Shown piece after piece: positions 1-53,373 of a stretch of 53,373 bases of DNA. The notes below the pieces were generated by a model. That model worked only from the letters and a program-made list of their open reading frames with translations. It was not told the origin of the DNA and did no database searches. The stretch is from NCBI GenBank assembly GCA_012964825.1, contig DTTI01000082.1, positions 1-53,373 on the forward strand. Reading direction: 5' to 3'. A program made the translations under genes and the position numbers. Position 1 is the first letter of the stretch, and every line of letters begins with the position of its first letter. Source of the DNA: Candidatus Neomarinimicrobiota bacterium (GTDB taxonomy: Bacteria > Fidelibacterota > Marinisomatia > Marinisomatales > S15-B10).

Positions 1-520
1 ATCTTTTGTGAACACCCTTATTTCCCGTGAGTTGTCCGTTATAGTTTTCACAGGTATGAAATGGCACATGGATATCCGACACGTAGTGCCCTAAAGCGGC
101 GGCTGTGAGGCGCGCCTTAATCCACTCCCCATCACGAAATTGTCTCACCAGTCGGTAATAATATTCTTCGATTCTCCATGGCGCCGTGCCCCAGCTATCC
201 AGTTTTTTTTCTCCGTATTTATTAACAACATCCTCCCACTTCCGGGGAATCTTTTTAAACGGATGGTCATCAAACAGATCAGCATCGATGAAGTGGCCGG
301 GAGATTCGTTGGGATGATTTTCTTTATCTATCTTCCACAGATCAGGATCCACCGCATGTTCTGAAATATAATTTATGTGGCCGCTGAAAAATTCACCCAA
401 GGGAAAATTAAGAAGGTTAACAGCTTCCCTGTTAATGAGCCTGTGTGCTGTATAGCCCCACCCGTAGGCCCACTGGTGGGTCATTATATATAGAAAGAGG
501 AGAAGAAGCCTCAGTTTCAA
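1..520 (-). CDS. Secreted zinc-dependent phospholipase C / S1-P1 nuclease-like protein (C-terminus cut off by window edge)
   Basis: The reading frame runs off the start of the window, so only the N-terminal 173 or so residues are seen. A TTG at 518-520 begins a short hydrophobic leader (KLRLLLLFLYIM) followed by QWAYGWGYTAHRLINREAV and, near residue 155, LGHYVSDIHVPFHTCENYNG. The early Trp/His and the GHYVSDIHVPFH block are typical of zinc-binding enzymes of the S1/P1 nuclease and zinc-dependent phospholipase C fold, which cleave nucleic acids or phospholipids outside the cytoplasm. An ATG at 482-484 is the alternative start but would remove the signal peptide, so TTG is preferred. The gene follows the small basic protein by 32 bases and may share its transcript. 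Which substrate is used cannot be told from the sequence. Confidence 0.75.
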   Translation of the reverse strand, partial: MKLRLLLLFLYIMTHQWAYGWGYTAHRLINREAVNLLNFPLGEFFSGHINYISEHAVDPDLWKIDKENHPNESPGHFIDADLFDDHPFKKIPRKWEDVVNKYGEKKLDSWGTAPWRIEEYYYRLVRQFRDGEWIKARLTAAALGHYVSDIHVPFHTCENYNGQLTGNKGVHKR

Positions 521-552
521 CGTTAACCGCAGGCCCAGTTCGGCACCCTAGT

Positions 553-648
553 CTAACTGACCTTTTTCTTGTGTCTGTTCTGGCGAAGACGCTTCTTACG
601 CTTGTGCGTGGAAATCTTTCGCTTTTTCCGTTTTTTCCCACAGGGCAT
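553..648 (-). CDS. 31-residue basic protein of the AURKAIP1/COX24 (mS38/bS22-like) type
   Basis: This tiny gene encodes 31 residues beginning MPCGKKRKKRKISTHKRKK and ending in RHKKKVS; more than half the residues are Lys or Arg. The pattern MPCGKK-R-K..THKRKKRLR.NRHKKK matches the short COX24/AURKAIP1 C-terminal-domain proteins annotated in Bacteroidetes. In mitochondria the related domain is the small-subunit ribosomal protein mS38, and actinobacteria have a comparable bS22, so a ribosomal role is likely but inferred. The ATG at 646-648 lies 6 bases after the HU stop, and a GGAG overlapping the end of the HU gene sits about 9 bases upstream, so the two are probably cotranscribed. Its small size makes it easy for gene callers to miss. 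Confidence 0.8.
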   Translation of the reverse strand: MPCGKKRKKRKISTHKRKKRLRQNRHKKKVS

Positions 649-654
649 AGACTA

Positions 655-966
655 TTACTCCGTTAAAGCTTTGTTTACATTTTTCCGAAGCAAACCGGAC
701 GGTTTAAACGTCGGGACGTATCGCTCGGGGAGATAAACCGTTTCTCCCGTCCCCGGATTTCGCGCTTTGCGGGGATCCCGCTTTTTGACTCCAAAAGTAC
801 CGAAACCACGCAATTCAACGCGCCTGCCATTTTCCAATGCTGAGGTAATGGTATTCATGATACCGTTCATAACTGTTTCTGTCTCCACTTTGGTCAATCC
901 TGTGGCACTGGAGACCCTATCTACAATATCTGCTTTGGTCACTGTCTTACCTTCAATCTTATTCAT
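655..966 (-). CDS. HU/IHF-family DNA-binding protein
   Basis: The 103-residue product has the full histone-like fold: N-terminal helices (KADIVDRVSSATGLTKVE), the GRRVELRGFGTFGVKKR strand region, and the DNA-binding beta-arm with RNPGTGE, whose proline intercalates at DNA kinks in HU and IHF. The C-terminus FKPSGLLRKNVN is standard. HU/IHF proteins bend and compact DNA. The length is slightly above the usual 90-100, with about ten extra N-terminal residues. It lies 15 bases downstream of the transglycosylase gene and 6 bases before the small basic protein gene. Whether it is an HU homodimer or an IHF-like subunit cannot be decided from sequence. Confidence 0.95.
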   Translation of the reverse strand: MNKIEGKTVTKADIVDRVSSATGLTKVETETVMNGIMNTITSALENGRRVELRGFGTFGVKKRDPRKARNPGTGETVYLPERYVPTFKPSGLLRKNVNKALTE

Positions 967-981
967 TTCATCTCCTCTGGC

Positions 982-2796
982 TCATCCCTGCCTCACATAA
1001 ATCACAATTTTCTGTCCAGGTATAATAAAGTCATTGTCTTTGATACTGTTCCACTGACGAAGCTTGGACATCCCCACACGGTACCGATCAGCGATATGAC
1101 TGAGAGTGTCACCTGTTCTCACTGTATATATCTCTTTAACATATTTGCTAGCACTGGTCACCTGATTCCCCTCTCTCACTGGTACTTTCAGTTTCTGGCC
1201 CGGCAATATATAGGTGCCGTACCTCAGGCCATTCAGTTGACGGATCCGCCTTGCCGATGAACCGTATCTCATGGCAATATGACCAAGAGTATCGCCTTTA
1301 CGTACTACATAGGCTACAGTATTAGGCGGTGTACCAGCTACCAGTACCGGTCCAGAGGAAGCTCCGGAAACGGGGATCGTCAGTTTCTGCCCGATGCGGA
1401 GGCGGTGATAATTCTTTATTTTATTAAATGATGCAATTTGGTTTATGGAAACACCATATTTCTTTGCGATCCAGCTGAGGTTGTTTCCACGCTGAACGAC
1501 ATGAACCATGTATTGAGGAGCAAACCGCTGTTCATCGTTTAAAGAGGTAAAAGCGGCAAGAAATGTTTCCCGTTTCCCGGCCGGAATTTTCAGAACATAA
1601 GATTCGTCCGGTGGGGTCGCATGTTGGCGCAGTTCCGGATTGTATTCCCGGAGCTCATTGAGCTTAATACCAGCACATTTGGCAAGAACGGCAAGATCGG
1701 CACTTCTCTCAACTGTTACCTGATCATAATTGAAAGGTGAGCCAGTAGGTTCTTCGAATCCATACTCTAATGGATCTGTAGCAATAATGGCAGTTGCCAG
1801 TACTGTAGGAACATGATTTTTTGTCTCCTTGGGAAGAGAGTTTAGACTCCAAAAATCTCTCGTCTGATGAAGGCGAATGGCGCGATTGATCCTACCAGCA
1901 CCTGCATTGTAGGCCGCCAGTGCTAGATACCAGTCATCAAATTCAATGTAGAGGTCTTTTAAATATTTGGCTGCTGCATCGGTGGCGCGAATGGGATCCC
2001 GGCGCTCATCCACCCACCACGTCCGCTCAAGACCATAAAGCTTGGCCGTGGAACTGATAAACTGCCACATTCCCGCAGCATGAGCACGGGAATAAGCCCT
2101 GGGATTTAATCCACTCTCCACCATTGCATGGTATATCAACTCTTCAGGAAGTTCGTTTTTATCAAGGATTTCTTTGATGACTGATTCATAAACCGGGTAA
2201 CGCGCTAACCACCTTTCGAAACTCTGTCGTCCGTCTGTCTGGAAAAAGCTAATAGCACGCTCAACACGACTGTTCATCACCAGGGGCATATGGCCTTCTC
2301 GGTCATCAATCACCTTAAAAGATGCACCGTTTATTTCAATCTCTATCGGGTCAAGATAGCGGGATAGTTCCTCTTTCAGGCTGGCGGTGGCAATGGAAGC
2401 ACTAGTCTCGTCAATAGTGATGAAGTTATTCTGGTAAGTGTGTATGAGTGTTTCTTCGAAACGGCTGAACTCCTCTTGATCATCTTCAGACATATCACCA
2501 AGTTGTTCCGCTTCCATTAACAACTCCACGATCTTATCGAGCACATAGAGCACTTCCAGAGAGTCACCATGATGATCTGCAATGATCGCTTCCGAAAAAA
2601 GACTTTTGGCATCCGACAGTATGAGAGGAAACCGGTTCTCGTTTCCGTTTACATTAACAAAATCTTCATTATCAATATGGGAACCGTTCTCCGACTTGGC
2701 ACTTCCCTGTTGAGCAAAAAGCACAGTAGTGAGAAGCAGAATGGAGAGAAGTATAATATGCTCCTCTAACTTAAGGTATTGTTTAAGATACATCAT
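982..2796 (-). CDS. mltD: MltD-type membrane-bound lytic murein transglycosylase with three LysM domains
   Basis: The 604-residue protein cleaves the glycan strands of peptidoglycan in the periplasm. A hydrophobic signal segment covers residues 13-28 (IILLSILLLTTVLFAQ). A family-1 SLT domain spans about residues 200-310, with the catalytic Glu at residue 227 in AMVESGLNP, then AAGMWQFI and LAAYNAGAGRINRAI, all hallmark motifs. Three LysM peptidoglycan-binding repeats follow at roughly 430-476, 494-540 and 556-601, each with the GDTL/GNNL..IA pattern. E. coli MltD has fewer LysM repeats. Residues 35-195 form an acidic region of unknown role. The gene stands between the RfaE2-like gene and HU on the same strand. 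No lipobox was identified, so it may be a periplasmic or anchored form. Confidence 0.92.
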   Translation of the reverse strand: MMYLKQYLKLEEHIILLSILLLTTVLFAQQGSAKSENGSHIDNEDFVNVNGNENRFPLILSDAKSLFSEAIIADHHGDSLEVLYVLDKIVELLMEAEQLGDMSEDDQEEFSRFEETLIHTYQNNFITIDETSASIATASLKEELSRYLDPIEIEINGASFKVIDDREGHMPLVMNSRVERAISFFQTDGRQSFERWLARYPVYESVIKEILDKNELPEELIYHAMVESGLNPRAYSRAHAAGMWQFISSTAKLYGLERTWWVDERRDPIRATDAAAKYLKDLYIEFDDWYLALAAYNAGAGRINRAIRLHQTRDFWSLNSLPKETKNHVPTVLATAIIATDPLEYGFEEPTGSPFNYDQVTVERSADLAVLAKCAGIKLNELREYNPELRQHATPPDESYVLKIPAGKRETFLAAFTSLNDEQRFAPQYMVHVVQRGNNLSWIAKKYGVSINQIASFNKIKNYHRLRIGQKLTIPVSGASSGPVLVAGTPPNTVAYVVRKGDTLGHIAMRYGSSARRIRQLNGLRYGTYILPGQKLKVPVREGNQVTSASKYVKEIYTVRTGDTLSHIADRYRVGMSKLRQWNSIKDNDFIIPGQKIVIYVRQG

Positions 2797-2861
2797 TTCC
2801 TGGGTAAACCAGCGGGGAACTTAGGCGTTTAACCGAGGAGCAGTCAAGTTCTTTCAGCACT

Positions 2862-3380
2862 TTACTTGCCCACCCGCTCCTTAATGATTTGGGTTGTACA
2901 GACACCATCTAAAAGGGGCACTCTCACAACTTCGCCACCTCTCGAAAGGACAATGTCCGCACCTACAATTTCTTCGCTACTGTAATCTTCACCTTTCACC
3001 AGTACATCCGGCTTGATGTTTTCAATGAGCTTCAGTGGTGTATCTTCACTGAAAATTGTTACAACATCAACCGCCTCAACTTTTAGAAGAGCTTCAGCTC
3101 TTTCCGCCTGCAGTTGAACAGGCCGCCCCTCTCCTTTAAGGCGGCGTACAGAATCGTCGCTGTTTAATCCAACAATAAGAAGATCCCCTTCGCGCGTCGC
3201 TGCTTCCAGAAGGGCAACGTGTCCTTTGTGCAAAAGATCAAAACATCCATTAGTAAAGACAACAATTTCACCGGCGTGATGGGCCTCAGTGGCCCGCCTT
3301 GCAGTCTCTTCACGGTTAAGCTGTGTCATCTCAGCGGCAAAGTTCCGCAGAAGCCCAGGTGATACACGTCCGCTCCTCAC
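2862..3380 (-). CDS. RfaE2-like nucleotidyltransferase (ADP-heptose synthase C-terminal-domain type)
   Basis: The 172-residue protein is a single cytidylyltransferase-like domain: TNGCFDLLHKGHVALLE at about residues 43-59 carries the HxGH nucleotide-binding motif (HKGH), followed by VGLNSDDSVRRLKGEGRP, DVLVKGEDY and GGEVVRVPLLDG. This matches RfaE2/HldE C-terminal domains, which adenylylate heptose-1-phosphate for LPS inner core. The kinase half (RfaE1) is absent here, as is usual when the activities are on separate genes. The start used is GTG at 3378-3380; an ATG 17 codons in is possible, but the upstream segment resembles the normal family N-terminus. The substrate may differ, because related enzymes use glycerol phosphate or other sugars. 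Confidence 0.85.
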   Translation of the reverse strand: MRSGRVSPGLLRNFAAEMTQLNREETARRATEAHHAGEIVVFTNGCFDLLHKGHVALLEAATREGDLLIVGLNSDDSVRRLKGEGRPVQLQAERAEALLKVEAVDVVTIFSEDTPLKLIENIKPDVLVKGEDYSSEEIVGADIVLSRGGEVVRVPLLDGVCTTQIIKERVGK

Positions 3381-3437
3381 TGGCGGAAAAAAGTGGTGTT
3401 CTCATTACAGATTGATACATCACGCTGCCACGGCTTC

Positions 3438-4172
3438 CTACGATGGTGTCACCCTCTCACTGGCCCAGTCACGCTTCATGGCCACCACACACTCCCTCAC
3501 AGTTTCGGCAAACTCGCCTTTCGGACGTTCTTTCCATTGGACAACCGGAATCGGGTCTCCCACCCGGAGTTCCACCTCGCCAGATCGCAGGGCAAGAGAC
3601 CGCTTTTCCAGAACATCTCTAGTACCACAAACAGCTAGCGGTACCACGTCCATCCCCAAGTCAATGGCTATGGCAAGCCCCCCTTTTTTGAACTGATGTA
3701 TTTCACCATCCTCACTCCTAGTCCCTTCAGGGAAAATGATCACAGAACGAGGATTGAAGTCCAACGATGCTTTCGCTTTTTCCAGCGATTTCCTCGCTTT
3801 CGTCCTGTTATTGCGGTCAATAATAATGTGCCTGGCCGCCACCATGGCCCAGCCGAAAATAGGTATTTTTATCAACTCCCTTTTGGCGATGGAAACAATA
3901 TGAAACGGCAAGCCACCAAAAATCAGTGGAATATCAAACGCACTTTCGTGGTTTGATGCAAAAATATAGTGACTGTTTCGATCCAGCCTGTCGAGGCCCA
4001 CCACCTTGTACTTAACACCGCTGGATGCCAGCAGAATTTTACAATAGACCCTTGTAATCCATCCAGTAAAATGTCCCCTAAAGTCAGCGAGACCCGAAAT
4101 AATGACAACTGTACCGAGGAAAACTGTCCAGAAAAAAGAGTTTGCCAGGAAAAAGACTCGCCGGAACACCAT
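3438..4172 (-). CDS. plsC: 1-acyl-sn-glycerol-3-phosphate acyltransferase (PlsC family)
   Basis: The 244-residue protein has an N-terminal membrane segment (about residues 5-27) and the acyltransferase signature: NHESAFD with the catalytic HX4D at residues 75-80, then GWAMVAARHIIIDR, and FPEGTRSEDGE at 147-157 for phosphate binding. These motifs define the PlsC/LPLAT family, which transfers an acyl chain to lysophosphatidic acid to make phosphatidic acid on the cytoplasmic face of the inner membrane. The start lies 4 bases after the SerS stop, so the two are likely cotranscribed. Related lyso-ornithine-lipid acyltransferases look similar, so the acceptor is not certain. Confidence 0.9.
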   Translation of the reverse strand: MVFRRVFFLANSFFWTVFLGTVVIISGLADFRGHFTGWITRVYCKILLASSGVKYKVVGLDRLDRNSHYIFASNHESAFDIPLIFGGLPFHIVSIAKRELIKIPIFGWAMVAARHIIIDRNNRTKARKSLEKAKASLDFNPRSVIIFPEGTRSEDGEIHQFKKGGLAIAIDLGMDVVPLAVCGTRDVLEKRSLALRSGEVELRVGDPIPVVQWKERPKGEFAETVRECVVAMKRDWASERVTPS

Positions 4173-4176
4173 TTTC

Positions 4177-5439
4177 TTATTTCAGGACTGAATCCCCAAA
4201 ATAAGATTGAAGAGATTCGGGGATTGTAACCGTCCCTTCATCGGTTTGATAGGTTTCCAACAGTGCAATCATCAATCTTGGTGTGGCCACGCCGGAGCCA
4301 TTCAAAGTGTGAACATGTCGTACTTTTCCATCCTTGTCCCGAAAACGGATCTCCGCCCTCCGCGCCTGGAAAGACACAAAATTGCTACAACTGGAGACTT
4401 CCAGCCACCGTTTTTCACCCGGGGCCCACACTTCAAGATCGTAACACTTTGCCGCCGCGAAACTAAGATCACCAGTACACAGCGAAACGACACGATAGTG
4501 AAGACCCAGTGCCTGAAGTACAGATTCCGCATCAGCCGTCAATGATTCCAATTCATCATAAGATCTGTCAGGATTGACAAATTTCACCATCTCCACTTTG
4601 TTGAACTGGTGAACCCGTAGCAGCCCCCGAGTCTCCTTGCCGTATGAACCAGCCTCCCGTCGGAAACAGGGTGAATAGGCCACATAACGGATGGGTAGGT
4701 CAGAGCTGTCAAGAATCTCCTCCCGGTGAATATTGGTAATAGGAACTTCTGCAGTTGGGATAAGGTACAGACCATTATTCTCCACACGATACATATCTTC
4801 TTCCAGTTTCGGCAGCTGCCCCGTGGCCTCCGTAGCAGATTCCAGCGCCATGAAGGGTGTCATCACCTCACTGTAACCGCGCCCGAGTTGATGTTCCAGC
4901 ATAAAGTTGATGAGAGCCCGCTCCAGACGTGCTCCAGATTTAGTGTATAAGGGAAATCCTGAACCGGAAATTTTTGCGGCTCTTGTGAAATCAAACAATT
5001 CCAGTGACTCGGCCAGATCGGTGTGATTCAGAGGTATAAAGTCGAATGACGGTTCCTCACCCCAGGTTCGTACCAACTCATTGGCGGACTCATCATCACC
5101 TACAGGTACGGATTCGTGAGGAACGTTAGGCACCCACCTCAGTAGCTTGTCAAGCTGCTCTTGCAATGATGCCAGCTCAAAGTCTCCCTCTTGAATCTTT
5201 GAAGAAAGTTCCCGCATCTCACTGATGAGACCGTCTGCATCGTTTCCCTCCCGCTTCAGCCGGGCGATTTTTTCACTGACCCTGTTCCTCTCCGCCTTCT
5301 TCTCTTCCACTTCCTGAATCAGCTCTCGCGATTTGTTGTCAAGCTCCAGGAGTTTCTCCATCTGTATGGATTCCCCCTTCGCAGCAGCGGCTCGACTGAT
5401 GCGTTCTGGATCTTCTCTGATCTCTTTCAGTGAAATCAT
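4177..5439 (-). CDS. serS: Seryl-tRNA synthetase
   Basis: The 420-residue protein has the class-II SerRS layout: an N-terminal long antiparallel coiled coil (about residues 25-100, rich in Glu/Lys/Arg) that grips the tRNA-Ser long arm, then the catalytic core. Visible are TAEVPITNIHREEIL, motif 2 in FRREAGSYGKETRGLLRVHQF, and motif 3 in NGSGVATPRLMIALLETYQ. It activates serine and charges tRNA-Ser and tRNA-Sec in the cytoplasm. Length is normal for bacteria. It begins the SerS-PlsC pair; an 80-base gap separates it from the glycosyltransferase gene upstream. Confidence 0.97.
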   Translation of the reverse strand: MISLKEIREDPERISRAAAAKGESIQMEKLLELDNKSRELIQEVEEKKAERNRVSEKIARLKREGNDADGLISEMRELSSKIQEGDFELASLQEQLDKLLRWVPNVPHESVPVGDDESANELVRTWGEEPSFDFIPLNHTDLAESLELFDFTRAAKISGSGFPLYTKSGARLERALINFMLEHQLGRGYSEVMTPFMALESATEATGQLPKLEEDMYRVENNGLYLIPTAEVPITNIHREEILDSSDLPIRYVAYSPCFRREAGSYGKETRGLLRVHQFNKVEMVKFVNPDRSYDELESLTADAESVLQALGLHYRVVSLCTGDLSFAAAKCYDLEVWAPGEKRWLEVSSCSNFVSFQARRAEIRFRDKDGKVRHVHTLNGSGVATPRLMIALLETYQTDEGTVTIPESLQSYFGDSVLK

Positions 5440-5472
5440 ATTAATTAAATTTTACCAGCTCTTTTCTCGACG

Positions 5473-5502
5473 GGAAATTACGACCCGCTCTCCGAAATTT
5501 CC
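5473..5502. repeat. Inverted repeat in the gap between the glycosyltransferase and serS
   Basis: GGAAATT at 5473-5479 pairs exactly with AATTTCC at 5496-5502 across a 16-base loop, and the flanking bases continue an imperfect match. It sits in the 80-base gap after the polysaccharide-locus glycosyltransferase. There is no clear T-run after the stem on the minus strand, so it is not a confident intrinsic terminator; it may mark the operon boundary. Confidence 0.3.
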
Positions 5503-5519
5503 ATCGGTTCCCGGCAGTA

Positions 5520-6662
5520 TCACTGGCCGGCGGTGGTGAGCTGTGATTGGCTATGCCGCCCTTTCCAGCGGATCTTCACGAATGACCCTAAAGCACCCAA
5601 AACCGCCACATAGAGACCGTGCCAAACTTCATTCAGCAAAAAGACGGACACATCGAAAGGTCTCTCAATTTTGGAAAGATAAGTAGTGATGAGAAGACCA
5701 TCCGCAATCATTTTAATAAACCACGGCAGAAGCCAATGGGATGAAAAATCGATGAGGAAAATAATCTGTCCCGCCATGACTGCAACATTGGCAACATAGA
5801 TGAGAGCCAAAGCAAGCCTGAACCGTCGATCCACAAAGTCGAGCCTGTAGTAAGCCTTTCCTTTGGAGGCAAACCGCAACCGCTGTTGGATGAACGCCAT
5901 GAACCCATCTGGCGATGGACTCTCCACCTCTGAACCTGCTGAAAAGCACGGCAAAACAGTCCAACCATTCTTGGTAATGAGATGCATCATTAGGTCATCA
6001 TCACCAGAAATAAACGCCCGAAATTTTTCGTAACCGCCGGCCTCATCAAACGCACGTCGCCGGACAGCCAAATTTCGACCGCTAGCAGTGAGAGGGAACT
6101 GTCGGCACGCTCCCGCCGCCATCAATGCGTCCAGCCCCACTGAATCAACTCTTACGATCCTCTCCCACAAAGAATCCCCTCGCCCCAAAGGGCTTGACCC
6201 CAGCACCATACCCACACTCTCCCGGGAAAAAGGGGTTAACATTTCCCGAACCCAGTTTGGGCCCATAGTACAGTCCGCATCTGTCATGAGAAGTATTTCA
6301 CCTTTCGACGCCTTTGCCCCCAGATGCAGCGCCCACTTTTTTGGCGCCACACCCGGTGGCATCTCCACCGCTGTCACTAGGCGGAGCCGTTCATCTCTCG
6401 CCGCAAAATTTCTCACAACTTCTGCCGTGTCGTCATTGGAGTGATCATCAACGATGATGAATTCCAATCTCTCCCCGGAATATTCTTGTGCCAGCAGACT
6501 TTCCAGCAGTTTCCCAATAACGACCTCTTCATTTCTGGCCGCCACCACCACGGAGGCCGTGGGAAGGTTACTACTTTTCGGTTGTTCATTAGATAATCCA
6601 GCTCGAAGCCAGACCAAAAAGAAAAAATAGAGGGCAGCGGTTGTGGTGAAGAGAAAGATCAC
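5520..6662 (-). CDS. Membrane-anchored glycosyltransferase family 2
   Basis: The 380-residue protein starts with a transmembrane helix (residues 1-20), continues into a GT-A fold glycosyltransferase domain (VVVAARNEEVVIGKLLESL, VDDHSNDDT, and the metal/nucleotide-binding TDADC), and has QQRLRFASKG near residue 260, a variant of the usual QXXRW motif. The C-terminal third carries two or three membrane helices. Such processive-like GT2 enzymes add a sugar from a nucleotide-sugar donor to a lipid-linked or polymer acceptor at the inner membrane. The GTG start overlaps the stop of the Wzi-like gene by four bases, so it is the last gene of the downstream polysaccharide unit. The sugar transferred cannot be predicted. 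Confidence 0.85.
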   Translation of the reverse strand: MIFLFTTTAALYFFFLVWLRAGLSNEQPKSSNLPTASVVVAARNEEVVIGKLLESLLAQEYSGERLEFIIVDDHSNDDTAEVVRNFAARDERLRLVTAVEMPPGVAPKKWALHLGAKASKGEILLMTDADCTMGPNWVREMLTPFSRESVGMVLGSSPLGRGDSLWERIVRVDSVGLDALMAAGACRQFPLTASGRNLAVRRRAFDEAGGYEKFRAFISGDDDLMMHLITKNGWTVLPCFSAGSEVESPSPDGFMAFIQQRLRFASKGKAYYRLDFVDRRFRLALALIYVANVAVMAGQIIFLIDFSSHWLLPWFIKMIADGLLITTYLSKIERPFDVSVFLLNEVWHGLYVAVLGALGSFVKIRWKGRHSQSQLTTAGQ

Positions 6663-8290
6663 AGACCAATAACGATCTGCAGAGTGGCATCCACTTTTTG
6701 TATGTCCGATCGGGTGGCTGAATCGGTGGCCAAGTACTGACTCCAGTTGCTGCTGAAAAAATCAAACCTGACCCTCGCCCAACTGTTGAAGGACCACTCT
6801 CCCCTGATACCAAACAGTGTCCGCTGTTCGGCCTCACCTTCATAGGTCCGGTATAAGAAAGAAACTTTCTCATGCCGGTATTGACTGTTCAGGCTCTCTT
6901 CGTCCACTTCACCCCGCCGGGAGAGTGTTGTATAAGCCTGAACCCAAACCTGATCCTTAGGTCGCCCTTCCAGAGATAAAAATAGACCTTCACCGTTGGG
7001 TCCAATCCAGTGGCCCAGAGGGGCGCCGAAGTGCTCAAATGTATTCACCTCACTGCGGTGAACGTAGACGTATGGAGTGAGGTGAGTCCATTCCATTCGC
7101 AGTAGAGGCTTCCACGGGAGAAACTGGTCGAGATTCACCGTAAGGCCTGTCTGGAGAGCCGCCCAGTTCCTGCTTGAATCTCTGTTAAACGTGTCCACAA
7201 GGTCCCACTCATCGAGATAGAGAGTCCCGTAGAATCTCCCTAAATGCCTCTTAATCACTTCCCAGTCTAGCACAATTTGCAGGTTGTCTGAATTGCTAAG
7301 ATCGGCCTGAGCCGTCCAGTATGGAACGAAGGGGAGCGCGTAGGCTGTCTCCAAACCGCGGCCGCCGTAAATCACAGATTCGCCAAAACCGATCCTCATA
7401 TTTTCGAATGGAGTAAAGTCAAGACGATGAACGGCAATTTGTTTCTTAATGAGGGGGAGTCCGCCTCCTTTTGGATAGTAGCTGGAATATGTGGAATCGA
7501 GAATAGTGGAATTCAGTGAGCCGTGCAAAAAGGCGAATGACCATCGCTCGGATAGTTGATGACGGAAGCTTAAGAATGTAAAGCTAGAAGTTTTATCCGA
7601 AAACCACAACTGCCCCGAGTAACCCGATGACCAGATGGGCGCACTCTTGGCAAAAGTCACATCTCCTCCGGGATAATTGATAATGACCCCACCATCTCCC
7701 AGGCGGTACTCAATCCATGAATTGTCTGAGCTGGGCAAATCGCTATATCCCACAGCCTGGTCCCAACTAAAGTCTGAGTGCAGAAGGGGTCGCCCCGCCG
7801 ATACCCGGACATCAAACTCCTCAGATGCCACTACAGAATGTTTCTCTAATCTAGACCACCCCGTAATGCTGAAACTCCTGTCAGAAGAAAGGTTGTAACG
7901 CCCCGATGCGGTGACAGTGGGCGCCACATCTATATAGAGACCTTCCGGCTGAAGATGCCCACCATCTAGGTATGCTCTCGCCGACAGCTCAGGGTAAATC
8001 TTGAAACGGTCATTCCGAAGACGCTTATCCCCAAGTGAAGTGGTCATGAGATCATTGCCTCCACGGCTGGCATTGCGCCATTCATGTCGGTACCGGAGAG
8101 ATAAGTAGCTGTCAGTTCTCCCACGGAGAATACTATTTCTTTCAACATCATAGACATGTGCCTGGGAAGAAATCATCAGCACCTGACTGTAGAGAAGTGG
8201 GAACGACACAGCCGATGAAGAAATCACTATTCTGACGAAACGGACCACCGCCTCGACGGAGACATACCTGTCTAGTGGGACTCTACTCAT
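6659..8290 (-). CDS. Wzi-like capsule assembly outer-membrane barrel protein
   Basis: From ATG at 8288-8290 the product has 543 residues with a hydrophobic N-terminus followed by long alternating, aromatic-rich strand segments (for example SFSITGWSRLEKH and LQIVLDWEVIKRHLGRFYG) typical of outer-membrane beta-barrels. The pattern resembles the capsule assembly protein Wzi family, which anchors or organises polysaccharide at the cell surface; FGESVIYGGRGLETAYALPF is a recognisable central block. The frame stays open another 74 codons upstream, but that stretch runs into the WbaP-type gene and reads like out-of-frame sequence, so the shorter start is preferred. Its position directly behind the initiating transferase supports a surface polysaccharide role. 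Confidence 0.75.
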   Translation of the reverse strand: MSRVPLDRYVSVEAVVRFVRIVISSSAVSFPLLYSQVLMISSQAHVYDVERNSILRGRTDSYLSLRYRHEWRNASRGGNDLMTTSLGDKRLRNDRFKIYPELSARAYLDGGHLQPEGLYIDVAPTVTASGRYNLSSDRSFSITGWSRLEKHSVVASEEFDVRVSAGRPLLHSDFSWDQAVGYSDLPSSDNSWIEYRLGDGGVIINYPGGDVTFAKSAPIWSSGYSGQLWFSDKTSSFTFLSFRHQLSERWSFAFLHGSLNSTILDSTYSSYYPKGGGLPLIKKQIAVHRLDFTPFENMRIGFGESVIYGGRGLETAYALPFVPYWTAQADLSNSDNLQIVLDWEVIKRHLGRFYGTLYLDEWDLVDTFNRDSSRNWAALQTGLTVNLDQFLPWKPLLRMEWTHLTPYVYVHRSEVNTFEHFGAPLGHWIGPNGEGLFLSLEGRPKDQVWVQAYTTLSRRGEVDEESLNSQYRHEKVSFLYRTYEGEAEQRTLFGIRGEWSFNSWARVRFDFFSSNWSQYLATDSATRSDIQKVDATLQIVIGL

Positions 8291-8355
8291 TGAATAAAAA
8301 CTATAACCGCTTCCAGCGTATTTCAAACAGAGATTTGGACTGCCCGGATGGGCTC

Positions 8356-9765
8356 TTAATGGCCCTTGCCCGAGATCATGACAAGGACCGTGCGCAACAT
8401 GATTAGGAGATCGAGAGAGAAACTCGTGTTCTCGATATAGAAGAAATCGTACTTCAGCTTCTGCCGCACATCCGCAAGAGAAGAATCGTAGGAGTGCTTG
8501 ATTTGAGCCCACCCTGTAATCCCGGTGCGGATCCGGTGGCGGCGGTAATAATAAGGGAACTCCTCCATCAGTTTCTGCACAAAATAGGGCCGCTCGGGCC
8601 GAGGGCCCACCACGCTCATATCCCCAATAAGTACATTAATGAACTGAGGAACTTCATCCAATCGGAATCGTCTGAGGAACTGGCCAACATTGGTTATGCG
8701 TGGGTCCTCCTGTTTCGCCCAGATGGGCCCGGTCATAGTCTCTGCTTCCTGCACCATGGACCGGAATTTGTTGATCATAAATACGTTTCCGTTCTGGCCC
8801 ACTCTCTCCTGCCTGTAAAGTACAGGTCCTCTCGATTCTATCTTGATCGCCAGGGAAACAATTAACCAAACGGGAAACAGCGGCACAATTACAAATAGAG
8901 AAACAGCTAAATCAGTGAGCCGCTTGACAAACCGTTGCTGGATTGTGAGAATCTCCGGATTGATGTTCACCAAAGGCAATCCGTACAACTCCTCTGTTTT
9001 TGCCAGTCCGCTGATCACTTCGTACATGTCTGGGATGATCCTGAGGGACACAGGGGCGCCGTTGGATCTGGTCAAAATATCAAGCAACTTGCTGTGATCC
9101 GGTTTTTCCAGTGCGATGACAACCTCATTCACATGATGGTCTTCAATGATTGGACGAATTTCATTCAGGGATCCAAGTACAGGAAGATCAGTTGGTCCAT
9201 TGGGTTTACTAGCATCGTTTCCACCAGGCTTTACGAAACCGATAAGATTGTGACCAGTAGACTCAGCAGCGAGATGCTCCGCAATATCGTGTGCTCTAGA
9301 GTCTATGCCTATTATTATTGTATTCTTCTTTCCGTACCCTCTCGCCATTAACGCTTTCTGAATCACTCTTATAACCATTCTTCCGATACACAGACAGGCC
9401 ACTAAATAGAACCAGTAGGTAAGAATACGTGCGCTTTCAACCGCCAGGATCCCTGGAAATATTTCATTAAAAAGTATAACTACGACGACTGATGTGAGTG
9501 TAATCCTGAGAAGAGATTGAATCTCACGGAAACGAGAAATGGTGGGGTCCGCACGATACCTACCGTTTGCATAGAAAAACCCTGTCCATACAAACTGAGT
9601 CACCAAGAAAATAGCCCAGATTTCATTGGAGGTAAAAAATTGCGCCTCCAGGGTCTTGGACACTGTGCGGGAAAAAGCGAAAAGCCCCGACAGGAAATCT
9701 GTGGTTAGGAGAACAGCTACCACTACCCAGTATTTATAGTTCCTTCTGAAATTGATGGATGGCAT
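8356..9765 (-). CDS. Polyprenyl-phosphate sugar phosphotransferase (WbaP/exopolysaccharide initiating transferase)
   Basis: The 469-residue protein starts polymer assembly by moving a sugar-1-phosphate from a nucleotide sugar to undecaprenyl phosphate on the inner membrane. Four hydrophobic segments lie in about residues 10-125, followed by a Rossmann-like domain (NTIIIGIDSRAHDIAEHL), another membrane segment near 285-310, and the C-terminal bacterial sugar transferase domain with ESRGPVLYRQERVGQNG, FRLDEVPQFINVLIGDMS and VGPRPERPYFV. The DE and PRP residues are the known catalytic signatures. It is preceded by a leader carrying an inverted repeat and an intrinsic terminator, which suggests control by attenuation. 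It is followed by the Wzi-like barrel gene. The actual sugar (glucose, galactose or an acylamino sugar) is unknown. Confidence 0.92.
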   Translation of the reverse strand: MPSINFRRNYKYWVVVAVLLTTDFLSGLFAFSRTVSKTLEAQFFTSNEIWAIFLVTQFVWTGFFYANGRYRADPTISRFREIQSLLRITLTSVVVVILFNEIFPGILAVESARILTYWFYLVACLCIGRMVIRVIQKALMARGYGKKNTIIIGIDSRAHDIAEHLAAESTGHNLIGFVKPGGNDASKPNGPTDLPVLGSLNEIRPIIEDHHVNEVVIALEKPDHSKLLDILTRSNGAPVSLRIIPDMYEVISGLAKTEELYGLPLVNINPEILTIQQRFVKRLTDLAVSLFVIVPLFPVWLIVSLAIKIESRGPVLYRQERVGQNGNVFMINKFRSMVQEAETMTGPIWAKQEDPRITNVGQFLRRFRLDEVPQFINVLIGDMSVVGPRPERPYFVQKLMEEFPYYYRRHRIRTGITGWAQIKHSYDSSLADVRQKLKYDFFYIENTSFSLDLLIMLRTVLVMISGKGH

Positions 9766-9806
9766 TAAGATTTCAGCCTTTTGAAGGAAATGTATGGTCT
9801 GGATAT

Positions 9807-9836
9807 AAAAAACCGAATGCGCTGGATCACATTCGG
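9807..9836 (-). terminator. Intrinsic terminator in the wbaP-type leader
   Basis: On the minus strand a 7-bp perfect stem CCGAATG/CATTCGG (9813-9819 paired with 9830-9836, 10-base loop) is followed immediately by six T residues (complement of A at 9807-9812). This is a textbook Rho-independent terminator for minus-strand transcription. It lies only 41 bases before the start of the WbaP-type gene, so it either ends the upstream operon or acts as a leader attenuator. Confidence 0.75.
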
Positions 9837-9862
9837 ATAAATTTCTCGGAGAGCTGTCATCG

Positions 9863-9920
9863 GCTAAAGGTTGACTGAGTCAAATTGAACTAATCTATTT
9901 TTATGTTCTAAACCTTTAGC
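9863..9920. repeat. 10-bp perfect inverted repeat with an internal palindrome, in the wbaP-type leader
   Basis: GCTAAAGGTT at 9863-9872 is the exact reverse complement of AACCTTTAGC at 9911-9920, separated by 38 bases. Inside this span TTGACTGAGTCAA (9871-9883) is a perfect 6-1-6 palindrome. In minus-strand RNA the long repeat would form a stem just upstream of the terminator at 9807-9836. The palindrome looks like a site for a dimeric regulator. Function is inferred from arrangement only. Confidence 0.5.
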
Positions 9921-9956
9921 AGTCTAATTCGATGATTTTCTCCTTCTATTTGCCTC

Positions 9957-9985
9957 AATTTAGTGGGACATAAGTTACTCGTCAA
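9957..9985 (-). promoter_or_regulatory. Candidate promoter for the WbaP-type gene overlapping the previous stop codon
   Basis: On the minus strand TTGACG (9980-9985, five of six to the -35 consensus) and TAAATT (9957-9962, four of six to the -10) are 17 bases apart. The -35 overlaps the end of the deacetylase-like lipoprotein gene. A transcript starting near 9950 would have a leader of about 185 bases containing the inverted repeat and terminator. This is a motif match only. Confidence 0.35.
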
Positions 9986-11015
9986 GAATTTTCCCAGATG
10001 GATTCAAACGGGTAAAATATGCCGGTTCAGCCACCAATTCTAGCTTGTGTGGGTATAAAAGAGAAGTGCAGTCAATGATGTATTCAGTCTCGGACACTTT
10101 CTCCACAACGGGATTGGCCTTATCGTAACGCCATGTATAATAGGCGTAGGGTGTAGTCAACCGCAGATCGAAAGTCTCAAGAGCGTAGTCAACCATTTCC
10201 TGGAACTGCCTCAAATCGCTCTCTTCCCACCCTGCGGGGTGAACTTGGAGAATAATGACATCATCATCCGAGTTTCGGCGGAGTTCTTCACGAAACTGAT
10301 CAAAGGGACGCAGCACACCCGTTGAAGATTCAGCAATCCATCTGATCTTGATCACGTAGGGAAGGTTCAGAGAATCGTCGTTGTGAAACCACACCTTTAA
10401 CTGAGGATTGGCCAAGAAGGCGGCCGATGTAAATGAATCGAACCGGTTGCCCGGCGGTCCGAAAGTCCGGAGTTCCAACCCAAGTTTTGCTTCCGTCCAC
10501 CTGATGGACTCTTTTAAATGAGTCGTCTGATACGCCAGGGAGTGGCCAGCAAACTCAGCTACATTGTTTCCGACTTCATGATCCCAACCGTGAAGCCAAA
10601 GTTCGTTCTGCCATCGGTTAAGATTCCTTAGATACTTCAGATCTGCGGCTGGGGCACCAGCAAGTGAATTACAGATTAGTCCCAGGCTTAGAGCGTAAGA
10701 GTGACTATCGGCCCAACGAATGAAGGAACGCCAGTTCGGCGAAATCCTTGCCAGCAAATCATCTGCCTTGATAATGAGAGGCTTTTGATACATGGGCTCC
10801 ATAGGCGACACAGCAAGATTCGATATACCTTCAAATAATTGACCTGAAGCCAACGAGTCCACAGGATTGTCGAACTCCACCCGGTACTGGAAACCAGGCT
10901 CGATAATGCGGCCAGGATTAGAGTTGACCGATCTGGTGGGGTCGTCACAAGAAGTAGTGAGAAAACAGACCAAGCCAAACCCGACAAGAAGCGAGAGATT
11001 CGGCCGGCATTTCAT
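9975..11015 (-). CDS. Polysaccharide deacetylase-like lipoprotein
   Basis: The 346-residue product has a lipoprotein signal (LVGFGLVCFLTTSC, lipidated Cys at about residue 23), so it should be anchored in an outer or inner membrane facing the periplasm or surface. The body resembles the divergent NodB/polysaccharide deacetylase fold: KADDLLARISPNW carries the metal-binding Asp pair, WLHGWDHEVGN supplies His residues, and FGPPGNRFDSFT is a common conserved block. Such enzymes remove N-acetyl groups from polysaccharides. Its gene overlaps the aminotransferase gene by four bases and ends the main polymer operon, so it could deacetylate the polymer made here. Activity is inferred; some family members are not deacetylases. 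Confidence 0.7.
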   Translation of the reverse strand: MKCRPNLSLLVGFGLVCFLTTSCDDPTRSVNSNPGRIIEPGFQYRVEFDNPVDSLASGQLFEGISNLAVSPMEPMYQKPLIIKADDLLARISPNWRSFIRWADSHSYALSLGLICNSLAGAPAADLKYLRNLNRWQNELWLHGWDHEVGNNVAEFAGHSLAYQTTHLKESIRWTEAKLGLELRTFGPPGNRFDSFTSAAFLANPQLKVWFHNDDSLNLPYVIKIRWIAESSTGVLRPFDQFREELRRNSDDDVIILQVHPAGWEESDLRQFQEMVDYALETFDLRLTTPYAYYTWRYDKANPVVEKVSETEYIIDCTSLLYPHKLELVAEPAYFTRLNPSGKILDE

Positions 11016-12121
11016 CTTTTCTGGAAAAAGGCTTTTATCAGATCACATACATGCTGGATCTGACCTTCGGTCAGTTCGGGATACATGGGAAGTGAAAGTA
11101 TTCTGTTTTGATAATTAGATGCAACTGGCAATTTTTTGGAGGTGTAGCCCAGTTCTTTAAAAGGAGGTAAGAAAGGCAGGGCCACAGGATAGTAAATCCC
11201 CGTGCTTATCCCATTTTCCGACAAATATTCACGCAATAGGTCCCGTCGGTCTGTCCGGATGGTGTAAACATGGAAAATATGTTTCACATCCGGATGAATC
11301 CCCGGCGTCTCAATATCGCCTACGCTTGAAAGAGTTTCATTATAGACCTTTGCATTGTTTAATCGGTCATCATTCCATTGGTCAATATATTTAAGTTTCA
11401 CAGAGAGTATCACCGCCTGAATACCATCCAGTCTGCTGTTGATACCGCCGATTTTGTGATCGTGTTTTCCCAGAGCACCATGATTGGCAATACGGCGTAT
11501 GGTTTCAGCCAGCTTATCGTCATTGGTAACCACGGCACCACCATCTCCGTAGGCACCCAGGTTCTTCCCAGGATAAAAACTGAATGTGGCCGCATCCCCG
11601 AAGTTGCCTACCATCTGGCCTTTATATTCGGCAAAGTGTGCCTGTGCCGAATCCTCAATAAGTTTTATCCCGTGATTGCTACAGATTTTCATGAGGAGAG
11701 CCATATCGGCCGGTTGACCGTAGAGATGTACAGGTAGAATAGCCTTTGTCTTTGAAGTAATTCTTTCTTCGATTTTCGAAACATCGATGTTGTAGGTGTC
11801 AGGATGTATGTCCACAAATACCGGGGTGGCCCCTGTTTGCTGAATGGTCTCGGCGGTAGATATCCAGCTGAAAGCTGTGGTAATCACTTCATCACCCTGA
11901 CCAATCTCCAGCGCCCTCAGGGAGATATAAATGGCGTCGGTTCCATTGGCAACACCAATACAGTGGTTTACCCCGTTCTTTTTCGCAAATGAATCCTCAA
12001 ACGTTTTGACATAATGACCCTTAACAAAAGCAGTCTCTTCAATAACGCTCTGGATGGCATCATCAACTTCCCGTTTAATTGTGGTGTATTGGACCTTTAA
12101 ATCTGCGAGAGGGATATCCAT
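11012..12121 (-). CDS. DegT/DnrJ/EryC1-family sugar aminotransferase
   Basis: This 369-residue PLP enzyme carries the family pattern: IPLADLKVQY at the start, ANGTDAIYISLRAL for phosphate binding, IEDSAQAHFAEYKG with the PLP-binding Asp157, and SFYPGKNLGAYGDGG with the Schiff-base Lys186. These enzymes transfer an amino group, usually from glutamate, to a keto sugar nucleotide. The next upstream gene is a hexapeptide acetyltransferase joined by TGATG, a pairing typical of routes to N-acetylamino sugars (for example WbpE/WbpD or QdtB/QdtC). With RmlB in the same locus, a dTDP-linked 6-deoxy amino sugar is likely, but the carbon position aminated cannot be decided. Confidence 0.92.
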   Translation of the reverse strand: MDIPLADLKVQYTTIKREVDDAIQSVIEETAFVKGHYVKTFEDSFAKKNGVNHCIGVANGTDAIYISLRALEIGQGDEVITTAFSWISTAETIQQTGATPVFVDIHPDTYNIDVSKIEERITSKTKAILPVHLYGQPADMALLMKICSNHGIKLIEDSAQAHFAEYKGQMVGNFGDAATFSFYPGKNLGAYGDGGAVVTNDDKLAETIRRIANHGALGKHDHKIGGINSRLDGIQAVILSVKLKYIDQWNDDRLNNAKVYNETLSSVGDIETPGIHPDVKHIFHVYTIRTDRRDLLREYLSENGISTGIYYPVALPFLPPFKELGYTSKKLPVASNYQNRILSLPMYPELTEGQIQHVCDLIKAFFQKR

Positions 12122-12714
12122 CAGGTGTTCAACTCCGAAATTTCATTAATTACAACAGCAGGATTACCCGCAACCACCGTACCAGGAGCCACATCTTTTG
12201 TTACCACAGCACCTGCACCTACCAGAGCATTTTCACCAATTCTTACCCCCGGAAGGATGGTGGCATTGGCACCAATTTTGGCGCCTTCACCGATAGTAGG
12301 CCCTTCCAAATTCTCTTTAGCCCGGGGTGACTGTGGGTACCGCGCATTGGTGAGCACAGCATTGGGACCGATCCAGCACCCTTTTTTCAATATTGAAAAT
12401 TCCGGGATGAAAGCCTGAGAATGAATGCGAACATCGTCTTCAATGGTAACGTGATGTTCAACAATAGAGTGGCTACCAATACTGACTGAATCACCTATGA
12501 TGTTATCTTCCCGGATAAGAACGTGGTGGCCTGTCTGGCAGTTGGTTCCCACAACATTGCCCATGTAGATAACTGTATGAGATCGAATCAGTGTCCTGTC
12601 GCCAATAACCGTTTCCCGATCACCCGGCTTCTTTCCTGCCGATGGTTTACCAATGATGACGTAATCTTCGACTGTAACATTTTCACCCAGCTGAACACCA
12701 GGATATTTGGTCAT
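12121..12714 (-). CDS. Hexapeptide-repeat sugar N-acyltransferase
   Basis: The 197-residue protein is built largely of left-handed beta-helix hexapeptide repeats (for example [20 protein letters not shown] and [17 protein letters not shown]) and ends with [12 protein letters not shown], the usual acyltransferase C-terminal block. It likely transfers an acetyl group from acetyl-CoA to the amino sugar made by the adjacent aminotransferase, whose start overlaps its stop by one base. The ATG at 12712-12714 is used; an in-frame TTG three codons earlier is closer to the AGAGGA ribosome-binding-like sequence and could be the real start. Related to WbpD and QdtC-like enzymes. Confidence 0.88.
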
Positions 12715-12808
12715 ATGTGTCAAAAAATCCTCTGGTCAGATGCTAAAAGTTACATCACCCTTTTTTGCTGATTTGAGTTAATAATTTGCAGCATGAATTG
12801 CAGCTTCA

Positions 12809-13810
12809 TTAGTTATAACCGTTACCCTTTTTTATCAACCTCTGAATCCAGGATGTGATTAGTCCCAGACCAAAACCAAAATGCAATGTGATAAAAGCAA
12901 AAGGTAAAACAGGCAGATATTTTAGGCCGCTGTTTAGACTGATCCTGAGGCTGGTAAAAAGGACCAAACCGGCGTAAAGGATCACTATTCCCTGAAAGAG
13001 CGACCACATCATGGGGATGAAGAAACCCAAGAGTCCTGTTACAGCAAGCGTTACAATGAAGATGGGAGGGATCTGGTATCGCAACCGGAATGCGCTTACC
13101 TCTTTAGAAATGACCTTTGTTTTCCAAAATCCGTAATCGAAGTACTGCTTGAACAACTTGGGTATTGAACTTCTAACCACGTAATAGCCGTGGACCTGAG
13201 GAGCCAATAGAATTCTTCCGCCCGTCCTCACAATCCGGTGGTTAAGCTCAAAATCCTGGTTCCTCACCAACTCTTCATCAAAGTAGCCTATTCTGTAAAA
13301 TATTTCCCTTCTGTAAGCACCATACTGAACTGTATCCACCAGGCGCTGGACTTTCGAGTAGCGATAAAAGGCGTTCCCCACGCCTATGGGCGAACTCATG
13401 GCGAGAGCAATGGCTTCACCCTGATAGGTATCTCCCACAGGGGCGATGGATCCACCCACACAGTCAACGGCCATGGTGTCAAGAAAATGAAGATTTTTCG
13501 AGACAAAATCTTTGTCCACATAGCTGTGGGCACCAAGAATAATGATTACATCGCCGGTGGCAGCTTTTACACCCATGTTGAGAGAGACCGGCGTAATGCG
13601 GCGGGGATTATCCAGCAATTTAAGTCGGGGAAATGTGGGCATCATGCTCTCAACAATCTGTTTTGAACCGTCCTCAGATTCTCCGTTAACCACAACCACC
13701 TCAAGGTGGCCGCCGTCCCACTCCTGCGCCAAGAGAGAGTCGAGGCATTTGCCTATATATTTCTCTTCATTACGCATGGGGATGACGAAAGATACGGTTG
13801 TTTCACTCAT
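12809..13810 (-). CDS. Glycosyltransferase family 2 with C-terminal membrane helices
   Basis: The 333-residue protein opens with a GT2 domain (VSFVIPMRNEEKYIGKCLDSL, VVVNGESEDGS) and GAHSYVDKDF where the DXD-equivalent lies, and closes with two or more hydrophobic helices (about residues 245-320). The central block RNQDFELNHRIVRTGGRI is the conserved ED-type active-site region in a DFELNHR variant. It would add one sugar to the lipid-linked repeat unit at the cytoplasmic face of the membrane. The 85-base gap to the acetyltransferase contains no recognised element. Donor sugar unknown. Confidence 0.87.
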   Translation of the reverse strand: MSETTVSFVIPMRNEEKYIGKCLDSLLAQEWDGGHLEVVVVNGESEDGSKQIVESMMPTFPRLKLLDNPRRITPVSLNMGVKAATGDVIIILGAHSYVDKDFVSKNLHFLDTMAVDCVGGSIAPVGDTYQGEAIALAMSSPIGVGNAFYRYSKVQRLVDTVQYGAYRREIFYRIGYFDEELVRNQDFELNHRIVRTGGRILLAPQVHGYYVVRSSIPKLFKQYFDYGFWKTKVISKEVSAFRLRYQIPPIFIVTLAVTGLLGFFIPMMWSLFQGIVILYAGLVLFTSLRISLNSGLKYLPVLPFAFITLHFGFGLGLITSWIQRLIKKGNGYN

Positions 13811-13895
13811 AATACATGTATAGGGAAAAGGCTATTCCGGCGGGATAATGTTCATCTTTTGGACTAAATATGGAGACCGGCCCAAATTTACCTTT

Positions 13896-15089
13896 TCAAA
13901 CTTCAGGCACAACAGAATGAATTACACCCTCACTTGTTCCCAAAACACGGTCATATAGTCTAAGGAGTGTCTTCTCCTCGCTTTTCCAGTCGAACTGGCG
14001 AACTTTGGCTCTTCCCTCCTCTCTGAGTTGATGACAAAGAGAGTCATCGTTAAGCAAAAGTCTGAGACATTTTGTCAAACCGTCCACATCCCCGGGTTCG
14101 AAACCGATACCGCCTGACTCTCCGCCAAAAAGTTCCTCTGTAAGCTGCAGACGACTGTAAACATAAGGAAGGCCCCAATTCATGTAATCTAGGATTTTTG
14201 TTGGTATGGAACGCTCATAATTTTTCGTACGACGAAGCGGCACTACCGCAAGGTGGCAATCCAGGGCAAATTTTTTCAGCTTTCCAAAATCAACATAGCC
14301 AACAAACTCTACCGATGTGGGATCCGACAGTTGACTCGTCAACTTTTCCAACCCTGTTTTGTCATCGGCCGGACCACTACCGATGATGGTTGCCCCTATT
14401 TCAGGGTCTTCCCTCTGGAGTATGGCCACAGCATCCAGCAGATCGCCGATGCCGCGGGCCACCGTTACCGAACCGGCATATAATATCCTCTTACTCTGAT
14501 TCCGGAGATGCAACGGTGAGTTATCAACCCGTACATAGTTCCGGACAGCAACGGTTTTATCATTTATCGGGAAATTGTGGAAGTAAGAATCTTCCGCCAA
14601 GATTACGCCGTTGAATACCCAATGTCCAAAAAGCTCAAATGCGTGGACCAGACCGCCCAAGACTCTCCTTAACAGCTGTGGTATCCACTCCCGGATTTGT
14701 GCTGCAGCCCGGGTGTTTTCATGAACATCATAGATGATTTTGATTCTAAACAGTTTCACCACGAAGCCTACCCACAGCAGTTCTGGATCGTGGAAATGAA
14801 AGATGGAGTACCCGCCACTTAGGCCTTCTCCGAGGATTTTACACCCATTGAAAAAACGTCGCAACAATGATGTTGGACGTGGAAGTGTCAAGATTCTGAT
14901 TTCACCGGCATTAGAGATGCTCTCTGAGGCCACACCCATGACAGTCACATCATACTTGACAGCAAGAGAGCAGGCCTCTTTATGAAAAATCCGAACATCA
15001 TTCCACCGGTGGAGTGACGAAGCGAGGAGAATCTTCGGTTTATCCGCTGGTTCACCGGAATTCACATCATCGTTATGAAGTTGGTTCAC
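13896..15089 (-). CDS. GT-B fold glycosyltransferase (family 1/4-like)
   Basis: The 397-residue protein has two Rossmann-like halves: an N-terminal half with KILLASSLHRWNDVRIFHKEA and a central FHFHDPELLWVGF, and a C-terminal nucleotide-sugar binding half with RILYAGSVTVARGIGDLLDAV and SIPTKILDYMNWGLPYV, the latter holding the E/K-rich donor-binding site variant. It begins with GTG overlapping the flippase stop by four bases. It should extend the lipid-linked repeat unit. The linkage and donor cannot be deduced. Confidence 0.88.
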   Translation of the reverse strand: MNQLHNDDVNSGEPADKPKILLASSLHRWNDVRIFHKEACSLAVKYDVTVMGVASESISNAGEIRILTLPRPTSLLRRFFNGCKILGEGLSGGYSIFHFHDPELLWVGFVVKLFRIKIIYDVHENTRAAAQIREWIPQLLRRVLGGLVHAFELFGHWVFNGVILAEDSYFHNFPINDKTVAVRNYVRVDNSPLHLRNQSKRILYAGSVTVARGIGDLLDAVAILQREDPEIGATIIGSGPADDKTGLEKLTSQLSDPTSVEFVGYVDFGKLKKFALDCHLAVVPLRRTKNYERSIPTKILDYMNWGLPYVYSRLQLTEELFGGESGGIGFEPGDVDGLTKCLRLLLNDDSLCHQLREEGRAKVRQFDWKSEEKTLLRLYDRVLGTSEGVIHSVVPEV

Positions 15090-16516
15090 TTAACACCCAC
15101 GGCGTTCCGGAGCGTTTTGACCCACGCTTCCCTGGAAAAAAAGAAGTGCAAAAAGGTGACAACGCCGAGGGAAAAAAGCGATGTCGCCACCGTAATGGTG
15201 CCGCTTGTCATTCTCGCCAGAACCATGAGCACGCCGGCAGTGACAGACAGAGTGACAACTGCGGAAGCAACAAATTGCAGCTCGAACACCTTCAAGTTAA
15301 ATAGTTTCCGGGCTACGATAAAGCTCCCCATGCCACTGACGGTCTGTCCTATCAGAAACGCTACGGCCGCCGATATGAATGGATCGTTGTTCGTAACTAT
15401 AGAAAGATAAAATGATCCTGCCATGGCAATCGCACCGGCACCATAGATGAGAGAATTATAGCCACGCTGAGCACCTGCATCAATAGGGCTCCTGAGAACG
15501 GCAGAAAGAACGAAAAACGGAACAGAGATTAGTAAAACGGTGGCAGCACCGGCGGCTCGATCAGTCACCTCTCCAAGCCAGATGATAAGAATTTCACTAC
15601 TTAATTGACTTAATACAAAGCCTGTAAGCATTCCGTAATAGAAGGTGGCCCGAACAAGGAGAGAAAGATTAGACCTGAGGCGGTCATCAATACCCCCACT
15701 AACAGCATGAGAAATTCTAGGCAGCAGAATGATGCCCAGAGGACCCACCAAAACGAGGAAAACACGCACCAGACTTATACCGGCGTTGAGGAATGCCTGA
15801 TCAGTTAAACTAAGGTAAGAAAGTGACAGAAGGGGAACACCTGCCAGAAGAAAGAATTGGAAAATGAAACCGGGAATACGAACCACTCCAAAAATGAGCA
15901 TTTCACCGGAGTTGTCTTTCGTGATCTTTTTTGGATTTACTCCCCCATTCCTGACTAAAAAAGCACTAAATGAAAGGATGATCATGGGGAAACCGATCAT
16001 GATAAAAAGTTGGCCAATTGATTGCGCTGCCACAACCGCCACCAGCGAGACCACCGTCCCGGCCGTGAACTGGAGCAGGTTCGCGCCAATCATGTTCAAG
16101 TGGCCCCTGTAGAGAGCATAGGCAAGGGTGAGTGCACAGAAACCTACACCATAGACCATGTAAGGAACCGCCCGGTCACATACAATGAAACCTTCGGTAA
16201 TCACTAAAGTCAATAAAACAATGAGCGGTAGGGTCCCCAGCAGAAAGACAGAAAACGCTGCATCACCATAACCCCTACCCTCATTTCTCGCCAGAAAGGT
16301 TGGAAGAGCCACATTCATACCAAGAAGAAGAACGCCCAGCAAAGCCGTAACGATTCTCCTCACAAGAAGGTATTCACCCAGTGCATCCAGACCCAACGTA
16401 CGGGCAAGATATCCGCTAACGATAAATATGCCTACAACGGTACCGATCCCGTTCAATCCGGTAACAAGAAAATCAGCCTTGAGGCTCAGCCTTTTTTCAA
16501 GCAGAGACGGACTCAT
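15086..16516 (-). CDS. Polysaccharide repeat-unit flippase (Wzx/MATE-like)
   Basis: From ATG at 16514-16516 the product has 476 residues with about twelve hydrophobic segments spread over the whole length, starting with LKADFLVTGLNGIGTVVGIFIVSGYL and the motif LGLDALGEYLLVRRI common in Wzx-type proteins. Flippases of this family move undecaprenyl-linked repeat units across the inner membrane. The open frame extends another 23 codons into the ligase gene, but an internal Met gives a normal N-terminus and a 20-base overlap. Its location between the ligase/polymerase and glycosyltransferase genes fits a Wzx/Wzy pathway. Confidence 0.88.
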   Translation of the reverse strand: MSPSLLEKRLSLKADFLVTGLNGIGTVVGIFIVSGYLARTLGLDALGEYLLVRRIVTALLGVLLLGMNVALPTFLARNEGRGYGDAAFSVFLLGTLPLIVLLTLVITEGFIVCDRAVPYMVYGVGFCALTLAYALYRGHLNMIGANLLQFTAGTVVSLVAVVAAQSIGQLFIMIGFPMIILSFSAFLVRNGGVNPKKITKDNSGEMLIFGVVRIPGFIFQFFLLAGVPLLSLSYLSLTDQAFLNAGISLVRVFLVLVGPLGIILLPRISHAVSGGIDDRLRSNLSLLVRATFYYGMLTGFVLSQLSSEILIIWLGEVTDRAAGAATVLLISVPFFVLSAVLRSPIDAGAQRGYNSLIYGAGAIAMAGSFYLSIVTNNDPFISAAVAFLIGQTVSGMGSFIVARKLFNLKVFELQFVASAVVTLSVTAGVLMVLARMTSGTITVATSLFSLGVVTFLHFFFSREAWVKTLRNAVGVK

Positions 16517-17885
16517 GGAATCTTCGGTCGAGATGTATTGAGGAGAGGGCAATAGCAAGGAACATGAGCAAGATACGATTATCATTGATATCGCCGGAGA
16601 ACTGAGCTGAAAAAAAGATGACCAGCGTGGCAGCCACCCAGACAGAGGAGTGCTCCGACAGCATGCCTGCTTTTCGCACCTTCAGAAGATAATGCACAGC
16701 AACAGCAATCATCATGACCAGCAGAATGAACCCCACAAAACCCTGTTCGATCAGAACTTCAAAGAAAATATTGTGAGGGTACCACCTAAAGTCACGCCAA
16801 ACAAAAAAAGAGCTAAATCCACCGGCACCCATGCCAAAAAGAAAGTTGGATGGACTGCTGAGCCATTCCTTTAGTGATATACTCCAGAAATTCAGTCGTG
16901 TGGCGATGGTGCTAACCCGCTCCACACCTCCTGCTGTAACAATAACATCTCCCTGAGTGATCTGCATAAACCGCGTTGTCAAACTTTCGGGCAAGACAAA
17001 CAGCAGTCCAAACACAATCATAATTGAAATGCCACCTACAAGAACCAAGCGTGACCTGTAAACAGACGATTCGAACATGAGCATAAATAGAATGATCCCG
17101 GCAAAAAAGCTGGCCAACGGTCCACGGGACCCAGTGGAAACAATGGCCAATAAAATCAAGGCCAAAAAAACTAGGGCGGTCAGTCGTTTCCAACCTTCCC
17201 GGCGGATACCAATCACCGTCACCATGGCGGCGATGACAGCCAGGCTGCGACTTACAGCAATGGGATTAGCTCCCAGCAGTGATGCCCGCACAAGATAGGT
17301 GAACAAACCGCCAGATGTTGCAATGAGCAAGAGGTTAATGAGCATGGCAACGAGAATCGTAGCTGAAAGAAATTTGAAATAGTTAAGCATCCTGATAGAA
17401 TCTGATATATTCCTTAGGAAGACGAATGGTGCTACAAACATGGATGATGCGAAAATCAGAAACCGTCCGATTTTTAGCCACCCGGAAACAGGTGATGGTG
17501 TATAGAATCCGGAAAAAAACACCATACCACAAAAGAGAGCAAACAGAATGAGAATATCTCTGGTCCACTCAGGTAATCCCCATTTGCCTGTGAATGCAAT
17601 TTTGGCAAGACCGGTCCAAAGAATAATTATCAACAAGAGAGTAAGATCCAGAGTCTCAAAAATGGGAAATTGCTCCTGCATGAACCCTTTAATAATGCTT
17701 GTAAAACCAATCATAAGGAGAGTGAATTCAGGGCGCTGAATCAACCAAACAGTTGCCAGAACAAGAATGGGAATCAGAAAAAACATCGCTGGGTGGAATG
17801 CGATGCCCAGATAAAATGTGATAATCTGAATTAAGATGAGCCCAAGAAGACCCAATGTGAAAGGAGCGGTTCTAAACGGAACCAA
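16497..17885 (-). CDS. O-antigen ligase/polymerase family protein (Wzy/WaaL)
   Basis: The 462-residue protein is almost entirely hydrophobic with ten or more membrane helices. The periplasmic-loop motif AIVSTGSRGPLASFFAGII and the later loop LFGMGAGGFSSFF...WYPHNIFFEVLIEQGFVG are characteristic of the Wzy_C/O-antigen ligase family, which polymerises repeat units or ligates the polymer to lipid A. It starts with TTG and overlaps the Wzz-like gene by 14 bases. Next to a Wzz-like and a Wza-like gene, a polymerase role is more likely than ligation, but the family does not separate the two by sequence. Confidence 0.85.
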   Translation of the reverse strand: MVPFRTAPFTLGLLGLILIQIITFYLGIAFHPAMFFLIPILVLATVWLIQRPEFTLLMIGFTSIIKGFMQEQFPIFETLDLTLLLIIILWTGLAKIAFTGKWGLPEWTRDILILFALFCGMVFFSGFYTPSPVSGWLKIGRFLIFASSMFVAPFVFLRNISDSIRMLNYFKFLSATILVAMLINLLLIATSGGLFTYLVRASLLGANPIAVSRSLAVIAAMVTVIGIRREGWKRLTALVFLALILLAIVSTGSRGPLASFFAGIILFMLMFESSVYRSRLVLVGGISIMIVFGLLFVLPESLTTRFMQITQGDVIVTAGGVERVSTIATRLNFWSISLKEWLSSPSNFLFGMGAGGFSSFFVWRDFRWYPHNIFFEVLIEQGFVGFILLVMMIAVAVHYLLKVRKAGMLSEHSSVWVAATLVIFFSAQFSGDINDNRILLMFLAIALSSIHLDRRFHESVSA

Positions 17886-19305
17886 GCCTTTTTCTCAGAT
17901 CACGGGTGTGATATTCAACAAGAACATATCCGGAAGAGAATATGGCAGCCATAAAAACTGCTCCAAGAACAATGAATATTCTTTTAGGCTTTTCTTTATT
18001 CAAGGGAACCTTTGGTTCATCAATGACTTGGAGAGTAGGAATGTTTTTGCTCTCCTCCATCCTCGCCTGCTCATATTGGGGAACCAGAATCTCTAGCAAT
18101 TTACTCTGAACCTCCACTTCCCGTATAAATCTGGCACTCTGCATGGCTAAAGCTGGAAAGTCTGATAAAGTAATCCAGATGGGAGCTGAGCCATCATTAA
18201 ATCCCACGCTACCTAGTCTCTCGTCAACATCCTGAAGCATTACTCCAAGTTCAGAATCAAGCTGTTCAGCCAATGTTTCCAATTGACGATTTTGTTCTTT
18301 TAAAAGAATTGTAAGCTGTCTGATGGTTGGATTATTCTGTGAGAGCGTAGATTTAGCCACATTGAGTTGGATTTCTGTTCCAGCTCTTTGAGCGTAAAGT
18401 TCAGTGTAAGCCTGCAGTTCTTGAGAATAAACACCGCCATGAGCAGCTACTTTCTGCGAGTATAGTTGACCATAGGCCTCTAGTTGAGCAGTGACCTGAG
18501 CGAGAATATCAACAACACCAGTTTGCTGCTGGAATAGTTTTAACTCTTCCTCAGCCTTCATTATATCTATCTTAGTTTGCTTGAGGCGCTCCTCGATGAA
18601 TTGGCGGTTGTATTTACCCTGTTCCCGGCTCAACCGCCGATTGATGAGATCCAGTTGGCTCAGCATCGCCTGAACCATTTGCTGAGAAACTTCAGGTTCC
18701 CTATCCATAAGTGTGATAGCAAGGGCACCTTCATCTGTGACACGAAGTTCAGTGTTCCCTTCCAGTTCTTTCATTGCGTACTCTACGTCTCTGGAACCGT
18801 ATCGTTCAATAAGATTGAATTTCTCTACCATCTGCTCTTTCATACTGCGGCTATCAAGGATGGAGATAAAACTGGTGATATCCTCATTTACAGGCGAAAA
18901 ACCGAATTCATTGAGAGGAAGGTCCGCAAATGCCGAAATGAGGCTAAATCTGCCCGCGCCCGATGAAAGAATCACTGCCTGAGAGGCATACCATTTGGGA
19001 AGGAAAAGCGAAATAATTACTGAAGCCAAACCAACCCAGATAACATTTTTTGTAATGAATTTCCTTCTTTTCCAAAGAAGCAAAATGTTCTCATATTCAT
19101 CAGTCTGAGTAGCTGATCCGTTGGAAGGTCCATCCTTGGTCACAAGCCCGAAACGGCGCAGTTCACCAATTCGATTGCGTAGTGTCTTTTCCGTCATGCC
19201 GTTTTGCACCGCAATATTGCCGCGTACATCGCGATCGGTTAGTATCTCAGGATACTGTTGGATCAAATCGTATACCTTTCGTTCGTGTTTTGTGAGATTA
19301 AGCAT
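17872..19305 (-). CDS. Wzz-type chain-length determinant with N-terminal winged-helix domain
   Basis: The 477-residue protein has an unusual front end: residues 1-58 (LTKHERKVYDLIQQYPEIL ... EKTLRNRIGELRRFGLVTK) read as a winged helix-turn-helix DNA-binding domain with a recognition-helix-like segment. Then come a membrane helix (about residues 82-103), a periplasmic domain rich in coiled-coil heptads (about 200-330) and a second helix near residue 440 (IFIVLGAVFMAAIFSSGYVL), the normal Wzz/GumC layout that sets polymer length. There is no tyrosine-kinase domain. The ATG at 19303-19305 shares one base with the Wza-like stop codon, and the winged-helix part is in frame with no gap, so the fusion is real in this sequence. 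What the domain does is unknown. Confidence 0.82.
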   Translation of the reverse strand: MLNLTKHERKVYDLIQQYPEILTDRDVRGNIAVQNGMTEKTLRNRIGELRRFGLVTKDGPSNGSATQTDEYENILLLWKRRKFITKNVIWVGLASVIISLFLPKWYASQAVILSSGAGRFSLISAFADLPLNEFGFSPVNEDITSFISILDSRSMKEQMVEKFNLIERYGSRDVEYAMKELEGNTELRVTDEGALAITLMDREPEVSQQMVQAMLSQLDLINRRLSREQGKYNRQFIEERLKQTKIDIMKAEEELKLFQQQTGVVDILAQVTAQLEAYGQLYSQKVAAHGGVYSQELQAYTELYAQRAGTEIQLNVAKSTLSQNNPTIRQLTILLKEQNRQLETLAEQLDSELGVMLQDVDERLGSVGFNDGSAPIWITLSDFPALAMQSARFIREVEVQSKLLEILVPQYEQARMEESKNIPTLQVIDEPKVPLNKEKPKRIFIVLGAVFMAAIFSSGYVLVEYHTRDLRKRLGSV

Positions 19306-20348
19306 CAATCCGGGGTGGTTCGATCAATAGCCATCCAGGCAAGGATAAGACTGGCCAAACTGGTGAGTGACTGAATGGCACCCATATTTTTAAAAAGTTT
19401 ACTCTTAGCAGCTTCTGGTACATCTATTATATCGCCGGGCTTCACAATTTCATCAAGAGCACGTCGCAGTTGTGAGCCATCGGCCCGAATGATCCTGCAT
19501 CCGGACTCATTACCGATATCAAGGATACCTCCAGCCATAGCGATGTAATCCCGAGCGCTATAACCAGGAATATGCGTCAACCGCCGTGGTGACCGGACAA
19601 ACCCGGTAACAATGACCTCATTATTGTTGTATTCTGTGAAGACTCTGGCCTGGGTCGCCATTTCGTCATTGAAGGGAACATAAATCCGGTCTCCTTCTCT
19701 AACCACCGGATTACTTTGAAGATTACCCTCCATCAAAAAAGTTTTCAGATCGATGGAAGTACGTTCTCCATCTCGAATCAGATAAACAAGATCACTGTGG
19801 GCGTACTTGTGGACACCTTTAGCGTAGCGCAGGCAGTCGAACAGTCTGGTGACAGGCGTTACAGTGATAAACCCGGGCTGGTTGACAGCACCGTAAGCGA
19901 GAATCCGGAATGTCCGCACGCGGATGAGATTCACAGCCACCAGAGCTTCTTCATAAATTTGGTCTTTTGCCCGTCGCGAAACTTCATCTTGCAAATCCGC
20001 CAGGGTCATCCCCAGAACATTGAGTGAGCCAAAACGTGGAATGATGAGATTCCCGGTGGGGTCCACTAAAATGTAATTGTCGATGTTTTCTAGGGCCCAT
20101 TCGCCCGTGATGGGCTCTTCGAACACACCGCCACTGATATTGATTCTTAGACGGTCACCGGGACCCAAAAAATAGTTTTCTGGATCAATGGGTTGCTCCA
20201 GAGCAATGGGAACTGTATCGTATTCTCGGTAGAGAATGGGCGTCTGCGGTTCCGTGCCCGTGGGTGGTAGAAGCATCTGTTGATTGGCCTGCCCAAACAG
20301 ACAACCGATCTGTACCAGAAGTGTTAAAGAGTACTTATTCACTTTCAT
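19305..20348 (-). CDS. Wza-like polysaccharide export protein
   Basis: From ATG at 20346-20348 the product has 347 residues with a signal peptide (YSLTLLVQIGCLFGQ), a polysaccharide export domain (YFLGPGDRLRINISGG, VDPTGNLIIPRFGSLNVLG) and two SLBB-type beta-grasp repeats (RILAYGAVNQPGFI; VIVTGFVRSPRRLTHIPGY). Such proteins form the outer-membrane or periplasmic channel for capsule export. The C-terminus carries one hydrophobic helix (SLTSLASLILAWMAI), like the C-terminal helix of Wza that spans the outer membrane. The reading frame is open 46 codons further into rmlB, but the signal peptide fixes the shorter start. It overlaps rmlB by 14 bases. Confidence 0.9.
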   Translation of the reverse strand: MKVNKYSLTLLVQIGCLFGQANQQMLLPPTGTEPQTPILYREYDTVPIALEQPIDPENYFLGPGDRLRINISGGVFEEPITGEWALENIDNYILVDPTGNLIIPRFGSLNVLGMTLADLQDEVSRRAKDQIYEEALVAVNLIRVRTFRILAYGAVNQPGFITVTPVTRLFDCLRYAKGVHKYAHSDLVYLIRDGERTSIDLKTFLMEGNLQSNPVVREGDRIYVPFNDEMATQARVFTEYNNNEVIVTGFVRSPRRLTHIPGYSARDYIAMAGGILDIGNESGCRIIRADGSQLRRALDEIVKPGDIIDVPEAAKSKLFKNMGAIQSLTSLASLILAWMAIDRTTPD

Positions 20349-21354
20349 AGGCCACGTTGTAGTGAGTTTTGTAATATTCTCTGAACTCTCCGGATTTGAT
20401 GGGTACCCACCACGCCTCATTGGACTGGTACCACTGGATGGTTTCAGCCAACGCCTCATCAAAGCTGTGCTTCGGCATCCAACCAAGCTGATTAAGTTTT
20501 GAACAGTCTAGAGAGTATCGCAAATCGTGTCCTTTCCGATCTTCCACAAATTTGATAAGATCGGTGGATTTACCCAGCAGTTCCAGTATCTGATGAGTGA
20601 TATGGATATTCTGAAGTTCGTTGCCCCCACCTACATTGTAGACTTCTCCCAATTCGCCGTTTTCAATGATAAAATGAATGGCAGAACAGTGATCTGACAC
20701 ATAGAGCCAGTCACGAACGTTTTTCCCATCACCGTAGACAGGCAAATGTCTATCCTCGAGAGCGTTGGTAACAAAGAGTGAGATAAGTTTCTCAGGGTAC
20801 TGGAACGGACCATAATTGTTGCTGGCGCGAGTGATAATAACAGGAAGATTGTAGGTGACGTAATACGAATAGGCAAGCCGGTCTCCTCCTGCCTTGCTAG
20901 CCGAATAGGGACTGCTGGGCAGCAAGGGATCACCCTCGCTGAAACTCCCCTCTGCAATGCTTCCGTAAACCTCATCGGTGCTGATCTGAAGAAAGAGATC
21001 AACACCGAATTCCTTCGAAGCTTCAAGCAAGGTAAAGACACCAAATACATCTGTTTTGATAAAATCATCCGGGGAACCGATGGAACGGTCTACGTGGGTC
21101 TCCGCAGCAAAGTTGATGAGCACCTGAGGCGAATGTTTCCGAAAGATATCCCAAACTACATTTCTATCACAGATATCACCATGAATAAAAGTGTACCTGT
21201 CATCCAGTTCAATATCGCTCAGATTCGCCGGATTCCCGGCGTAGGTGAGCTTGTCCAGGTTTAAGACGTGGCAATCGGGATCATTCTGAAGCATATAGCG
21301 GACGAAATTGCTCCCGATAAAGCCTGAGCCGCCGGTAACCAGGTATATTTTCAT
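20335..21354 (-). CDS. rmlB: dTDP-glucose 4,6-dehydratase
   Basis: The 339-residue SDR-family enzyme has the NAD-binding GGSGFIGSNFV near the start, the catalytic TDE at residues 126-128 and YSASK at 150-154, and the typical RASNNYGPFQYPEKLI and GDGKNVRDWLYV blocks. It converts dTDP-glucose to dTDP-4-keto-6-deoxyglucose in the cytoplasm, the branch point for rhamnose and 6-deoxy amino sugars. It overlaps the RmlC-like gene by four bases. RmlA and RmlD are not in the window, so the dTDP-glucose must come from elsewhere, and rhamnose itself is not the only possible product. Confidence 0.95.
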   Translation of the reverse strand: MKIYLVTGGSGFIGSNFVRYMLQNDPDCHVLNLDKLTYAGNPANLSDIELDDRYTFIHGDICDRNVVWDIFRKHSPQVLINFAAETHVDRSIGSPDDFIKTDVFGVFTLLEASKEFGVDLFLQISTDEVYGSIAEGSFSEGDPLLPSSPYSASKAGGDRLAYSYYVTYNLPVIITRASNNYGPFQYPEKLISLFVTNALEDRHLPVYGDGKNVRDWLYVSDHCSAIHFIIENGELGEVYNVGGGNELQNIHITHQILELLGKSTDLIKFVEDRKGHDLRYSLDCSKLNQLGWMPKHSFDEALAETIQWYQSNEAWWVPIKSGEFREYYKTHYNVAYESE

Positions 21355-21833
21355 GCAATTGACTCCCAGTCAAAACCAATGACTGGATCGTTGTACGGCA
21401 TCCTCTCCTCATCGGGGTTACCCGGATCGTAACTTTCGGTAGTGTGGTAAAAAAGGAGCACCGGCTCTTCACTCACCACTTTGTATCCGTGGGCGACACC
21501 AACGGGGATTACGATCAACTTATAGTCACCTTCTCCCGCCGTAACTGTTTCAGTGGTGCCGCATGTTGGGGACTCTTGCCTTAAATCGTGAAGAACAATG
21601 TGCGCTTTCCCGGACGCCACAAACCACAAGTCGTCCTGCTTTTTGTGCCAGTGAAAAGCTTTGATGGTATCCTTGTAAGCCACTGTAAAAGTGCACTGAC
21701 CAAACTTGCGAAGAAGGTCGTCGTCATCTCTCAGCACTTCCATGAGAAAACCTGGCTTAGCGACGTTCTCGTCCGTATCAGGAATGTCCTGATGGACCGC
21801 CAACTCCTTAACAACTACACCTTCAATCTTCAT
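21351..21833 (-). CDS. RmlC-like cupin (dTDP-4-dehydrorhamnose 3,5-epimerase family)
   Basis: The 160-residue cupin has AFHWHKKQDDLWFVASGK, where the active-site and ligand His residues lie, PVGVAHGYKVVSEEPVLLFYHT, and the C-terminal YDPGNPDEERMPYNDPVIGF, which matches the RmlC family end. RmlC epimerises the keto sugar made by RmlB at C3 and C5. This protein is shorter than standard RmlC (about 180 residues) and lacks the usual RGLHYQ block, so it may be a divergent epimerase or an isomerase of the FdtA type acting before the aminotransferase. It is tightly packed between ugd and rmlB. Confidence 0.75.
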   Translation of the reverse strand: MKIEGVVVKELAVHQDIPDTDENVAKPGFLMEVLRDDDDLLRKFGQCTFTVAYKDTIKAFHWHKKQDDLWFVASGKAHIVLHDLRQESPTCGTTETVTAGEGDYKLIVIPVGVAHGYKVVSEEPVLLFYHTTESYDPGNPDEERMPYNDPVIGFDWESIA

Positions 21834-23146
21834 CCGTTGTAGGGACGCCCCACCCCTTCAAATGCAAATCCATTCTCCGCAAGCTGTTCACGGCTCAGCA
21901 AATTCTTTGCATCAACAATCACTTTTTTCTTCATCAATTCACCAATATGTGCCAAATCCAGGCCCCTGAATTCGTTCCAGTCCGTCATCACCAAAGCTGC
22001 TGAAGCTCCCTTTACAGCCGATTCAACAGAATCGGCATAATCCAAGTCCGGATACAACAGTTTCATGTTACTCATGGCGGCCGGATCATACACAGCCACT
22101 TCAGCTTCCCTGGATAGAAGATAGTCTACCATCGCAACAGCCCGCGATTCCCGGATATCGTCCGTATTCGCCTTAAACGCGAGCCCCATAACAGCCACTC
22201 TTTTACCTTTCAATGAGCCACCGGCCAGCCGCTCCAACTTCTTGATAATAACATCAATCTGGGCTTCATTGGCATCGGCGGCTGCCTTCACAACTTTAAG
22301 TTCCACACCTTTTATCTCAGCTGAATGAATGAGCGCCCTCGTATCTTTCGGGAAACAGGAACCACCAAAACCAGGACCGGGATGGAGAAACTTGGGGCTG
22401 ATTCGTCCATCCAGACCCATGGCTCTCGCCACTACATGAATATCAGCACCGGTAGCATCACAAAGATTAGCCAATTCATTGATGTAGGAAACCTTCACAG
22501 CCAAAAAAGCATTTGATGCATATTTTATTGTCTCAGCTGTTGGAATATCTGTAAAAACAAATGGCGTTTCATTTAAGAATAGCGGTCGATATATCTCACG
22601 CATGAGTTCGACAGCCTGTTCTGAATCTGTACCGATGATAACACGGTTAGGGAGAAGAAAATCGCGTACGGCGGAACCCTCTCTGAGAAATTCTGGATTC
22701 GACACAACGTCAAATGTGGAGTTTTGCGGCGCATGTTCAGAAATGATCGAATTAATTATCTCTCTTGTCCCGATAGGAACTGTGCTCTTGGTAGCAATGA
22801 GGGTATAGGAATTGATGTTCTCACCAATTGTTTTGGAAACATCCTTTACCGCGGAAAGATCCGCACTGCCGTCACCATCCATAGGGGTCCAGACAGCAAT
22901 GAATATGACATCGGCCTGTGAAATGGCCCCGCTCACATCTGTACTGAAACAGAGACGGTCCGCAGCCATATTTCTCCCTACAATTTCTTTGAGCCCGGGC
23001 TCAAAGAATGGAATGTGCCCGGAAGAGAGTAAGTTAATTCGCTCATCGTTCACATCGACACAGGTAACATAATTACCGAAGTCTGCCAATCCTGATCCGC
23101 TTACCAGCCCAACGTAGCCCGTGCCAATCACTGTAATCTTTTTCAT
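21830..23146 (-). CDS. ugd: UDP-glucose 6-dehydrogenase
   Basis: The 438-residue enzyme has VIGTGYVGLVSGSGLADFG for NAD binding at the N-terminus, the central STVPIGT and NPEFLREGSAVRDF blocks, and the catalytic Cys264 in GPGFGGSCFPKDT. It oxidises UDP-glucose to UDP-glucuronate using two NAD, supplying a uronic acid for the polymer. It is the first gene of the polysaccharide operon and overlaps the RmlC-like gene by four bases. There is no clear Shine-Dalgarno sequence before its ATG, and a candidate -10 sits only 12 bases upstream. Confidence 0.95.
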   Translation of the reverse strand: MKKITVIGTGYVGLVSGSGLADFGNYVTCVDVNDERINLLSSGHIPFFEPGLKEIVGRNMAADRLCFSTDVSGAISQADVIFIAVWTPMDGDGSADLSAVKDVSKTIGENINSYTLIATKSTVPIGTREIINSIISEHAPQNSTFDVVSNPEFLREGSAVRDFLLPNRVIIGTDSEQAVELMREIYRPLFLNETPFVFTDIPTAETIKYASNAFLAVKVSYINELANLCDATGADIHVVARAMGLDGRISPKFLHPGPGFGGSCFPKDTRALIHSAEIKGVELKVVKAAADANEAQIDVIIKKLERLAGGSLKGKRVAVMGLAFKANTDDIRESRAVAMVDYLLSREAEVAVYDPAAMSNMKLLYPDLDYADSVESAVKGASAALVMTDWNEFRGLDLAHIGELMKKKVIVDAKNLLSREQLAENGFAFEGVGRPYNG

Positions 23147-23158
23147 TGCAGGTATCCG

Positions 23159-23187
23159 CTAATAATGGCGGGAAAATATGACATCAA
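23159..23187 (-). promoter_or_regulatory. Candidate promoter of the polysaccharide operon
   Basis: On the minus strand TTGATG (23182-23187) and TATTAG (23159-23164) are spaced by 17 bases, each matching four of six consensus positions. The spacing to the ugd ATG at 23146 would leave only about five transcribed bases before the start codon. It is the only plausible pair in the 72-base gap between the VWA gene and ugd. Confidence 0.3.
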
Positions 23188-23218
23188 CTGTGGAATGACA
23201 AACAGTTAGTGAAAAACC

Positions 23219-25354
23219 CTACTGAAGACCTTTGGCGCGCCTCAATGCCCATTCTGCTGCGAGAAAAACTAGAAGTAAGATGAGGAATGGGGACCAGTGA
23301 GAAAGGTCAACGGTCTGAGAAAAAACTTCCTTTCGAGGTTTGATTGTCAAATGATCAACTAGGTTTAACCTCTCGGACCAGGGCAGGTAATTACCGCCTG
23401 TCAATTCTGATATACTCTCCAGGGATTCTTTGTCCAAATAAACATTTTTGAGCTCTAACAGTGCCTGTTCAACGAAGAATACACCGTGAGGTTCCTCTTC
23501 TGAGAACTGTTCATCAGCTATAAGAGTCCAATATTTATATCTACCGGGTTCAGCGGCAATAAAGGAACCTTTCCACATGTCACTCTCATTTTCTTTAGTT
23601 AGCGGAACAAGAGTCTCCTCCATGTCGGTACGCGAAATCCGCCACCATATGCCTCCCTGTAACTGTTTGGTGTTCATACTGGAAAATGCCCCTTCGATAG
23701 ATGCTTCCTCCCCTCTCTGAAAGGTCGATTTTGTCATTCGGAAATATCGGTCCTCTTCGCCACTCATTGCCACAAGCCATCTCCACAGGTTTACCCAATA
23801 CTCTTTCACTGCGGCATTGACTTCGGTGCCCTTTCCCCGGAAATAGAGGTGCCAAAGATCAGCTGACGTAAAAACATAACGCCTCACAGTCTGGATTTTT
23901 TGGTAAAAATCAGGCATTTTCCCTGCAATGATTAGAGGAATTGGTGACAGAGCTGACAGTTGTGCCGTAGTGACCATCCTCTCTTCTCCCGGCTCCACTA
24001 AGATTTTTGGTGAAAGTGGCGGAAATTGTGACCAATCCAACTCAAAAAACTTCATGGGATCGGAACTTTCGGAAATGGCCTCCACTGGGAACTGACCCCC
24101 CGTCCGGGTCTTTCCACCAAGAGGCTGTAGGCCGAGGATTGACAGATAGGCTAACAACTTATCCTCAGAAAGAGCTTCCCCAGCAATCAAGGCTACAGCG
24201 GTCTTGCCTTGGTCTAGTTTCCGGGCCAAATCCTCGGACCACCTGTTAGGTGTGGTTGAAGTAGGAAAATTGTCAAGTATAATCAGATCGTAGGATTGTC
24301 GCCAGAAATTGGCAATTGTCGGTACCCACCCACTCAATTGCTGAACGAAGTGTTCCACAGACAGTTTTGGCTCGCTCTCCAGGACGAGCTTGAGAAAACG
24401 AGTATTGAATGAGGGAGCACCTGTAATGAGTGCCACTCTGAAACGGTCTTTCAAGACGCTGAGTGAAAATGGATAACGGTTATTGTCAATATTGATCTCA
24501 TCTTTAACTGAGGAAGCTTGTACCACGTATTCTTCATTTCCGATCTGGTCCGCTTCAAACTGAAACCGTACAATCTGACTGCTCCCCTCACCACTCGGCG
24601 CAATAATTTGGGTACCGAGGAGAGCACCTCCTTTCTCCAGTGAAACGTGCACCCGCTGATCTATTTTCCCAAATGATTCAATGGTCACTTTGGCAGACAC
24701 CATCTCGCCACGAATCGACACGGTGGGGACTTCCACACTGTTGATCCGGATATCCACCATCCTGAGCGGTTCACCGATTCCTATAGTGTAAATCGGAACC
24801 TTCACATCGCCGGCACTGCTGACGGGATCAGCACCCACGGTGGTCTGACCGTCGCTTACAATAATGACACCGTTCAGTTCTTCGTCTCCGGCCAGTTCTG
24901 AAGACGAAGTGAGAACGGCCGAAAGGTCTGTGGATGATTCATTTATCCCCATCCCCAGCGGACTTCCGGAGAGAGGTGATACAGTTTCACCAAATGTGAA
25001 AGCCTCAATGCTAAAATCAGTGGGTTCATTGTAAGCCAACTCATCCACAACATTAAGAATCTCTTCGTAACCATTGAGCAAAGATTGTTTGGAAACAGAT
25101 TGATGATAGCCAGCGGAAACTGAGTTGTCAAAAAAAATCTTGATAAGCGGTTTCTTATTAAGCGAACCGGTCCGGACCCACTGAATGTTTGCCGCCAAAA
25201 ACACAATCAAAAGAAAAACGGATAACCGAAAGAAGGTGAGCAGCCTGTGAATTCTGTCGCTATTGCCTGTTTGCTGTCTGTAACTCAACCTGACAAACAA
25301 AAACGCAACAATTACCAGGATCAGAAGCAGCCAGGATGGAACAACGGGTGACAT
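23219..25354 (-). CDS. VWA-domain membrane protein with a glutamine-amidotransferase-like middle domain
   Basis: The 711-residue protein has two N-terminal membrane helices (about 6-24 and 38-60), a von Willebrand A domain (about 70-200) whose metal site appears intact: DNSVS (DXSXS), a following TDLS, and VSDGQTT. Residues about 310-400 (VALITGAPSFNTRFLKLVL, YDLIILDNFPTS) resemble a class-I glutamine-amidotransferase-like fold without its catalytic triad, and a final helix lies near residue 690. This layout occurs in Bacteroidetes and Planctomycetes membrane proteins of unknown function, sometimes next to BatA/BatB and MoxR genes, none of which is here. It lies 12 bases downstream of tsaD on the same strand and is followed by the 72-base gap to the polysaccharide operon. 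Function not assigned. Confidence 0.75.
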   Translation of the reverse strand: MSPVVPSWLLLILVIVAFLFVRLSYRQQTGNSDRIHRLLTFFRLSVFLLIVFLAANIQWVRTGSLNKKPLIKIFFDNSVSAGYHQSVSKQSLLNGYEEILNVVDELAYNEPTDFSIEAFTFGETVSPLSGSPLGMGINESSTDLSAVLTSSSELAGDEELNGVIIVSDGQTTVGADPVSSAGDVKVPIYTIGIGEPLRMVDIRINSVEVPTVSIRGEMVSAKVTIESFGKIDQRVHVSLEKGGALLGTQIIAPSGEGSSQIVRFQFEADQIGNEEYVVQASSVKDEINIDNNRYPFSLSVLKDRFRVALITGAPSFNTRFLKLVLESEPKLSVEHFVQQLSGWVPTIANFWRQSYDLIILDNFPTSTTPNRWSEDLARKLDQGKTAVALIAGEALSEDKLLAYLSILGLQPLGGKTRTGGQFPVEAISESSDPMKFFELDWSQFPPLSPKILVEPGEERMVTTAQLSALSPIPLIIAGKMPDFYQKIQTVRRYVFTSADLWHLYFRGKGTEVNAAVKEYWVNLWRWLVAMSGEEDRYFRMTKSTFQRGEEASIEGAFSSMNTKQLQGGIWWRISRTDMEETLVPLTKENESDMWKGSFIAAEPGRYKYWTLIADEQFSEEEPHGVFFVEQALLELKNVYLDKESLESISELTGGNYLPWSERLNLVDHLTIKPRKEVFSQTVDLSHWSPFLILLLVFLAAEWALRRAKGLQ

Positions 25355-25366
25355 TTATGGAAGACT

Positions 25367-26362
25367 CTAATCAGAAAGTTTCAGATTTGGAACGACACAA
25401 AGGCTATGCTCAGAAGATTTCCCATCACGCAGATAGATTTCACCGAGAAAAGCGATCATCGCTGCATTGTCTGTGCAGAGATCAATGTCTGGGTAAAGAA
25501 TATTGCAATCGGGAAACAGTTTACCGGCCTTTTCTCTCAGCTCCATGTTCGCAGCCACCCCGCCGCCTATGAGTGCTGTACCTGTTCCCGTCTTGTCGAT
25601 GGCAAGCTGAAGTTTTGACAGGAGACTATCAACAATGGCCCTTTGATAACTGGCTGCTACATCAGGCATTTGATCTTCCGGCACTTTGCCGCCAAGATTT
25701 TCCACGTATCTTAGAAGTGATGTCTTCAAACCACTGAAACTGAATTCAATTAAATCCGTCTTTGAAAAGGCTCGCGGGAAACTCACAGCGGCGGAATCAC
25801 CTCCCTCAGCTGCTTTCTCAATTTCGATCCCGCCGGGATAACCGAGACCAAGAATCCTTGCTCCCTTGTCAAATGCCTCACCTGCAGCATCGTCCCGTGT
25901 TTCACCCATGAGGCTGTAATCATCGAGACCGTCAACTTTCCAGATTTGAGTATGACCGCCGGAGACCAGAAGACAGATGAACGGAAATTCTAACTCAGGA
26001 TAAGCGATAAAGTTCGCGAATATGTGCGCTTCCATGTGGTTGAGACCGAGAAGAGGAATTTTCAATCCCATTGCCAGCCCCCGGGAAAAACTAACGCCTG
26101 TCAACAAAGCGCCCATCAAACCGGGTCCTCTTGTAACTGCGACTCCTTGGAGGTCAAATTTTGCAATGGATGCTCTGGAAAGTGCTGTTTCCACTGTATC
26201 CATTAGCAATTTTTCGTGCATTCGCGATGCAACCTCCGGCACAACACCACCATACTTGGCGTGGTCTTCCTGAGAGGCTACCACGGAAGAGAGGACTTCA
26301 CCGTCTTTGCAAACAGCAGCGGCCGTCTCGTCACAAGACGTCTCAATGCCGAGAACGATCAT
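25367..26362 (-). CDS. tsaD: tRNA threonylcarbamoyladenosine (t6A) transferase TsaD
   Basis: The 331-residue protein is the ASKHA-fold enzyme that transfers threonylcarbamoyl to A37 of ANN-decoding tRNAs. Signature motifs are GIETSCDETAAAV at the N-terminus, the metal-binding HMEAH at residues 109-113, LLVSGGHTQIW, DDAAGEAFDKGARILGLGYPGG, and GGGVAANMELRE. Length is normal. Its ATG overlaps the YbbR-domain gene stop by four bases. Partners TsaB, TsaC and TsaE are not in the window. Confidence 0.97.
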   Translation of the reverse strand: MIVLGIETSCDETAAAVCKDGEVLSSVVASQEDHAKYGGVVPEVASRMHEKLLMDTVETALSRASIAKFDLQGVAVTRGPGLMGALLTGVSFSRGLAMGLKIPLLGLNHMEAHIFANFIAYPELEFPFICLLVSGGHTQIWKVDGLDDYSLMGETRDDAAGEAFDKGARILGLGYPGGIEIEKAAEGGDSAAVSFPRAFSKTDLIEFSFSGLKTSLLRYVENLGGKVPEDQMPDVAASYQRAIVDSLLSKLQLAIDKTGTGTALIGGGVAANMELREKAGKLFPDCNILYPDIDLCTDNAAMIAFLGEIYLRDGKSSEHSLCVVPNLKLSD

Positions 26363-27339
26363 TTCGGCAAGCGTTGTATGGTCAGTTCAATAGCTTTGGG
26401 AGACAGATCCCGCCAGTCCAGAACATCAGCGGGGACTTGAACCCTCGGTTCCTGAGACAACTCCCCTTCCTGGAATTCGTTGTAATCCAGGGAAACATAG
26501 ATATCGGTAGGCTCCAGAGATGCGATAAACTGGACACCTCCCGTAACAGTAAGTGACACGGTTGAGGGATTTGGGAAAGCACGTATATTTTCAGGAATAT
26601 TGAGGATATTCACAGGCACCTCAGACATTATCCTTTCACCAATGCTCTGTACATTAGCTCTGAAAACTGCGAACGTGTCAGATGCCTCCACCACACGGGG
26701 AAAATCCAACTGAAGCGGTATACTGGAGCGAACTGATGCCTGAACGGCACGGAAAGTTCGCTCAATTGTTTCAACGGTCTCAACACTTATGATGATCTCC
26801 CGCGGCCCTTTGAGTTCGATATTTCCGGGAGAAATGTTACTGTTCCCCACCATAATATATCCTGCCGCCGGCTCCACGGTCACTCTGGAAACTACTGTCA
26901 CAGGTTTGACCATATAATCGTCAAGAGAAATGTGAATCGAATCTGGGCGCACCACCTCAACGAACTCCAGTTCAAAACTTGGGGGAACGACCACTTTCTG
27001 ACTGTATTTATCGAAATAGTCATTGAGATAAAAGTCGTACTCTGTGCTGACACGTTCCAAGTCCAGAACCAGCTTGAAATCAGACAATGATTTCAAGAGC
27101 AATGTCTTCAGGAAAGCCCGGCCCGTTGCGCTAAATCGAACATCTGCGGTCGGTGTCACCTCCCCTCCGAGGGTTTTGCCCTCCCTGATATTGCGAACTT
27201 CGATTGGCATCTCAACCACATAGTTATATCTTTGTTCCGATATGACAAAGAGCCACAGAACAACGGCGAAAAAAAAAGCACCGATCCAAACTGATAGGTG
27301 CCCTTCCTCGATTGTTTTTGAAAAAGTCTGTGGATTCAC
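26359..27339 (-). CDS. YbbR-like domain membrane protein
   Basis: The 326-residue protein has one N-terminal membrane helix (VWIGAFFFAVVLWLFVI, about residues 17-33) followed by repeats of the YbbR type: VEMPIEVRNI, KPVTVVSRVTVEPAAGYIMV, IELKGPREIIISVETVETI and a late VPVNILNIPE, each a swapped-hairpin beta domain. In Firmicutes the YbbR protein CdaR binds and tunes the diadenylate cyclase CdaA, which is usually its direct neighbour. CdaA is not seen here; the gene sits between rpsA and tsaD. Its role is therefore open. Confidence 0.8.
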   Translation of the reverse strand: MNPQTFSKTIEEGHLSVWIGAFFFAVVLWLFVISEQRYNYVVEMPIEVRNIREGKTLGGEVTPTADVRFSATGRAFLKTLLLKSLSDFKLVLDLERVSTEYDFYLNDYFDKYSQKVVVPPSFELEFVEVVRPDSIHISLDDYMVKPVTVVSRVTVEPAAGYIMVGNSNISPGNIELKGPREIIISVETVETIERTFRAVQASVRSSIPLQLDFPRVVEASDTFAVFRANVQSIGERIMSEVPVNILNIPENIRAFPNPSTVSLTVTGGVQFIASLEPTDIYVSLDYNEFQEGELSQEPRVQVPADVLDWRDLSPKAIELTIQRLPK

Positions 27340-27369
27340 TGAACCACTAGATTACAACTTGTTAATACC

Positions 27370-29295
27370 CTACTCAGTCTCTTCCGAATCAGTATCCTCG
27401 TTAGATTCCGATTTTTCCTCAGTATCATTTTGCTCATTTTCTGGTTCCTGGCCCTCAGAAGATGCCTCAATCTCAGGTTTGACTTCTTCGGTTTTAGACG
27501 CCTCTTCTTCAGCAGGCACTTCGGGTTGGAAAAAAGCATCTACAAAAGTAAGAATTACTTTTTTGTCTTCAGGCTTTACTTCCACCACCTCACACTGAAT
27601 TTTCTGTCCGTCTTTGATAGATTTAACAATTTGATCTTTTTCATCCTCGAGTAGCGAATCAGCCGGGACAATCCCTTCCACATCCATCTCCAACTCTACA
27701 ATGATTCCCTTGTCAAGAGTACGAATGACAGCTCCATCAACATTTTTGCCTACCTCAAAGTGGGCGATTATATCATCCCAGGGATCTTCCATGGTTTGTT
27801 TCAGGCCCAATGCAATGCGATGATTTTCCCGGGAGACTTCCAGAACTTTCACCTCCACTTCTTCACCCTTCCGCAAAATCTCTTTGGGGTGACGGACTAC
27901 CTTGGTCCATGAAAGGTCTGAGACATGGATCAAACCGTCTACACCCTCTTCCAGTTCAACAAAAGCACCAAACTGAGTAAGATTGCGGATGGTTCCTTTC
28001 AGCGTAGGCCCAACGGTATACCGCTCATCAACACCCTCCCACGGATCAGGCTGAAGCTGCTTAAAGCCGAGGGCGATCTTTCTCTCTTCCGTATCGATAG
28101 AGAGAACCTGCGCCTCAACTTCTTGCCCTAACTGAACAATCTCGGAAGGACGGTGAACACTGCGGGTCCAAGACATTTCTGAGACATGCACAAGACCCTC
28201 TACCCCGTTCTCCAGCTCTACAAAAGCGCCGTAGTTTGTCAAGCTGACAATCTTGCCGGAAATCTTCATCCCCACGGGAAACTTCTCTTCAACATTTTCC
28301 CACGGGTGAGGCGTCAATTGCTTCAGGCCGAGAGAAATGCGTTGCTTGTCCTTGTCGATGTCGATAATCTTGACGTTGATGGTCTCTCCAACTTCAGTCA
28401 TCTCAGAGGGATGATTAACGCGGCCCCATGACAAGTCAGTGATGTGTAAGAGGCCGTCCACACCTCCTAGATCGACGAAAACGCCGAAATCTGTAATATT
28501 CTTTACAACACCTTCCACAATCTGACCAGGTTCGACCTCATCGAACAGAGATTCTCTTTGCTCCCTCAGGGTGTTGTAAAGCAAAGCTTTGCGGGACAGA
28601 ACAACGTTCTTCCTGAGCTGATTAATCTTAACGATCTTGAATTCCATCTCCTTACCAAGGAAATTGTCAAAATCCTGAACGGGTCTGACGTCTATCTGAG
28701 AGCCGGGGAGGAACGCTTGTATACCATCCACATCTACCACAAGACCGCCTTTTATTCGACGGGTGATGGTGCCGTTGACTGTACCGTCCTCCTTTTGAAT
28801 CTGCATTAGTTTCAGCCACCCTTTCATCCATACAGCTTTTTCTTTGGAAAGGATGGTCTGACCATTTTTGTCCTCAATTTTCTCAAGGTAAACCTCAATG
28901 GAATCACCTAGGCTTGGAGGTTCGGCACCGCTGAATTCTGACCTGGGAATAATACCCTCTGACTTGAAGCCGATATCCATGATGATCTCTTTTTCATTTT
29001 GCCCGATCACCCGGCCTTTGATAATCTGATTCTGGGCTATGTCAGAAAATGTCTCGATATATTTCTCCATCTCCTCACTTGGGACAGAAACCTCCTCGGC
29101 ATTCTCATGGGAGAGCTCAGAAGCTTCGATAATGCGAATGCCGTTCATGAGGCCCGGATCCAAATAGTCCTTTACAATCTCTTGATATTCAACAGAAGCT
29201 AAATCCATTTCTCCATTATCCTCATCCGGGGTCGTGGATTCAGGTTCCTCAGCTACAGTCTCTGCCGGCTCTTCTGTTATTTCTTCTTCTGTCAT
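27370..29295 (-). CDS. rpsA: 30S ribosomal protein S1
   Basis: From ATG at 29293-29295 the product has 641 residues with six S1 RNA-binding domains at roughly 85-160, 175-245, 258-330, 343-416, 430-502 and 515-585 (for example GVFVDLGGVDGLLHITDLSW and GAFVELEEGVDGLIHVSDLSW). The first two and the last are more divergent, as is usual. N- and C-terminal tails are highly acidic (EEEITEEPAETVAEEPES; EETE at the end). S1 helps load mRNA onto the 30S subunit. A GTG five codons upstream overlaps the cmk stop and is an alternative start. The cmk-rpsA pair is a classic conserved arrangement. Confidence 0.95.
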   Translation of the reverse strand: MTEEEITEEPAETVAEEPESTTPDEDNGEMDLASVEYQEIVKDYLDPGLMNGIRIIEASELSHENAEEVSVPSEEMEKYIETFSDIAQNQIIKGRVIGQNEKEIIMDIGFKSEGIIPRSEFSGAEPPSLGDSIEVYLEKIEDKNGQTILSKEKAVWMKGWLKLMQIQKEDGTVNGTITRRIKGGLVVDVDGIQAFLPGSQIDVRPVQDFDNFLGKEMEFKIVKINQLRKNVVLSRKALLYNTLREQRESLFDEVEPGQIVEGVVKNITDFGVFVDLGGVDGLLHITDLSWGRVNHPSEMTEVGETINVKIIDIDKDKQRISLGLKQLTPHPWENVEEKFPVGMKISGKIVSLTNYGAFVELENGVEGLVHVSEMSWTRSVHRPSEIVQLGQEVEAQVLSIDTEERKIALGFKQLQPDPWEGVDERYTVGPTLKGTIRNLTQFGAFVELEEGVDGLIHVSDLSWTKVVRHPKEILRKGEEVEVKVLEVSRENHRIALGLKQTMEDPWDDIIAHFEVGKNVDGAVIRTLDKGIIVELEMDVEGIVPADSLLEDEKDQIVKSIKDGQKIQCEVVEVKPEDKKVILTFVDAFFQPEVPAEEEASKTEEVKPEIEASSEGQEPENEQNDTEEKSESNEDTDSEETE

Positions 29296-29302
29296 AATTC
29301 TA

Positions 29303-29986
29303 TCACTCACTTGTTGATTGTGTCTCCTTTTTTATCGATCGATCCCTAACATGTGTAACAATAAGATCGATCTGTTGTTCTATGGTCATTGATGTCGTAT
29401 CCACCTCTACAGCATCTTCAGACTTTGTAAGAGGAGATACCTCTCTGGAAGAATCCAGAGCATCACGCCGTTTCAAATTTTTGACGATATCATTTACAGT
29501 CTGTTCAATACCCAACCCGGCCAGGTCTTTCTGTCGGCGTTTCGCCCGTTCTTCAATACTCGCAACTATGAAGAACTTGAAATCGGCGTTGGGGAAGACC
29601 ACTGTACCGATGTCTCTTCCTTCCACGACAAAATCGCGATAACCGGCGATCTCCCGCTGCATGGCAACCATTCGTTTCCTCACTCGAGGGTAAGCGCTGA
29701 CAGCACTGACGTTTTGAGTCACTTCCCGGCCTCTGATAGTCTGGGAAACGTCCATACCATTGAGGAAGATAAGACGGCCGCTTTCATCGAAATCGATTTC
29801 GATGGTTTCAACACAATCTGACACCGCCGACTCGTCATCACTATCAATTGAAGCTGAGAGAACAGCGGCGGTGGCGGCCCGGTACATAGCACCGGTGTCC
29901 AGATAGAGAAAACCGAGTTTCTCGGCAACACCCTTTGCAGTAGTGCTCTTGCCGGAACCGGCTGTGCCGTCAATAGCGACAATCAT
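29303..29986 (-). CDS. cmk: Cytidylate kinase
   Basis: The roughly 227-residue P-loop kinase has AIDGTAGSGKSTTAKGVAEKLGF (Walker A), YLDTGAMYRAAT, and VVEGRDIGTVVFPNADFKFF, the CMP-binding block. It phosphorylates CMP and dCMP to the diphosphates. The ATG at 29984-29986 has AGGTGG 6 bases upstream; a GTG one codon earlier is possible. The gene is directly followed by rpsA, as in many bacteria. About 100 bases lie between it and the RluB-type gene, with nothing recognised. Confidence 0.95.
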   Translation of the reverse strand: MIVAIDGTAGSGKSTTAKGVAEKLGFLYLDTGAMYRAATAAVLSASIDSDDESAVSDCVETIEIDFDESGRLIFLNGMDVSQTIRGREVTQNVSAVSAYPRVRKRMVAMQREIAGYRDFVVEGRDIGTVVFPNADFKFFIVASIEERAKRRQKDLAGLGIEQTVNDIVKNLKRRDALDSSREVSPLTKSEDAVEVDTTSMTIEQQIDLIVTHVRDRSIKKETQSTSE

Positions 29987-30091
29987 CACCAGCCACCTAA
30001 CTGCAATGATTTGCTGTGGTTATTGAAATCAACTGACTTTCAAAAAGCCCAGTAATTTAGGTATGAGCCGAAAATGACCAAAACAGTAACC

Positions 30092-30820
30092 TTAAAAAAC
30101 GTTTTTTATCAAATCGACTGATATTCCCAGCACATTACGCTCTTCGTGAGATAAATTCCTCTGTTCTCCAGAGGCGAGATTCCCCAGCTCCAGACCAGCG
30201 AAGGCACTTCTGTGAAGGTGTATTAATTTCAGACCCATCTCTCGGAAAATCCTTCTAATCTCCCGCTTCTTTCCGTGGTGAAGTTTCATTGTGATCTTGG
30301 CGCCATTTGCCGTGTCCGTCTGATCAATTACCTCCGCTTGCCCAATCTCCTCTTCACCAATATCAATACCGGAAAAAATCGATTTGATTTCAGTATCAGT
30401 CAAAAAACGGTCAGCAGTGGCCTCATAAATTTTCTCCACACCAAACTTGGGATGGGTAAGACGGTATGCAAGATCTCCGTCATCGGTCAGAAGAAGAATT
30501 CCTGTTGTCTCTTTGTCAAGGCGCCCCACTGGAAAAAGCCGAGAATCCATATTGGAGACCAGATCAAGGACCGTTTTTCGACCGTGAGTATCACTTGCGG
30601 TGGTGACTACACCGGCAGGTTTATGCAAGATAACAATCGTTTTCTCAGTGGGCATTTTGAGTAGGGTTTGATCCAGTTCAACATTGTCTGACGGTGAGAT
30701 GATTCTGAAAGGATCCATCTCATTCTTCCCGTTGACAGTGACTTTGCCCCTTTTTATAATTAATTCACATTTTCGGCGGGATTCGACGCCGGCACCGGCT
30801 AGATACCTAATCAACCTCAT
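30092..30820 (-). CDS. rluB: Large-subunit pseudouridine synthase (RluB/RsuA family)
   Basis: From ATG at 30818-30820 the product has 242 residues. An S4 RNA-binding domain fills residues 1-60 (RLIRYLAGAGVESRRKCELI), followed by the pseudouridine synthase core with the catalytic Asp in GRLDKETTGILLLTDDGDLA and a C-terminal KREIRRIFREMGLKLIHLHR. The family modifies uridines in 23S or 16S rRNA. A GTG ten codons earlier would overlap scpB by 29 bases; the ATG fits the family N-terminus better. It follows scpB by one base, an arrangement (scpA-scpB-rluB) widely conserved. Confidence 0.93.
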   Translation of the reverse strand: MRLIRYLAGAGVESRRKCELIIKRGKVTVNGKNEMDPFRIISPSDNVELDQTLLKMPTEKTIVILHKPAGVVTTASDTHGRKTVLDLVSNMDSRLFPVGRLDKETTGILLLTDDGDLAYRLTHPKFGVEKIYEATADRFLTDTEIKSIFSGIDIGEEEIGQAEVIDQTDTANGAKITMKLHHGKKREIRRIFREMGLKLIHLHRSAFAGLELGNLASGEQRNLSHEERNVLGISVDLIKNVF

Positions 30821-30821
30821 C

Positions 30822-31409
30822 CTAAGCCGGCTGGAAATCTTCTTCTGCACCGGTACTGTCGTTTCCTTCAGCGATGAGCTCTGAGATTTCTTTCAATTTG
30901 GGCAGATCCGAAGTTGAATTGAGGCCGAAAGAAAGTAAAAACTGTTCTGTGGCGGAATAAAGTAAAGGACGCCCCGGTCCTTTCGCTCTTCCACTGATCT
31001 TAATCAGTTTCCTTTCCAAGAGCGTTTTGATGACACCGGCACTGTTCACTCCTCTAATACTTTCCACTACCGCCCGACTGGCAGGGCCCTTGTAGGCCAC
31101 CACGGCCAAGGTTTCCAAGGCTGCCTGTGAAAGGGGTGTTTTGCCTACCCTTGTAAAGAGCTTACGAACCCACGGAGCGTACTCGGTAAGAGTGGTGAGT
31201 CGGAAGCCACCTGCCACTTTTTCAATGGAAAAAGCACGCTCACTTTTTTCATACTCTTTCTGAAGGGTCTCCACCACACTAGGAAGTGCCGGCGCTGTGC
31301 CATCATCAAAACAGACATTCAGTTTTGCTTGAGTGAGTACTTTCTCTGAAGCAAACAACAGCGCCTCCACCACACGAAGATCTTTTTTGGAAATCTTTTT
31401 CTTCGCCAT
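30822..31409 (-). CDS. scpB: Segregation and condensation protein B
   Basis: The 195-residue protein has two winged-helix domains: KDLRVVEALLFASEKVLTQAKL at the start and TRVGKTPLSQAALETLAVVAYKGPASRAVVESIRGVNSAGVIKTLLERKLIKISGRAKGPGRPLLY in the second (seen here over residues about 90-160). It binds ScpA and Smc to form the bacterial condensin. Acidic C-terminal tail. It shares one base with scpA. Confidence 0.95.
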   Translation of the reverse strand: MAKKKISKKDLRVVEALLFASEKVLTQAKLNVCFDDGTAPALPSVVETLQKEYEKSERAFSIEKVAGGFRLTTLTEYAPWVRKLFTRVGKTPLSQAALETLAVVAYKGPASRAVVESIRGVNSAGVIKTLLERKLIKISGRAKGPGRPLLYSATEQFLLSFGLNSTSDLPKLKEISELIAEGNDSTGAEEDFQPA

Positions 31410-32128
31410 TACGCTTCAAACCGCTCCAACAAAATATCATCGAAAAGTTTCTTTTGGTGGACCCTTATCAGGCCGTCCCTAATCAGTTCTAAAACGGCAA
31501 TAAATGTGACAATAACATCCTGCCGAGAAGAAAACTTCGGGAAAAGTTCTGAAAACATGATCTGACTTTTTTCCACGAAACGGCTCAGGATCATGGCCAC
31601 TTTTTCCTTGACACGTACCTCTTCCCGGTGTACCTCATACTGAACCGCAGGCGGCACTTGCTCAAGGACCTTCTTGAATACTGTTACCAACTCAAAGAGA
31701 GTCACATCCTCCAGGTAGAAGCTCGGATCCTCTTCCATCGTCGCCGAATCCACAGCCATAGAATGACCGTATTTCTGGCTCTCGAGTGTATTCATTTCGT
31801 TGAGATTGCTGGCGGCCTCCTTGTAGCGCTGATATTCCAAGAGTTGGTGTATCAGGGTGGTCCTAGGATCTTCGAATTCTTCATCGTCCTCTTCGCTCAC
31901 GGAAGGCAAAAGCATTTTAGCCTTGATGTGCATAAGCGTCGCTGCCATCACCATGAAATCACCAGCAACAGTCACATTAAGGGTCTGAAGCGCTTCAATA
32001 TAGTCGAAATACTCCTTGGTGATGTGGGCGATGGGTATGTCCATGATATCGATCTCGTCCCGTTTGATGAAAAAGAGGAGTAAATCGAGGGGACCAGCAA
32101 AATTTTCTAGTTCAATCTGATAGCTCAT
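31409..32128 (-). CDS. scpA: Segregation and condensation protein A
   Basis: From ATG at 32126-32128, which overlaps the trpS stop by four bases, the product has 239 residues. The kleisin N-terminal block YQIELENFAGPLDLLLFFI and MDIPIAHITKEYFDYIEAL are diagnostic, as is the MAATLMHIKAKMLLPS segment. The C-terminal winged helix (RQDVIVTFIAVLELIRDGLI) binds the Smc head. It bridges the two heads of the Smc dimer. The Smc gene is not in this window. Confidence 0.95.
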   Translation of the reverse strand: MSYQIELENFAGPLDLLLFFIKRDEIDIMDIPIAHITKEYFDYIEALQTLNVTVAGDFMVMAATLMHIKAKMLLPSVSEEDDEEFEDPRTTLIHQLLEYQRYKEAASNLNEMNTLESQKYGHSMAVDSATMEEDPSFYLEDVTLFELVTVFKKVLEQVPPAVQYEVHREEVRVKEKVAMILSRFVEKSQIMFSELFPKFSSRQDVIVTFIAVLELIRDGLIRVHQKKLFDDILLERFEA

Positions 32129-33108
32129 GAATCCCAATACAGGATGCCCGTTCTTGCCCGGACCATTTTCAGGTAGGGCTCCGCCGCATCCCTCGCCTTT
32201 TCCGCTCCTTCTTTCAAAATCTTTACAATGGTAGCATCGTCAGCGTACAGGCTGTTACGCTTTTCACGGTAAGGCTCAAAAAAATCCCAGATGACATCCA
32301 CCAGTTCCTTTTTCACTTCGGCATACTTCAGACCAGGAGTTTGAAATCTTACCTTGAGAGCCTTTCTCCCACTTTCTTCAAGAAAAAGAGAGTAGATCAT
32401 GAACAGTGCGTTGTTTTCTGTCTCTTTCGGTTCATCCGGAGGTGTGTTGTCTGTAACAATATCCATTACCTTATTGGCGAGGAAGTCCTTTTCACAAAAA
32501 ATTTCTAGCGTATTGTCGTAAGATTTTGACATTTTCTGCCCGTCTATACCCGGGATAAGGCCCGTCTCCTCAGCGATAAGCGCTTCTGGTACAACAAAAG
32601 TTTCTCCGTAAATGGTATTGAATTTGACGGCTATGTCCCTGGCCATTTCAAGGTGCTGCTTCTGATCTTTTCCCACTGGGACTACCTCGGTTCCAAAGAG
32701 CAAAATGTCAGCCGTCATAAGGACAGGGTAACTGAATAGACCGTGGTGGGCAGGTAGACCCTGACTCACTTTGTCTTTGTAGGAGGTGGCTCGCTCCAGC
32801 ATACCAACACTGGTAACATTGTTCAAAATCCAGGTCAGTTCTGTCACTTCTGGCACATCAGATTGAACCCAGAATACAGACCTTTCAGGGTCCATGCCGA
32901 GAGAAAGAAAATCGGCAGCAGCTTCGATAGTGTTTTTCCTCAACGCATCTCCGTCTGTCTGGGATGTAAGAGCATGATAGTTCGGGAGAAAACAGAACAG
33001 CTCGTTCTCAACCTGCAGATCGATCATCGGCTTCATCATTCCAAAGTAGTTTCCGATGTGGAGGTTGCCGGACGGCTGAATCCCGCTCAGGATGCGCCTT
33101 TTCTTCAA
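32125..33108 (-). CDS. trpS: Tryptophanyl-tRNA synthetase
   Basis: The 327-residue class-I synthetase has SGIQPSGNLHIGNYFGMM with the HIGH-like motif HIGN near the start, VPVGKDQKQHLEMARDIA, and the KMSKS signature in DGQKMSKSYDNT. It charges tRNA-Trp. The start codon appears to be TTG at 33106-33108, overlapping the HNH gene stop by four bases. Length is typical. Confidence 0.97.
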   Translation of the reverse strand: MKKRRILSGIQPSGNLHIGNYFGMMKPMIDLQVENELFCFLPNYHALTSQTDGDALRKNTIEAAADFLSLGMDPERSVFWVQSDVPEVTELTWILNNVTSVGMLERATSYKDKVSQGLPAHHGLFSYPVLMTADILLFGTEVVPVGKDQKQHLEMARDIAVKFNTIYGETFVVPEALIAEETGLIPGIDGQKMSKSYDNTLEIFCEKDFLANKVMDIVTDNTPPDEPKETENNALFMIYSLFLEESGRKALKVRFQTPGLKYAEVKKELVDVIWDFFEPYREKRNSLYADDATIVKILKEGAEKARDAAEPYLKMVRARTGILYWDS

Positions 33109-33662
33109 GCAAGCGCCCTTGTCCGTATCGGTTCCATATAGAGGTAGGGCCGCCAGGCTGACTGTTCCCGTTTCACGAACTGTCTGATGTAATGAATTCT
33201 TGTGGGTTTCTTCGGTGGGCGCATGAGTTTCATCCCCGCCTCATTAGGCGTGCGGTTCCCTTTTGCCCTGTTACAAGTATGGCAACAACAGACCAGGTTC
33301 TCCCAAGTGTCCGGACCATTTCGTTCTTTGGGAATTACATGATCCAGCGTCATAGGGACACTCTGCCTTTCGCAGAACTGGCATTGGTGTCTGTCCCTTT
33401 TCAGAATGTTCCGCCTAGAAAGGACAATGCTGCTCTCCCTTACATGAATGAACCTATCGAGCTTCACCACACTTGGCAGGGGCAAGGAAACGGAAGGTGA
33501 ATGAACGGTCTCCCGGTACTTTTCAACAATCTCTACTTTGCCAAGATAAGCAAGGGAGATGGCCCGGCGGGCTGTGCAGACAAGAAGGGGGTGATAGTTC
33601 TGGTTCAAGACCAGTACTTGCCTGTTGAGAATTCCGTTCACATGTCTTTTAAACGTCTTCAA
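33105..33662 (-). CDS. HNH endonuclease family protein
   Basis: The 185-residue protein has RQVLVLNQNYHPLLVCTARRAISL, the common N-terminal block of a widespread single-copy HNH family, and the HNH core RHQCQFCERQSVPMTLDHVIPKERNGPDTWENLVCCCHTCNRAKGNRTP over about residues 92-140 with two CXXC zinc pairs, the catalytic His in LDHVIP and the N of WENLV. The cellular role of this family is not settled; DNA repair or restriction is possible. TTG at 33660-33662 gives the longest start, and a GTG seven codons in is an alternative. It leads the HNH-trpS-scpA-scpB-rluB gene run. Confidence 0.85.
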   Translation of the reverse strand: MKTFKRHVNGILNRQVLVLNQNYHPLLVCTARRAISLAYLGKVEIVEKYRETVHSPSVSLPLPSVVKLDRFIHVRESSIVLSRRNILKRDRHQCQFCERQSVPMTLDHVIPKERNGPDTWENLVCCCHTCNRAKGNRTPNEAGMKLMRPPKKPTRIHYIRQFVKREQSAWRPYLYMEPIRTRALA

Positions 33663-33769
33663 TATTTTTCAGATCGAACAATCACTGTAATTATTCGCGG
33701 AATTTATCCTAAGCCTCAGACGGAATCAAGGCAAAAGCCTTTGCTCTCCGACGAGAAAAACAGTACATT

Positions 33770-33947
33770 CAGGCACTGTTTGACAAGTTGATTGCGGCAG
33801 GGAAACCCGTGCAAATCGGGTGCAGCCCCGCTACTGTGAGCGCTGAGGAAACTCCAATCCACACACGTGTGGAAGCCACTGTCCAATTAATCACGGACGG
33901 GAAGGTGGAGCCAGACGGTGAAGCGCAAGTCAGGATATCTGCCCAGT
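33770..33947 (+). promoter_or_regulatory. Cobalamin (adenosylcobalamin-type) riboswitch
   Basis: The plus-strand sequence between the HNH gene and the TonB-dependent receptor carries the conserved cobalamin-aptamer core: GGCAGGGAAACCCGTGCAAA, CGGGTGCAGCCCCGCTACTG (GCAGCCCCGC at 33822-33831), GAAGCCACTG, GACGGGAAGG, and the B12 box AGTCAGGATATCTGCC at 33928-33943. Order and spacing match the class. Binding of B12 should lower expression of the downstream receptor. The outer boundaries are approximate. The roughly 100 bases between 33663 and 33769 hold only the divergent promoters, in which no strong match was seen. Confidence 0.95.
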
Positions 33948-33982
33948 TGAAATTCTCAGTATCTATCCATTGATAGAAAGTA

Positions 33983-33999
33983 CTTTCGAGGGAAAGGAG
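33983..33999 (+). promoter_or_regulatory. Ribosome-binding site with a possible sequestering hairpin
   Basis: AAAGGAG at 33993-33999 is a strong Shine-Dalgarno sequence three bases before ATG 34003. CTTTC at 33983-33987 can pair with GAAAG at 33992-33996, covering part of it, with a GAGG tetraloop-like gap between 33988 and 33991. Just upstream CTATC/GATAG (33963-33967 with 33972-33976) can form another short stem. No T-run terminator lies between aptamer and gene, so control of translation is likelier than of termination. Confidence 0.5.
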
Positions 34000-34002
34000 A
34001 GA

Positions 34003-36087
34003 ATGATGACACCTCATTTTAAATATATTTTCCCCCTTATCATAGGTTTGGCTATAGCTCAAATTTTGACTGGCCAGACAACAGCGCTTCTTATCGGCTG
34101 GGTTACAGGCCCGGACGGGAGAGGCATACCATATGCAAACGTCTATCTCAAAGATGGTGAAGCAGGTACCACCTCCGACAGAGAGGGACGTTTCATTCTG
34201 CAAACCGACGGTGAAGAGAGTCGGAAACTCCTTATTAGTCACTCCGCATTTCAGCCGGTAGAGATATCCATTCAGGAGATGAACAGGCTAGGCGGCGAGA
34301 TCACCATGGAGATAAAAACATACCGTTTTGATCCTGTTGTTGTTTATGGCAACCTCTACAACCGGGAGAGTCTTCAGCTACCGGTGAGTCACCGTGCCGT
34401 GGAATTGCAAAAATATCCCGCCAGCGGAAACAGCATCGGGGAAAAGCTTGACCGCCTAGGGATTCAGGTCCGCGATTACGGCGGCCCGGCGGGACTGAAG
34501 ACTGTCTCTTCCCCCACAGGTTATTCAGAGCATATACTTGTGATGTTGGACGGCTTCCCGCTGAACTCACCCCAGAATGGCATCGTCGATTTCAGCACCC
34601 TGCCGGCAGAGTTCTTTTCCCACGCTGAGTTCTATCCTGGGCAAGCCTCCTCCCTTTACGGCTCCCACGCCGTAGGCGGAACACTCAATCTCCTGCCGGC
34701 AGCGGGGAGAAACTTTCTGAAATTCCGCGTTGGATCACTGGGTGAACAGGGAACCAGCGGCGAATCGACATTTCGGGTGGGAGAGATGTCCGCATCGCTG
34801 CACGGTAACCGCTTCGAAAGTGAAGGGAATTATCGTGAGAACAACCAGTTCGCCCAGGATGCGGTGGTTGTAAAACTGACTCTGCCGGCCGTGGGAGGCT
34901 GGAGTGTTAACAGCTATCTCCTGGCTTCCCTGACTGAAAGGGGTATTCCCGGGTCGGTTCAGTACCCTTCCCCTAGCGCCTACAAGAATAATGAAGATAT
35001 GCTTCTACTTGTGAGCGGGCGGACCGTTTCCAGATGGGGATACAGTGAAGTTTATGCCGGCTCTTTTCAGTCCGATGAACATTACACCAATCCGGACTGG
35101 GCCGTCGATTCGCAGCATAAGACAGCCAACAACCGGCTTCGGCTCATCCATCGGAGTCAGCCTGACCAAAATTTTACGAATACGGTGAGCCTGGAAGTTG
35201 CCCAGGTGGATGTTAAGAGCAACGATGCAGGTAAGCACGTCATGGCCACTGGTGCTGCCGGCCTCCTTTCTCAGATTCGTGTGGGGTCACAACTCACGAT
35301 CTCTCCCAGCGTCCGGCTGGACTGGGATGACCATTCAGACAACAAGATTGCCACTGGAAACCTGGCGTTATTGTGGTCTCCGGAGGAGAGTATGGTACAG
35401 TCGGTGGCGGTTAGTGGTGGAACCAGTTACCGGAACCCTACCTTTAACGACCTCTTCTGGGAAGATGCTATGGGATACTCCAAAGGGAATCCCGATCTGA
35501 TACCTGAGCGGGGTATGTCATCAAACATGAAAGTGGACTTAAGACCCATACTTGAAAATCAATTGCAATTCTCTGCTGGCGTTTCCTATTTCATTACGGA
35601 CAACCTCATCCAGTGGGCGCCGGATGATGCATGGGTCTATTCTCCACAAAATATTCTGAAATCTGAATCATCCGTTATGCGAATGTCAGCTCAGTTTCTC
35701 CCGAACTCCCTCCCCGTTGTCATACGCTTAGGTACTGAAAGTACGGAGAGCCAAATTCTCTCTGAAGGCAATGACAAGGGAAAATCCCTTCTTTATGTCC
35801 CTCCCACATCACTCTGGGCTGAAGTGGAACTGAAGCTAGGGGGATTGGCGGCCAACCTCAACGTCCGGAGCCTGGGTGAGCGCCGCTACAGCTACGGTGA
35901 AGGGGAATTACTAAGGCCCTACGAGCGGATGGACGGGGCTCTGAACTACAGCTTTTCGGTAAGTCAGTTCAACGTCAATTTGGAAGGAGGCGTCCGGAAT
36001 ATGCTGGATACCAAAGATCTCCAGTCCGTCTATGACTACCCCGAGCCCGGCAGAACCATTTTCATGGCTGTTGGGCTGGAACTTTAG
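34003..36087 (+). CDS. TonB-dependent outer-membrane receptor, BtuB-like (cobalamin uptake)
   Basis: From ATG at 34003 the product has 694 residues. A signal peptide (YIFPLIIGLAIAQILTGQ) is followed by a carboxypeptidase-regulatory-like beta-sandwich (about residues 28-105, GWVTGPDGRGIPYANVYL, TTSDREGRFILQT), a plug domain (about 115-235, with HILVMLDGFPLNSPQ and YPGQASSLYGSHAVGGTLNL), and a long barrel ending in GRTIFMAVGLEL. These receptors import scarce ligands using TonB energy. The cobalamin riboswitch just upstream makes vitamin B12 or a cobinamide the probable ligand. The open frame extends 11 codons upstream from a TTG, but the strong ribosome-binding site selects the ATG. It converges with the next gene with a four-base overlap. 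Confidence 0.92.
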   Translation: MMTPHFKYIFPLIIGLAIAQILTGQTTALLIGWVTGPDGRGIPYANVYLKDGEAGTTSDREGRFILQTDGEESRKLLISHSAFQPVEISIQEMNRLGGEITMEIKTYRFDPVVVYGNLYNRESLQLPVSHRAVELQKYPASGNSIGEKLDRLGIQVRDYGGPAGLKTVSSPTGYSEHILVMLDGFPLNSPQNGIVDFSTLPAEFFSHAEFYPGQASSLYGSHAVGGTLNLLPAAGRNFLKFRVGSLGEQGTSGESTFRVGEMSASLHGNRFESEGNYRENNQFAQDAVVVKLTLPAVGGWSVNSYLLASLTERGIPGSVQYPSPSAYKNNEDMLLLVSGRTVSRWGYSEVYAGSFQSDEHYTNPDWAVDSQHKTANNRLRLIHRSQPDQNFTNTVSLEVAQVDVKSNDAGKHVMATGAAGLLSQIRVGSQLTISPSVRLDWDDHSDNKIATGNLALLWSPEESMVQSVAVSGGTSYRNPTFNDLFWEDAMGYSKGNPDLIPERGMSSNMKVDLRPILENQLQFSAGVSYFITDNLIQWAPDDAWVYSPQNILKSESSVMRMSAQFLPNSLPVVIRLGTESTESQILSEGNDKGKSLLYVPPTSLWAEVELKLGGLAANLNVRSLGERRYSYGEGELLRPYERMDGALNYSFSVSQFNVNLEGGVRNMLDTKDLQSVYDYPEPGRTIFMAVGLEL

Positions 36088-37817
36088 TCGTTGAGATTCA
36101 ACCGGACGGAGAAGTAGGCCAGTCGCCCAGCGGGAGGGAAAAGGGGCGACGCCGAAAAAGTGGTGCCGGAAGTGCCCCCTGATGCACTCTCCATGATGTA
36201 CTGCACATTGGTGAGTACATAAGAAATTTCCACTGATGAGATAACAGCCTTAAACTCGGCGGTGATAATGCCCGCCGTATTGCGCGAAGGTGTGGTGGTA
36301 GCATTAGAATAGCCCAGATTAAGAATGGGGTCCCAGATAAAACTGGTTCTGCCGCTCCAGTAATTAAAAGAGAGATTGATTCGGGCATCCATCCTTTTCT
36401 GAAAAAGATGTTCCCGGAAATGTAAAGCCATTTCTCCCTGGTGATCGAAGAGATTTCCCCACCCGGACTCGCTCCCAAGGAGTGAAATACCTCTCAGTGA
36501 AAGAACCCAATCACGAAAGTAGTTGATACGGCTACCCCACATGGCTCCAGTAACTTTCGAAATCTGATCTCTGTTCAATCTGATCATCTTAATACCTGCA
36601 ATCTCCGTAGTACTCTCAAAGTAGTGATGCGGTGTAGCCTGGGAAGCGAACAGCGTCACTTCACCGGACGCTCTGTCCCACCTCATCTCGGCACCGATCC
36701 GCATCACCGTTCGGGTCGGCATGGTGGCACTGGAATCGGGACGGACAGTGGGAACCATGGTAGGCGTAAATGAATCAGGTACAAACAGAAATGGACGTCC
36801 CGTGAACTGAAACGGCAGCGGTTGAAGATTGTGCTTTAGATCCAGAAAGAGTTCGCTCTTCCCCCTTTTCAGTCGGAAGTGGCCTTGAAAATTGGGTGCC
36901 ATTTCCCCTGGAAAAACTGCGGAAACGCCCATGCCTGCTCTGCTCTCCAGGTCTGATGCCCGCATGTGTACGCCCCCCGAGACCCCTATAAAAGATAATG
37001 ACTGATTACCAAGAGTGTCGGAACTGACGACGCTCACTCGCCCTGTTCCGGAGAGAAAGAGTGAAAAACCTTTTCTCACAGGCATTTCACCAATGGCATG
37101 AAGACGGTTGCTCATGAGATCAGCCGACCATTGGGTGACGTCCTCCAGCAACCGTGTGATTCTGTACCGCTGAAGAAATGACGATCCCTCAACCTTGTAT
37201 TTGACATTACCTCTATTGCCGCTGTAACTGAGGCCGTTAGAGATGATTTTTTCGCTCCGCTCAGCCCCTTTCTCCCAAATGCCGTAAGAGCCGTACGGAA
37301 TGGCATCTGTGGTTAGATAAAATGCTGATGCTATCTGCCATCGGCCACCTTTGCTGTTCCCGGTGACATGATCGAAACGGTAGTTTTGCTGGACTGTCCC
37401 ACCAGGTCGAGCCAACGGATCCAGCAGGCCGTGGTAATCCTCAAAATTTTTCTTCAGGGCACGAAAGCGTGTAAACCTCCGTTCAGGCGATTTTGAGAGT
37501 ATGTCTAAGCTCAACTCATCCAGGCTGTAGTCCCCGGTCCGATACCACAGTGAGGTATTCAGGCCAAGCTCATTCTCATCCGAATCAATACTGGAAAGAA
37601 ATGGGAAACGGTACCTTGCTGGCCAGTGGGCAAAGTTGCCGTCAAAATGAAGGGGCGACACCACCCTTTCCACACCCCACCCAGAAAAACCGTACCTGTG
37701 AACAAGACCCCACTGACCGCTCCAGTCAAAGGGAACAACCCCAGCGGAAAAGCCGTACGCACGCAGAAATGAAACCGCCAACACGAGCGCCGGAAGCAAC
37801 TGATTCCGTCTGTTCAC
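36084..37817 (-). CDS. Unassigned outer-membrane beta-barrel protein
   Basis: The 577-residue protein has an N-terminal signal peptide (LLPALVLAVSFLRAYGFSAG) and then many short alternating hydrophobic/polar strands rich in Tyr, Trp and Gly, ending with RLAYFSVRLNLND, all consistent with a large outer-membrane barrel of 20 or more strands. No plug domain or known family block was recognised. Its start overlaps the ECF S-component stop by four bases, so both are on one transcript, and it converges with the B12-regulated receptor. A transport role alongside those two is an inference; it could also be a porin or an assembly protein. Confidence 0.65.
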   Translation of the reverse strand: MNRRNQLLPALVLAVSFLRAYGFSAGVVPFDWSGQWGLVHRYGFSGWGVERVVSPLHFDGNFAHWPARYRFPFLSSIDSDENELGLNTSLWYRTGDYSLDELSLDILSKSPERRFTRFRALKKNFEDYHGLLDPLARPGGTVQQNYRFDHVTGNSKGGRWQIASAFYLTTDAIPYGSYGIWEKGAERSEKIISNGLSYSGNRGNVKYKVEGSSFLQRYRITRLLEDVTQWSADLMSNRLHAIGEMPVRKGFSLFLSGTGRVSVVSSDTLGNQSLSFIGVSGGVHMRASDLESRAGMGVSAVFPGEMAPNFQGHFRLKRGKSELFLDLKHNLQPLPFQFTGRPFLFVPDSFTPTMVPTVRPDSSATMPTRTVMRIGAEMRWDRASGEVTLFASQATPHHYFESTTEIAGIKMIRLNRDQISKVTGAMWGSRINYFRDWVLSLRGISLLGSESGWGNLFDHQGEMALHFREHLFQKRMDARINLSFNYWSGRTSFIWDPILNLGYSNATTTPSRNTAGIITAEFKAVISSVEISYVLTNVQYIMESASGGTSGTTFSASPLFPPAGRLAYFSVRLNLND

Positions 37818-38347
37818 GGCTTGAGTCTGGAAAAAACTTTCGGCAAGGCGGTGGCGAAGATGACACCGTTCGCTACCTGATGGAGGAAAGTAAAGCCGAT
37901 ACCGGTGACAAACAGGGCAGCTGTCTGTGTGACGGGATAGCCGGCGGCCAGAGGATAGCTGAGGGTCGTCAGAGCATCAAATATAAAAGTCAATACAACA
38001 CCGGCAGCGCCGAAAAACGTTCTCCTGCGCCACGTCCAGTCAGATGATCTGGCCAAGCCTCTGAATCTCCCACCCACGGCACCCACAAGTCCCATGCCGC
38101 ACATCTGTGCCAGCAACATTGGAAGAAAAACGACTCCTGACCCAAGTGGATTGGCGGCACTGAAAATAAATTCGGCAACGATTCCCACGGTGAGTCCCCA
38201 TCCTGTTCCGACGTAGACTCCAGAAGTAAATACCACAGCAGTAATCAGTTCAATGTTGGGAACCATGAGCAGGGCGAATCCTGAACCGACGGCCAGCGCC
38301 ACAAACATGGCGCCGCGGCTGAGATTACTCAGCTTACGGTCTGTCAC
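37814..38347 (-). CDS. ECF transporter S component (possible vitamin B12 or other vitamin specificity)
   Basis: The small membrane protein has about six helices: MFVALAVGSGFALLM, IELITAVVFTSGVYVGTGWGL, VVFLPMLLAQMCGMGLVGAVGG and others, matching the S-component pattern in which a substrate-binding membrane subunit pairs with the shared EcfA-EcfA'-EcfT energy module. The energy module is not in the window. GTG at 38345-38347 gives 177 residues with a 14-base overlap with the YhaM-like gene; the frame is open another 22 codons, which would overlap more. The nearby B12-regulated receptor makes cobalamin (CbrT-like) a candidate substrate, but other vitamins or metals are equally possible from sequence alone. 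Confidence 0.72.
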   Translation of the reverse strand: MTDRKLSNLSRGAMFVALAVGSGFALLMVPNIELITAVVFTSGVYVGTGWGLTVGIVAEFIFSAANPLGSGVVFLPMLLAQMCGMGLVGAVGGRFRGLARSSDWTWRRRTFFGAAGVVLTFIFDALTTLSYPLAAGYPVTQTAALFVTGIGFTFLHQVANGVIFATALPKVFSRLKP

Positions 38348-39293
38348 CCTTGTAGAGCGCTGCTCCGAAGTAATTCCTTCTGCTGGTCCAGTCACCGTCT
38401 TCACTGTCTTCATCCAAAATTCTGTTAAATAAGCTAACCTTTGTATCTAGGTTGTCCAGAGCTTGAAGCAAAAGCGCTTCTTTTGTCCGGGCACGGTTTC
38501 TATACCGAGAATCGAAGCCTCCCTCATGGCACATAATGAGATGCTCCAGTTCCAGTAATAGATCATCAGGAAAGTTTTTGATCTCCGCCGCCTCTTCCCT
38601 GATCATATCCCTACCAAGAACGGAATGACCGATGAAATTACCCTCATCAGAATATTCCGGCATGAATGCATCAGTGAGCTCCCGAACCTTACCAATGCCG
38701 TGAAGGAGGATTCCAGCAAGAAGCATATCAATATTAGCACTGTAATGCTTTGCCTGAGTGACACCAAGCTTTGCCATGGAGAGCACATGTTCCAGGTAGC
38801 CGGAACGGTAGGTGTAGTGCATGGATATGGACGCCGGCATGAACATGAGTCTGTCCTTGTGTTTCCGGTAAAGCTGGGACACCAGTTTTTTAAGGAACTG
38901 ATTCTCCATTTTTTGGATGATGGCTCCCAGGGATGTCCACATCCGCACCGGATCGTGGGGTGATACGGGTACCAGGGCCTCCGGTTTGAAGCCGTACCTG
39001 GCATATTTTGCCTCCGTTGCCTTATTGATACGCCCCACAATGATCTGGTTGCGGTCCTGGAAGGTGTCTATCCTGCCTCGGACAGCGACGGCGTCGCCCT
39101 GCTCAAATTTCTCATTAAACTCCTGAACCTGGTCCCAAACTTTGGCACCAATCTCACCAGTTGCATCCGTTAGTGTAAGGTCAAGATAGAATTCCCTGGA
39201 CCGAGTTTTCCTCAGGTGCTTCTCTTTACATAGGTAAAAACCCTGGATGTCGGCGTCTACTTTTAACTTGGAGATGGGTACGAGCTTTTTCAC
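38334..39293 (-). CDS. YhaM-like OB-fold/HD-domain protein with altered HD motif
   Basis: The 319-residue protein has an N-terminal OB-fold nucleic-acid-binding domain (about residues 5-100, GFYLCKEKHLRKTRSREFYLDLTLTD) and an HD-type domain (about 150-300). The layout matches YhaM/CbfI 3'-5' exoribonucleases. The metal-binding His169 in YRSGYLEHVLSM is present, but the family HD pair reads His198-Gly199 in AGILLHGIGK; the codon at 38697-38699 is GGC where the normal Asp would be GAC. The rest (GHSVLGRDMI, LEHLIMCHEGG) is intact. It may be catalytically dead, use another ligand, or carry a sequence error. It heads the minus-strand group with the S component and barrel genes. Confidence 0.8.
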   Translation of the reverse strand: MKKLVPISKLKVDADIQGFYLCKEKHLRKTRSREFYLDLTLTDATGEIGAKVWDQVQEFNEKFEQGDAVAVRGRIDTFQDRNQIIVGRINKATEAKYARYGFKPEALVPVSPHDPVRMWTSLGAIIQKMENQFLKKLVSQLYRKHKDRLMFMPASISMHYTYRSGYLEHVLSMAKLGVTQAKHYSANIDMLLAGILLHGIGKVRELTDAFMPEYSDEGNFIGHSVLGRDMIREEAAEIKNFPDDLLLELEHLIMCHEGGFDSRYRNRARTKEALLLQALDNLDTKVSLFNRILDEDSEDGDWTSRRNYFGAALYKGDRP

Positions 39294-39348
39294 TGCATGA
39301 GAATTAACGGTTGGAGTGACACAATGTCAAGAGATCAAAGGTGTATTA

Positions 39349-39377
39349 TTGTGGATTCGGAAGCGCTCATCTAAATT
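39349..39377 (+). promoter_or_regulatory. Candidate promoter upstream of the exported RidA-like gene
   Basis: TTGTGG (39349-39354) and TAAATT (39372-39377) are 17 bases apart, 40 bases before the gene start; the -10 hexamer is the same as that proposed before the WbaP-type gene. A good ribosome-binding site (AAAGGAG) precedes the ATG at 39418. The rest of the 124-base gap shows nothing else. Confidence 0.3.
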
Positions 39378-39417
39378 CGTCTGGCAGGATTAGGGAAGGC
39401 CAAGAAAGGAGTCATCT

Positions 39418-39879
39418 ATGAAATTCAAAACTGTGGCTGTTGCAATGCTTAGTTTGATGCTGGCAACATGTGATGTGAGTGTTGAGGCAGGCAAACCTGA
39501 TGTAGAGTATCTTCAAACGGAAGAATTTGCCGCTTTGAACTATCCCTTTTCCGAGGCTGTTCGAGTTGGGAATATGCTTTATCTTTCCGGCCAAATAGGA
39601 ACGCTACCAAACAGCAACGAATTAATCCCCGGCGGCATAGGACCTGAAACAAGACAGACCATGAAAAATATCAGTGATGTACTGGAAAGATACAACTCTT
39701 CAATGGACAAGGTTGTGAAGTGTCTGTGCATGTTGACCGATATTTCAGAATGGGGTGATATGAGCAAAGCTTATGTGAAATTCTTCCCGGATCACAAACC
39801 GGCCCGCAGCGCCTTCGCCGGAACTGGACTTGCTCTAGGTGCCAAGGTGGAGATTGAGTGTTGGGCAACGGTGGATTGA
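39418..39879 (+). CDS. RidA/YjgF-family protein with an export signal
   Basis: The 153-residue protein has an N-terminal signal (MKFKTVAVAMLSLMLATC) with a possible lipobox ending in Cys at residue 18, followed by a complete RidA fold: YPFSEAVRVGNMLYLSGQIG, GIGPETRQTMKNISDVLE and, at the C-terminus, HKPARSAFAGTGLALGAKVEIECWA, which includes the active-site Arg. RidA deaminates reactive enamine/imine intermediates in the cytoplasm. A secreted copy implies a different job or substrate in the periplasm. It has its own ribosome-binding site and is followed by the small membrane protein gene seven bases later. Confidence 0.85.
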   Translation: MKFKTVAVAMLSLMLATCDVSVEAGKPDVEYLQTEEFAALNYPFSEAVRVGNMLYLSGQIGTLPNSNELIPGGIGPETRQTMKNISDVLERYNSSMDKVVKCLCMLTDISEWGDMSKAYVKFFPDHKPARSAFAGTGLALGAKVEIECWATVD

Positions 39880-39886
39880 AGTGATA

Positions 39887-40429
39887 ATGACAGACCGTCT
39901 CAGAATCATCTTCTTCATCGTAAACGTGGTAGGCGGCATCGCTGTGTTAGGAAGCTACGCCCACGGTCTGCTGACAGAGGTGGCACTGAGACCGAAGCTG
40001 TGGGGTGGTGTACCCGAAGCGTGGCAACCGCTCTACACCGTTAACATGTTCCTGGCGGCGGGAGGTTACTTCTTCTTCACCGCTCACTTTTTGATGCGGG
40101 CATTGCCATCAGGGGCACTCTTTTTCAACAGACTTGGGTTTGAGTGGATCATCTTTCTCTACGCAGCTTTCCTCATTTCCTCAGCTCTCTGGATGCCCCT
40201 CACTTTCGCCATGCTAAAGGCTCCCAGCGATGGAACATGGCTGGCGATACGGTCAGTTCTCACGGTGACGGGTATAGCATCTGTGACATTGCTGGTTTCT
40301 CTCTTAGCCTCAGATAGTGAACGGGGCGACTGGCTCTTCTGGGCGGCGGTGGCGGGGCTCATCCCTTTCATAATTCAGACGGCGGTTCTTGACGCCATCC
40401 TTTGGCCGCGGTATTTCCACGTGAATTAG
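39887..40429 (+). CDS. Small polytopic membrane protein of unknown function
   Basis: From ATG at 39887, seven bases after the RidA-like stop, the product has 180 residues and about five membrane helices (near residues 5-27, 45-70, 85-110, 120-145 and 155-175), with the loop RPKLWGGVPEAWQPLYTVNMFLA between the first two. No family was recognised. It is likely cotranscribed with the RidA-like gene. A longer open frame of 16 extra codons overlaps that gene and lacks a signal for initiation. The gene ends at TAG 40427-40429. Confidence 0.65.
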   Translation: MTDRLRIIFFIVNVVGGIAVLGSYAHGLLTEVALRPKLWGGVPEAWQPLYTVNMFLAAGGYFFFTAHFLMRALPSGALFFNRLGFEWIIFLYAAFLISSALWMPLTFAMLKAPSDGTWLAIRSVLTVTGIASVTLLVSLLASDSERGDWLFWAAVAGLIPFIIQTAVLDAILWPRYFHVN

Positions 40430-40550
40430 GCAACTGCGAGAATCCGGTTCCAAGACAGTTTTCCATTTTCCGGAATCGCCAGAAGACGGCAAATACTTGA
40501 AACTCAACCTGACACCTGATGAGCAGTCCCTGCTATCATTGGCAGCTTAA
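40425..40550 (+). pseudogene. Possible 3' remnant of a lost gene
   Basis: After the membrane protein gene, one plus-strand frame reads as 41 protein-like codons up to TAA at 40548-40550, ending YLKLNLTPDEQSLLSLAA, a composition and pattern (amphipathic C-terminal helix after a basic strand) like the end of a real enzyme. There is no start codon with a ribosome-binding site and no further extension. It may be the tail of a deleted gene, or chance. The 129 bases between the convergent flanking genes hold nothing else clear. Confidence 0.25.
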
Positions 40551-40558
40551 TTTATGCG

Positions 40559-41008
40559 TTATAAATCCAGCGGCTTGATAGGCGACAGCACGGCAGCAGG
40601 GTCATCTTCCCAGTCCACATCAGGATCGTCTACGTAAAGCTCAATCTCATTGCCATCAGGGTCGTAAAGATAGAGACTCTTGGTGACGGTGTGGTCACTC
40701 AACCCTTTCACTTGAACACCGGCCGATTGTAATTCATCGTAAGCCTTCCGAAGCTCATCTAATGAATCCCCAATCTTGAAGCCGGCATGGTAAAAACCGC
40801 GGCGGGGACCCGGCTGCGGACCGGGCGCATCACCAACTTCGATCAACAGCAATTCGTGGTGCGTTCGTCCGGAAGTAAGGGCCGCTGCCTTGAAAGGAAG
40901 ATTACTTCCTTCAATACGTCTAAGTCCGAGGAGTTCTGCGTAGAAATTCAGAGAGGCATCAAGGTCACGAACGTAGAAAACAATGTGGCCGAGATAGTGT
41001 GTTCTCAT
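40559..41008 (-). CDS. VOC-family (glyoxalase/dioxygenase-like) metalloprotein
   Basis: The 149-residue protein has two beta-alpha-beta-beta-beta modules with metal-ligand candidates: His in YLGHIVFYVRDLDASLNFYAE, His in FYHAGFKIGD, and Glu in YDPDGNEIELYV. This is the vicinal-oxygen-chelate fold, as in glyoxalase I and extradiol dioxygenases; the motif set fits a catechol or glyoxal-type enzyme. Its start overlaps the pirin gene stop by four bases, so it is the last gene of the pirin operon. The substrate is not known. Confidence 0.85.
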   Translation of the reverse strand: MRTHYLGHIVFYVRDLDASLNFYAELLGLRRIEGSNLPFKAAALTSGRTHHELLLIEVGDAPGPQPGPRRGFYHAGFKIGDSLDELRKAYDELQSAGVQVKGLSDHTVTKSLYLYDPDGNEIELYVDDPDVDWEDDPAAVLSPIKPLDL

Positions 41009-41856
41009 CGGGAAATAGTTTTATCAAAAACACCATTCTGATAGTCTTCAAACGCCTGAAGCACCTCTCCCCTGGTATTCATAACAAATGGGCCACCCCG
41101 GGCAATGGGTTCATTGAGCGGCTCACCTGCCACCAACAAGCACCGGCCGCCCTCATGTCCTCCGGAGAGTTGAACCTCACCTTCAGTGTCCAAAACAGCT
41201 AAGTTGCCGACAAAAATTTCATTTTCATCACCCACCTTCACAGAACCTTCAAAGACATAGACAAAACTGTTCCACCCATCCACAAGGTCGTGGTTGAACA
41301 CGGTATTACTTTCAAGATGGACGTCCATGTATGACATGCCCGTCTTTGCCGAAGCCGGGCCTGTTGTGCCGTTATATATTCCTGTCACAATGCGGACGGT
41401 GACGCCCTCTTCATTAACCTCCGCAATGTTTTCAGATGGAATATCCTGATAATCCGGCTCCGTCATTTTCAGTTTCTTTGGCAGATTTACCCACAACTGG
41501 AAACCCCAGACAAGACCGTCTTCCTGCTCGGGCATCTCACTATGGATTACCCCTCGGCCGGCGGTCATCCACTGAACAGAGCCGGACGTAAGTAGACCTT
41601 CATTGCCCGCCGAATCCTTGTGGCGGAAGCTACCCTGAAGCATGTAGGTCACCGTCTCAAAACCGCGGTGAGGATGGGGCGGGAAACCGGCCAGGTAATC
41701 GTCGGGATTTTCGCTCCTGAACTCATCCAACAGAAGGAATGGATCGAGAGTGTCAAGCTGGGGCGATCCGATGATCCGCTTCAAGTTAACACCACCGCCG
41801 TCGCTGGTCATCAGGCCTTCGATTGTCTGTAATACCTGACGTTTCTTATCAATCAT
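41005..41856 (-). CDS. Pirin family protein
   Basis: From ATG at 41854-41856 the product has 283 residues with the bicupin pirin pattern: DPFLLLDEF, FPPHPHRGFETVTYMLQGSFRHKDSAG with the iron ligands HPH..E-type set, TAGRGVIHSEMPEQ, and GFQLWVNLPKKLKM. Pirins bind iron; some degrade quercetin and others act as redox-sensing cofactors. The open frame extends 18 codons upstream with no family match. It lies 86 bases from the glutathionyl-hydroquinone reductase gene and overlaps the VOC gene, suggesting a shared stress or aromatic-compound role. Confidence 0.9.
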   Translation of the reverse strand: MIDKKRQVLQTIEGLMTSDGGGVNLKRIIGSPQLDTLDPFLLLDEFRSENPDDYLAGFPPHPHRGFETVTYMLQGSFRHKDSAGNEGLLTSGSVQWMTAGRGVIHSEMPEQEDGLVWGFQLWVNLPKKLKMTEPDYQDIPSENIAEVNEEGVTVRIVTGIYNGTTGPASAKTGMSYMDVHLESNTVFNHDLVDGWNSFVYVFEGSVKVGDENEIFVGNLAVLDTEGEVQLSGGHEGGRCLLVAGEPLNEPIARGGPFVMNTRGEVLQAFEDYQNGVFDKTISR

Positions 41857-41942
41857 GTCAGTGCCCTCCAAACAGATGCCAGCATAATCAATCTCCTTTT
41901 GACTTAGCACCGATCAGGGCGCCTGCATAAATGATTATGTAT

Positions 41943-42857
41943 CTATTTATCTCCATTGAAGGATATTGCAGGTCCAACTGGTACAATCCTCGAAGGATTT
42001 AATTTTTCGTGCGTCATGAAGTAGTGATGTTTGATATGATCCATATCCACTGTTTCAGCAATACCAGGAACTGCATAAAGTCTTTTTATATAATTCCAAA
42101 GATTCGGACAGTCTACCAATCTATGTTTATTACACTTGAAATGGCTGTAATAAACAGGATCGAATCGTACCAAAGTTGGAAAAAGCCGCCAATCCGCCTC
42201 CGTTAGGGTGTCTCCAACGAGATATGTCTGGTCTCCTAAAAGTTCCTCAAGCTTTTCAAGGGTCCCCCACAAATCATTGAATGCTTTTTCATAAGCTTTC
42301 TGAGCGGTGGCAAATCCACATCGATAGACACCATTGTTCACACTGTTGTAAATCATTTCATTCATATTATCTATCTCTTTCCTCATAGAATAGGGATAGA
42401 AATCGATTGCTGGATCACCGAAAGCATCAAACTCAGAGTTGAGCATTCGAATCAGCTCTGATGATTCATTGTTCACAATCCCGCCAGTTTTTTTGTCCCA
42501 TAATACAGGTACAGTGACCCGTCCTTCGAATTCGGGGTTTGTGGCACGGTAAGCTTCGCTCAGAAAAGAGAATCCGTTCAATGAATCTGGGAATTCATCA
42601 TTAAAACGCCATCCCCGCTCCTCTCGGATTGGATCCACCACTGACATTGATATAGCATTTTCCAATTTTTTCAGTTTCCTGTAAATGATGGTTCGGTGAG
42701 CCCAAGGACAGGCAAGTGAGACGTAAAGGTGATATCTGCCGGATTCCGTTGGAAAACCCGAACTACCGTCAGCTGTCACCCACTTACGGAATGCACTGAC
42801 CTGCCGGACAAACTCACCCTGTATATTTATTTCTTTAGGATATTGGGCCTTTACCAT
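41943..42857 (-). CDS. Glutathionyl-hydroquinone reductase (Xi-class glutathione transferase)
   Basis: The 304-residue protein has the Xi-class active-site block ACPWAHRT with the catalytic Cys50, FPTESGRYHLYVSLACPWAH before it, VVDPIREERGWRF, VPVLWDKKTGGIVNNESSELIRM and C-terminal LVRFDPVYYSHFKCNKHRL with the conserved Tyr residues. These enzymes reduce glutathionyl-hydroquinones to hydroquinones in the cytoplasm, aiding quinone detoxification. The enzyme implies the cell has glutathione or a similar thiol. It overlaps the aldo/keto reductase gene by seven bases. Confidence 0.93.
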   Translation of the reverse strand: MVKAQYPKEINIQGEFVRQVSAFRKWVTADGSSGFPTESGRYHLYVSLACPWAHRTIIYRKLKKLENAISMSVVDPIREERGWRFNDEFPDSLNGFSFLSEAYRATNPEFEGRVTVPVLWDKKTGGIVNNESSELIRMLNSEFDAFGDPAIDFYPYSMRKEIDNMNEMIYNSVNNGVYRCGFATAQKAYEKAFNDLWGTLEKLEELLGDQTYLVGDTLTEADWRLFPTLVRFDPVYYSHFKCNKHRLVDCPNLWNYIKRLYAVPGIAETVDMDHIKHHYFMTHEKLNPSRIVPVGPAISFNGDK

Positions 42858-43840
42858 TCAGTCCAGGACTCCGGTCTCGATTGAACAATTTGTTCAATTT
42901 TATCCATGACCTCCGGCGTCACTTTCTCTGCAACATCAGCAGCTCTAAGATTGTCCCTAAGCTGATCTGAATTTGATGCCCCGAGAATGACGGTTGAAAC
43001 ATTGGGATTCTTCAGGCACCAGGCCAGGGCAAGATGAATCAGAGAAATACCGATATCATCAGCAAACGCTACTAGTTGCTTTGTTTTCTCCACCATATCC
43101 TGTCCGATGGGAGATTCCAGTCGTTTCCGTAGGAAGCCATACTCGGGCAGTTCCATGCGAGATCCTTTTGGAATACCTTCAGCGTACTTCCCTGTCAGTA
43201 TTCCCGATGCCAAAGGCGACCAGATGATAGTACCAAGACCTTCATCATCAAAAAGGCGAAGATATTCGCGCTCAAGTTTTTCCCTTTCGAACAGATTATA
43301 CTGAGGCTGTTCTGTGGTAGGCGGTTCCAGATTGTACTGGTTTGCCACACCGTACGCCGCTCGAATTTCATCAGCGGACCATTCGGAAGTACCCCAGTAC
43401 AACACCTTACCTTGCTTGACGAGGCTATCCATGGCTCGGACTGACTCTTCAATTGGAGTGTGCCTGTCAGGACGGTGGCAAAAGAAAAGATCCAGGTAAT
43501 CAACCTGAAGCCGTTTCAAAGCAGCATGGCAGGCGTCGTGAATGTGCTTCCGGGAGAGCCCCCGTTGCATCGGCTTCTCTCCACCCCAGTAGACCTTGCT
43601 GGAAACAGAGTAAGTGTCTCTGGACCATTTCATTTTCTGCAATACCTTCCCCATGATCACTTCTGACTCTCCATCAGCATACACTTCCGCATTGTCGAAA
43701 AAATTGACACCCGCATCGTAAGCAACTTTCATGCAGTCTTCCGCGGCGGACTCATCCAGCTGAAAAGAAAAGGTAACCCAGGAACCGTAAGAAAGTTCGC
43801 TCAGCTTCAGGCCCGATTTTCCTAATCGGCGATAATTCAA
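42851..43840 (-). CDS. Aldo/keto reductase (potassium-channel beta-subunit-like)
   Basis: The 329-residue TIM-barrel reductase has the catalytic tetrad: Asp49 in NFFDNAEVYA, Tyr54, Lys82 in SVSSKVYW, and His in DLFFCHRPD, plus the NADPH-binding VILGASNSDQLRDNL. The sequence is closest to the AKR6/KCNAB-type group. It reduces carbonyls with NADPH in the cytoplasm. The start is TTG at 43838-43840 with AAGGAG eight bases upstream. It is the first gene of the AKR-GHR-pirin-VOC group and is divergent from the aldehyde dehydrogenase gene. Confidence 0.93.
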   Translation of the reverse strand: MNYRRLGKSGLKLSELSYGSWVTFSFQLDESAAEDCMKVAYDAGVNFFDNAEVYADGESEVIMGKVLQKMKWSRDTYSVSSKVYWGGEKPMQRGLSRKHIHDACHAALKRLQVDYLDLFFCHRPDRHTPIEESVRAMDSLVKQGKVLYWGTSEWSADEIRAAYGVANQYNLEPPTTEQPQYNLFEREKLEREYLRLFDDEGLGTIIWSPLASGILTGKYAEGIPKGSRMELPEYGFLRKRLESPIGQDMVEKTKQLVAFADDIGISLIHLALAWCLKNPNVSTVILGASNSDQLRDNLRAADVAEKVTPEVMDKIEQIVQSRPESWTEW

Positions 43841-43938
43841 CTTTCAGTCTCCTTAAATGATGAGTTAGTGGTCGACAAACTTACATGGCGGATTGTTCAG
43901 GTTCAACGGGTTTGCCGACGATTCTTTTGTTCATAACC

Positions 43939-43992
43939 TTGAACGAATAAATTCCCATAGTTAATAAGAATCTTTTTCTTAACCGTAAGGAG
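43939..43992 (+). promoter_or_regulatory. Promoter and operator region of the aldehyde dehydrogenase gene
   Basis: TTGAAC (43939-43944) and a weak TAATAA (43962-43967) are 17 bases apart. A perfect inverted repeat TAAGAA-5 bases-TTCTTA spans 43965-43981, between the -10 and the ribosome-binding site AAGGAG (43987-43992), six bases before the ATG at 43999, so a repressor bound there would block transcription. The shared word AATAAGAAT also occurs in front of the fur-like gene. The 158-base gap is the divergent promoter region of the AKR operon too. Confidence 0.35.
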
Positions 43993-43998
43993 ATAATT

Positions 43999-45366
43999 AT
44001 GTCACTTGTTTCAATCAATCCCGCCACAGGCGAAAAGATTAGAGAGTATGAAGAAACTTCCCAAAATGAGGTCGAAGTCATTCTTCGACGAGCTCAAAAT
44101 GATTTCCTGAGTTGGCGTAAGACCGATTTTGAACACCGCAATAATCTCTTGTACAAAGTTGCGGCAGATTTGCGTTCAAACGCTCAACGTTATGCTGAGG
44201 TCATGACCGAAGAGATGGGTAAACCCATCAAAGAGGGGCGGGCGGAAGCTGAAAAATCAGCTTGGGCATGCGAATATTATGCTGAAAACGGGGAGGAATT
44301 TCTCGCATCCGAGTCTGTGGAAACGGACGCATCCAAAAGCTTTGTCACTTTTCAACCTATCGGGACGGTTCTGGCTATCATGCCTTGGAATTTCCCTTTC
44401 TGGCAGGTATTTAGGTTCGCAGCACCCGCCCTCATGGCTGGCAATGTTGGTATCTTGAAACATGCCTCCAACGTCACGGGCTGTGCCCTGGCTATCGAAA
44501 AGATATTTCGTGATGCTGGTTATCCTGAAGGGTGTTTCAGCACCTTGGTCATGGGAAGCGACCGGGTGGGAGAACTGATCGATCACCCTGTTGTGAAGGC
44601 GGTTACGTTGACCGGAAGCACAGCAGCCGGAAAGGCGGTGGCGGCCCGTGCCGGAGGGGCACTTAAAAAGACTGTTCTTGAACTGGGTGGCAGTGACCCG
44701 TACGTAATTCTTGAAGACGCAGATCTTGATCAGGCGGTGACCGCTTGCGTTACAGGACGGCTCATCAACACCGGACAGAGCTGTATAGCCGCGAAACGGT
44801 ACATCGTTGTGGAATCTGTAGCCAAACCTTTTGAAGAAAAACTACTGGAAGTTTTGAAGGGAAAAATAATGGGCGATCCCACAGACGAATCAAACGACAT
44901 TGGACCCATGGCACGCCACGATCTACGTGATGAACTCCATGATCAGGTGAAGCGGTCCGTGGATGCGGGAGCACGGTGTCTCATGGGCGGCGAGGTCCCC
45001 AAGATTAAAGGAGCGTTTTATCCAGTAACCGTTCTCGCGGATGTAACCCCGGGCATGGCCGCCTATGAAGAGGAAATATTTGGACCAGTGGCCAGCATTA
45101 TAGCCGTTAAAGATGAAGCTGAAGCACTGAAAGCCGCCAACGACACACCTTTTGGCCTCGGCGGCGCCGTTTTCACAGACGATGTGGAAAAAGGAGAGCT
45201 GATCGCCACCAAGGTGATCGAAGTCGGGACTTGCTTCGTGAACGATTTTGTCCGTTCTGACCCAAGGCTGCCTTTCGGTGGCGTGAAAGAGAGCGGTTAT
45301 GGACGGGAATTATCTCAGTTTGGGATTCGGGAATTTGTGAATATAAAAACGGTTTATATCCGTTAA
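43999..45366 (+). CDS. NAD(P)-dependent succinate-semialdehyde-type aldehyde dehydrogenase
   Basis: The 455-residue enzyme has the aldehyde dehydrogenase hallmarks: IMPWNFPFWQVFRFAAPALMAGN, TLTGSTAAGKAVA for NAD binding, the general-base Glu228 in LELGG, and the nucleophile Cys262 in NTGQSCIAAKRY. The C-terminus PRLPFGGVKESGYGRELS is typical. Sequence style fits GabD/Sad-type succinate-semialdehyde dehydrogenases, which oxidise aldehydes to acids in the cytoplasm. It is divergent from the AKR-led group and convergent with mltB with only 11 bases between stops. Substrate specificity is inferred. Confidence 0.9.
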   Translation: MSLVSINPATGEKIREYEETSQNEVEVILRRAQNDFLSWRKTDFEHRNNLLYKVAADLRSNAQRYAEVMTEEMGKPIKEGRAEAEKSAWACEYYAENGEEFLASESVETDASKSFVTFQPIGTVLAIMPWNFPFWQVFRFAAPALMAGNVGILKHASNVTGCALAIEKIFRDAGYPEGCFSTLVMGSDRVGELIDHPVVKAVTLTGSTAAGKAVAARAGGALKKTVLELGGSDPYVILEDADLDQAVTACVTGRLINTGQSCIAAKRYIVVESVAKPFEEKLLEVLKGKIMGDPTDESNDIGPMARHDLRDELHDQVKRSVDAGARCLMGGEVPKIKGAFYPVTVLADVTPGMAAYEEEIFGPVASIIAVKDEAEALKAANDTPFGLGGAVFTDDVEKGELIATKVIEVGTCFVNDFVRSDPRLPFGGVKESGYGRELSQFGIREFVNIKTVYIR

Positions 45367-45377
45367 AGAACCGGCCT

Positions 45378-46241
45378 TTATCCCCGAGCCTCTATTATGG
45401 CTTCCCTCAGTTCAAAGATAACTTTCACATAGTTCAGGGCTGGGTTGTAGCGGTATACAGACTTCCAATTGGGGCTGTCTTTTGAAAAATTATCGCTCCC
45501 TTTGGCATACCCATTTTTTACCAGATAGTTGGCCATGCTCGCCAGGACGTCTGGCCAGTCAAAAGGTTCCCGGACACCATCACCGTCAAAATCTACCGCA
45601 TAACTCCGGAAACTGGAGGGGATGAACTGACCATACCCAAAGGCACCAGCATAGGAGCCACCCAGGGAAAGCGGTGGAACATTGTTTTCGTAACAGTAAC
45701 TGAGAAATTCCGCCATTTCCTTCTCCACCCACTTTTCTCTCCGGGGCAATTTGTGTATGACAGTATGGAGAGCCACAAAGACTAAGTGTGTCTTAGCATG
45801 AGTCCCGTATTTTGATTCCACCCCCGCCAGGCTCACAAGAAGAAAAGGGTCAACACCGAATTCAGCGTAAACAGTCTCAATGAGTGCCTTATTCTGACTG
45901 TAAAACTTTACGCCCTCTTTGATCCGTTGGTCAGTGACAAAAATTTTTCTGTAACGTTCGTAAGAAAGTCTTTCAGCAGGCCGGTGGAATCTCCGAATAA
46001 TCTCATCATCAATATAAATATCGGGATGATTAAATGATCCTTCGAGAAATTGAGGCGGGACATCTTGGTTCTCTAGCTGGTCAAAAATTTGGCTGTAAAT
46101 TTTTCTGGCCAGTTCATTCTCAGCAATTTGGTCAAGGAGTTTTTGTTTTGTCTCGGGTGTCCAACCGACAACTGTGACTTCCTGATCCGCAACAAAAGCG
46201 GTCAAAACCAGCCCCGTAATTAGAGGAAAAAAATTGATCAA
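45378..46241 (-). CDS. MltB-type lytic murein transglycosylase
   Basis: The 287-residue protein has a signal peptide (MINFFPLITGLVLTAFVA) and a family-3 SLT domain with the catalytic Glu in LLVSLAGVESKYGTHAKT, PLSLGGSYAGAFGYGQFIPSSFRSYAVDFDGDGVREPFD, and a final VKNGYAKGSDNF. It cuts peptidoglycan glycan strands in the periplasm with anhydro-muramic acid formation. The start codon appears to be TTG at 46239-46241. It is the second of three lytic-type enzymes in the window (with MltD and MltG). Confidence 0.9.
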   Translation of the reverse strand: MINFFPLITGLVLTAFVADQEVTVVGWTPETKQKLLDQIAENELARKIYSQIFDQLENQDVPPQFLEGSFNHPDIYIDDEIIRRFHRPAERLSYERYRKIFVTDQRIKEGVKFYSQNKALIETVYAEFGVDPFLLVSLAGVESKYGTHAKTHLVFVALHTVIHKLPRREKWVEKEMAEFLSYCYENNVPPLSLGGSYAGAFGYGQFIPSSFRSYAVDFDGDGVREPFDWPDVLASMANYLVKNGYAKGSDNFSKDSPNWKSVYRYNPALNYVKVIFELREAIIEARG

Positions 46242-46262
46242 TTAATCTCTAACCCTTAGAGA

Positions 46263-47702
46263 CTAATTTCGATAGTCGAGAGGAGGCTTTCTCTCTCCCA
46301 GTAATGCATAATAGTTGAAATCCGGTCCCCTGCGGTCAATTAATTCCGCTTTCGCCTGTTTTATCGTAGCCGGAGATTCAAAAATATCTACGGTTGAAAG
46401 AGCCAAAGTTTTTGCGGCCACCATAAGTCCCTTAAAACCGATGCTCATACCTCCGGCGGCCACAGCCTGCCAAGTGTGAGCTGACGTCCCGGGAACCCAG
46501 GTCGCAGCATTCAATCCGGCCGTTGGAACCATCCAACTTACATCACCCACATCCGTAGAACCGCCCGGTGGGCGAAATTTCCAGGGCCGAATCTCCTCTG
46601 CAGACTCAATAGGAGTGTCCACTTTCCTGAAGGTTCCCTGAATAGATTCGGCAAACTTCCTTTCCTCTCGATTGTATTTCACTCCACCAACTTCTTTGAG
46701 ATTGTTATATACAACCTTTTGAAGGATATCATTCCTCAGGACGGGTCTGTTGCCGTGAATTATCTCAAAATCTACTTCAGTACCCGTTCCCAATGCTGCA
46801 CCTTCCGCGGTTTTCAGCACCCTGCTCCATAAATCCTCCAGAACATCCACTTCCGGGTGTCGAACATAGTAAAAAGCTTCAGCAAAGTCCGGTACAACAT
46901 TGGGTGCCCCGCCGCCATGGGTAATCACGTAATGAATTCTGGTTTCCTGGGGGACATGCTCCCGCATCAGGTTCACCATGTGATTCATAGCTTCAATTCC
47001 ATCCAGTGCCGAACGACCCCTGTGAGGTGAGCTCGAGGCGTGCGATGAGTAGCCAGTGAACCGGAACTTGGCTGATCTGTTTGCCAGAGAGGTGGACGGA
47101 CTGGCATCATTCTTATCAGAAGCATGCCAGTGGAGTACAACATCCACATCATCAAAAAGCCCGGCCCGGACCATATATACTTTGCCTGAGCCACCCTCTT
47201 CAGCAGGGGTACCGTAGAGGCGGAGTGTCCCCTTTGCACCAGACGATTTCATCCAATCCTTCACAGCTATGGCAGCAGCGGTTGAAGCGGTACCGAACAG
47301 GTGGTGGCCACAGCCGTGACCGGCTGCACCTACTACTCGGGGTTTTCGCTCGGTAATCACTTCCTGAGAAAGTCCAGGCAAAGCGTCATATTCAGCCAAT
47401 ATTCCAATGACAGGTTTACCAGACCCATAGTTGGCAACAAAAGCTGTGGGTATTTCAGCAACACCTGCTTCAATAGAAAAACCTTCTTCTTCCAAGGTTT
47501 TTTGGAGAAGCTCAGAACTTTTATACTCCTGATAACCTGCTTCCGCCCATGTCCAGATCTGTTTGGCCATTTTCTCATATGTCTTAGCCTGTTTCTCAAT
47601 TGATTTGACAACATCACTTTTCTTTGCTTTTCCATCTGTCAATGATGGCAACAAAAGAAAGATGAAAGCTAATACGATAATGCCGTAAGGATACTTTTTC
47701 AT
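46263..47702 (-). CDS. Exported M20-family amidohydrolase (AbgB-like)
   Basis: The 479-residue protein has an N-terminal signal (KYPYGIIVLAFIFLLLPSLTDG) and the M20D amidohydrolase pattern: GILAEYDALPGLSQ, GAAGHGCGHHLFGTAS with metal-binding Cys and His residues, GTPAEEGGSGKVYM with the catalytic Glu pair, and VLHWHASDKND. Related enzymes cleave p-aminobenzoyl-glutamate or N-acyl amino acids. The export signal places it in the periplasm, which is less usual for the family. It lies 94 bases downstream of another exported M20 enzyme on the same strand. Substrate unknown. Confidence 0.87.
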   Translation of the reverse strand: MKKYPYGIIVLAFIFLLLPSLTDGKAKKSDVVKSIEKQAKTYEKMAKQIWTWAEAGYQEYKSSELLQKTLEEEGFSIEAGVAEIPTAFVANYGSGKPVIGILAEYDALPGLSQEVITERKPRVVGAAGHGCGHHLFGTASTAAAIAVKDWMKSSGAKGTLRLYGTPAEEGGSGKVYMVRAGLFDDVDVVLHWHASDKNDASPSTSLANRSAKFRFTGYSSHASSSPHRGRSALDGIEAMNHMVNLMREHVPQETRIHYVITHGGGAPNVVPDFAEAFYYVRHPEVDVLEDLWSRVLKTAEGAALGTGTEVDFEIIHGNRPVLRNDILQKVVYNNLKEVGGVKYNREERKFAESIQGTFRKVDTPIESAEEIRPWKFRPPGGSTDVGDVSWMVPTAGLNAATWVPGTSAHTWQAVAAGGMSIGFKGLMVAAKTLALSTVDIFESPATIKQAKAELIDRRGPDFNYYALLGERKPPLDYRN

Positions 47703-47796
47703 GGCTACATCTCCTTGAAAAGGATAAAACCCGTACTGTCTAATAAATAGTAAGGAAAAGTAACTGATGCAAAATTCGAAGGCAAGCTGTTCTCAA

Positions 47797-49122
47797 TTAT
47801 GAAAGCTGATGATCTAAAGTCAGAAGTGACCGGAGTAAAACATTTGCACCTGCTTCAATGTCTTTAGATCGAGATTTTTCCTTAGGGGAGTGGCTTATAC
47901 CACCGAGACTTGGAATGAATATCATCCCCACCGGTGCCAGTTGAGCAATGCTCTGCGCATCATGACCAGCACCACTGGGCATGCGAGTATAGCTGAAACC
48001 CAGCTTCTCTGTTTCCTCTTCAATCACCTTTCGAAATAAATCATCTGTAGGAGCCGCCTTACTAAGGTAGAATTGATCAAATGAAAATTGAGTGCCGGTT
48101 TCTTCACCAATCAACTTACTCTCTTTCACCAAGACCTTGAAAAGGTTGTCTATTTTTGCCATATCCAGATCGCGAATTTCAAGAGTTAAAGATGTACGAC
48201 CTGGAATAACATTTGGTACTCCCGGTTCAGGAGTTATCTGACCAACTGTTGCCACCTGACGCCCAGACATATTTTTTGCTATTCGGTGCACAGCTTGTAT
48301 GAACTGCGCCGCCGCCACAAGAGAATCTCTTCTTTCAGTCATGGGTGTTGTGCCCGCGTGATTAGTAAAACCCTTAACAGTAACGCTCCACCGCTTGATA
48401 CCAACAATTCCTTCTACAACACCGATGGTTAATCCCTCTCTTTCAAGTATACCCCCCTGCTCTATGTGAAGCTCAAGAAAACCGGCAATGCTCCCTTTCA
48501 ACCTTTTAACTTTGGTCAACTTATCAGGATCGCCGCTATTGGCCCTTAAGCCTTCACCAATGGTAAAGCCACTAGCTGTCATAATATCTAACTCAAATGT
48601 TTCTATCTCACCGGCCATGGCACGACTCCCGGTTTTTCCACCTTCCTCATTGGAAAAAATCACGAATTCAAGAGGGTGACGAGTAATCTGATTATCTTCA
48701 TGGAGTATTTGTGCTACTTCAACAGCCGCCGCTGAACCAACCTGCCCGTCATAATTGCCCCCGCTTGGCACTGAATCGATATGTGAACCGAGCATAATCG
48801 GTTTAGCATCTGCATTATTTCCCTTTCGTCGACCGATTATATTGGCGGCTGCATCAATTTTTACATCCAATCCGGCATTTTTCATCAACCCTATGACGTA
48901 TCGTCGGGCATTTCTGTCTGCTTCACTGAAAGAAACCCGATCAATGCCGCCGTGATCATTCCGACCATATTTTGCCAGTTCAAGGAGTATTTTATTAAGG
49001 CGGGCGCCATCCACGAGTAACGGTTTAGGATTTGGGCTGTCGGGGAAAATACTTGTTCCCATTAATAACGGGATTCCAGTTATAGCTATAGAAAAGAAAC
49101 GGGTGAATTCCCGCCTATTCAT
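47797..49122 (-). CDS. Exported M20-family hydrolase (allantoate/N-carbamoyl-amino-acid amidohydrolase type)
   Basis: The 441-residue protein begins with a twin-arginine-like signal (NRREFTRFFSIAITGIPLLMG), predicting Tat export of the folded enzyme. The catalytic domain shows GSHIDSVPSGGNYDGQVGSAAAVEV and FSNEEGGKTGSRAM with metal ligands, LHIEQGGILEREG, and PSGAGHDAQSIAQLAPVGMIF, typical of the allantoate amidohydrolase, hydantoinase and ureidoglycolate group. It cuts an amide or carbamoyl bond of small substrates, probably in the periplasm. It follows the Fur-family gene by 78 bases on the same strand; that gap contains AT-rich sequence but no clear promoter. Confidence 0.88.
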   Translation of the reverse strand: MNRREFTRFFSIAITGIPLLMGTSIFPDSPNPKPLLVDGARLNKILLELAKYGRNDHGGIDRVSFSEADRNARRYVIGLMKNAGLDVKIDAAANIIGRRKGNNADAKPIMLGSHIDSVPSGGNYDGQVGSAAAVEVAQILHEDNQITRHPLEFVIFSNEEGGKTGSRAMAGEIETFELDIMTASGFTIGEGLRANSGDPDKLTKVKRLKGSIAGFLELHIEQGGILEREGLTIGVVEGIVGIKRWSVTVKGFTNHAGTTPMTERRDSLVAAAQFIQAVHRIAKNMSGRQVATVGQITPEPGVPNVIPGRTSLTLEIRDLDMAKIDNLFKVLVKESKLIGEETGTQFSFDQFYLSKAAPTDDLFRKVIEEETEKLGFSYTRMPSGAGHDAQSIAQLAPVGMIFIPSLGGISHSPKEKSRSKDIEAGANVLLRSLLTLDHQLS

Positions 49123-49200
49123 GAGTCTAGGTTGATCAGCGAAGTAAAATGTTCTCAGTTATTATTGATGGTATAATTATTAAAGAAGGAGAAGCAGAAG

Positions 49201-49650
49201 TCAGTTCACAGAAATTGGCATCTTTCTACATTGCTTACATAGGCCGAACAGTTGATGGACATGCCTCACAAGTTTATAGTTAAACTTATCTGCAACATCT
49301 TTCTGAATTTCCTCAATTTGAGGGTTCATAAACTCAACAATGGTTCCACATCTAATACAAATAAGATGGTCATGTTGATGACAATCCAGCCAGTGTTCAT
49401 ACCGCCATTTTCCGTCCCCGATATTCATCCGCCATACTAGATCATGCTGATACAGAATATTCATGGTCCTGTAGACCGTAGCACGGGAAACATGCACATC
49501 CCTTTCCCGTAGTGCCAAATAAATCTCCTCAGCTTCGCGGTGTTCATCTGAATCACACACCTCTCTGAAAATCTCCACACGCTGCGGAGTCAGCTTCAGG
49601 TTCTCGTTCCTAAGGACTTTCATGAATTTCTTCAGCTCTACGTCAGTCAT
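49201..49650 (-). CDS. Fur-family metal-responsive transcriptional regulator
   Basis: The 149-residue protein has a winged-helix DNA-binding domain (about residues 10-80, LTPQRVEIFREVCDSDEHREAEEIYLALRER, SRATVYRTMNIL) and a dimer/metal domain with HWLDCHQHDHLICIRCGTIVEF and FGLCKQCRKM, so both structural-zinc CXXC pairs and the His-rich site are present. The family includes Fur (iron), PerR (peroxide), Zur and Mur; the HHDH-type pattern HQHDHLIC fits Fur or PerR best. It lies downstream of the helicase gene on the same strand, with its own candidate operator in the gap. It may repress itself. Confidence 0.9.
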   Translation of the reverse strand: MTDVELKKFMKVLRNENLKLTPQRVEIFREVCDSDEHREAEEIYLALRERDVHVSRATVYRTMNILYQHDLVWRMNIGDGKWRYEHWLDCHQHDHLICIRCGTIVEFMNPQIEEIQKDVADKFNYKLVRHVHQLFGLCKQCRKMPISVN

Positions 49651-49670
49651 AATGGACTCATTTGGGATTC

Positions 49671-49685
49671 ATTCTCAATAAGAAT
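49671..49685. promoter_or_regulatory. Candidate Fur-family operator upstream of the fur-like gene
   Basis: ATTCTCA-A-TAAGAAT is a 7-1-7 palindrome with one mismatch, the arrangement that Fur and PerR dimers recognise, centred 28 bases upstream of the fur-like ATG. On the minus strand it contains TTGAGAATGA, which resembles part of known Fur boxes. This suggests autoregulation; it rests on the motif only. Confidence 0.45.
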
Positions 49686-49720
49686 TTAAAATGTCAGGTT
49701 GTGTGGAACAACCATCGTGC

Positions 49721-51892
49721 TCAGCTGAGCGGTGTTAGGTTGGCGTATTTGGCGATAAGTTTTTTCTGAATGTTGCCTTGGAATACGACGGTGATTTTCT
49801 GGTTGTCACCTGAACCCTCTACAGCAAGGATCATCCCTTTACCAAAGAGGGGATGTTTCACTTTATCACTACGTTCAAATTCGTTAAATGAAGTGATGGT
49901 TCTTACATATTTGAGTTTGTATTTGTTCGAACTTTTATCCTTTACAAGACGTCTAGTGAGAGCGGAGTGAAAATTTATGCGATCCAGGTATTCTTCAGGT
50001 ATTTCTTGAAGAAAACGTGAAGCCAGACCGAGACCAACGGCACCGCTAGATCGGCGGCGGTTTGGCGCAAAGTGAAGATAAGCTTTCTCCTTGGCTCTTG
50101 TTAAACCAACGTAGAACAGACGGCGTTCTTCCTCAAGTTCCCTGGGGTCCTCAAGTGAACGGTAGATAGGGAATAATCCATCTTCAAGACCGGTGATAAA
50201 GACAACGGGGAACTCCAGTCCCTTCGAGCTGTGGAGCGTCATGAGTGTAATATGATTTGTGCTGTCGTTCCACGTGTCGATAGCGGTCAGCAGTGACACC
50301 TCCTCAAGAAATTCCCGTACAGTGGCATTCTCATTCCGTTTGCAAAACTGATGAATACTGTTCAAAAGTTCCTGAATGTTTTGCAGCCTCTCACTGGCAT
50401 CTTCAGTTCCTTGCTCCTTGTAGAAGTTGACCAAGCCCAGTTCATCCACAAGTACGGAGGCAAGTTCAGACGCATCCAGTTTATCCTTCAGTTCTCGATA
50501 CTTCTGAACAAGCTCATAAAATTCAACCAATCCGACAGCCTGTTTGCCTTTCAGATTCATGGCGTCTGGCGTTTCCAGAACAGCAAGGAGCGGAATACCC
50601 TTCTTGGCCGCCAACACCTCACATTTGTCAACAGTCTTGGCACCGATACCGCGGGAAGGGAAATTGATAATTCTTTTTAAACTCACAGAGTCAACTGGAT
50701 TAACAAGAATTCTGAGATAGGCTAGCAGGTCCTTTACCTCTTTCCTTTCGTAAAACTTCACACCGCCGACAATGTGATAGGCGATGCCCTTTCTCCTCAG
50801 ACCGTCTTCCAGTGCCCTGCTCTGAACATTGGTCCTGTAAAGGATCACAAAATCCTGAAAAGTTCTTTTATTCTGTTGTATTTCCTTCTGGATCAGCTCC
50901 AATACACCGTCCGTTTCTTCTATTTCATCATAGGTTTCCATTATGCCTATTTTTTCACCTTGACCTTGATCTGTCCAAAGCTCTTTTTTTGCACGATACT
51001 CATTGTTCTTGACAACGGCTCCGGCAACAGAAAGAATATTCGCAGTGGAGCGGTAATTCTGTTCCAGCCTGAAGACTTCGCAATCGGGGTAAGCCTTTTC
51101 AAATTCCAGAATATTGGAAATATCTGCCCCACGCCAGCCATAAATGGATTGATCATCATCCCCCACGACAGAGATCTTATTATGTGTATCAGAAAGAAAT
51201 TTTACAAAGAGAAACTGAGGTCGATTAGTATCCTGGTATTCATCCACCAAAACATATTTGAATTTATCCTGATATTTTTTCAGCACCTTCGGATGTTTCT
51301 TAAAAATCTCTAGCGGATACAAGAGCAGGTCACCGAAGTCCACAGCATTATTTTCCTTCAAAGCTTTCTTGTAAACGGGGTAAAGTTCAGCCACTGACTT
51401 ATCGAACGGCGAAGCACCATTTTTCATCAATTGTGAAGGATCTTCCATACTACTTTTAATAAAACTCATCCTGGAACGGTAAGCGGCTGCCGAAATACCG
51501 TTGGTCGTCAACTTCAGGTTTAACATTAACGTTTTGATGAGCTGATCCTGATCCGCAGTGTCATAAATGGCAAAATCCGGGGTAAAACCGAGAGATACAA
51601 TCTCATGCCTTAGGAGACGGGCACAAATGGAATGGAATGTACCAATGTTAAGCGACATTGATTTCTTCCCGAGCAATGACTGGACCCTGGTCCTCATTTC
51701 CGCAGCTGCTTTGTTTGTAAATGTTACCGCCAGGATATCATCAGGATTGTAACCCTTTTCGATAATGAGATAAGCAATCTTGTGGGTAAGAACTCGCGTT
51801 TTACCTGTGCCGGCGCCTGCAAAGATCAGAGTTGGTTTATCAATAGCCTCAACGGCCTGTTTCTGAACATCATTAAGATTCAAATCACTCAT
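49721..51892 (-). CDS. ATP-dependent DNA helicase, PcrA/UvrD family
   Basis: The 723-residue SF1A helicase has NDVQKQAVEAIDKPTLIFAG and the Walker A AGAGTGKTRVLTHKIA (motif I), TFTNKAAAEM (Ia), VDEYQDTNRPQF (II), VGDDDQSIYGWRGAD (III), LEQNYRSTANIL (IV), TLHSSKGLEFPVVFITGLEDGLFP (V) and EEERRLFYVGLTRAKEKAYL (VI). A C-terminal Tudor-like tail (HPLFGKGMILAVEG) resembles that of PcrA. It unwinds 3'-tailed DNA in repair and clears replication blocks. It follows mltG by four bases. Confidence 0.95.
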   Translation of the reverse strand: MSDLNLNDVQKQAVEAIDKPTLIFAGAGTGKTRVLTHKIAYLIIEKGYNPDDILAVTFTNKAAAEMRTRVQSLLGKKSMSLNIGTFHSICARLLRHEIVSLGFTPDFAIYDTADQDQLIKTLMLNLKLTTNGISAAAYRSRMSFIKSSMEDPSQLMKNGASPFDKSVAELYPVYKKALKENNAVDFGDLLLYPLEIFKKHPKVLKKYQDKFKYVLVDEYQDTNRPQFLFVKFLSDTHNKISVVGDDDQSIYGWRGADISNILEFEKAYPDCEVFRLEQNYRSTANILSVAGAVVKNNEYRAKKELWTDQGQGEKIGIMETYDEIEETDGVLELIQKEIQQNKRTFQDFVILYRTNVQSRALEDGLRRKGIAYHIVGGVKFYERKEVKDLLAYLRILVNPVDSVSLKRIINFPSRGIGAKTVDKCEVLAAKKGIPLLAVLETPDAMNLKGKQAVGLVEFYELVQKYRELKDKLDASELASVLVDELGLVNFYKEQGTEDASERLQNIQELLNSIHQFCKRNENATVREFLEEVSLLTAIDTWNDSTNHITLMTLHSSKGLEFPVVFITGLEDGLFPIYRSLEDPRELEEERRLFYVGLTRAKEKAYLHFAPNRRRSSGAVGLGLASRFLQEIPEEYLDRINFHSALTRRLVKDKSSNKYKLKYVRTITSFNEFERSDKVKHPLFGKGMILAVEGSGDNQKITVVFQGNIQKKLIAKYANLTPLS

Positions 51893-51896
51893 TCAA

Positions 51897-52955
51897 TCAA
51901 TCTTGTATATCTTTTGTTTGCGCATGTTTTTTACTTCTTATTTGGCGTCTGGAGCGCTGAAACTTCTTTTTAGCAACATTGTGCTCCGCTTCGGTCCTGC
52001 TGAATGTGTGGTATCCTTCGCCGTTAGCCACAAAGAAGAGATAGTCGGCATCAGCCGGCGAAAGCGCTGAAATGAGCGACTCCCGGCTGGGACTGTTGAT
52101 GGGACCGGCTGGAAGACCATAATGGATATAAGTATTGTAGGGTGATTTAATTTTCAAGTCATTTATCAACAACCGGCGCGGACCATCCTCAATGATGTAC
52201 TGAATGGTGGGATCCGCCTGAAGACGCATTCCTATTTTGAGGCGATTGTGGTAGACTGAACTGATAAGTGGACGTTCGCTGTCATATATGGCTTCCCCCT
52301 CTATAATGGATGCTAATGTCACCATTTCAAGCTCCGTCAAACCATGAATCTGAAGTCGACTCTTCAATATTTTATCGAAAAACTCGTGATATTCGGTCAC
52401 CATGGTTTGAATGACTCGTTCGGGTGTCTCACCCTCATGAAAATGGTAAGTATCCGGAAAGAGAAATCCTTCGAGGGAATAAGCATCAATATTCAGAGAC
52501 TTAATAAATTGGGAATTCTCGCATAAGGCCAAAAATACGCCCGAGTCTATGTTCAGCTTATCCTGAAAAACTTCCGCAATTTGATATTTGCTTAGTCCTT
52601 CAGGAATAGTGATTTTGTGTAGTACAGGTGTTCCTTCCACCAATTGTCTAATTATGTGGTAATTCGACCTGAGGTCAGTTAGCGAGAAAACACCAGCTCG
52701 AATGGTGGTCTCATGTCCCATAATCCTGGTTGCCATAACGAAAGTTTCCGAATCAGTGATGACATCCTTCATTTTGAGATCATCGCCAATCTCTTTAAGA
52801 GATGCTCCTTTATCCACCTTTACTACAACGGGCGTTTCTGCTTCGGGAAGAGGCCAGAAGACCACCAGAGAATAGAAGGCCACTCCAGAAAGAACCAGGA
52901 TTGAGAGTATGAATCCCGCTACGTGATCGGGTTTAGAACTATTTAAAAATGCCAT
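51897..52955 (-). CDS. mltG: MltG-type endolytic murein transglycosylase
   Basis: From ATG at 52953-52955 the product has 352 residues with an N-terminal membrane helix (about 15-37, ILSILVLSGVAFYSLVVFW), a LysM-like segment (VVVKVDKGASLKEIGDDL), and the MltG/YceG catalytic domain: SLEGFLFPDTYHFHEGET, VTLASIIEGEAIYDSERPLISSVYHNRL with the catalytic Glu, ADPTIQYI and YNTYIHYGLPAGPINSPSRES. It cuts nascent peptidoglycan to set glycan length and works with penicillin-binding proteins. A GTG 13 codons upstream is an alternative start. It is divergent from the DUF3098-like gene. Confidence 0.93.
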   Translation of the reverse strand: MAFLNSSKPDHVAGFILSILVLSGVAFYSLVVFWPLPEAETPVVVKVDKGASLKEIGDDLKMKDVITDSETFVMATRIMGHETTIRAGVFSLTDLRSNYHIIRQLVEGTPVLHKITIPEGLSKYQIAEVFQDKLNIDSGVFLALCENSQFIKSLNIDAYSLEGFLFPDTYHFHEGETPERVIQTMVTEYHEFFDKILKSRLQIHGLTELEMVTLASIIEGEAIYDSERPLISSVYHNRLKIGMRLQADPTIQYIIEDGPRRLLINDLKIKSPYNTYIHYGLPAGPINSPSRESLISALSPADADYLFFVANGEGYHTFSRTEAEHNVAKKKFQRSRRQIRSKKHAQTKDIQD

Positions 52956-53032
52956 AAATTTCGGGCGCGAATTTAATCCTTTCACAAAGCACACAACAAT
53001 AGTTTTTCAGAAAAGAGGAAGGGATAATAGAA

Positions 53033-53062
53033 TTGATTACGGGTAAATGTCGGTCGTATATT
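53033..53062 (+). promoter_or_regulatory. Candidate promoter of the DUF3098-like gene
   Basis: TTGATT (53033-53038) and TATATT (53057-53062) are 18 bases apart, the latter matching five of six consensus positions. The GTG start at 53073 lies just 10 bases after the -10, so the mRNA would have almost no leader. No Shine-Dalgarno sequence is seen between. Confidence 0.4.
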
Positions 53063-53072
53063 TGCCCCCGCT

Positions 53073-53330
53073 GTGGCGAAAAAAAATGAAAAATCTGAAA
53101 TTCATCTTTTTGAAGGGTGGGCTTTTGGAAAAAAGAATTATCTGCTCTTTAGTATCGGTCTGGTGACGATTATATCCGGTTATATCGTGATGGCAACCGG
53201 GGATGTGAATAGTTTTCAGTCCCTCACATTGTCACCCATCATGCTTTTCGTCGGATACCTGGTGATCATACCTCTCGCTCTTGTAGTCAAGGACAATGAT
53301 AGAAAATCGCCATCAACACTTGAAAATTGA
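53073..53330 (+). CDS. DUF3098-like small membrane protein
   Basis: The 85-residue product has a charged N-terminus (AKKNEKSEIHLFEGWAFGKKNY), then two membrane helices (about residues 24-43, LLFSIGLVTIISGYIVMATG, and 56-74, IMLFVGYLVIIPLALVVK). The FGKKNY..L..G......G..LM pattern with two short helices resembles DUF3098 proteins of Bacteroidetes, of unknown function; related genes there lie near cell-division genes. It starts with GTG and has no Shine-Dalgarno sequence. It ends six bases before tRNA-Asp. Family assignment is by pattern. Confidence 0.65.
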   Translation: MAKKNEKSEIHLFEGWAFGKKNYLLFSIGLVTIISGYIVMATGDVNSFQSLTLSPIMLFVGYLVIIPLALVVKDNDRKSPSTLEN

Positions 53331-53336
53331 TTTTTC

Positions 53337-53373
<37 letters not shown>

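Follow-up and report, generated by a model that had tools for sequence, protein, structure and literature searches.

A B12 locus of Candidatus Neomarinimicrobiota that probably relies on a dispersed ECF transporter in place of BtuCDF

The locus described here, from a genome of Candidatus Neomarinimicrobiota (97.6% complete), probably supplies a vitamin B12 import system with its outer-membrane components and its substrate-specific one; in this system, an ECF transporter with dispersed genes would replace BtuCDF, and a second barrel protein would aid the outer-membrane step. The passage of B12 across the inner membrane in diderm bacteria without BtuCDF is an acknowledged gap, as stated in a part of PMC6072759, and the same gap is noted for human gut genomes in a part of PMC6593275. 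The locus offers a testable answer to it for a whole, little-studied phylum, i.e., an ECF transporter assembled from scattered genes. According to our proposal, falling cobalamin would lift the repression by a riboswitch (its sense is predicted), and a BtuB-like receptor would be made that carries B12 across the outer membrane. At the inner membrane, B12 would be bound by the S component, whose partners, EcfT and a fused EcfA-EcfA' ATPase, are encoded elsewhere; the three together would substitute for the absent BtuCDF. For the barrel, a role in passing B12 through the outer membrane or handing it over there is probable; its partner would be BtuB or, in relatives, BtuG.

The following features were found in the window (the whole analysed stretch of 53,373 nucleotides):

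33754-33960, plus strand: cobalamin riboswitch RF00174 (88.1 bits; gathering score 31.5)
34003-36087, plus strand: BtuB-like TonB-dependent receptor; it has a plug and, at its N-terminus, a carboxypeptidase-regulatory-like extension
36084-37817, minus strand: outer-membrane barrel of 577 residues, a plug-reduced relative of TonB-dependent transporters
37566-37751, minus strand: residues 23-84 of this barrel, a short conserved N-terminal segment where a plug would usually lie
37814-38347, minus strand: ECF-type S component, CbrT-like (hereafter S)
38334-39293, minus strand: YhaM-like OB/HD protein, the leading gene of the overlapping YhaM-S-barrel unit

The riboswitch, the sole Rfam match within the window and the sole cobalamin riboswitch detected in the genome, sits ahead of the receptor gene, whose start codon (ATG 34003) is closely preceded by AAAGGAG. 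The receptor plug was recognized by PF07715 (38.8 bits; cut-off 23.9), and the receptor matched the vitamin B12 receptor model TIGR01779 over positions 65-610 of 614 with 69.4 bits, i.e., far below the cut-off of 599.7. An earlier note on this DNA had described a riboswitch-controlled receptor converging with a four-base overlap on a minus-strand barrel gene, and this holds: the overlap is formed by the two stop codons. The same note took the minus-strand unit for two genes; it is longer. The S gene overlaps the start of the barrel gene by four bases (GTGA), and its own start at GTG 38347, which the family alignment favours although the reading frame is open as far as ATG 38413, overlaps the YhaM-like gene (159.2 bits with the NCBIfam YhaM model; cut-off 460) by 14 bases; the unit therefore comprises at least YhaM, S and barrel. 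A cmscan of the window revealed neither a riboswitch nor any other B12 signal for this unit, and no Rfam model matched at gathering score in ten other S loci, including those of KSB1 and WOR-3.

Among 62 fetched barrel loci (window included), which were picked around riboswitches and S genes and are not a random sample, S lies directly upstream of the barrel in 44, and the barrel converges within 1 kb on BtuB and/or BtuG in 47. Both arrangements recur more often than by chance. As the gene neighbourhood (scpA, trpS, HNH, YhaM) is syntenic across much of the order, adjacency by itself weighs little.

The barrel belongs to none of the described Pfam families: no match at E 0.01 was obtained for any of 50 members (the window protein and 49 frames passing limits for length, score and absence of X), and the barrel profile retrieved nothing credible from the PDB sequences. 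Nevertheless, hhalign against the BtuB family (the window receptor and 25 of 41 sequences) gave a probability of 97% (E 9.4e-11, 418 columns), covering the barrel part only. The predicted structure was matched by Foldseek (E 1.2e-16) and by VIA-align (Z 25.8 with BtuB1; up to 500 aligned residues); all 50 VIA-align rows listed (Z 22.7-25.8) are TonB-dependent transporters by title (BtuB, FhuA, PirA, OprC). The model has the barrel fold of these transporters (22 strands); DSSP counts 24 strands of at least 8 residues, some of them probably broken strands, so that the count is approximate. The plug of TonB-dependent transporters usually comprises ~130 residues. In the barrel, ~60 residues separate the likely signal peptide from the first long strand; this segment contains the motif PFDWSGQ, conserved in the close family, and no plug family was recognizable in it (Pfam for the 50 members, hhalign with BtuB). 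Where mature N-termini of family members were inspected by eye, no TonB-box-like stretch was noticed. The barrel is therefore a relative of TonB-dependent transporters with the plug cut to ~60 residues, and it introduces an outer-membrane family outside all Pfam models.

In relatives, the receptor is followed by a DUF5074 beta-propeller lipoprotein that we call BtuG, a name resting on fold type and context rather than on direct comparison. Of the fetched genomes, 18 have a riboswitch/BtuG locus devoid of BtuB, and the barrel was recognized in 16 of them; 14 of these genomes were searched over their full content, and all 14 lack a BtuB ortholog. The barrel could be a porin or have some other, structural function in the outer membrane, being merely a passenger of the operon: 12 S-barrel loci, among them those of family f18, have neither BtuB nor BtuG on the fetched stretch, gene order is generally conserved, and two genomes with a BtuB-less riboswitch-BtuG locus (G147, G148) have no clearly recognized barrel. 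However, the kinship with the BtuB family, the transporter fold, the presence in most genomes with a BtuB-less locus and the frequent position facing BtuB and/or BtuG speak against such a passenger, which we consider rather unlikely. An auxiliary role in B12 transport at the outer membrane, as suggested in the earlier note, is thus supported as a prediction and can be narrowed to a plug-reduced relative of TonB-dependent transporters. More tentatively, the barrel may found a family of BtuB paralogs with reduced plug, which would pair with the surface B12 binder BtuG and be able to replace BtuB. The riboswitch would then drive BtuG alone in several Neomarinimicrobiota lineages, BtuB having been lost, and BtuG, the barrel and an S-type protein (CbrT-like with the ECF module, or DUF6580 without it) would possibly make up the whole B12 route, perhaps TonB-free at the outer membrane. 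If the barrel can indeed replace BtuB, the usual need for a plugged, TonB-driven receptor would want revisiting.

The affiliation of S is best seen in profile searches. Two S-family profiles (hmmsearch) matched CbrT (6FNP) over almost the entire length with E 4.7e-6 and 2.4e-6, as the only S component among the PDB sequences at E <= 10; a single S sequence matched it weakly (E 0.037). A grouping with other vitamin families, which according to the earlier note would count against B12, was thus not found in this search. PDB entry 6FNP is ECF-CbrT, as given in a part of PMC5997447. The predicted structure of S (pLDDT 92.1) has the S-component fold, and the 20 VIA-align rows with Z >= 10.4 are all S components by title; the nearest folds are FolT (Z 15.8), ThiT and PanT, CbrT not being among the matches listed. 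Weak matches to the folate family TIGR04518 (best 1.2e-5) and to the riboflavin family PF07155 (best 9.9e-5) occur in 15 of 42 S members each. The nearness of the modelled fold to FolT is not decisive for the substrate. The S gene of a KSB1 genome overlaps a co-directional, TonB-receptor-like gene. We rejected an identification of S as BtuM: alignments of 42 and 63 sequences (the latter built from the window protein and all but two, L215 and L241, of 64 candidates) show no cysteine in any column that is invariant or nearly so, and the genome possesses an ECF module, whereas BtuM features an invariant cysteine ligating cobalt (part of PMC6072759). Instead of cobalamin itself, the imported compound might be one of its precursors or relatives, such as cobinamide or another cobamide. 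CbrT transports cobinamide as well as cobalamin, as stated in a part of PMC5997447, and our data do not separate them; however, a cobalamin riboswitch controls the receptor, and we hold this variant to be unlikely, with cobalamin as the predicted substrate.

The absence of BtuCDF was judged from a search for FecCD (BtuC, PF01032), which gave no match in the genome and was positive in 13 of 14 known control genomes. A second cobalamin riboswitch was not found in the genome either; btuCDF beside another riboswitch, the finding that the earlier note had named as contrary to its proposal, was therefore not found. Instead, a genome search for EcfAAT revealed an EcfT on contig C58 (Pfam CbiQ, 41.1 bits, cut-off 25; without an NCBIfam match at E <= 1) and, on contig C65, an EcfA with two fused domains (EcfAA). 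The halves of EcfAA match TIGR04520 and TIGR04521 with scores below the NCBIfam equivalog cut-offs, and its four best PDB matches are all EcfA1. Both genes are far from S, and no EcfA gene lies beside EcfT. The first ATPase candidates (L003-L014) were rejected as parts of other ABC systems, judged by eye, L014 being ambiguous. Among 150 genomes, a strong FecCD match was present in just 10 (3 of them with S), so BtuCDF is a minor system either way. Nine more genomes gave weak partial matches (<= 34.5 bits; six above the family cut-off, including that of the near-complete G132), which were not counted as BtuC.

The ECF module tracks S. In all 54 near-complete genomes, S is either accompanied by EcfT or EcfAA (38) or absent together with both of them (16). 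Over all 150 genomes, incomplete ones included, 79 possess both, 5 only S, 7 only the module and 59 neither; these 12 disagreements may stem from incomplete bins, for which they would be expected. The counts are built on hand-compiled presence lists, and in 18 of the 62 EcfT-positive genomes the EcfT match lies under the Pfam cut-off only. The marker tree covers 66 of the 150 genomes (those with a marker on a fetched stretch; quick search, gappy rows, a very long G148 branch) and yielded 7 independent pairs, in which the module follows S in 6.6 on average and is never opposed to it (median p 0.016). G147 and G148 were omitted from the BtuB states, and G004 is absent from the tree. The AxxxA motif docks an S component to EcfT; when the N-terminal stretch was crudely scanned, a strict AxxxA near helix 1 was present in 45 of 63 S members and in none of 12 DUF6580 members (from 14, two duplicate loci omitted). 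This coupling bears on the possibility that S acts alone, with EcfT and EcfAA serving other S components. The distance of the ECF genes from S would fit a solitary transporter, and BtuM and solitary BioY are S-type proteins transporting alone (part of PMC6072759). However, BtuM homologues are, with one exception, confined to organisms without an ECF module (same part of PMC6072759), and together with the agreement in genomes and tree pairs and with the motif this makes a solitary S distinctly unlikely. The predicted energy coupling of S is thus through EcfT and EcfAA, and the proposal of the earlier note that S takes over the role of BtuCDF is supported by the missing FecCD, the ECF module and its tracking of S. 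The link of S and barrel to B12, regarded there as positional, now includes the profile kinship of S to CbrT, this tracking and the kinship of the barrel.

In sister families (f16/f17), the slot of S between YhaM and the barrel is filled by DUF6580 (PF20221), which is present in 13 of 16 S-less and in none of 38 S-bearing near-complete genomes. G013 is not counted as a DUF6580 genome, since the one hit there (26.1 bits, below the cut-off) falls on its own S gene; G120 carries both S and DUF6580, and three near-complete genomes (G027, G047, G048) have neither of them and no strong FecCD. In independent pairs (n = 7), S and DUF6580 change in opposite ways in 5.4 on average and never in the same way (median p 0.0625, not below 0.05 alone). 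The two families were not significantly related by hhalign (probability 0.16%), and Pfam cross-hits of DUF6580 to S were weak, one-way and limited to 2 of 42 S members; we therefore claim replacement, not kinship. The DUF6580 profile and one DUF6580 sequence had no match among the PDB sequences, and no paper on DUF6580 was found; the present case predicts a function for it. That S serves another vitamin (e.g., folate) and owes its place to conserved gene order (the scpA-trpS-HNH and YhaM positions are kept in many fetched loci, FolT is the nearest fold, and the weak family hits include folate and riboflavin) is very improbable in view of CbrT as sole PDB match, the exclusion of S by DUF6580 in the same slot, the KSB1 gene overlap and a genome that has a B12 riboswitch and receptor yet no FecCD.

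DUF6580 shares with the S family the slot after YhaM and replaces it phyletically; it differs in that EcfT and EcfAA are missing in all but one of 42 DUF6580 genomes. The barrel has the fold of TonB-dependent transporters, with the short segment instead of their plug. As in the BtuB-BtuG system of Bacteroides, a cobalamin riboswitch controls the receptor, and a BtuG-like lipoprotein occurs in relatives; in contrast to it, the window locus lacks BtuG and has a second, plug-reduced barrel, and several relatives keep BtuG and the barrel without BtuB. With BtuM of Thiobacillus denitrificans, S shares the fold (VIA-align Z 10.4), the context of a B12 receptor and the lack of BtuCDF, whereas the invariant cysteine is missing and an ECF module is present in the genome. 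The sequence match to CbrT of Lactobacillus delbrueckii is weak, but the S fold, a PN pair near the first loop as well as His and Asn of the last helices (HMMER alignment) are common to both, and CbrT, which occurs in organisms lacking BtuCDF, has the partners proposed here, EcfT and a pair of EcfA domains. Unlike in ECF-CbrT, EcfA1 and EcfA2 are fused in a single 438-residue protein, EcfT, EcfAA and S are encoded on three separate contigs, and S belongs to a diderm phylum and lies beside an outer-membrane receptor.

The genome that carries the window (2.21 Mb, 84 contigs, 97.6% completeness; the window is contig C82) has the following arrangement at its cobalamin riboswitch:

33754-33960, plus strand: cobalamin riboswitch (88.1 bits), ahead of the receptor gene
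34003-36087, plus strand: BtuB-like receptor gene, downstream of the riboswitch
36084-37817, minus strand: barrel gene (577 residues), convergent with the receptor gene, with a 4-base overlap
37814-38347, minus strand: gene of the ECF-type S component (S), its stop overlapping the barrel start by 4 bases
38334-39293, minus strand: YhaM-like gene, overlapping the S start by 14 bases

The overlapping convergence of receptor and barrel genes described in the earlier note is seen in these coordinates. The two-gene minus-strand unit described there stands as to the adjacency of barrel and S but not as to its size; because S overlaps the YhaM-like gene, the unit has at least three genes. Elsewhere in the window, a minus-strand frame of 711 residues (23219-25354) is without Pfam match at E 1e-5.

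The earlier note suggested that S may replace BtuCDF in B12 import. Indeed, FecCD (the BtuC family) had no match in this genome in a search that was positive in 13 of 14 control genomes, and a genome-wide check revealed no cobalamin riboswitch besides that of the window. Among 150 genomes (this one and 149 relatives), ten have a strong FecCD match, including none of the 54 near-complete ones (completeness ≥90%, contamination ≤5%); the near-complete G132 has a weak partial match (32.7 bits, above the family cut-off).

The nearest S gene among named genomes, a search that may omit the window's own record, is that of Candidatus Neomarinimicrobiota D37C9 (SCKS01000026.1; 93% identity). Most S loci in named genomes (62 of 70) are titled Marinimicrobia or Neomarinimicrobiota; the others include FCB group, Bacteroidota, KSB1 and WOR-3. 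Against PDB sequences, the single S sequence ranked 6FNP first, weakly (E 0.037); this entry is ECF-CbrT, reported as an experimentally demonstrated B12 transporter (PMC5997447). An S profile of 42 relatives matched CbrT at E 4.7e-6 (positions 3-164 of 175) and one of 63 sequences at E 2.4e-6, the sole other PDB match at E ≤ 10 being plasminogen activator inhibitor 1 (E 0.45 and 0.29). At E ≤ 0.1, the general ECF_trnsprt Pfam model matches 34 of the 42 members and the riboflavin-family model 15; folate-family matches occur in 15 of 42 as well. The predicted structure (pLDDT 92.1) has the S fold, and in VIA-align FolT came top (Z 15.8), followed by ThiT, PanT, BioY and RibU chains, with BtuM at Z 10.4; the modelled structure thus leaves several vitamins possible as substrate. 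VIA-align further matched the model to the membrane portion of apolipoprotein N-acyltransferase Lnt (14 entries, Z 7.1 to 9.0), which may reflect a common helical arrangement only. The profile match to CbrT and the absence of FecCD make it likely that S stands in for BtuCDF and gives a B12 importer its substrate specificity.

A search of the genome for the ECF module found it scattered. EcfT stands by itself on contig C58, flanked as judged by eye by an lnt-like frame and truA and not by any EcfA; it scores above the Pfam cut-off, yet no NCBIfam family matched. Contig C65 encodes a 438-residue protein with two ABC domains (EcfAA), the first half matching TIGR04520 and the second TIGR04521; its four best PDB matches are EcfA1 chains, and its scores are below the NCBIfam equivalog cut-offs. 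In the near-complete genomes, EcfT or EcfAA accompanies S in 38 of 38 cases, and both are absent from all 16 genomes lacking S. The contrast exists even inside one genus, where G097 has S, EcfT and EcfAA, and G028 and G073 have none of them. On a marker tree covering 66 of the 150 genomes, seven independent pairs differ in S; the module changed in the same direction in 6.6 of them on average and never in the opposite one (median p 0.016). Energy coupling of S therefore probably runs through the dispersed EcfT and EcfAA.

In the sister families f16 and f17, the slot between YhaM and barrel is filled by a membrane protein of 171-179 residues belonging to Pfam family DUF6580. Six search loci show DUF6580 immediately after YhaM (L162, L163, L165, L166, L169 and L171 of genomes G131, G140, G130, G136, G139 and G149, respectively), and longer stretches show the complete order YhaM-DUF6580-barrel (L140, L258, L259, L260, L262 and L263 of G139, G140, G136, G134, G130 and G131). 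In L141 (G141), DUF6580 and barrel are adjacent and YhaM lies beyond the stretch; in L273 (G148) and L275 (G145), YhaM and DUF6580 are followed by frames of 531 and 569 residues, which a widened barrel profile matches only weakly (22.9 and 13.9 bits). Upstream of S in most fetched S loci, and of DUF6580 in f16/f17, stands the YhaM-like OB/HD protein, a pairing that may reflect either function or frozen gene order.

S and DUF6580 exclude each other in near-complete genomes: 38 have S only, 13 DUF6580 only, three neither and none both. Among all 150 the numbers are 83, 41, 25 and one (G120); G013 was taken off the DUF6580 list, its match lying on its own S gene. EcfT and EcfAA are absent from the DUF6580 genomes, G120 excepted. 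The two states require at least eight changes on the marker tree, and 5.4 of seven independent pairs are opposite and none alike (median p 0.0625, short of significance alone). The simplest reading is that S with the ECF motor and DUF6580 without it fill one job. As to kinship, there are two one-way Pfam cross-matches between them, and their hhalign comparison was not significant. G120 has two equal DUF6580 matches (123.4 bits each, contigs C57 and C77) and 5% contamination, and is possibly a mixed bin. In G143 (f18, no S match), DUF6580 adjoins a BtuB-like receptor gene (L261:6676-9440). G027 and G048 (L081, L125/L126) as well as G047 are near-complete and have neither S, DUF6580 nor strong FecCD.

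For the barrel, perhaps an auxiliary outer-membrane factor according to the earlier note, Pfam gave no match at E 0.01 across 50 family members, and PDB sequences gave no credible one. Its model (pLDDT 84.9) shows a large barrel, with only ~60 residues lying between it and the likely signal peptide, and all matches listed by Foldseek (FepA, E 1.2e-16; BtuB, E 5.6e-16) and VIA-align are TonB-dependent transporters. In VIA-align, BtuB1 of B. theta (Z 25.8, rmsd 3.0, 500 aligned) ties with FhuA (Z 25.3) and E. coli BtuB (Z 25.2). Profile-profile alignment with the neighbouring BtuB family, the only family so compared, covers 418 columns (probability 97%, E 9.4e-11), barrel to barrel only; BtuB has a plug, whereas nothing in the barrel family aligns to it. 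The barrel is thus likely a plug-reduced relative of TonB-dependent transporters, though not necessarily closest to BtuB. Its short N-terminal segment is likely functional, judging from its better conservation (mean commonest-residue frequency 0.52 vs 0.33 in the rest).

The earlier note proposed checking in relatives whether the barrel co-occurs with B12 receptors. Of 62 fetched barrel loci, a sample selected for riboswitches and S genes, 44 have S immediately ahead of the barrel; in 47 the barrel gene is convergent, at a distance of no more than 1 kb, with BtuB alone (18), with a BtuG-like DUF5074 beta-propeller lipoprotein alone (15) or with both (14). BtuG adjoins BtuB in none of the fetched f1 loci (window 33970-36087 and its f1 relatives), and commonly does so elsewhere in the order. 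In named genomes, a recognised barrel lies directly downstream of S in 56 of 70 loci. Of the other 14, four run into the end of the contig, one has the barrel at a distance of 413 bases (limit 400), seven have a frame of 539-716 residues belonging to the barrel family (at least 37.5 bits with each of three profiles, unfiltered search), and the last two are KSB1 and WOR-3. In f18, S and barrel are kept together, and BtuB lies elsewhere (L103/L104, L119-L124, L138/L139).

Eighteen fetched genomes have a riboswitch/BtuG locus without BtuB, and 16 of them have a recognised barrel (G027, G028, G048, G054, G060, G063, G073, G076, G087, G093, G096, G097, G110, G124, G136, G140), which in G076 and G110 sits with S on a different contig. 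Genome-wide, the best BtuB profile scores were 53 to 170 bits in 14 of the 18 (all except G136, G140, G147 and G148) vs 650-792 bits in seven comparison genomes. BtuB presence requires seven changes on the tree (65 genomes); G005 and G008, incomplete bins (64 and 76%), have BtuB at the locus without barrel. Barrel and BtuB hence seem interchangeable to some extent, and the more speculative reading that the barrel can replace BtuB builds on this. Against interchangeability as a rule speak G148, with only the weakly matching frame of 531 residues at the barrel position, and G147, where a single-sequence search did not clearly recognise a barrel. Both are f16 genomes with riboswitch and BtuG at these loci (L142, L143, L273); G148 also has a strong FecCD match. 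On balance, a role of the barrel in B12 passage is slightly favoured.

Outside the phylum, a KSB1 locus (L236:9971-12357) has S overlapping by 4 bases a downstream gene of the same direction, which encodes a TonB-receptor-like protein of 609 residues (84.7 bits vs the BtuB profile); in a WOR-3 genome, S lacks a neighbour of this kind. Neither S stretch had an Rfam match. Among the papers listed on DUF6580, Marinimicrobia ECF/cobalamin and plug-lacking TonB-dependent proteins (subscription journals and preprints aside), this arrangement is not described. B12-uptaking organisms without BtuFCD have been noted (PMC2667541), many B12-auxotrophic Gram-negatives are reported to have BtuB without BtuCDF (PMC6072759), and identifying B12 transport in human gut genomes is described as a problem yet to be solved (PMC6593275). 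BtuG is described as a seven-bladed propeller complexed with BtuB (PMC10404256). BtuM homologues are reported, with one exception, from organisms without an ECF module (PMC6072759); BtuM has an invariant cysteine, whereas the S family lacks it. Caldithrix, reported to combine a B12 riboswitch, BtuB and BtuCDF (PMC5317091), uses a different solution from the FecCD-less one of the window's genome.
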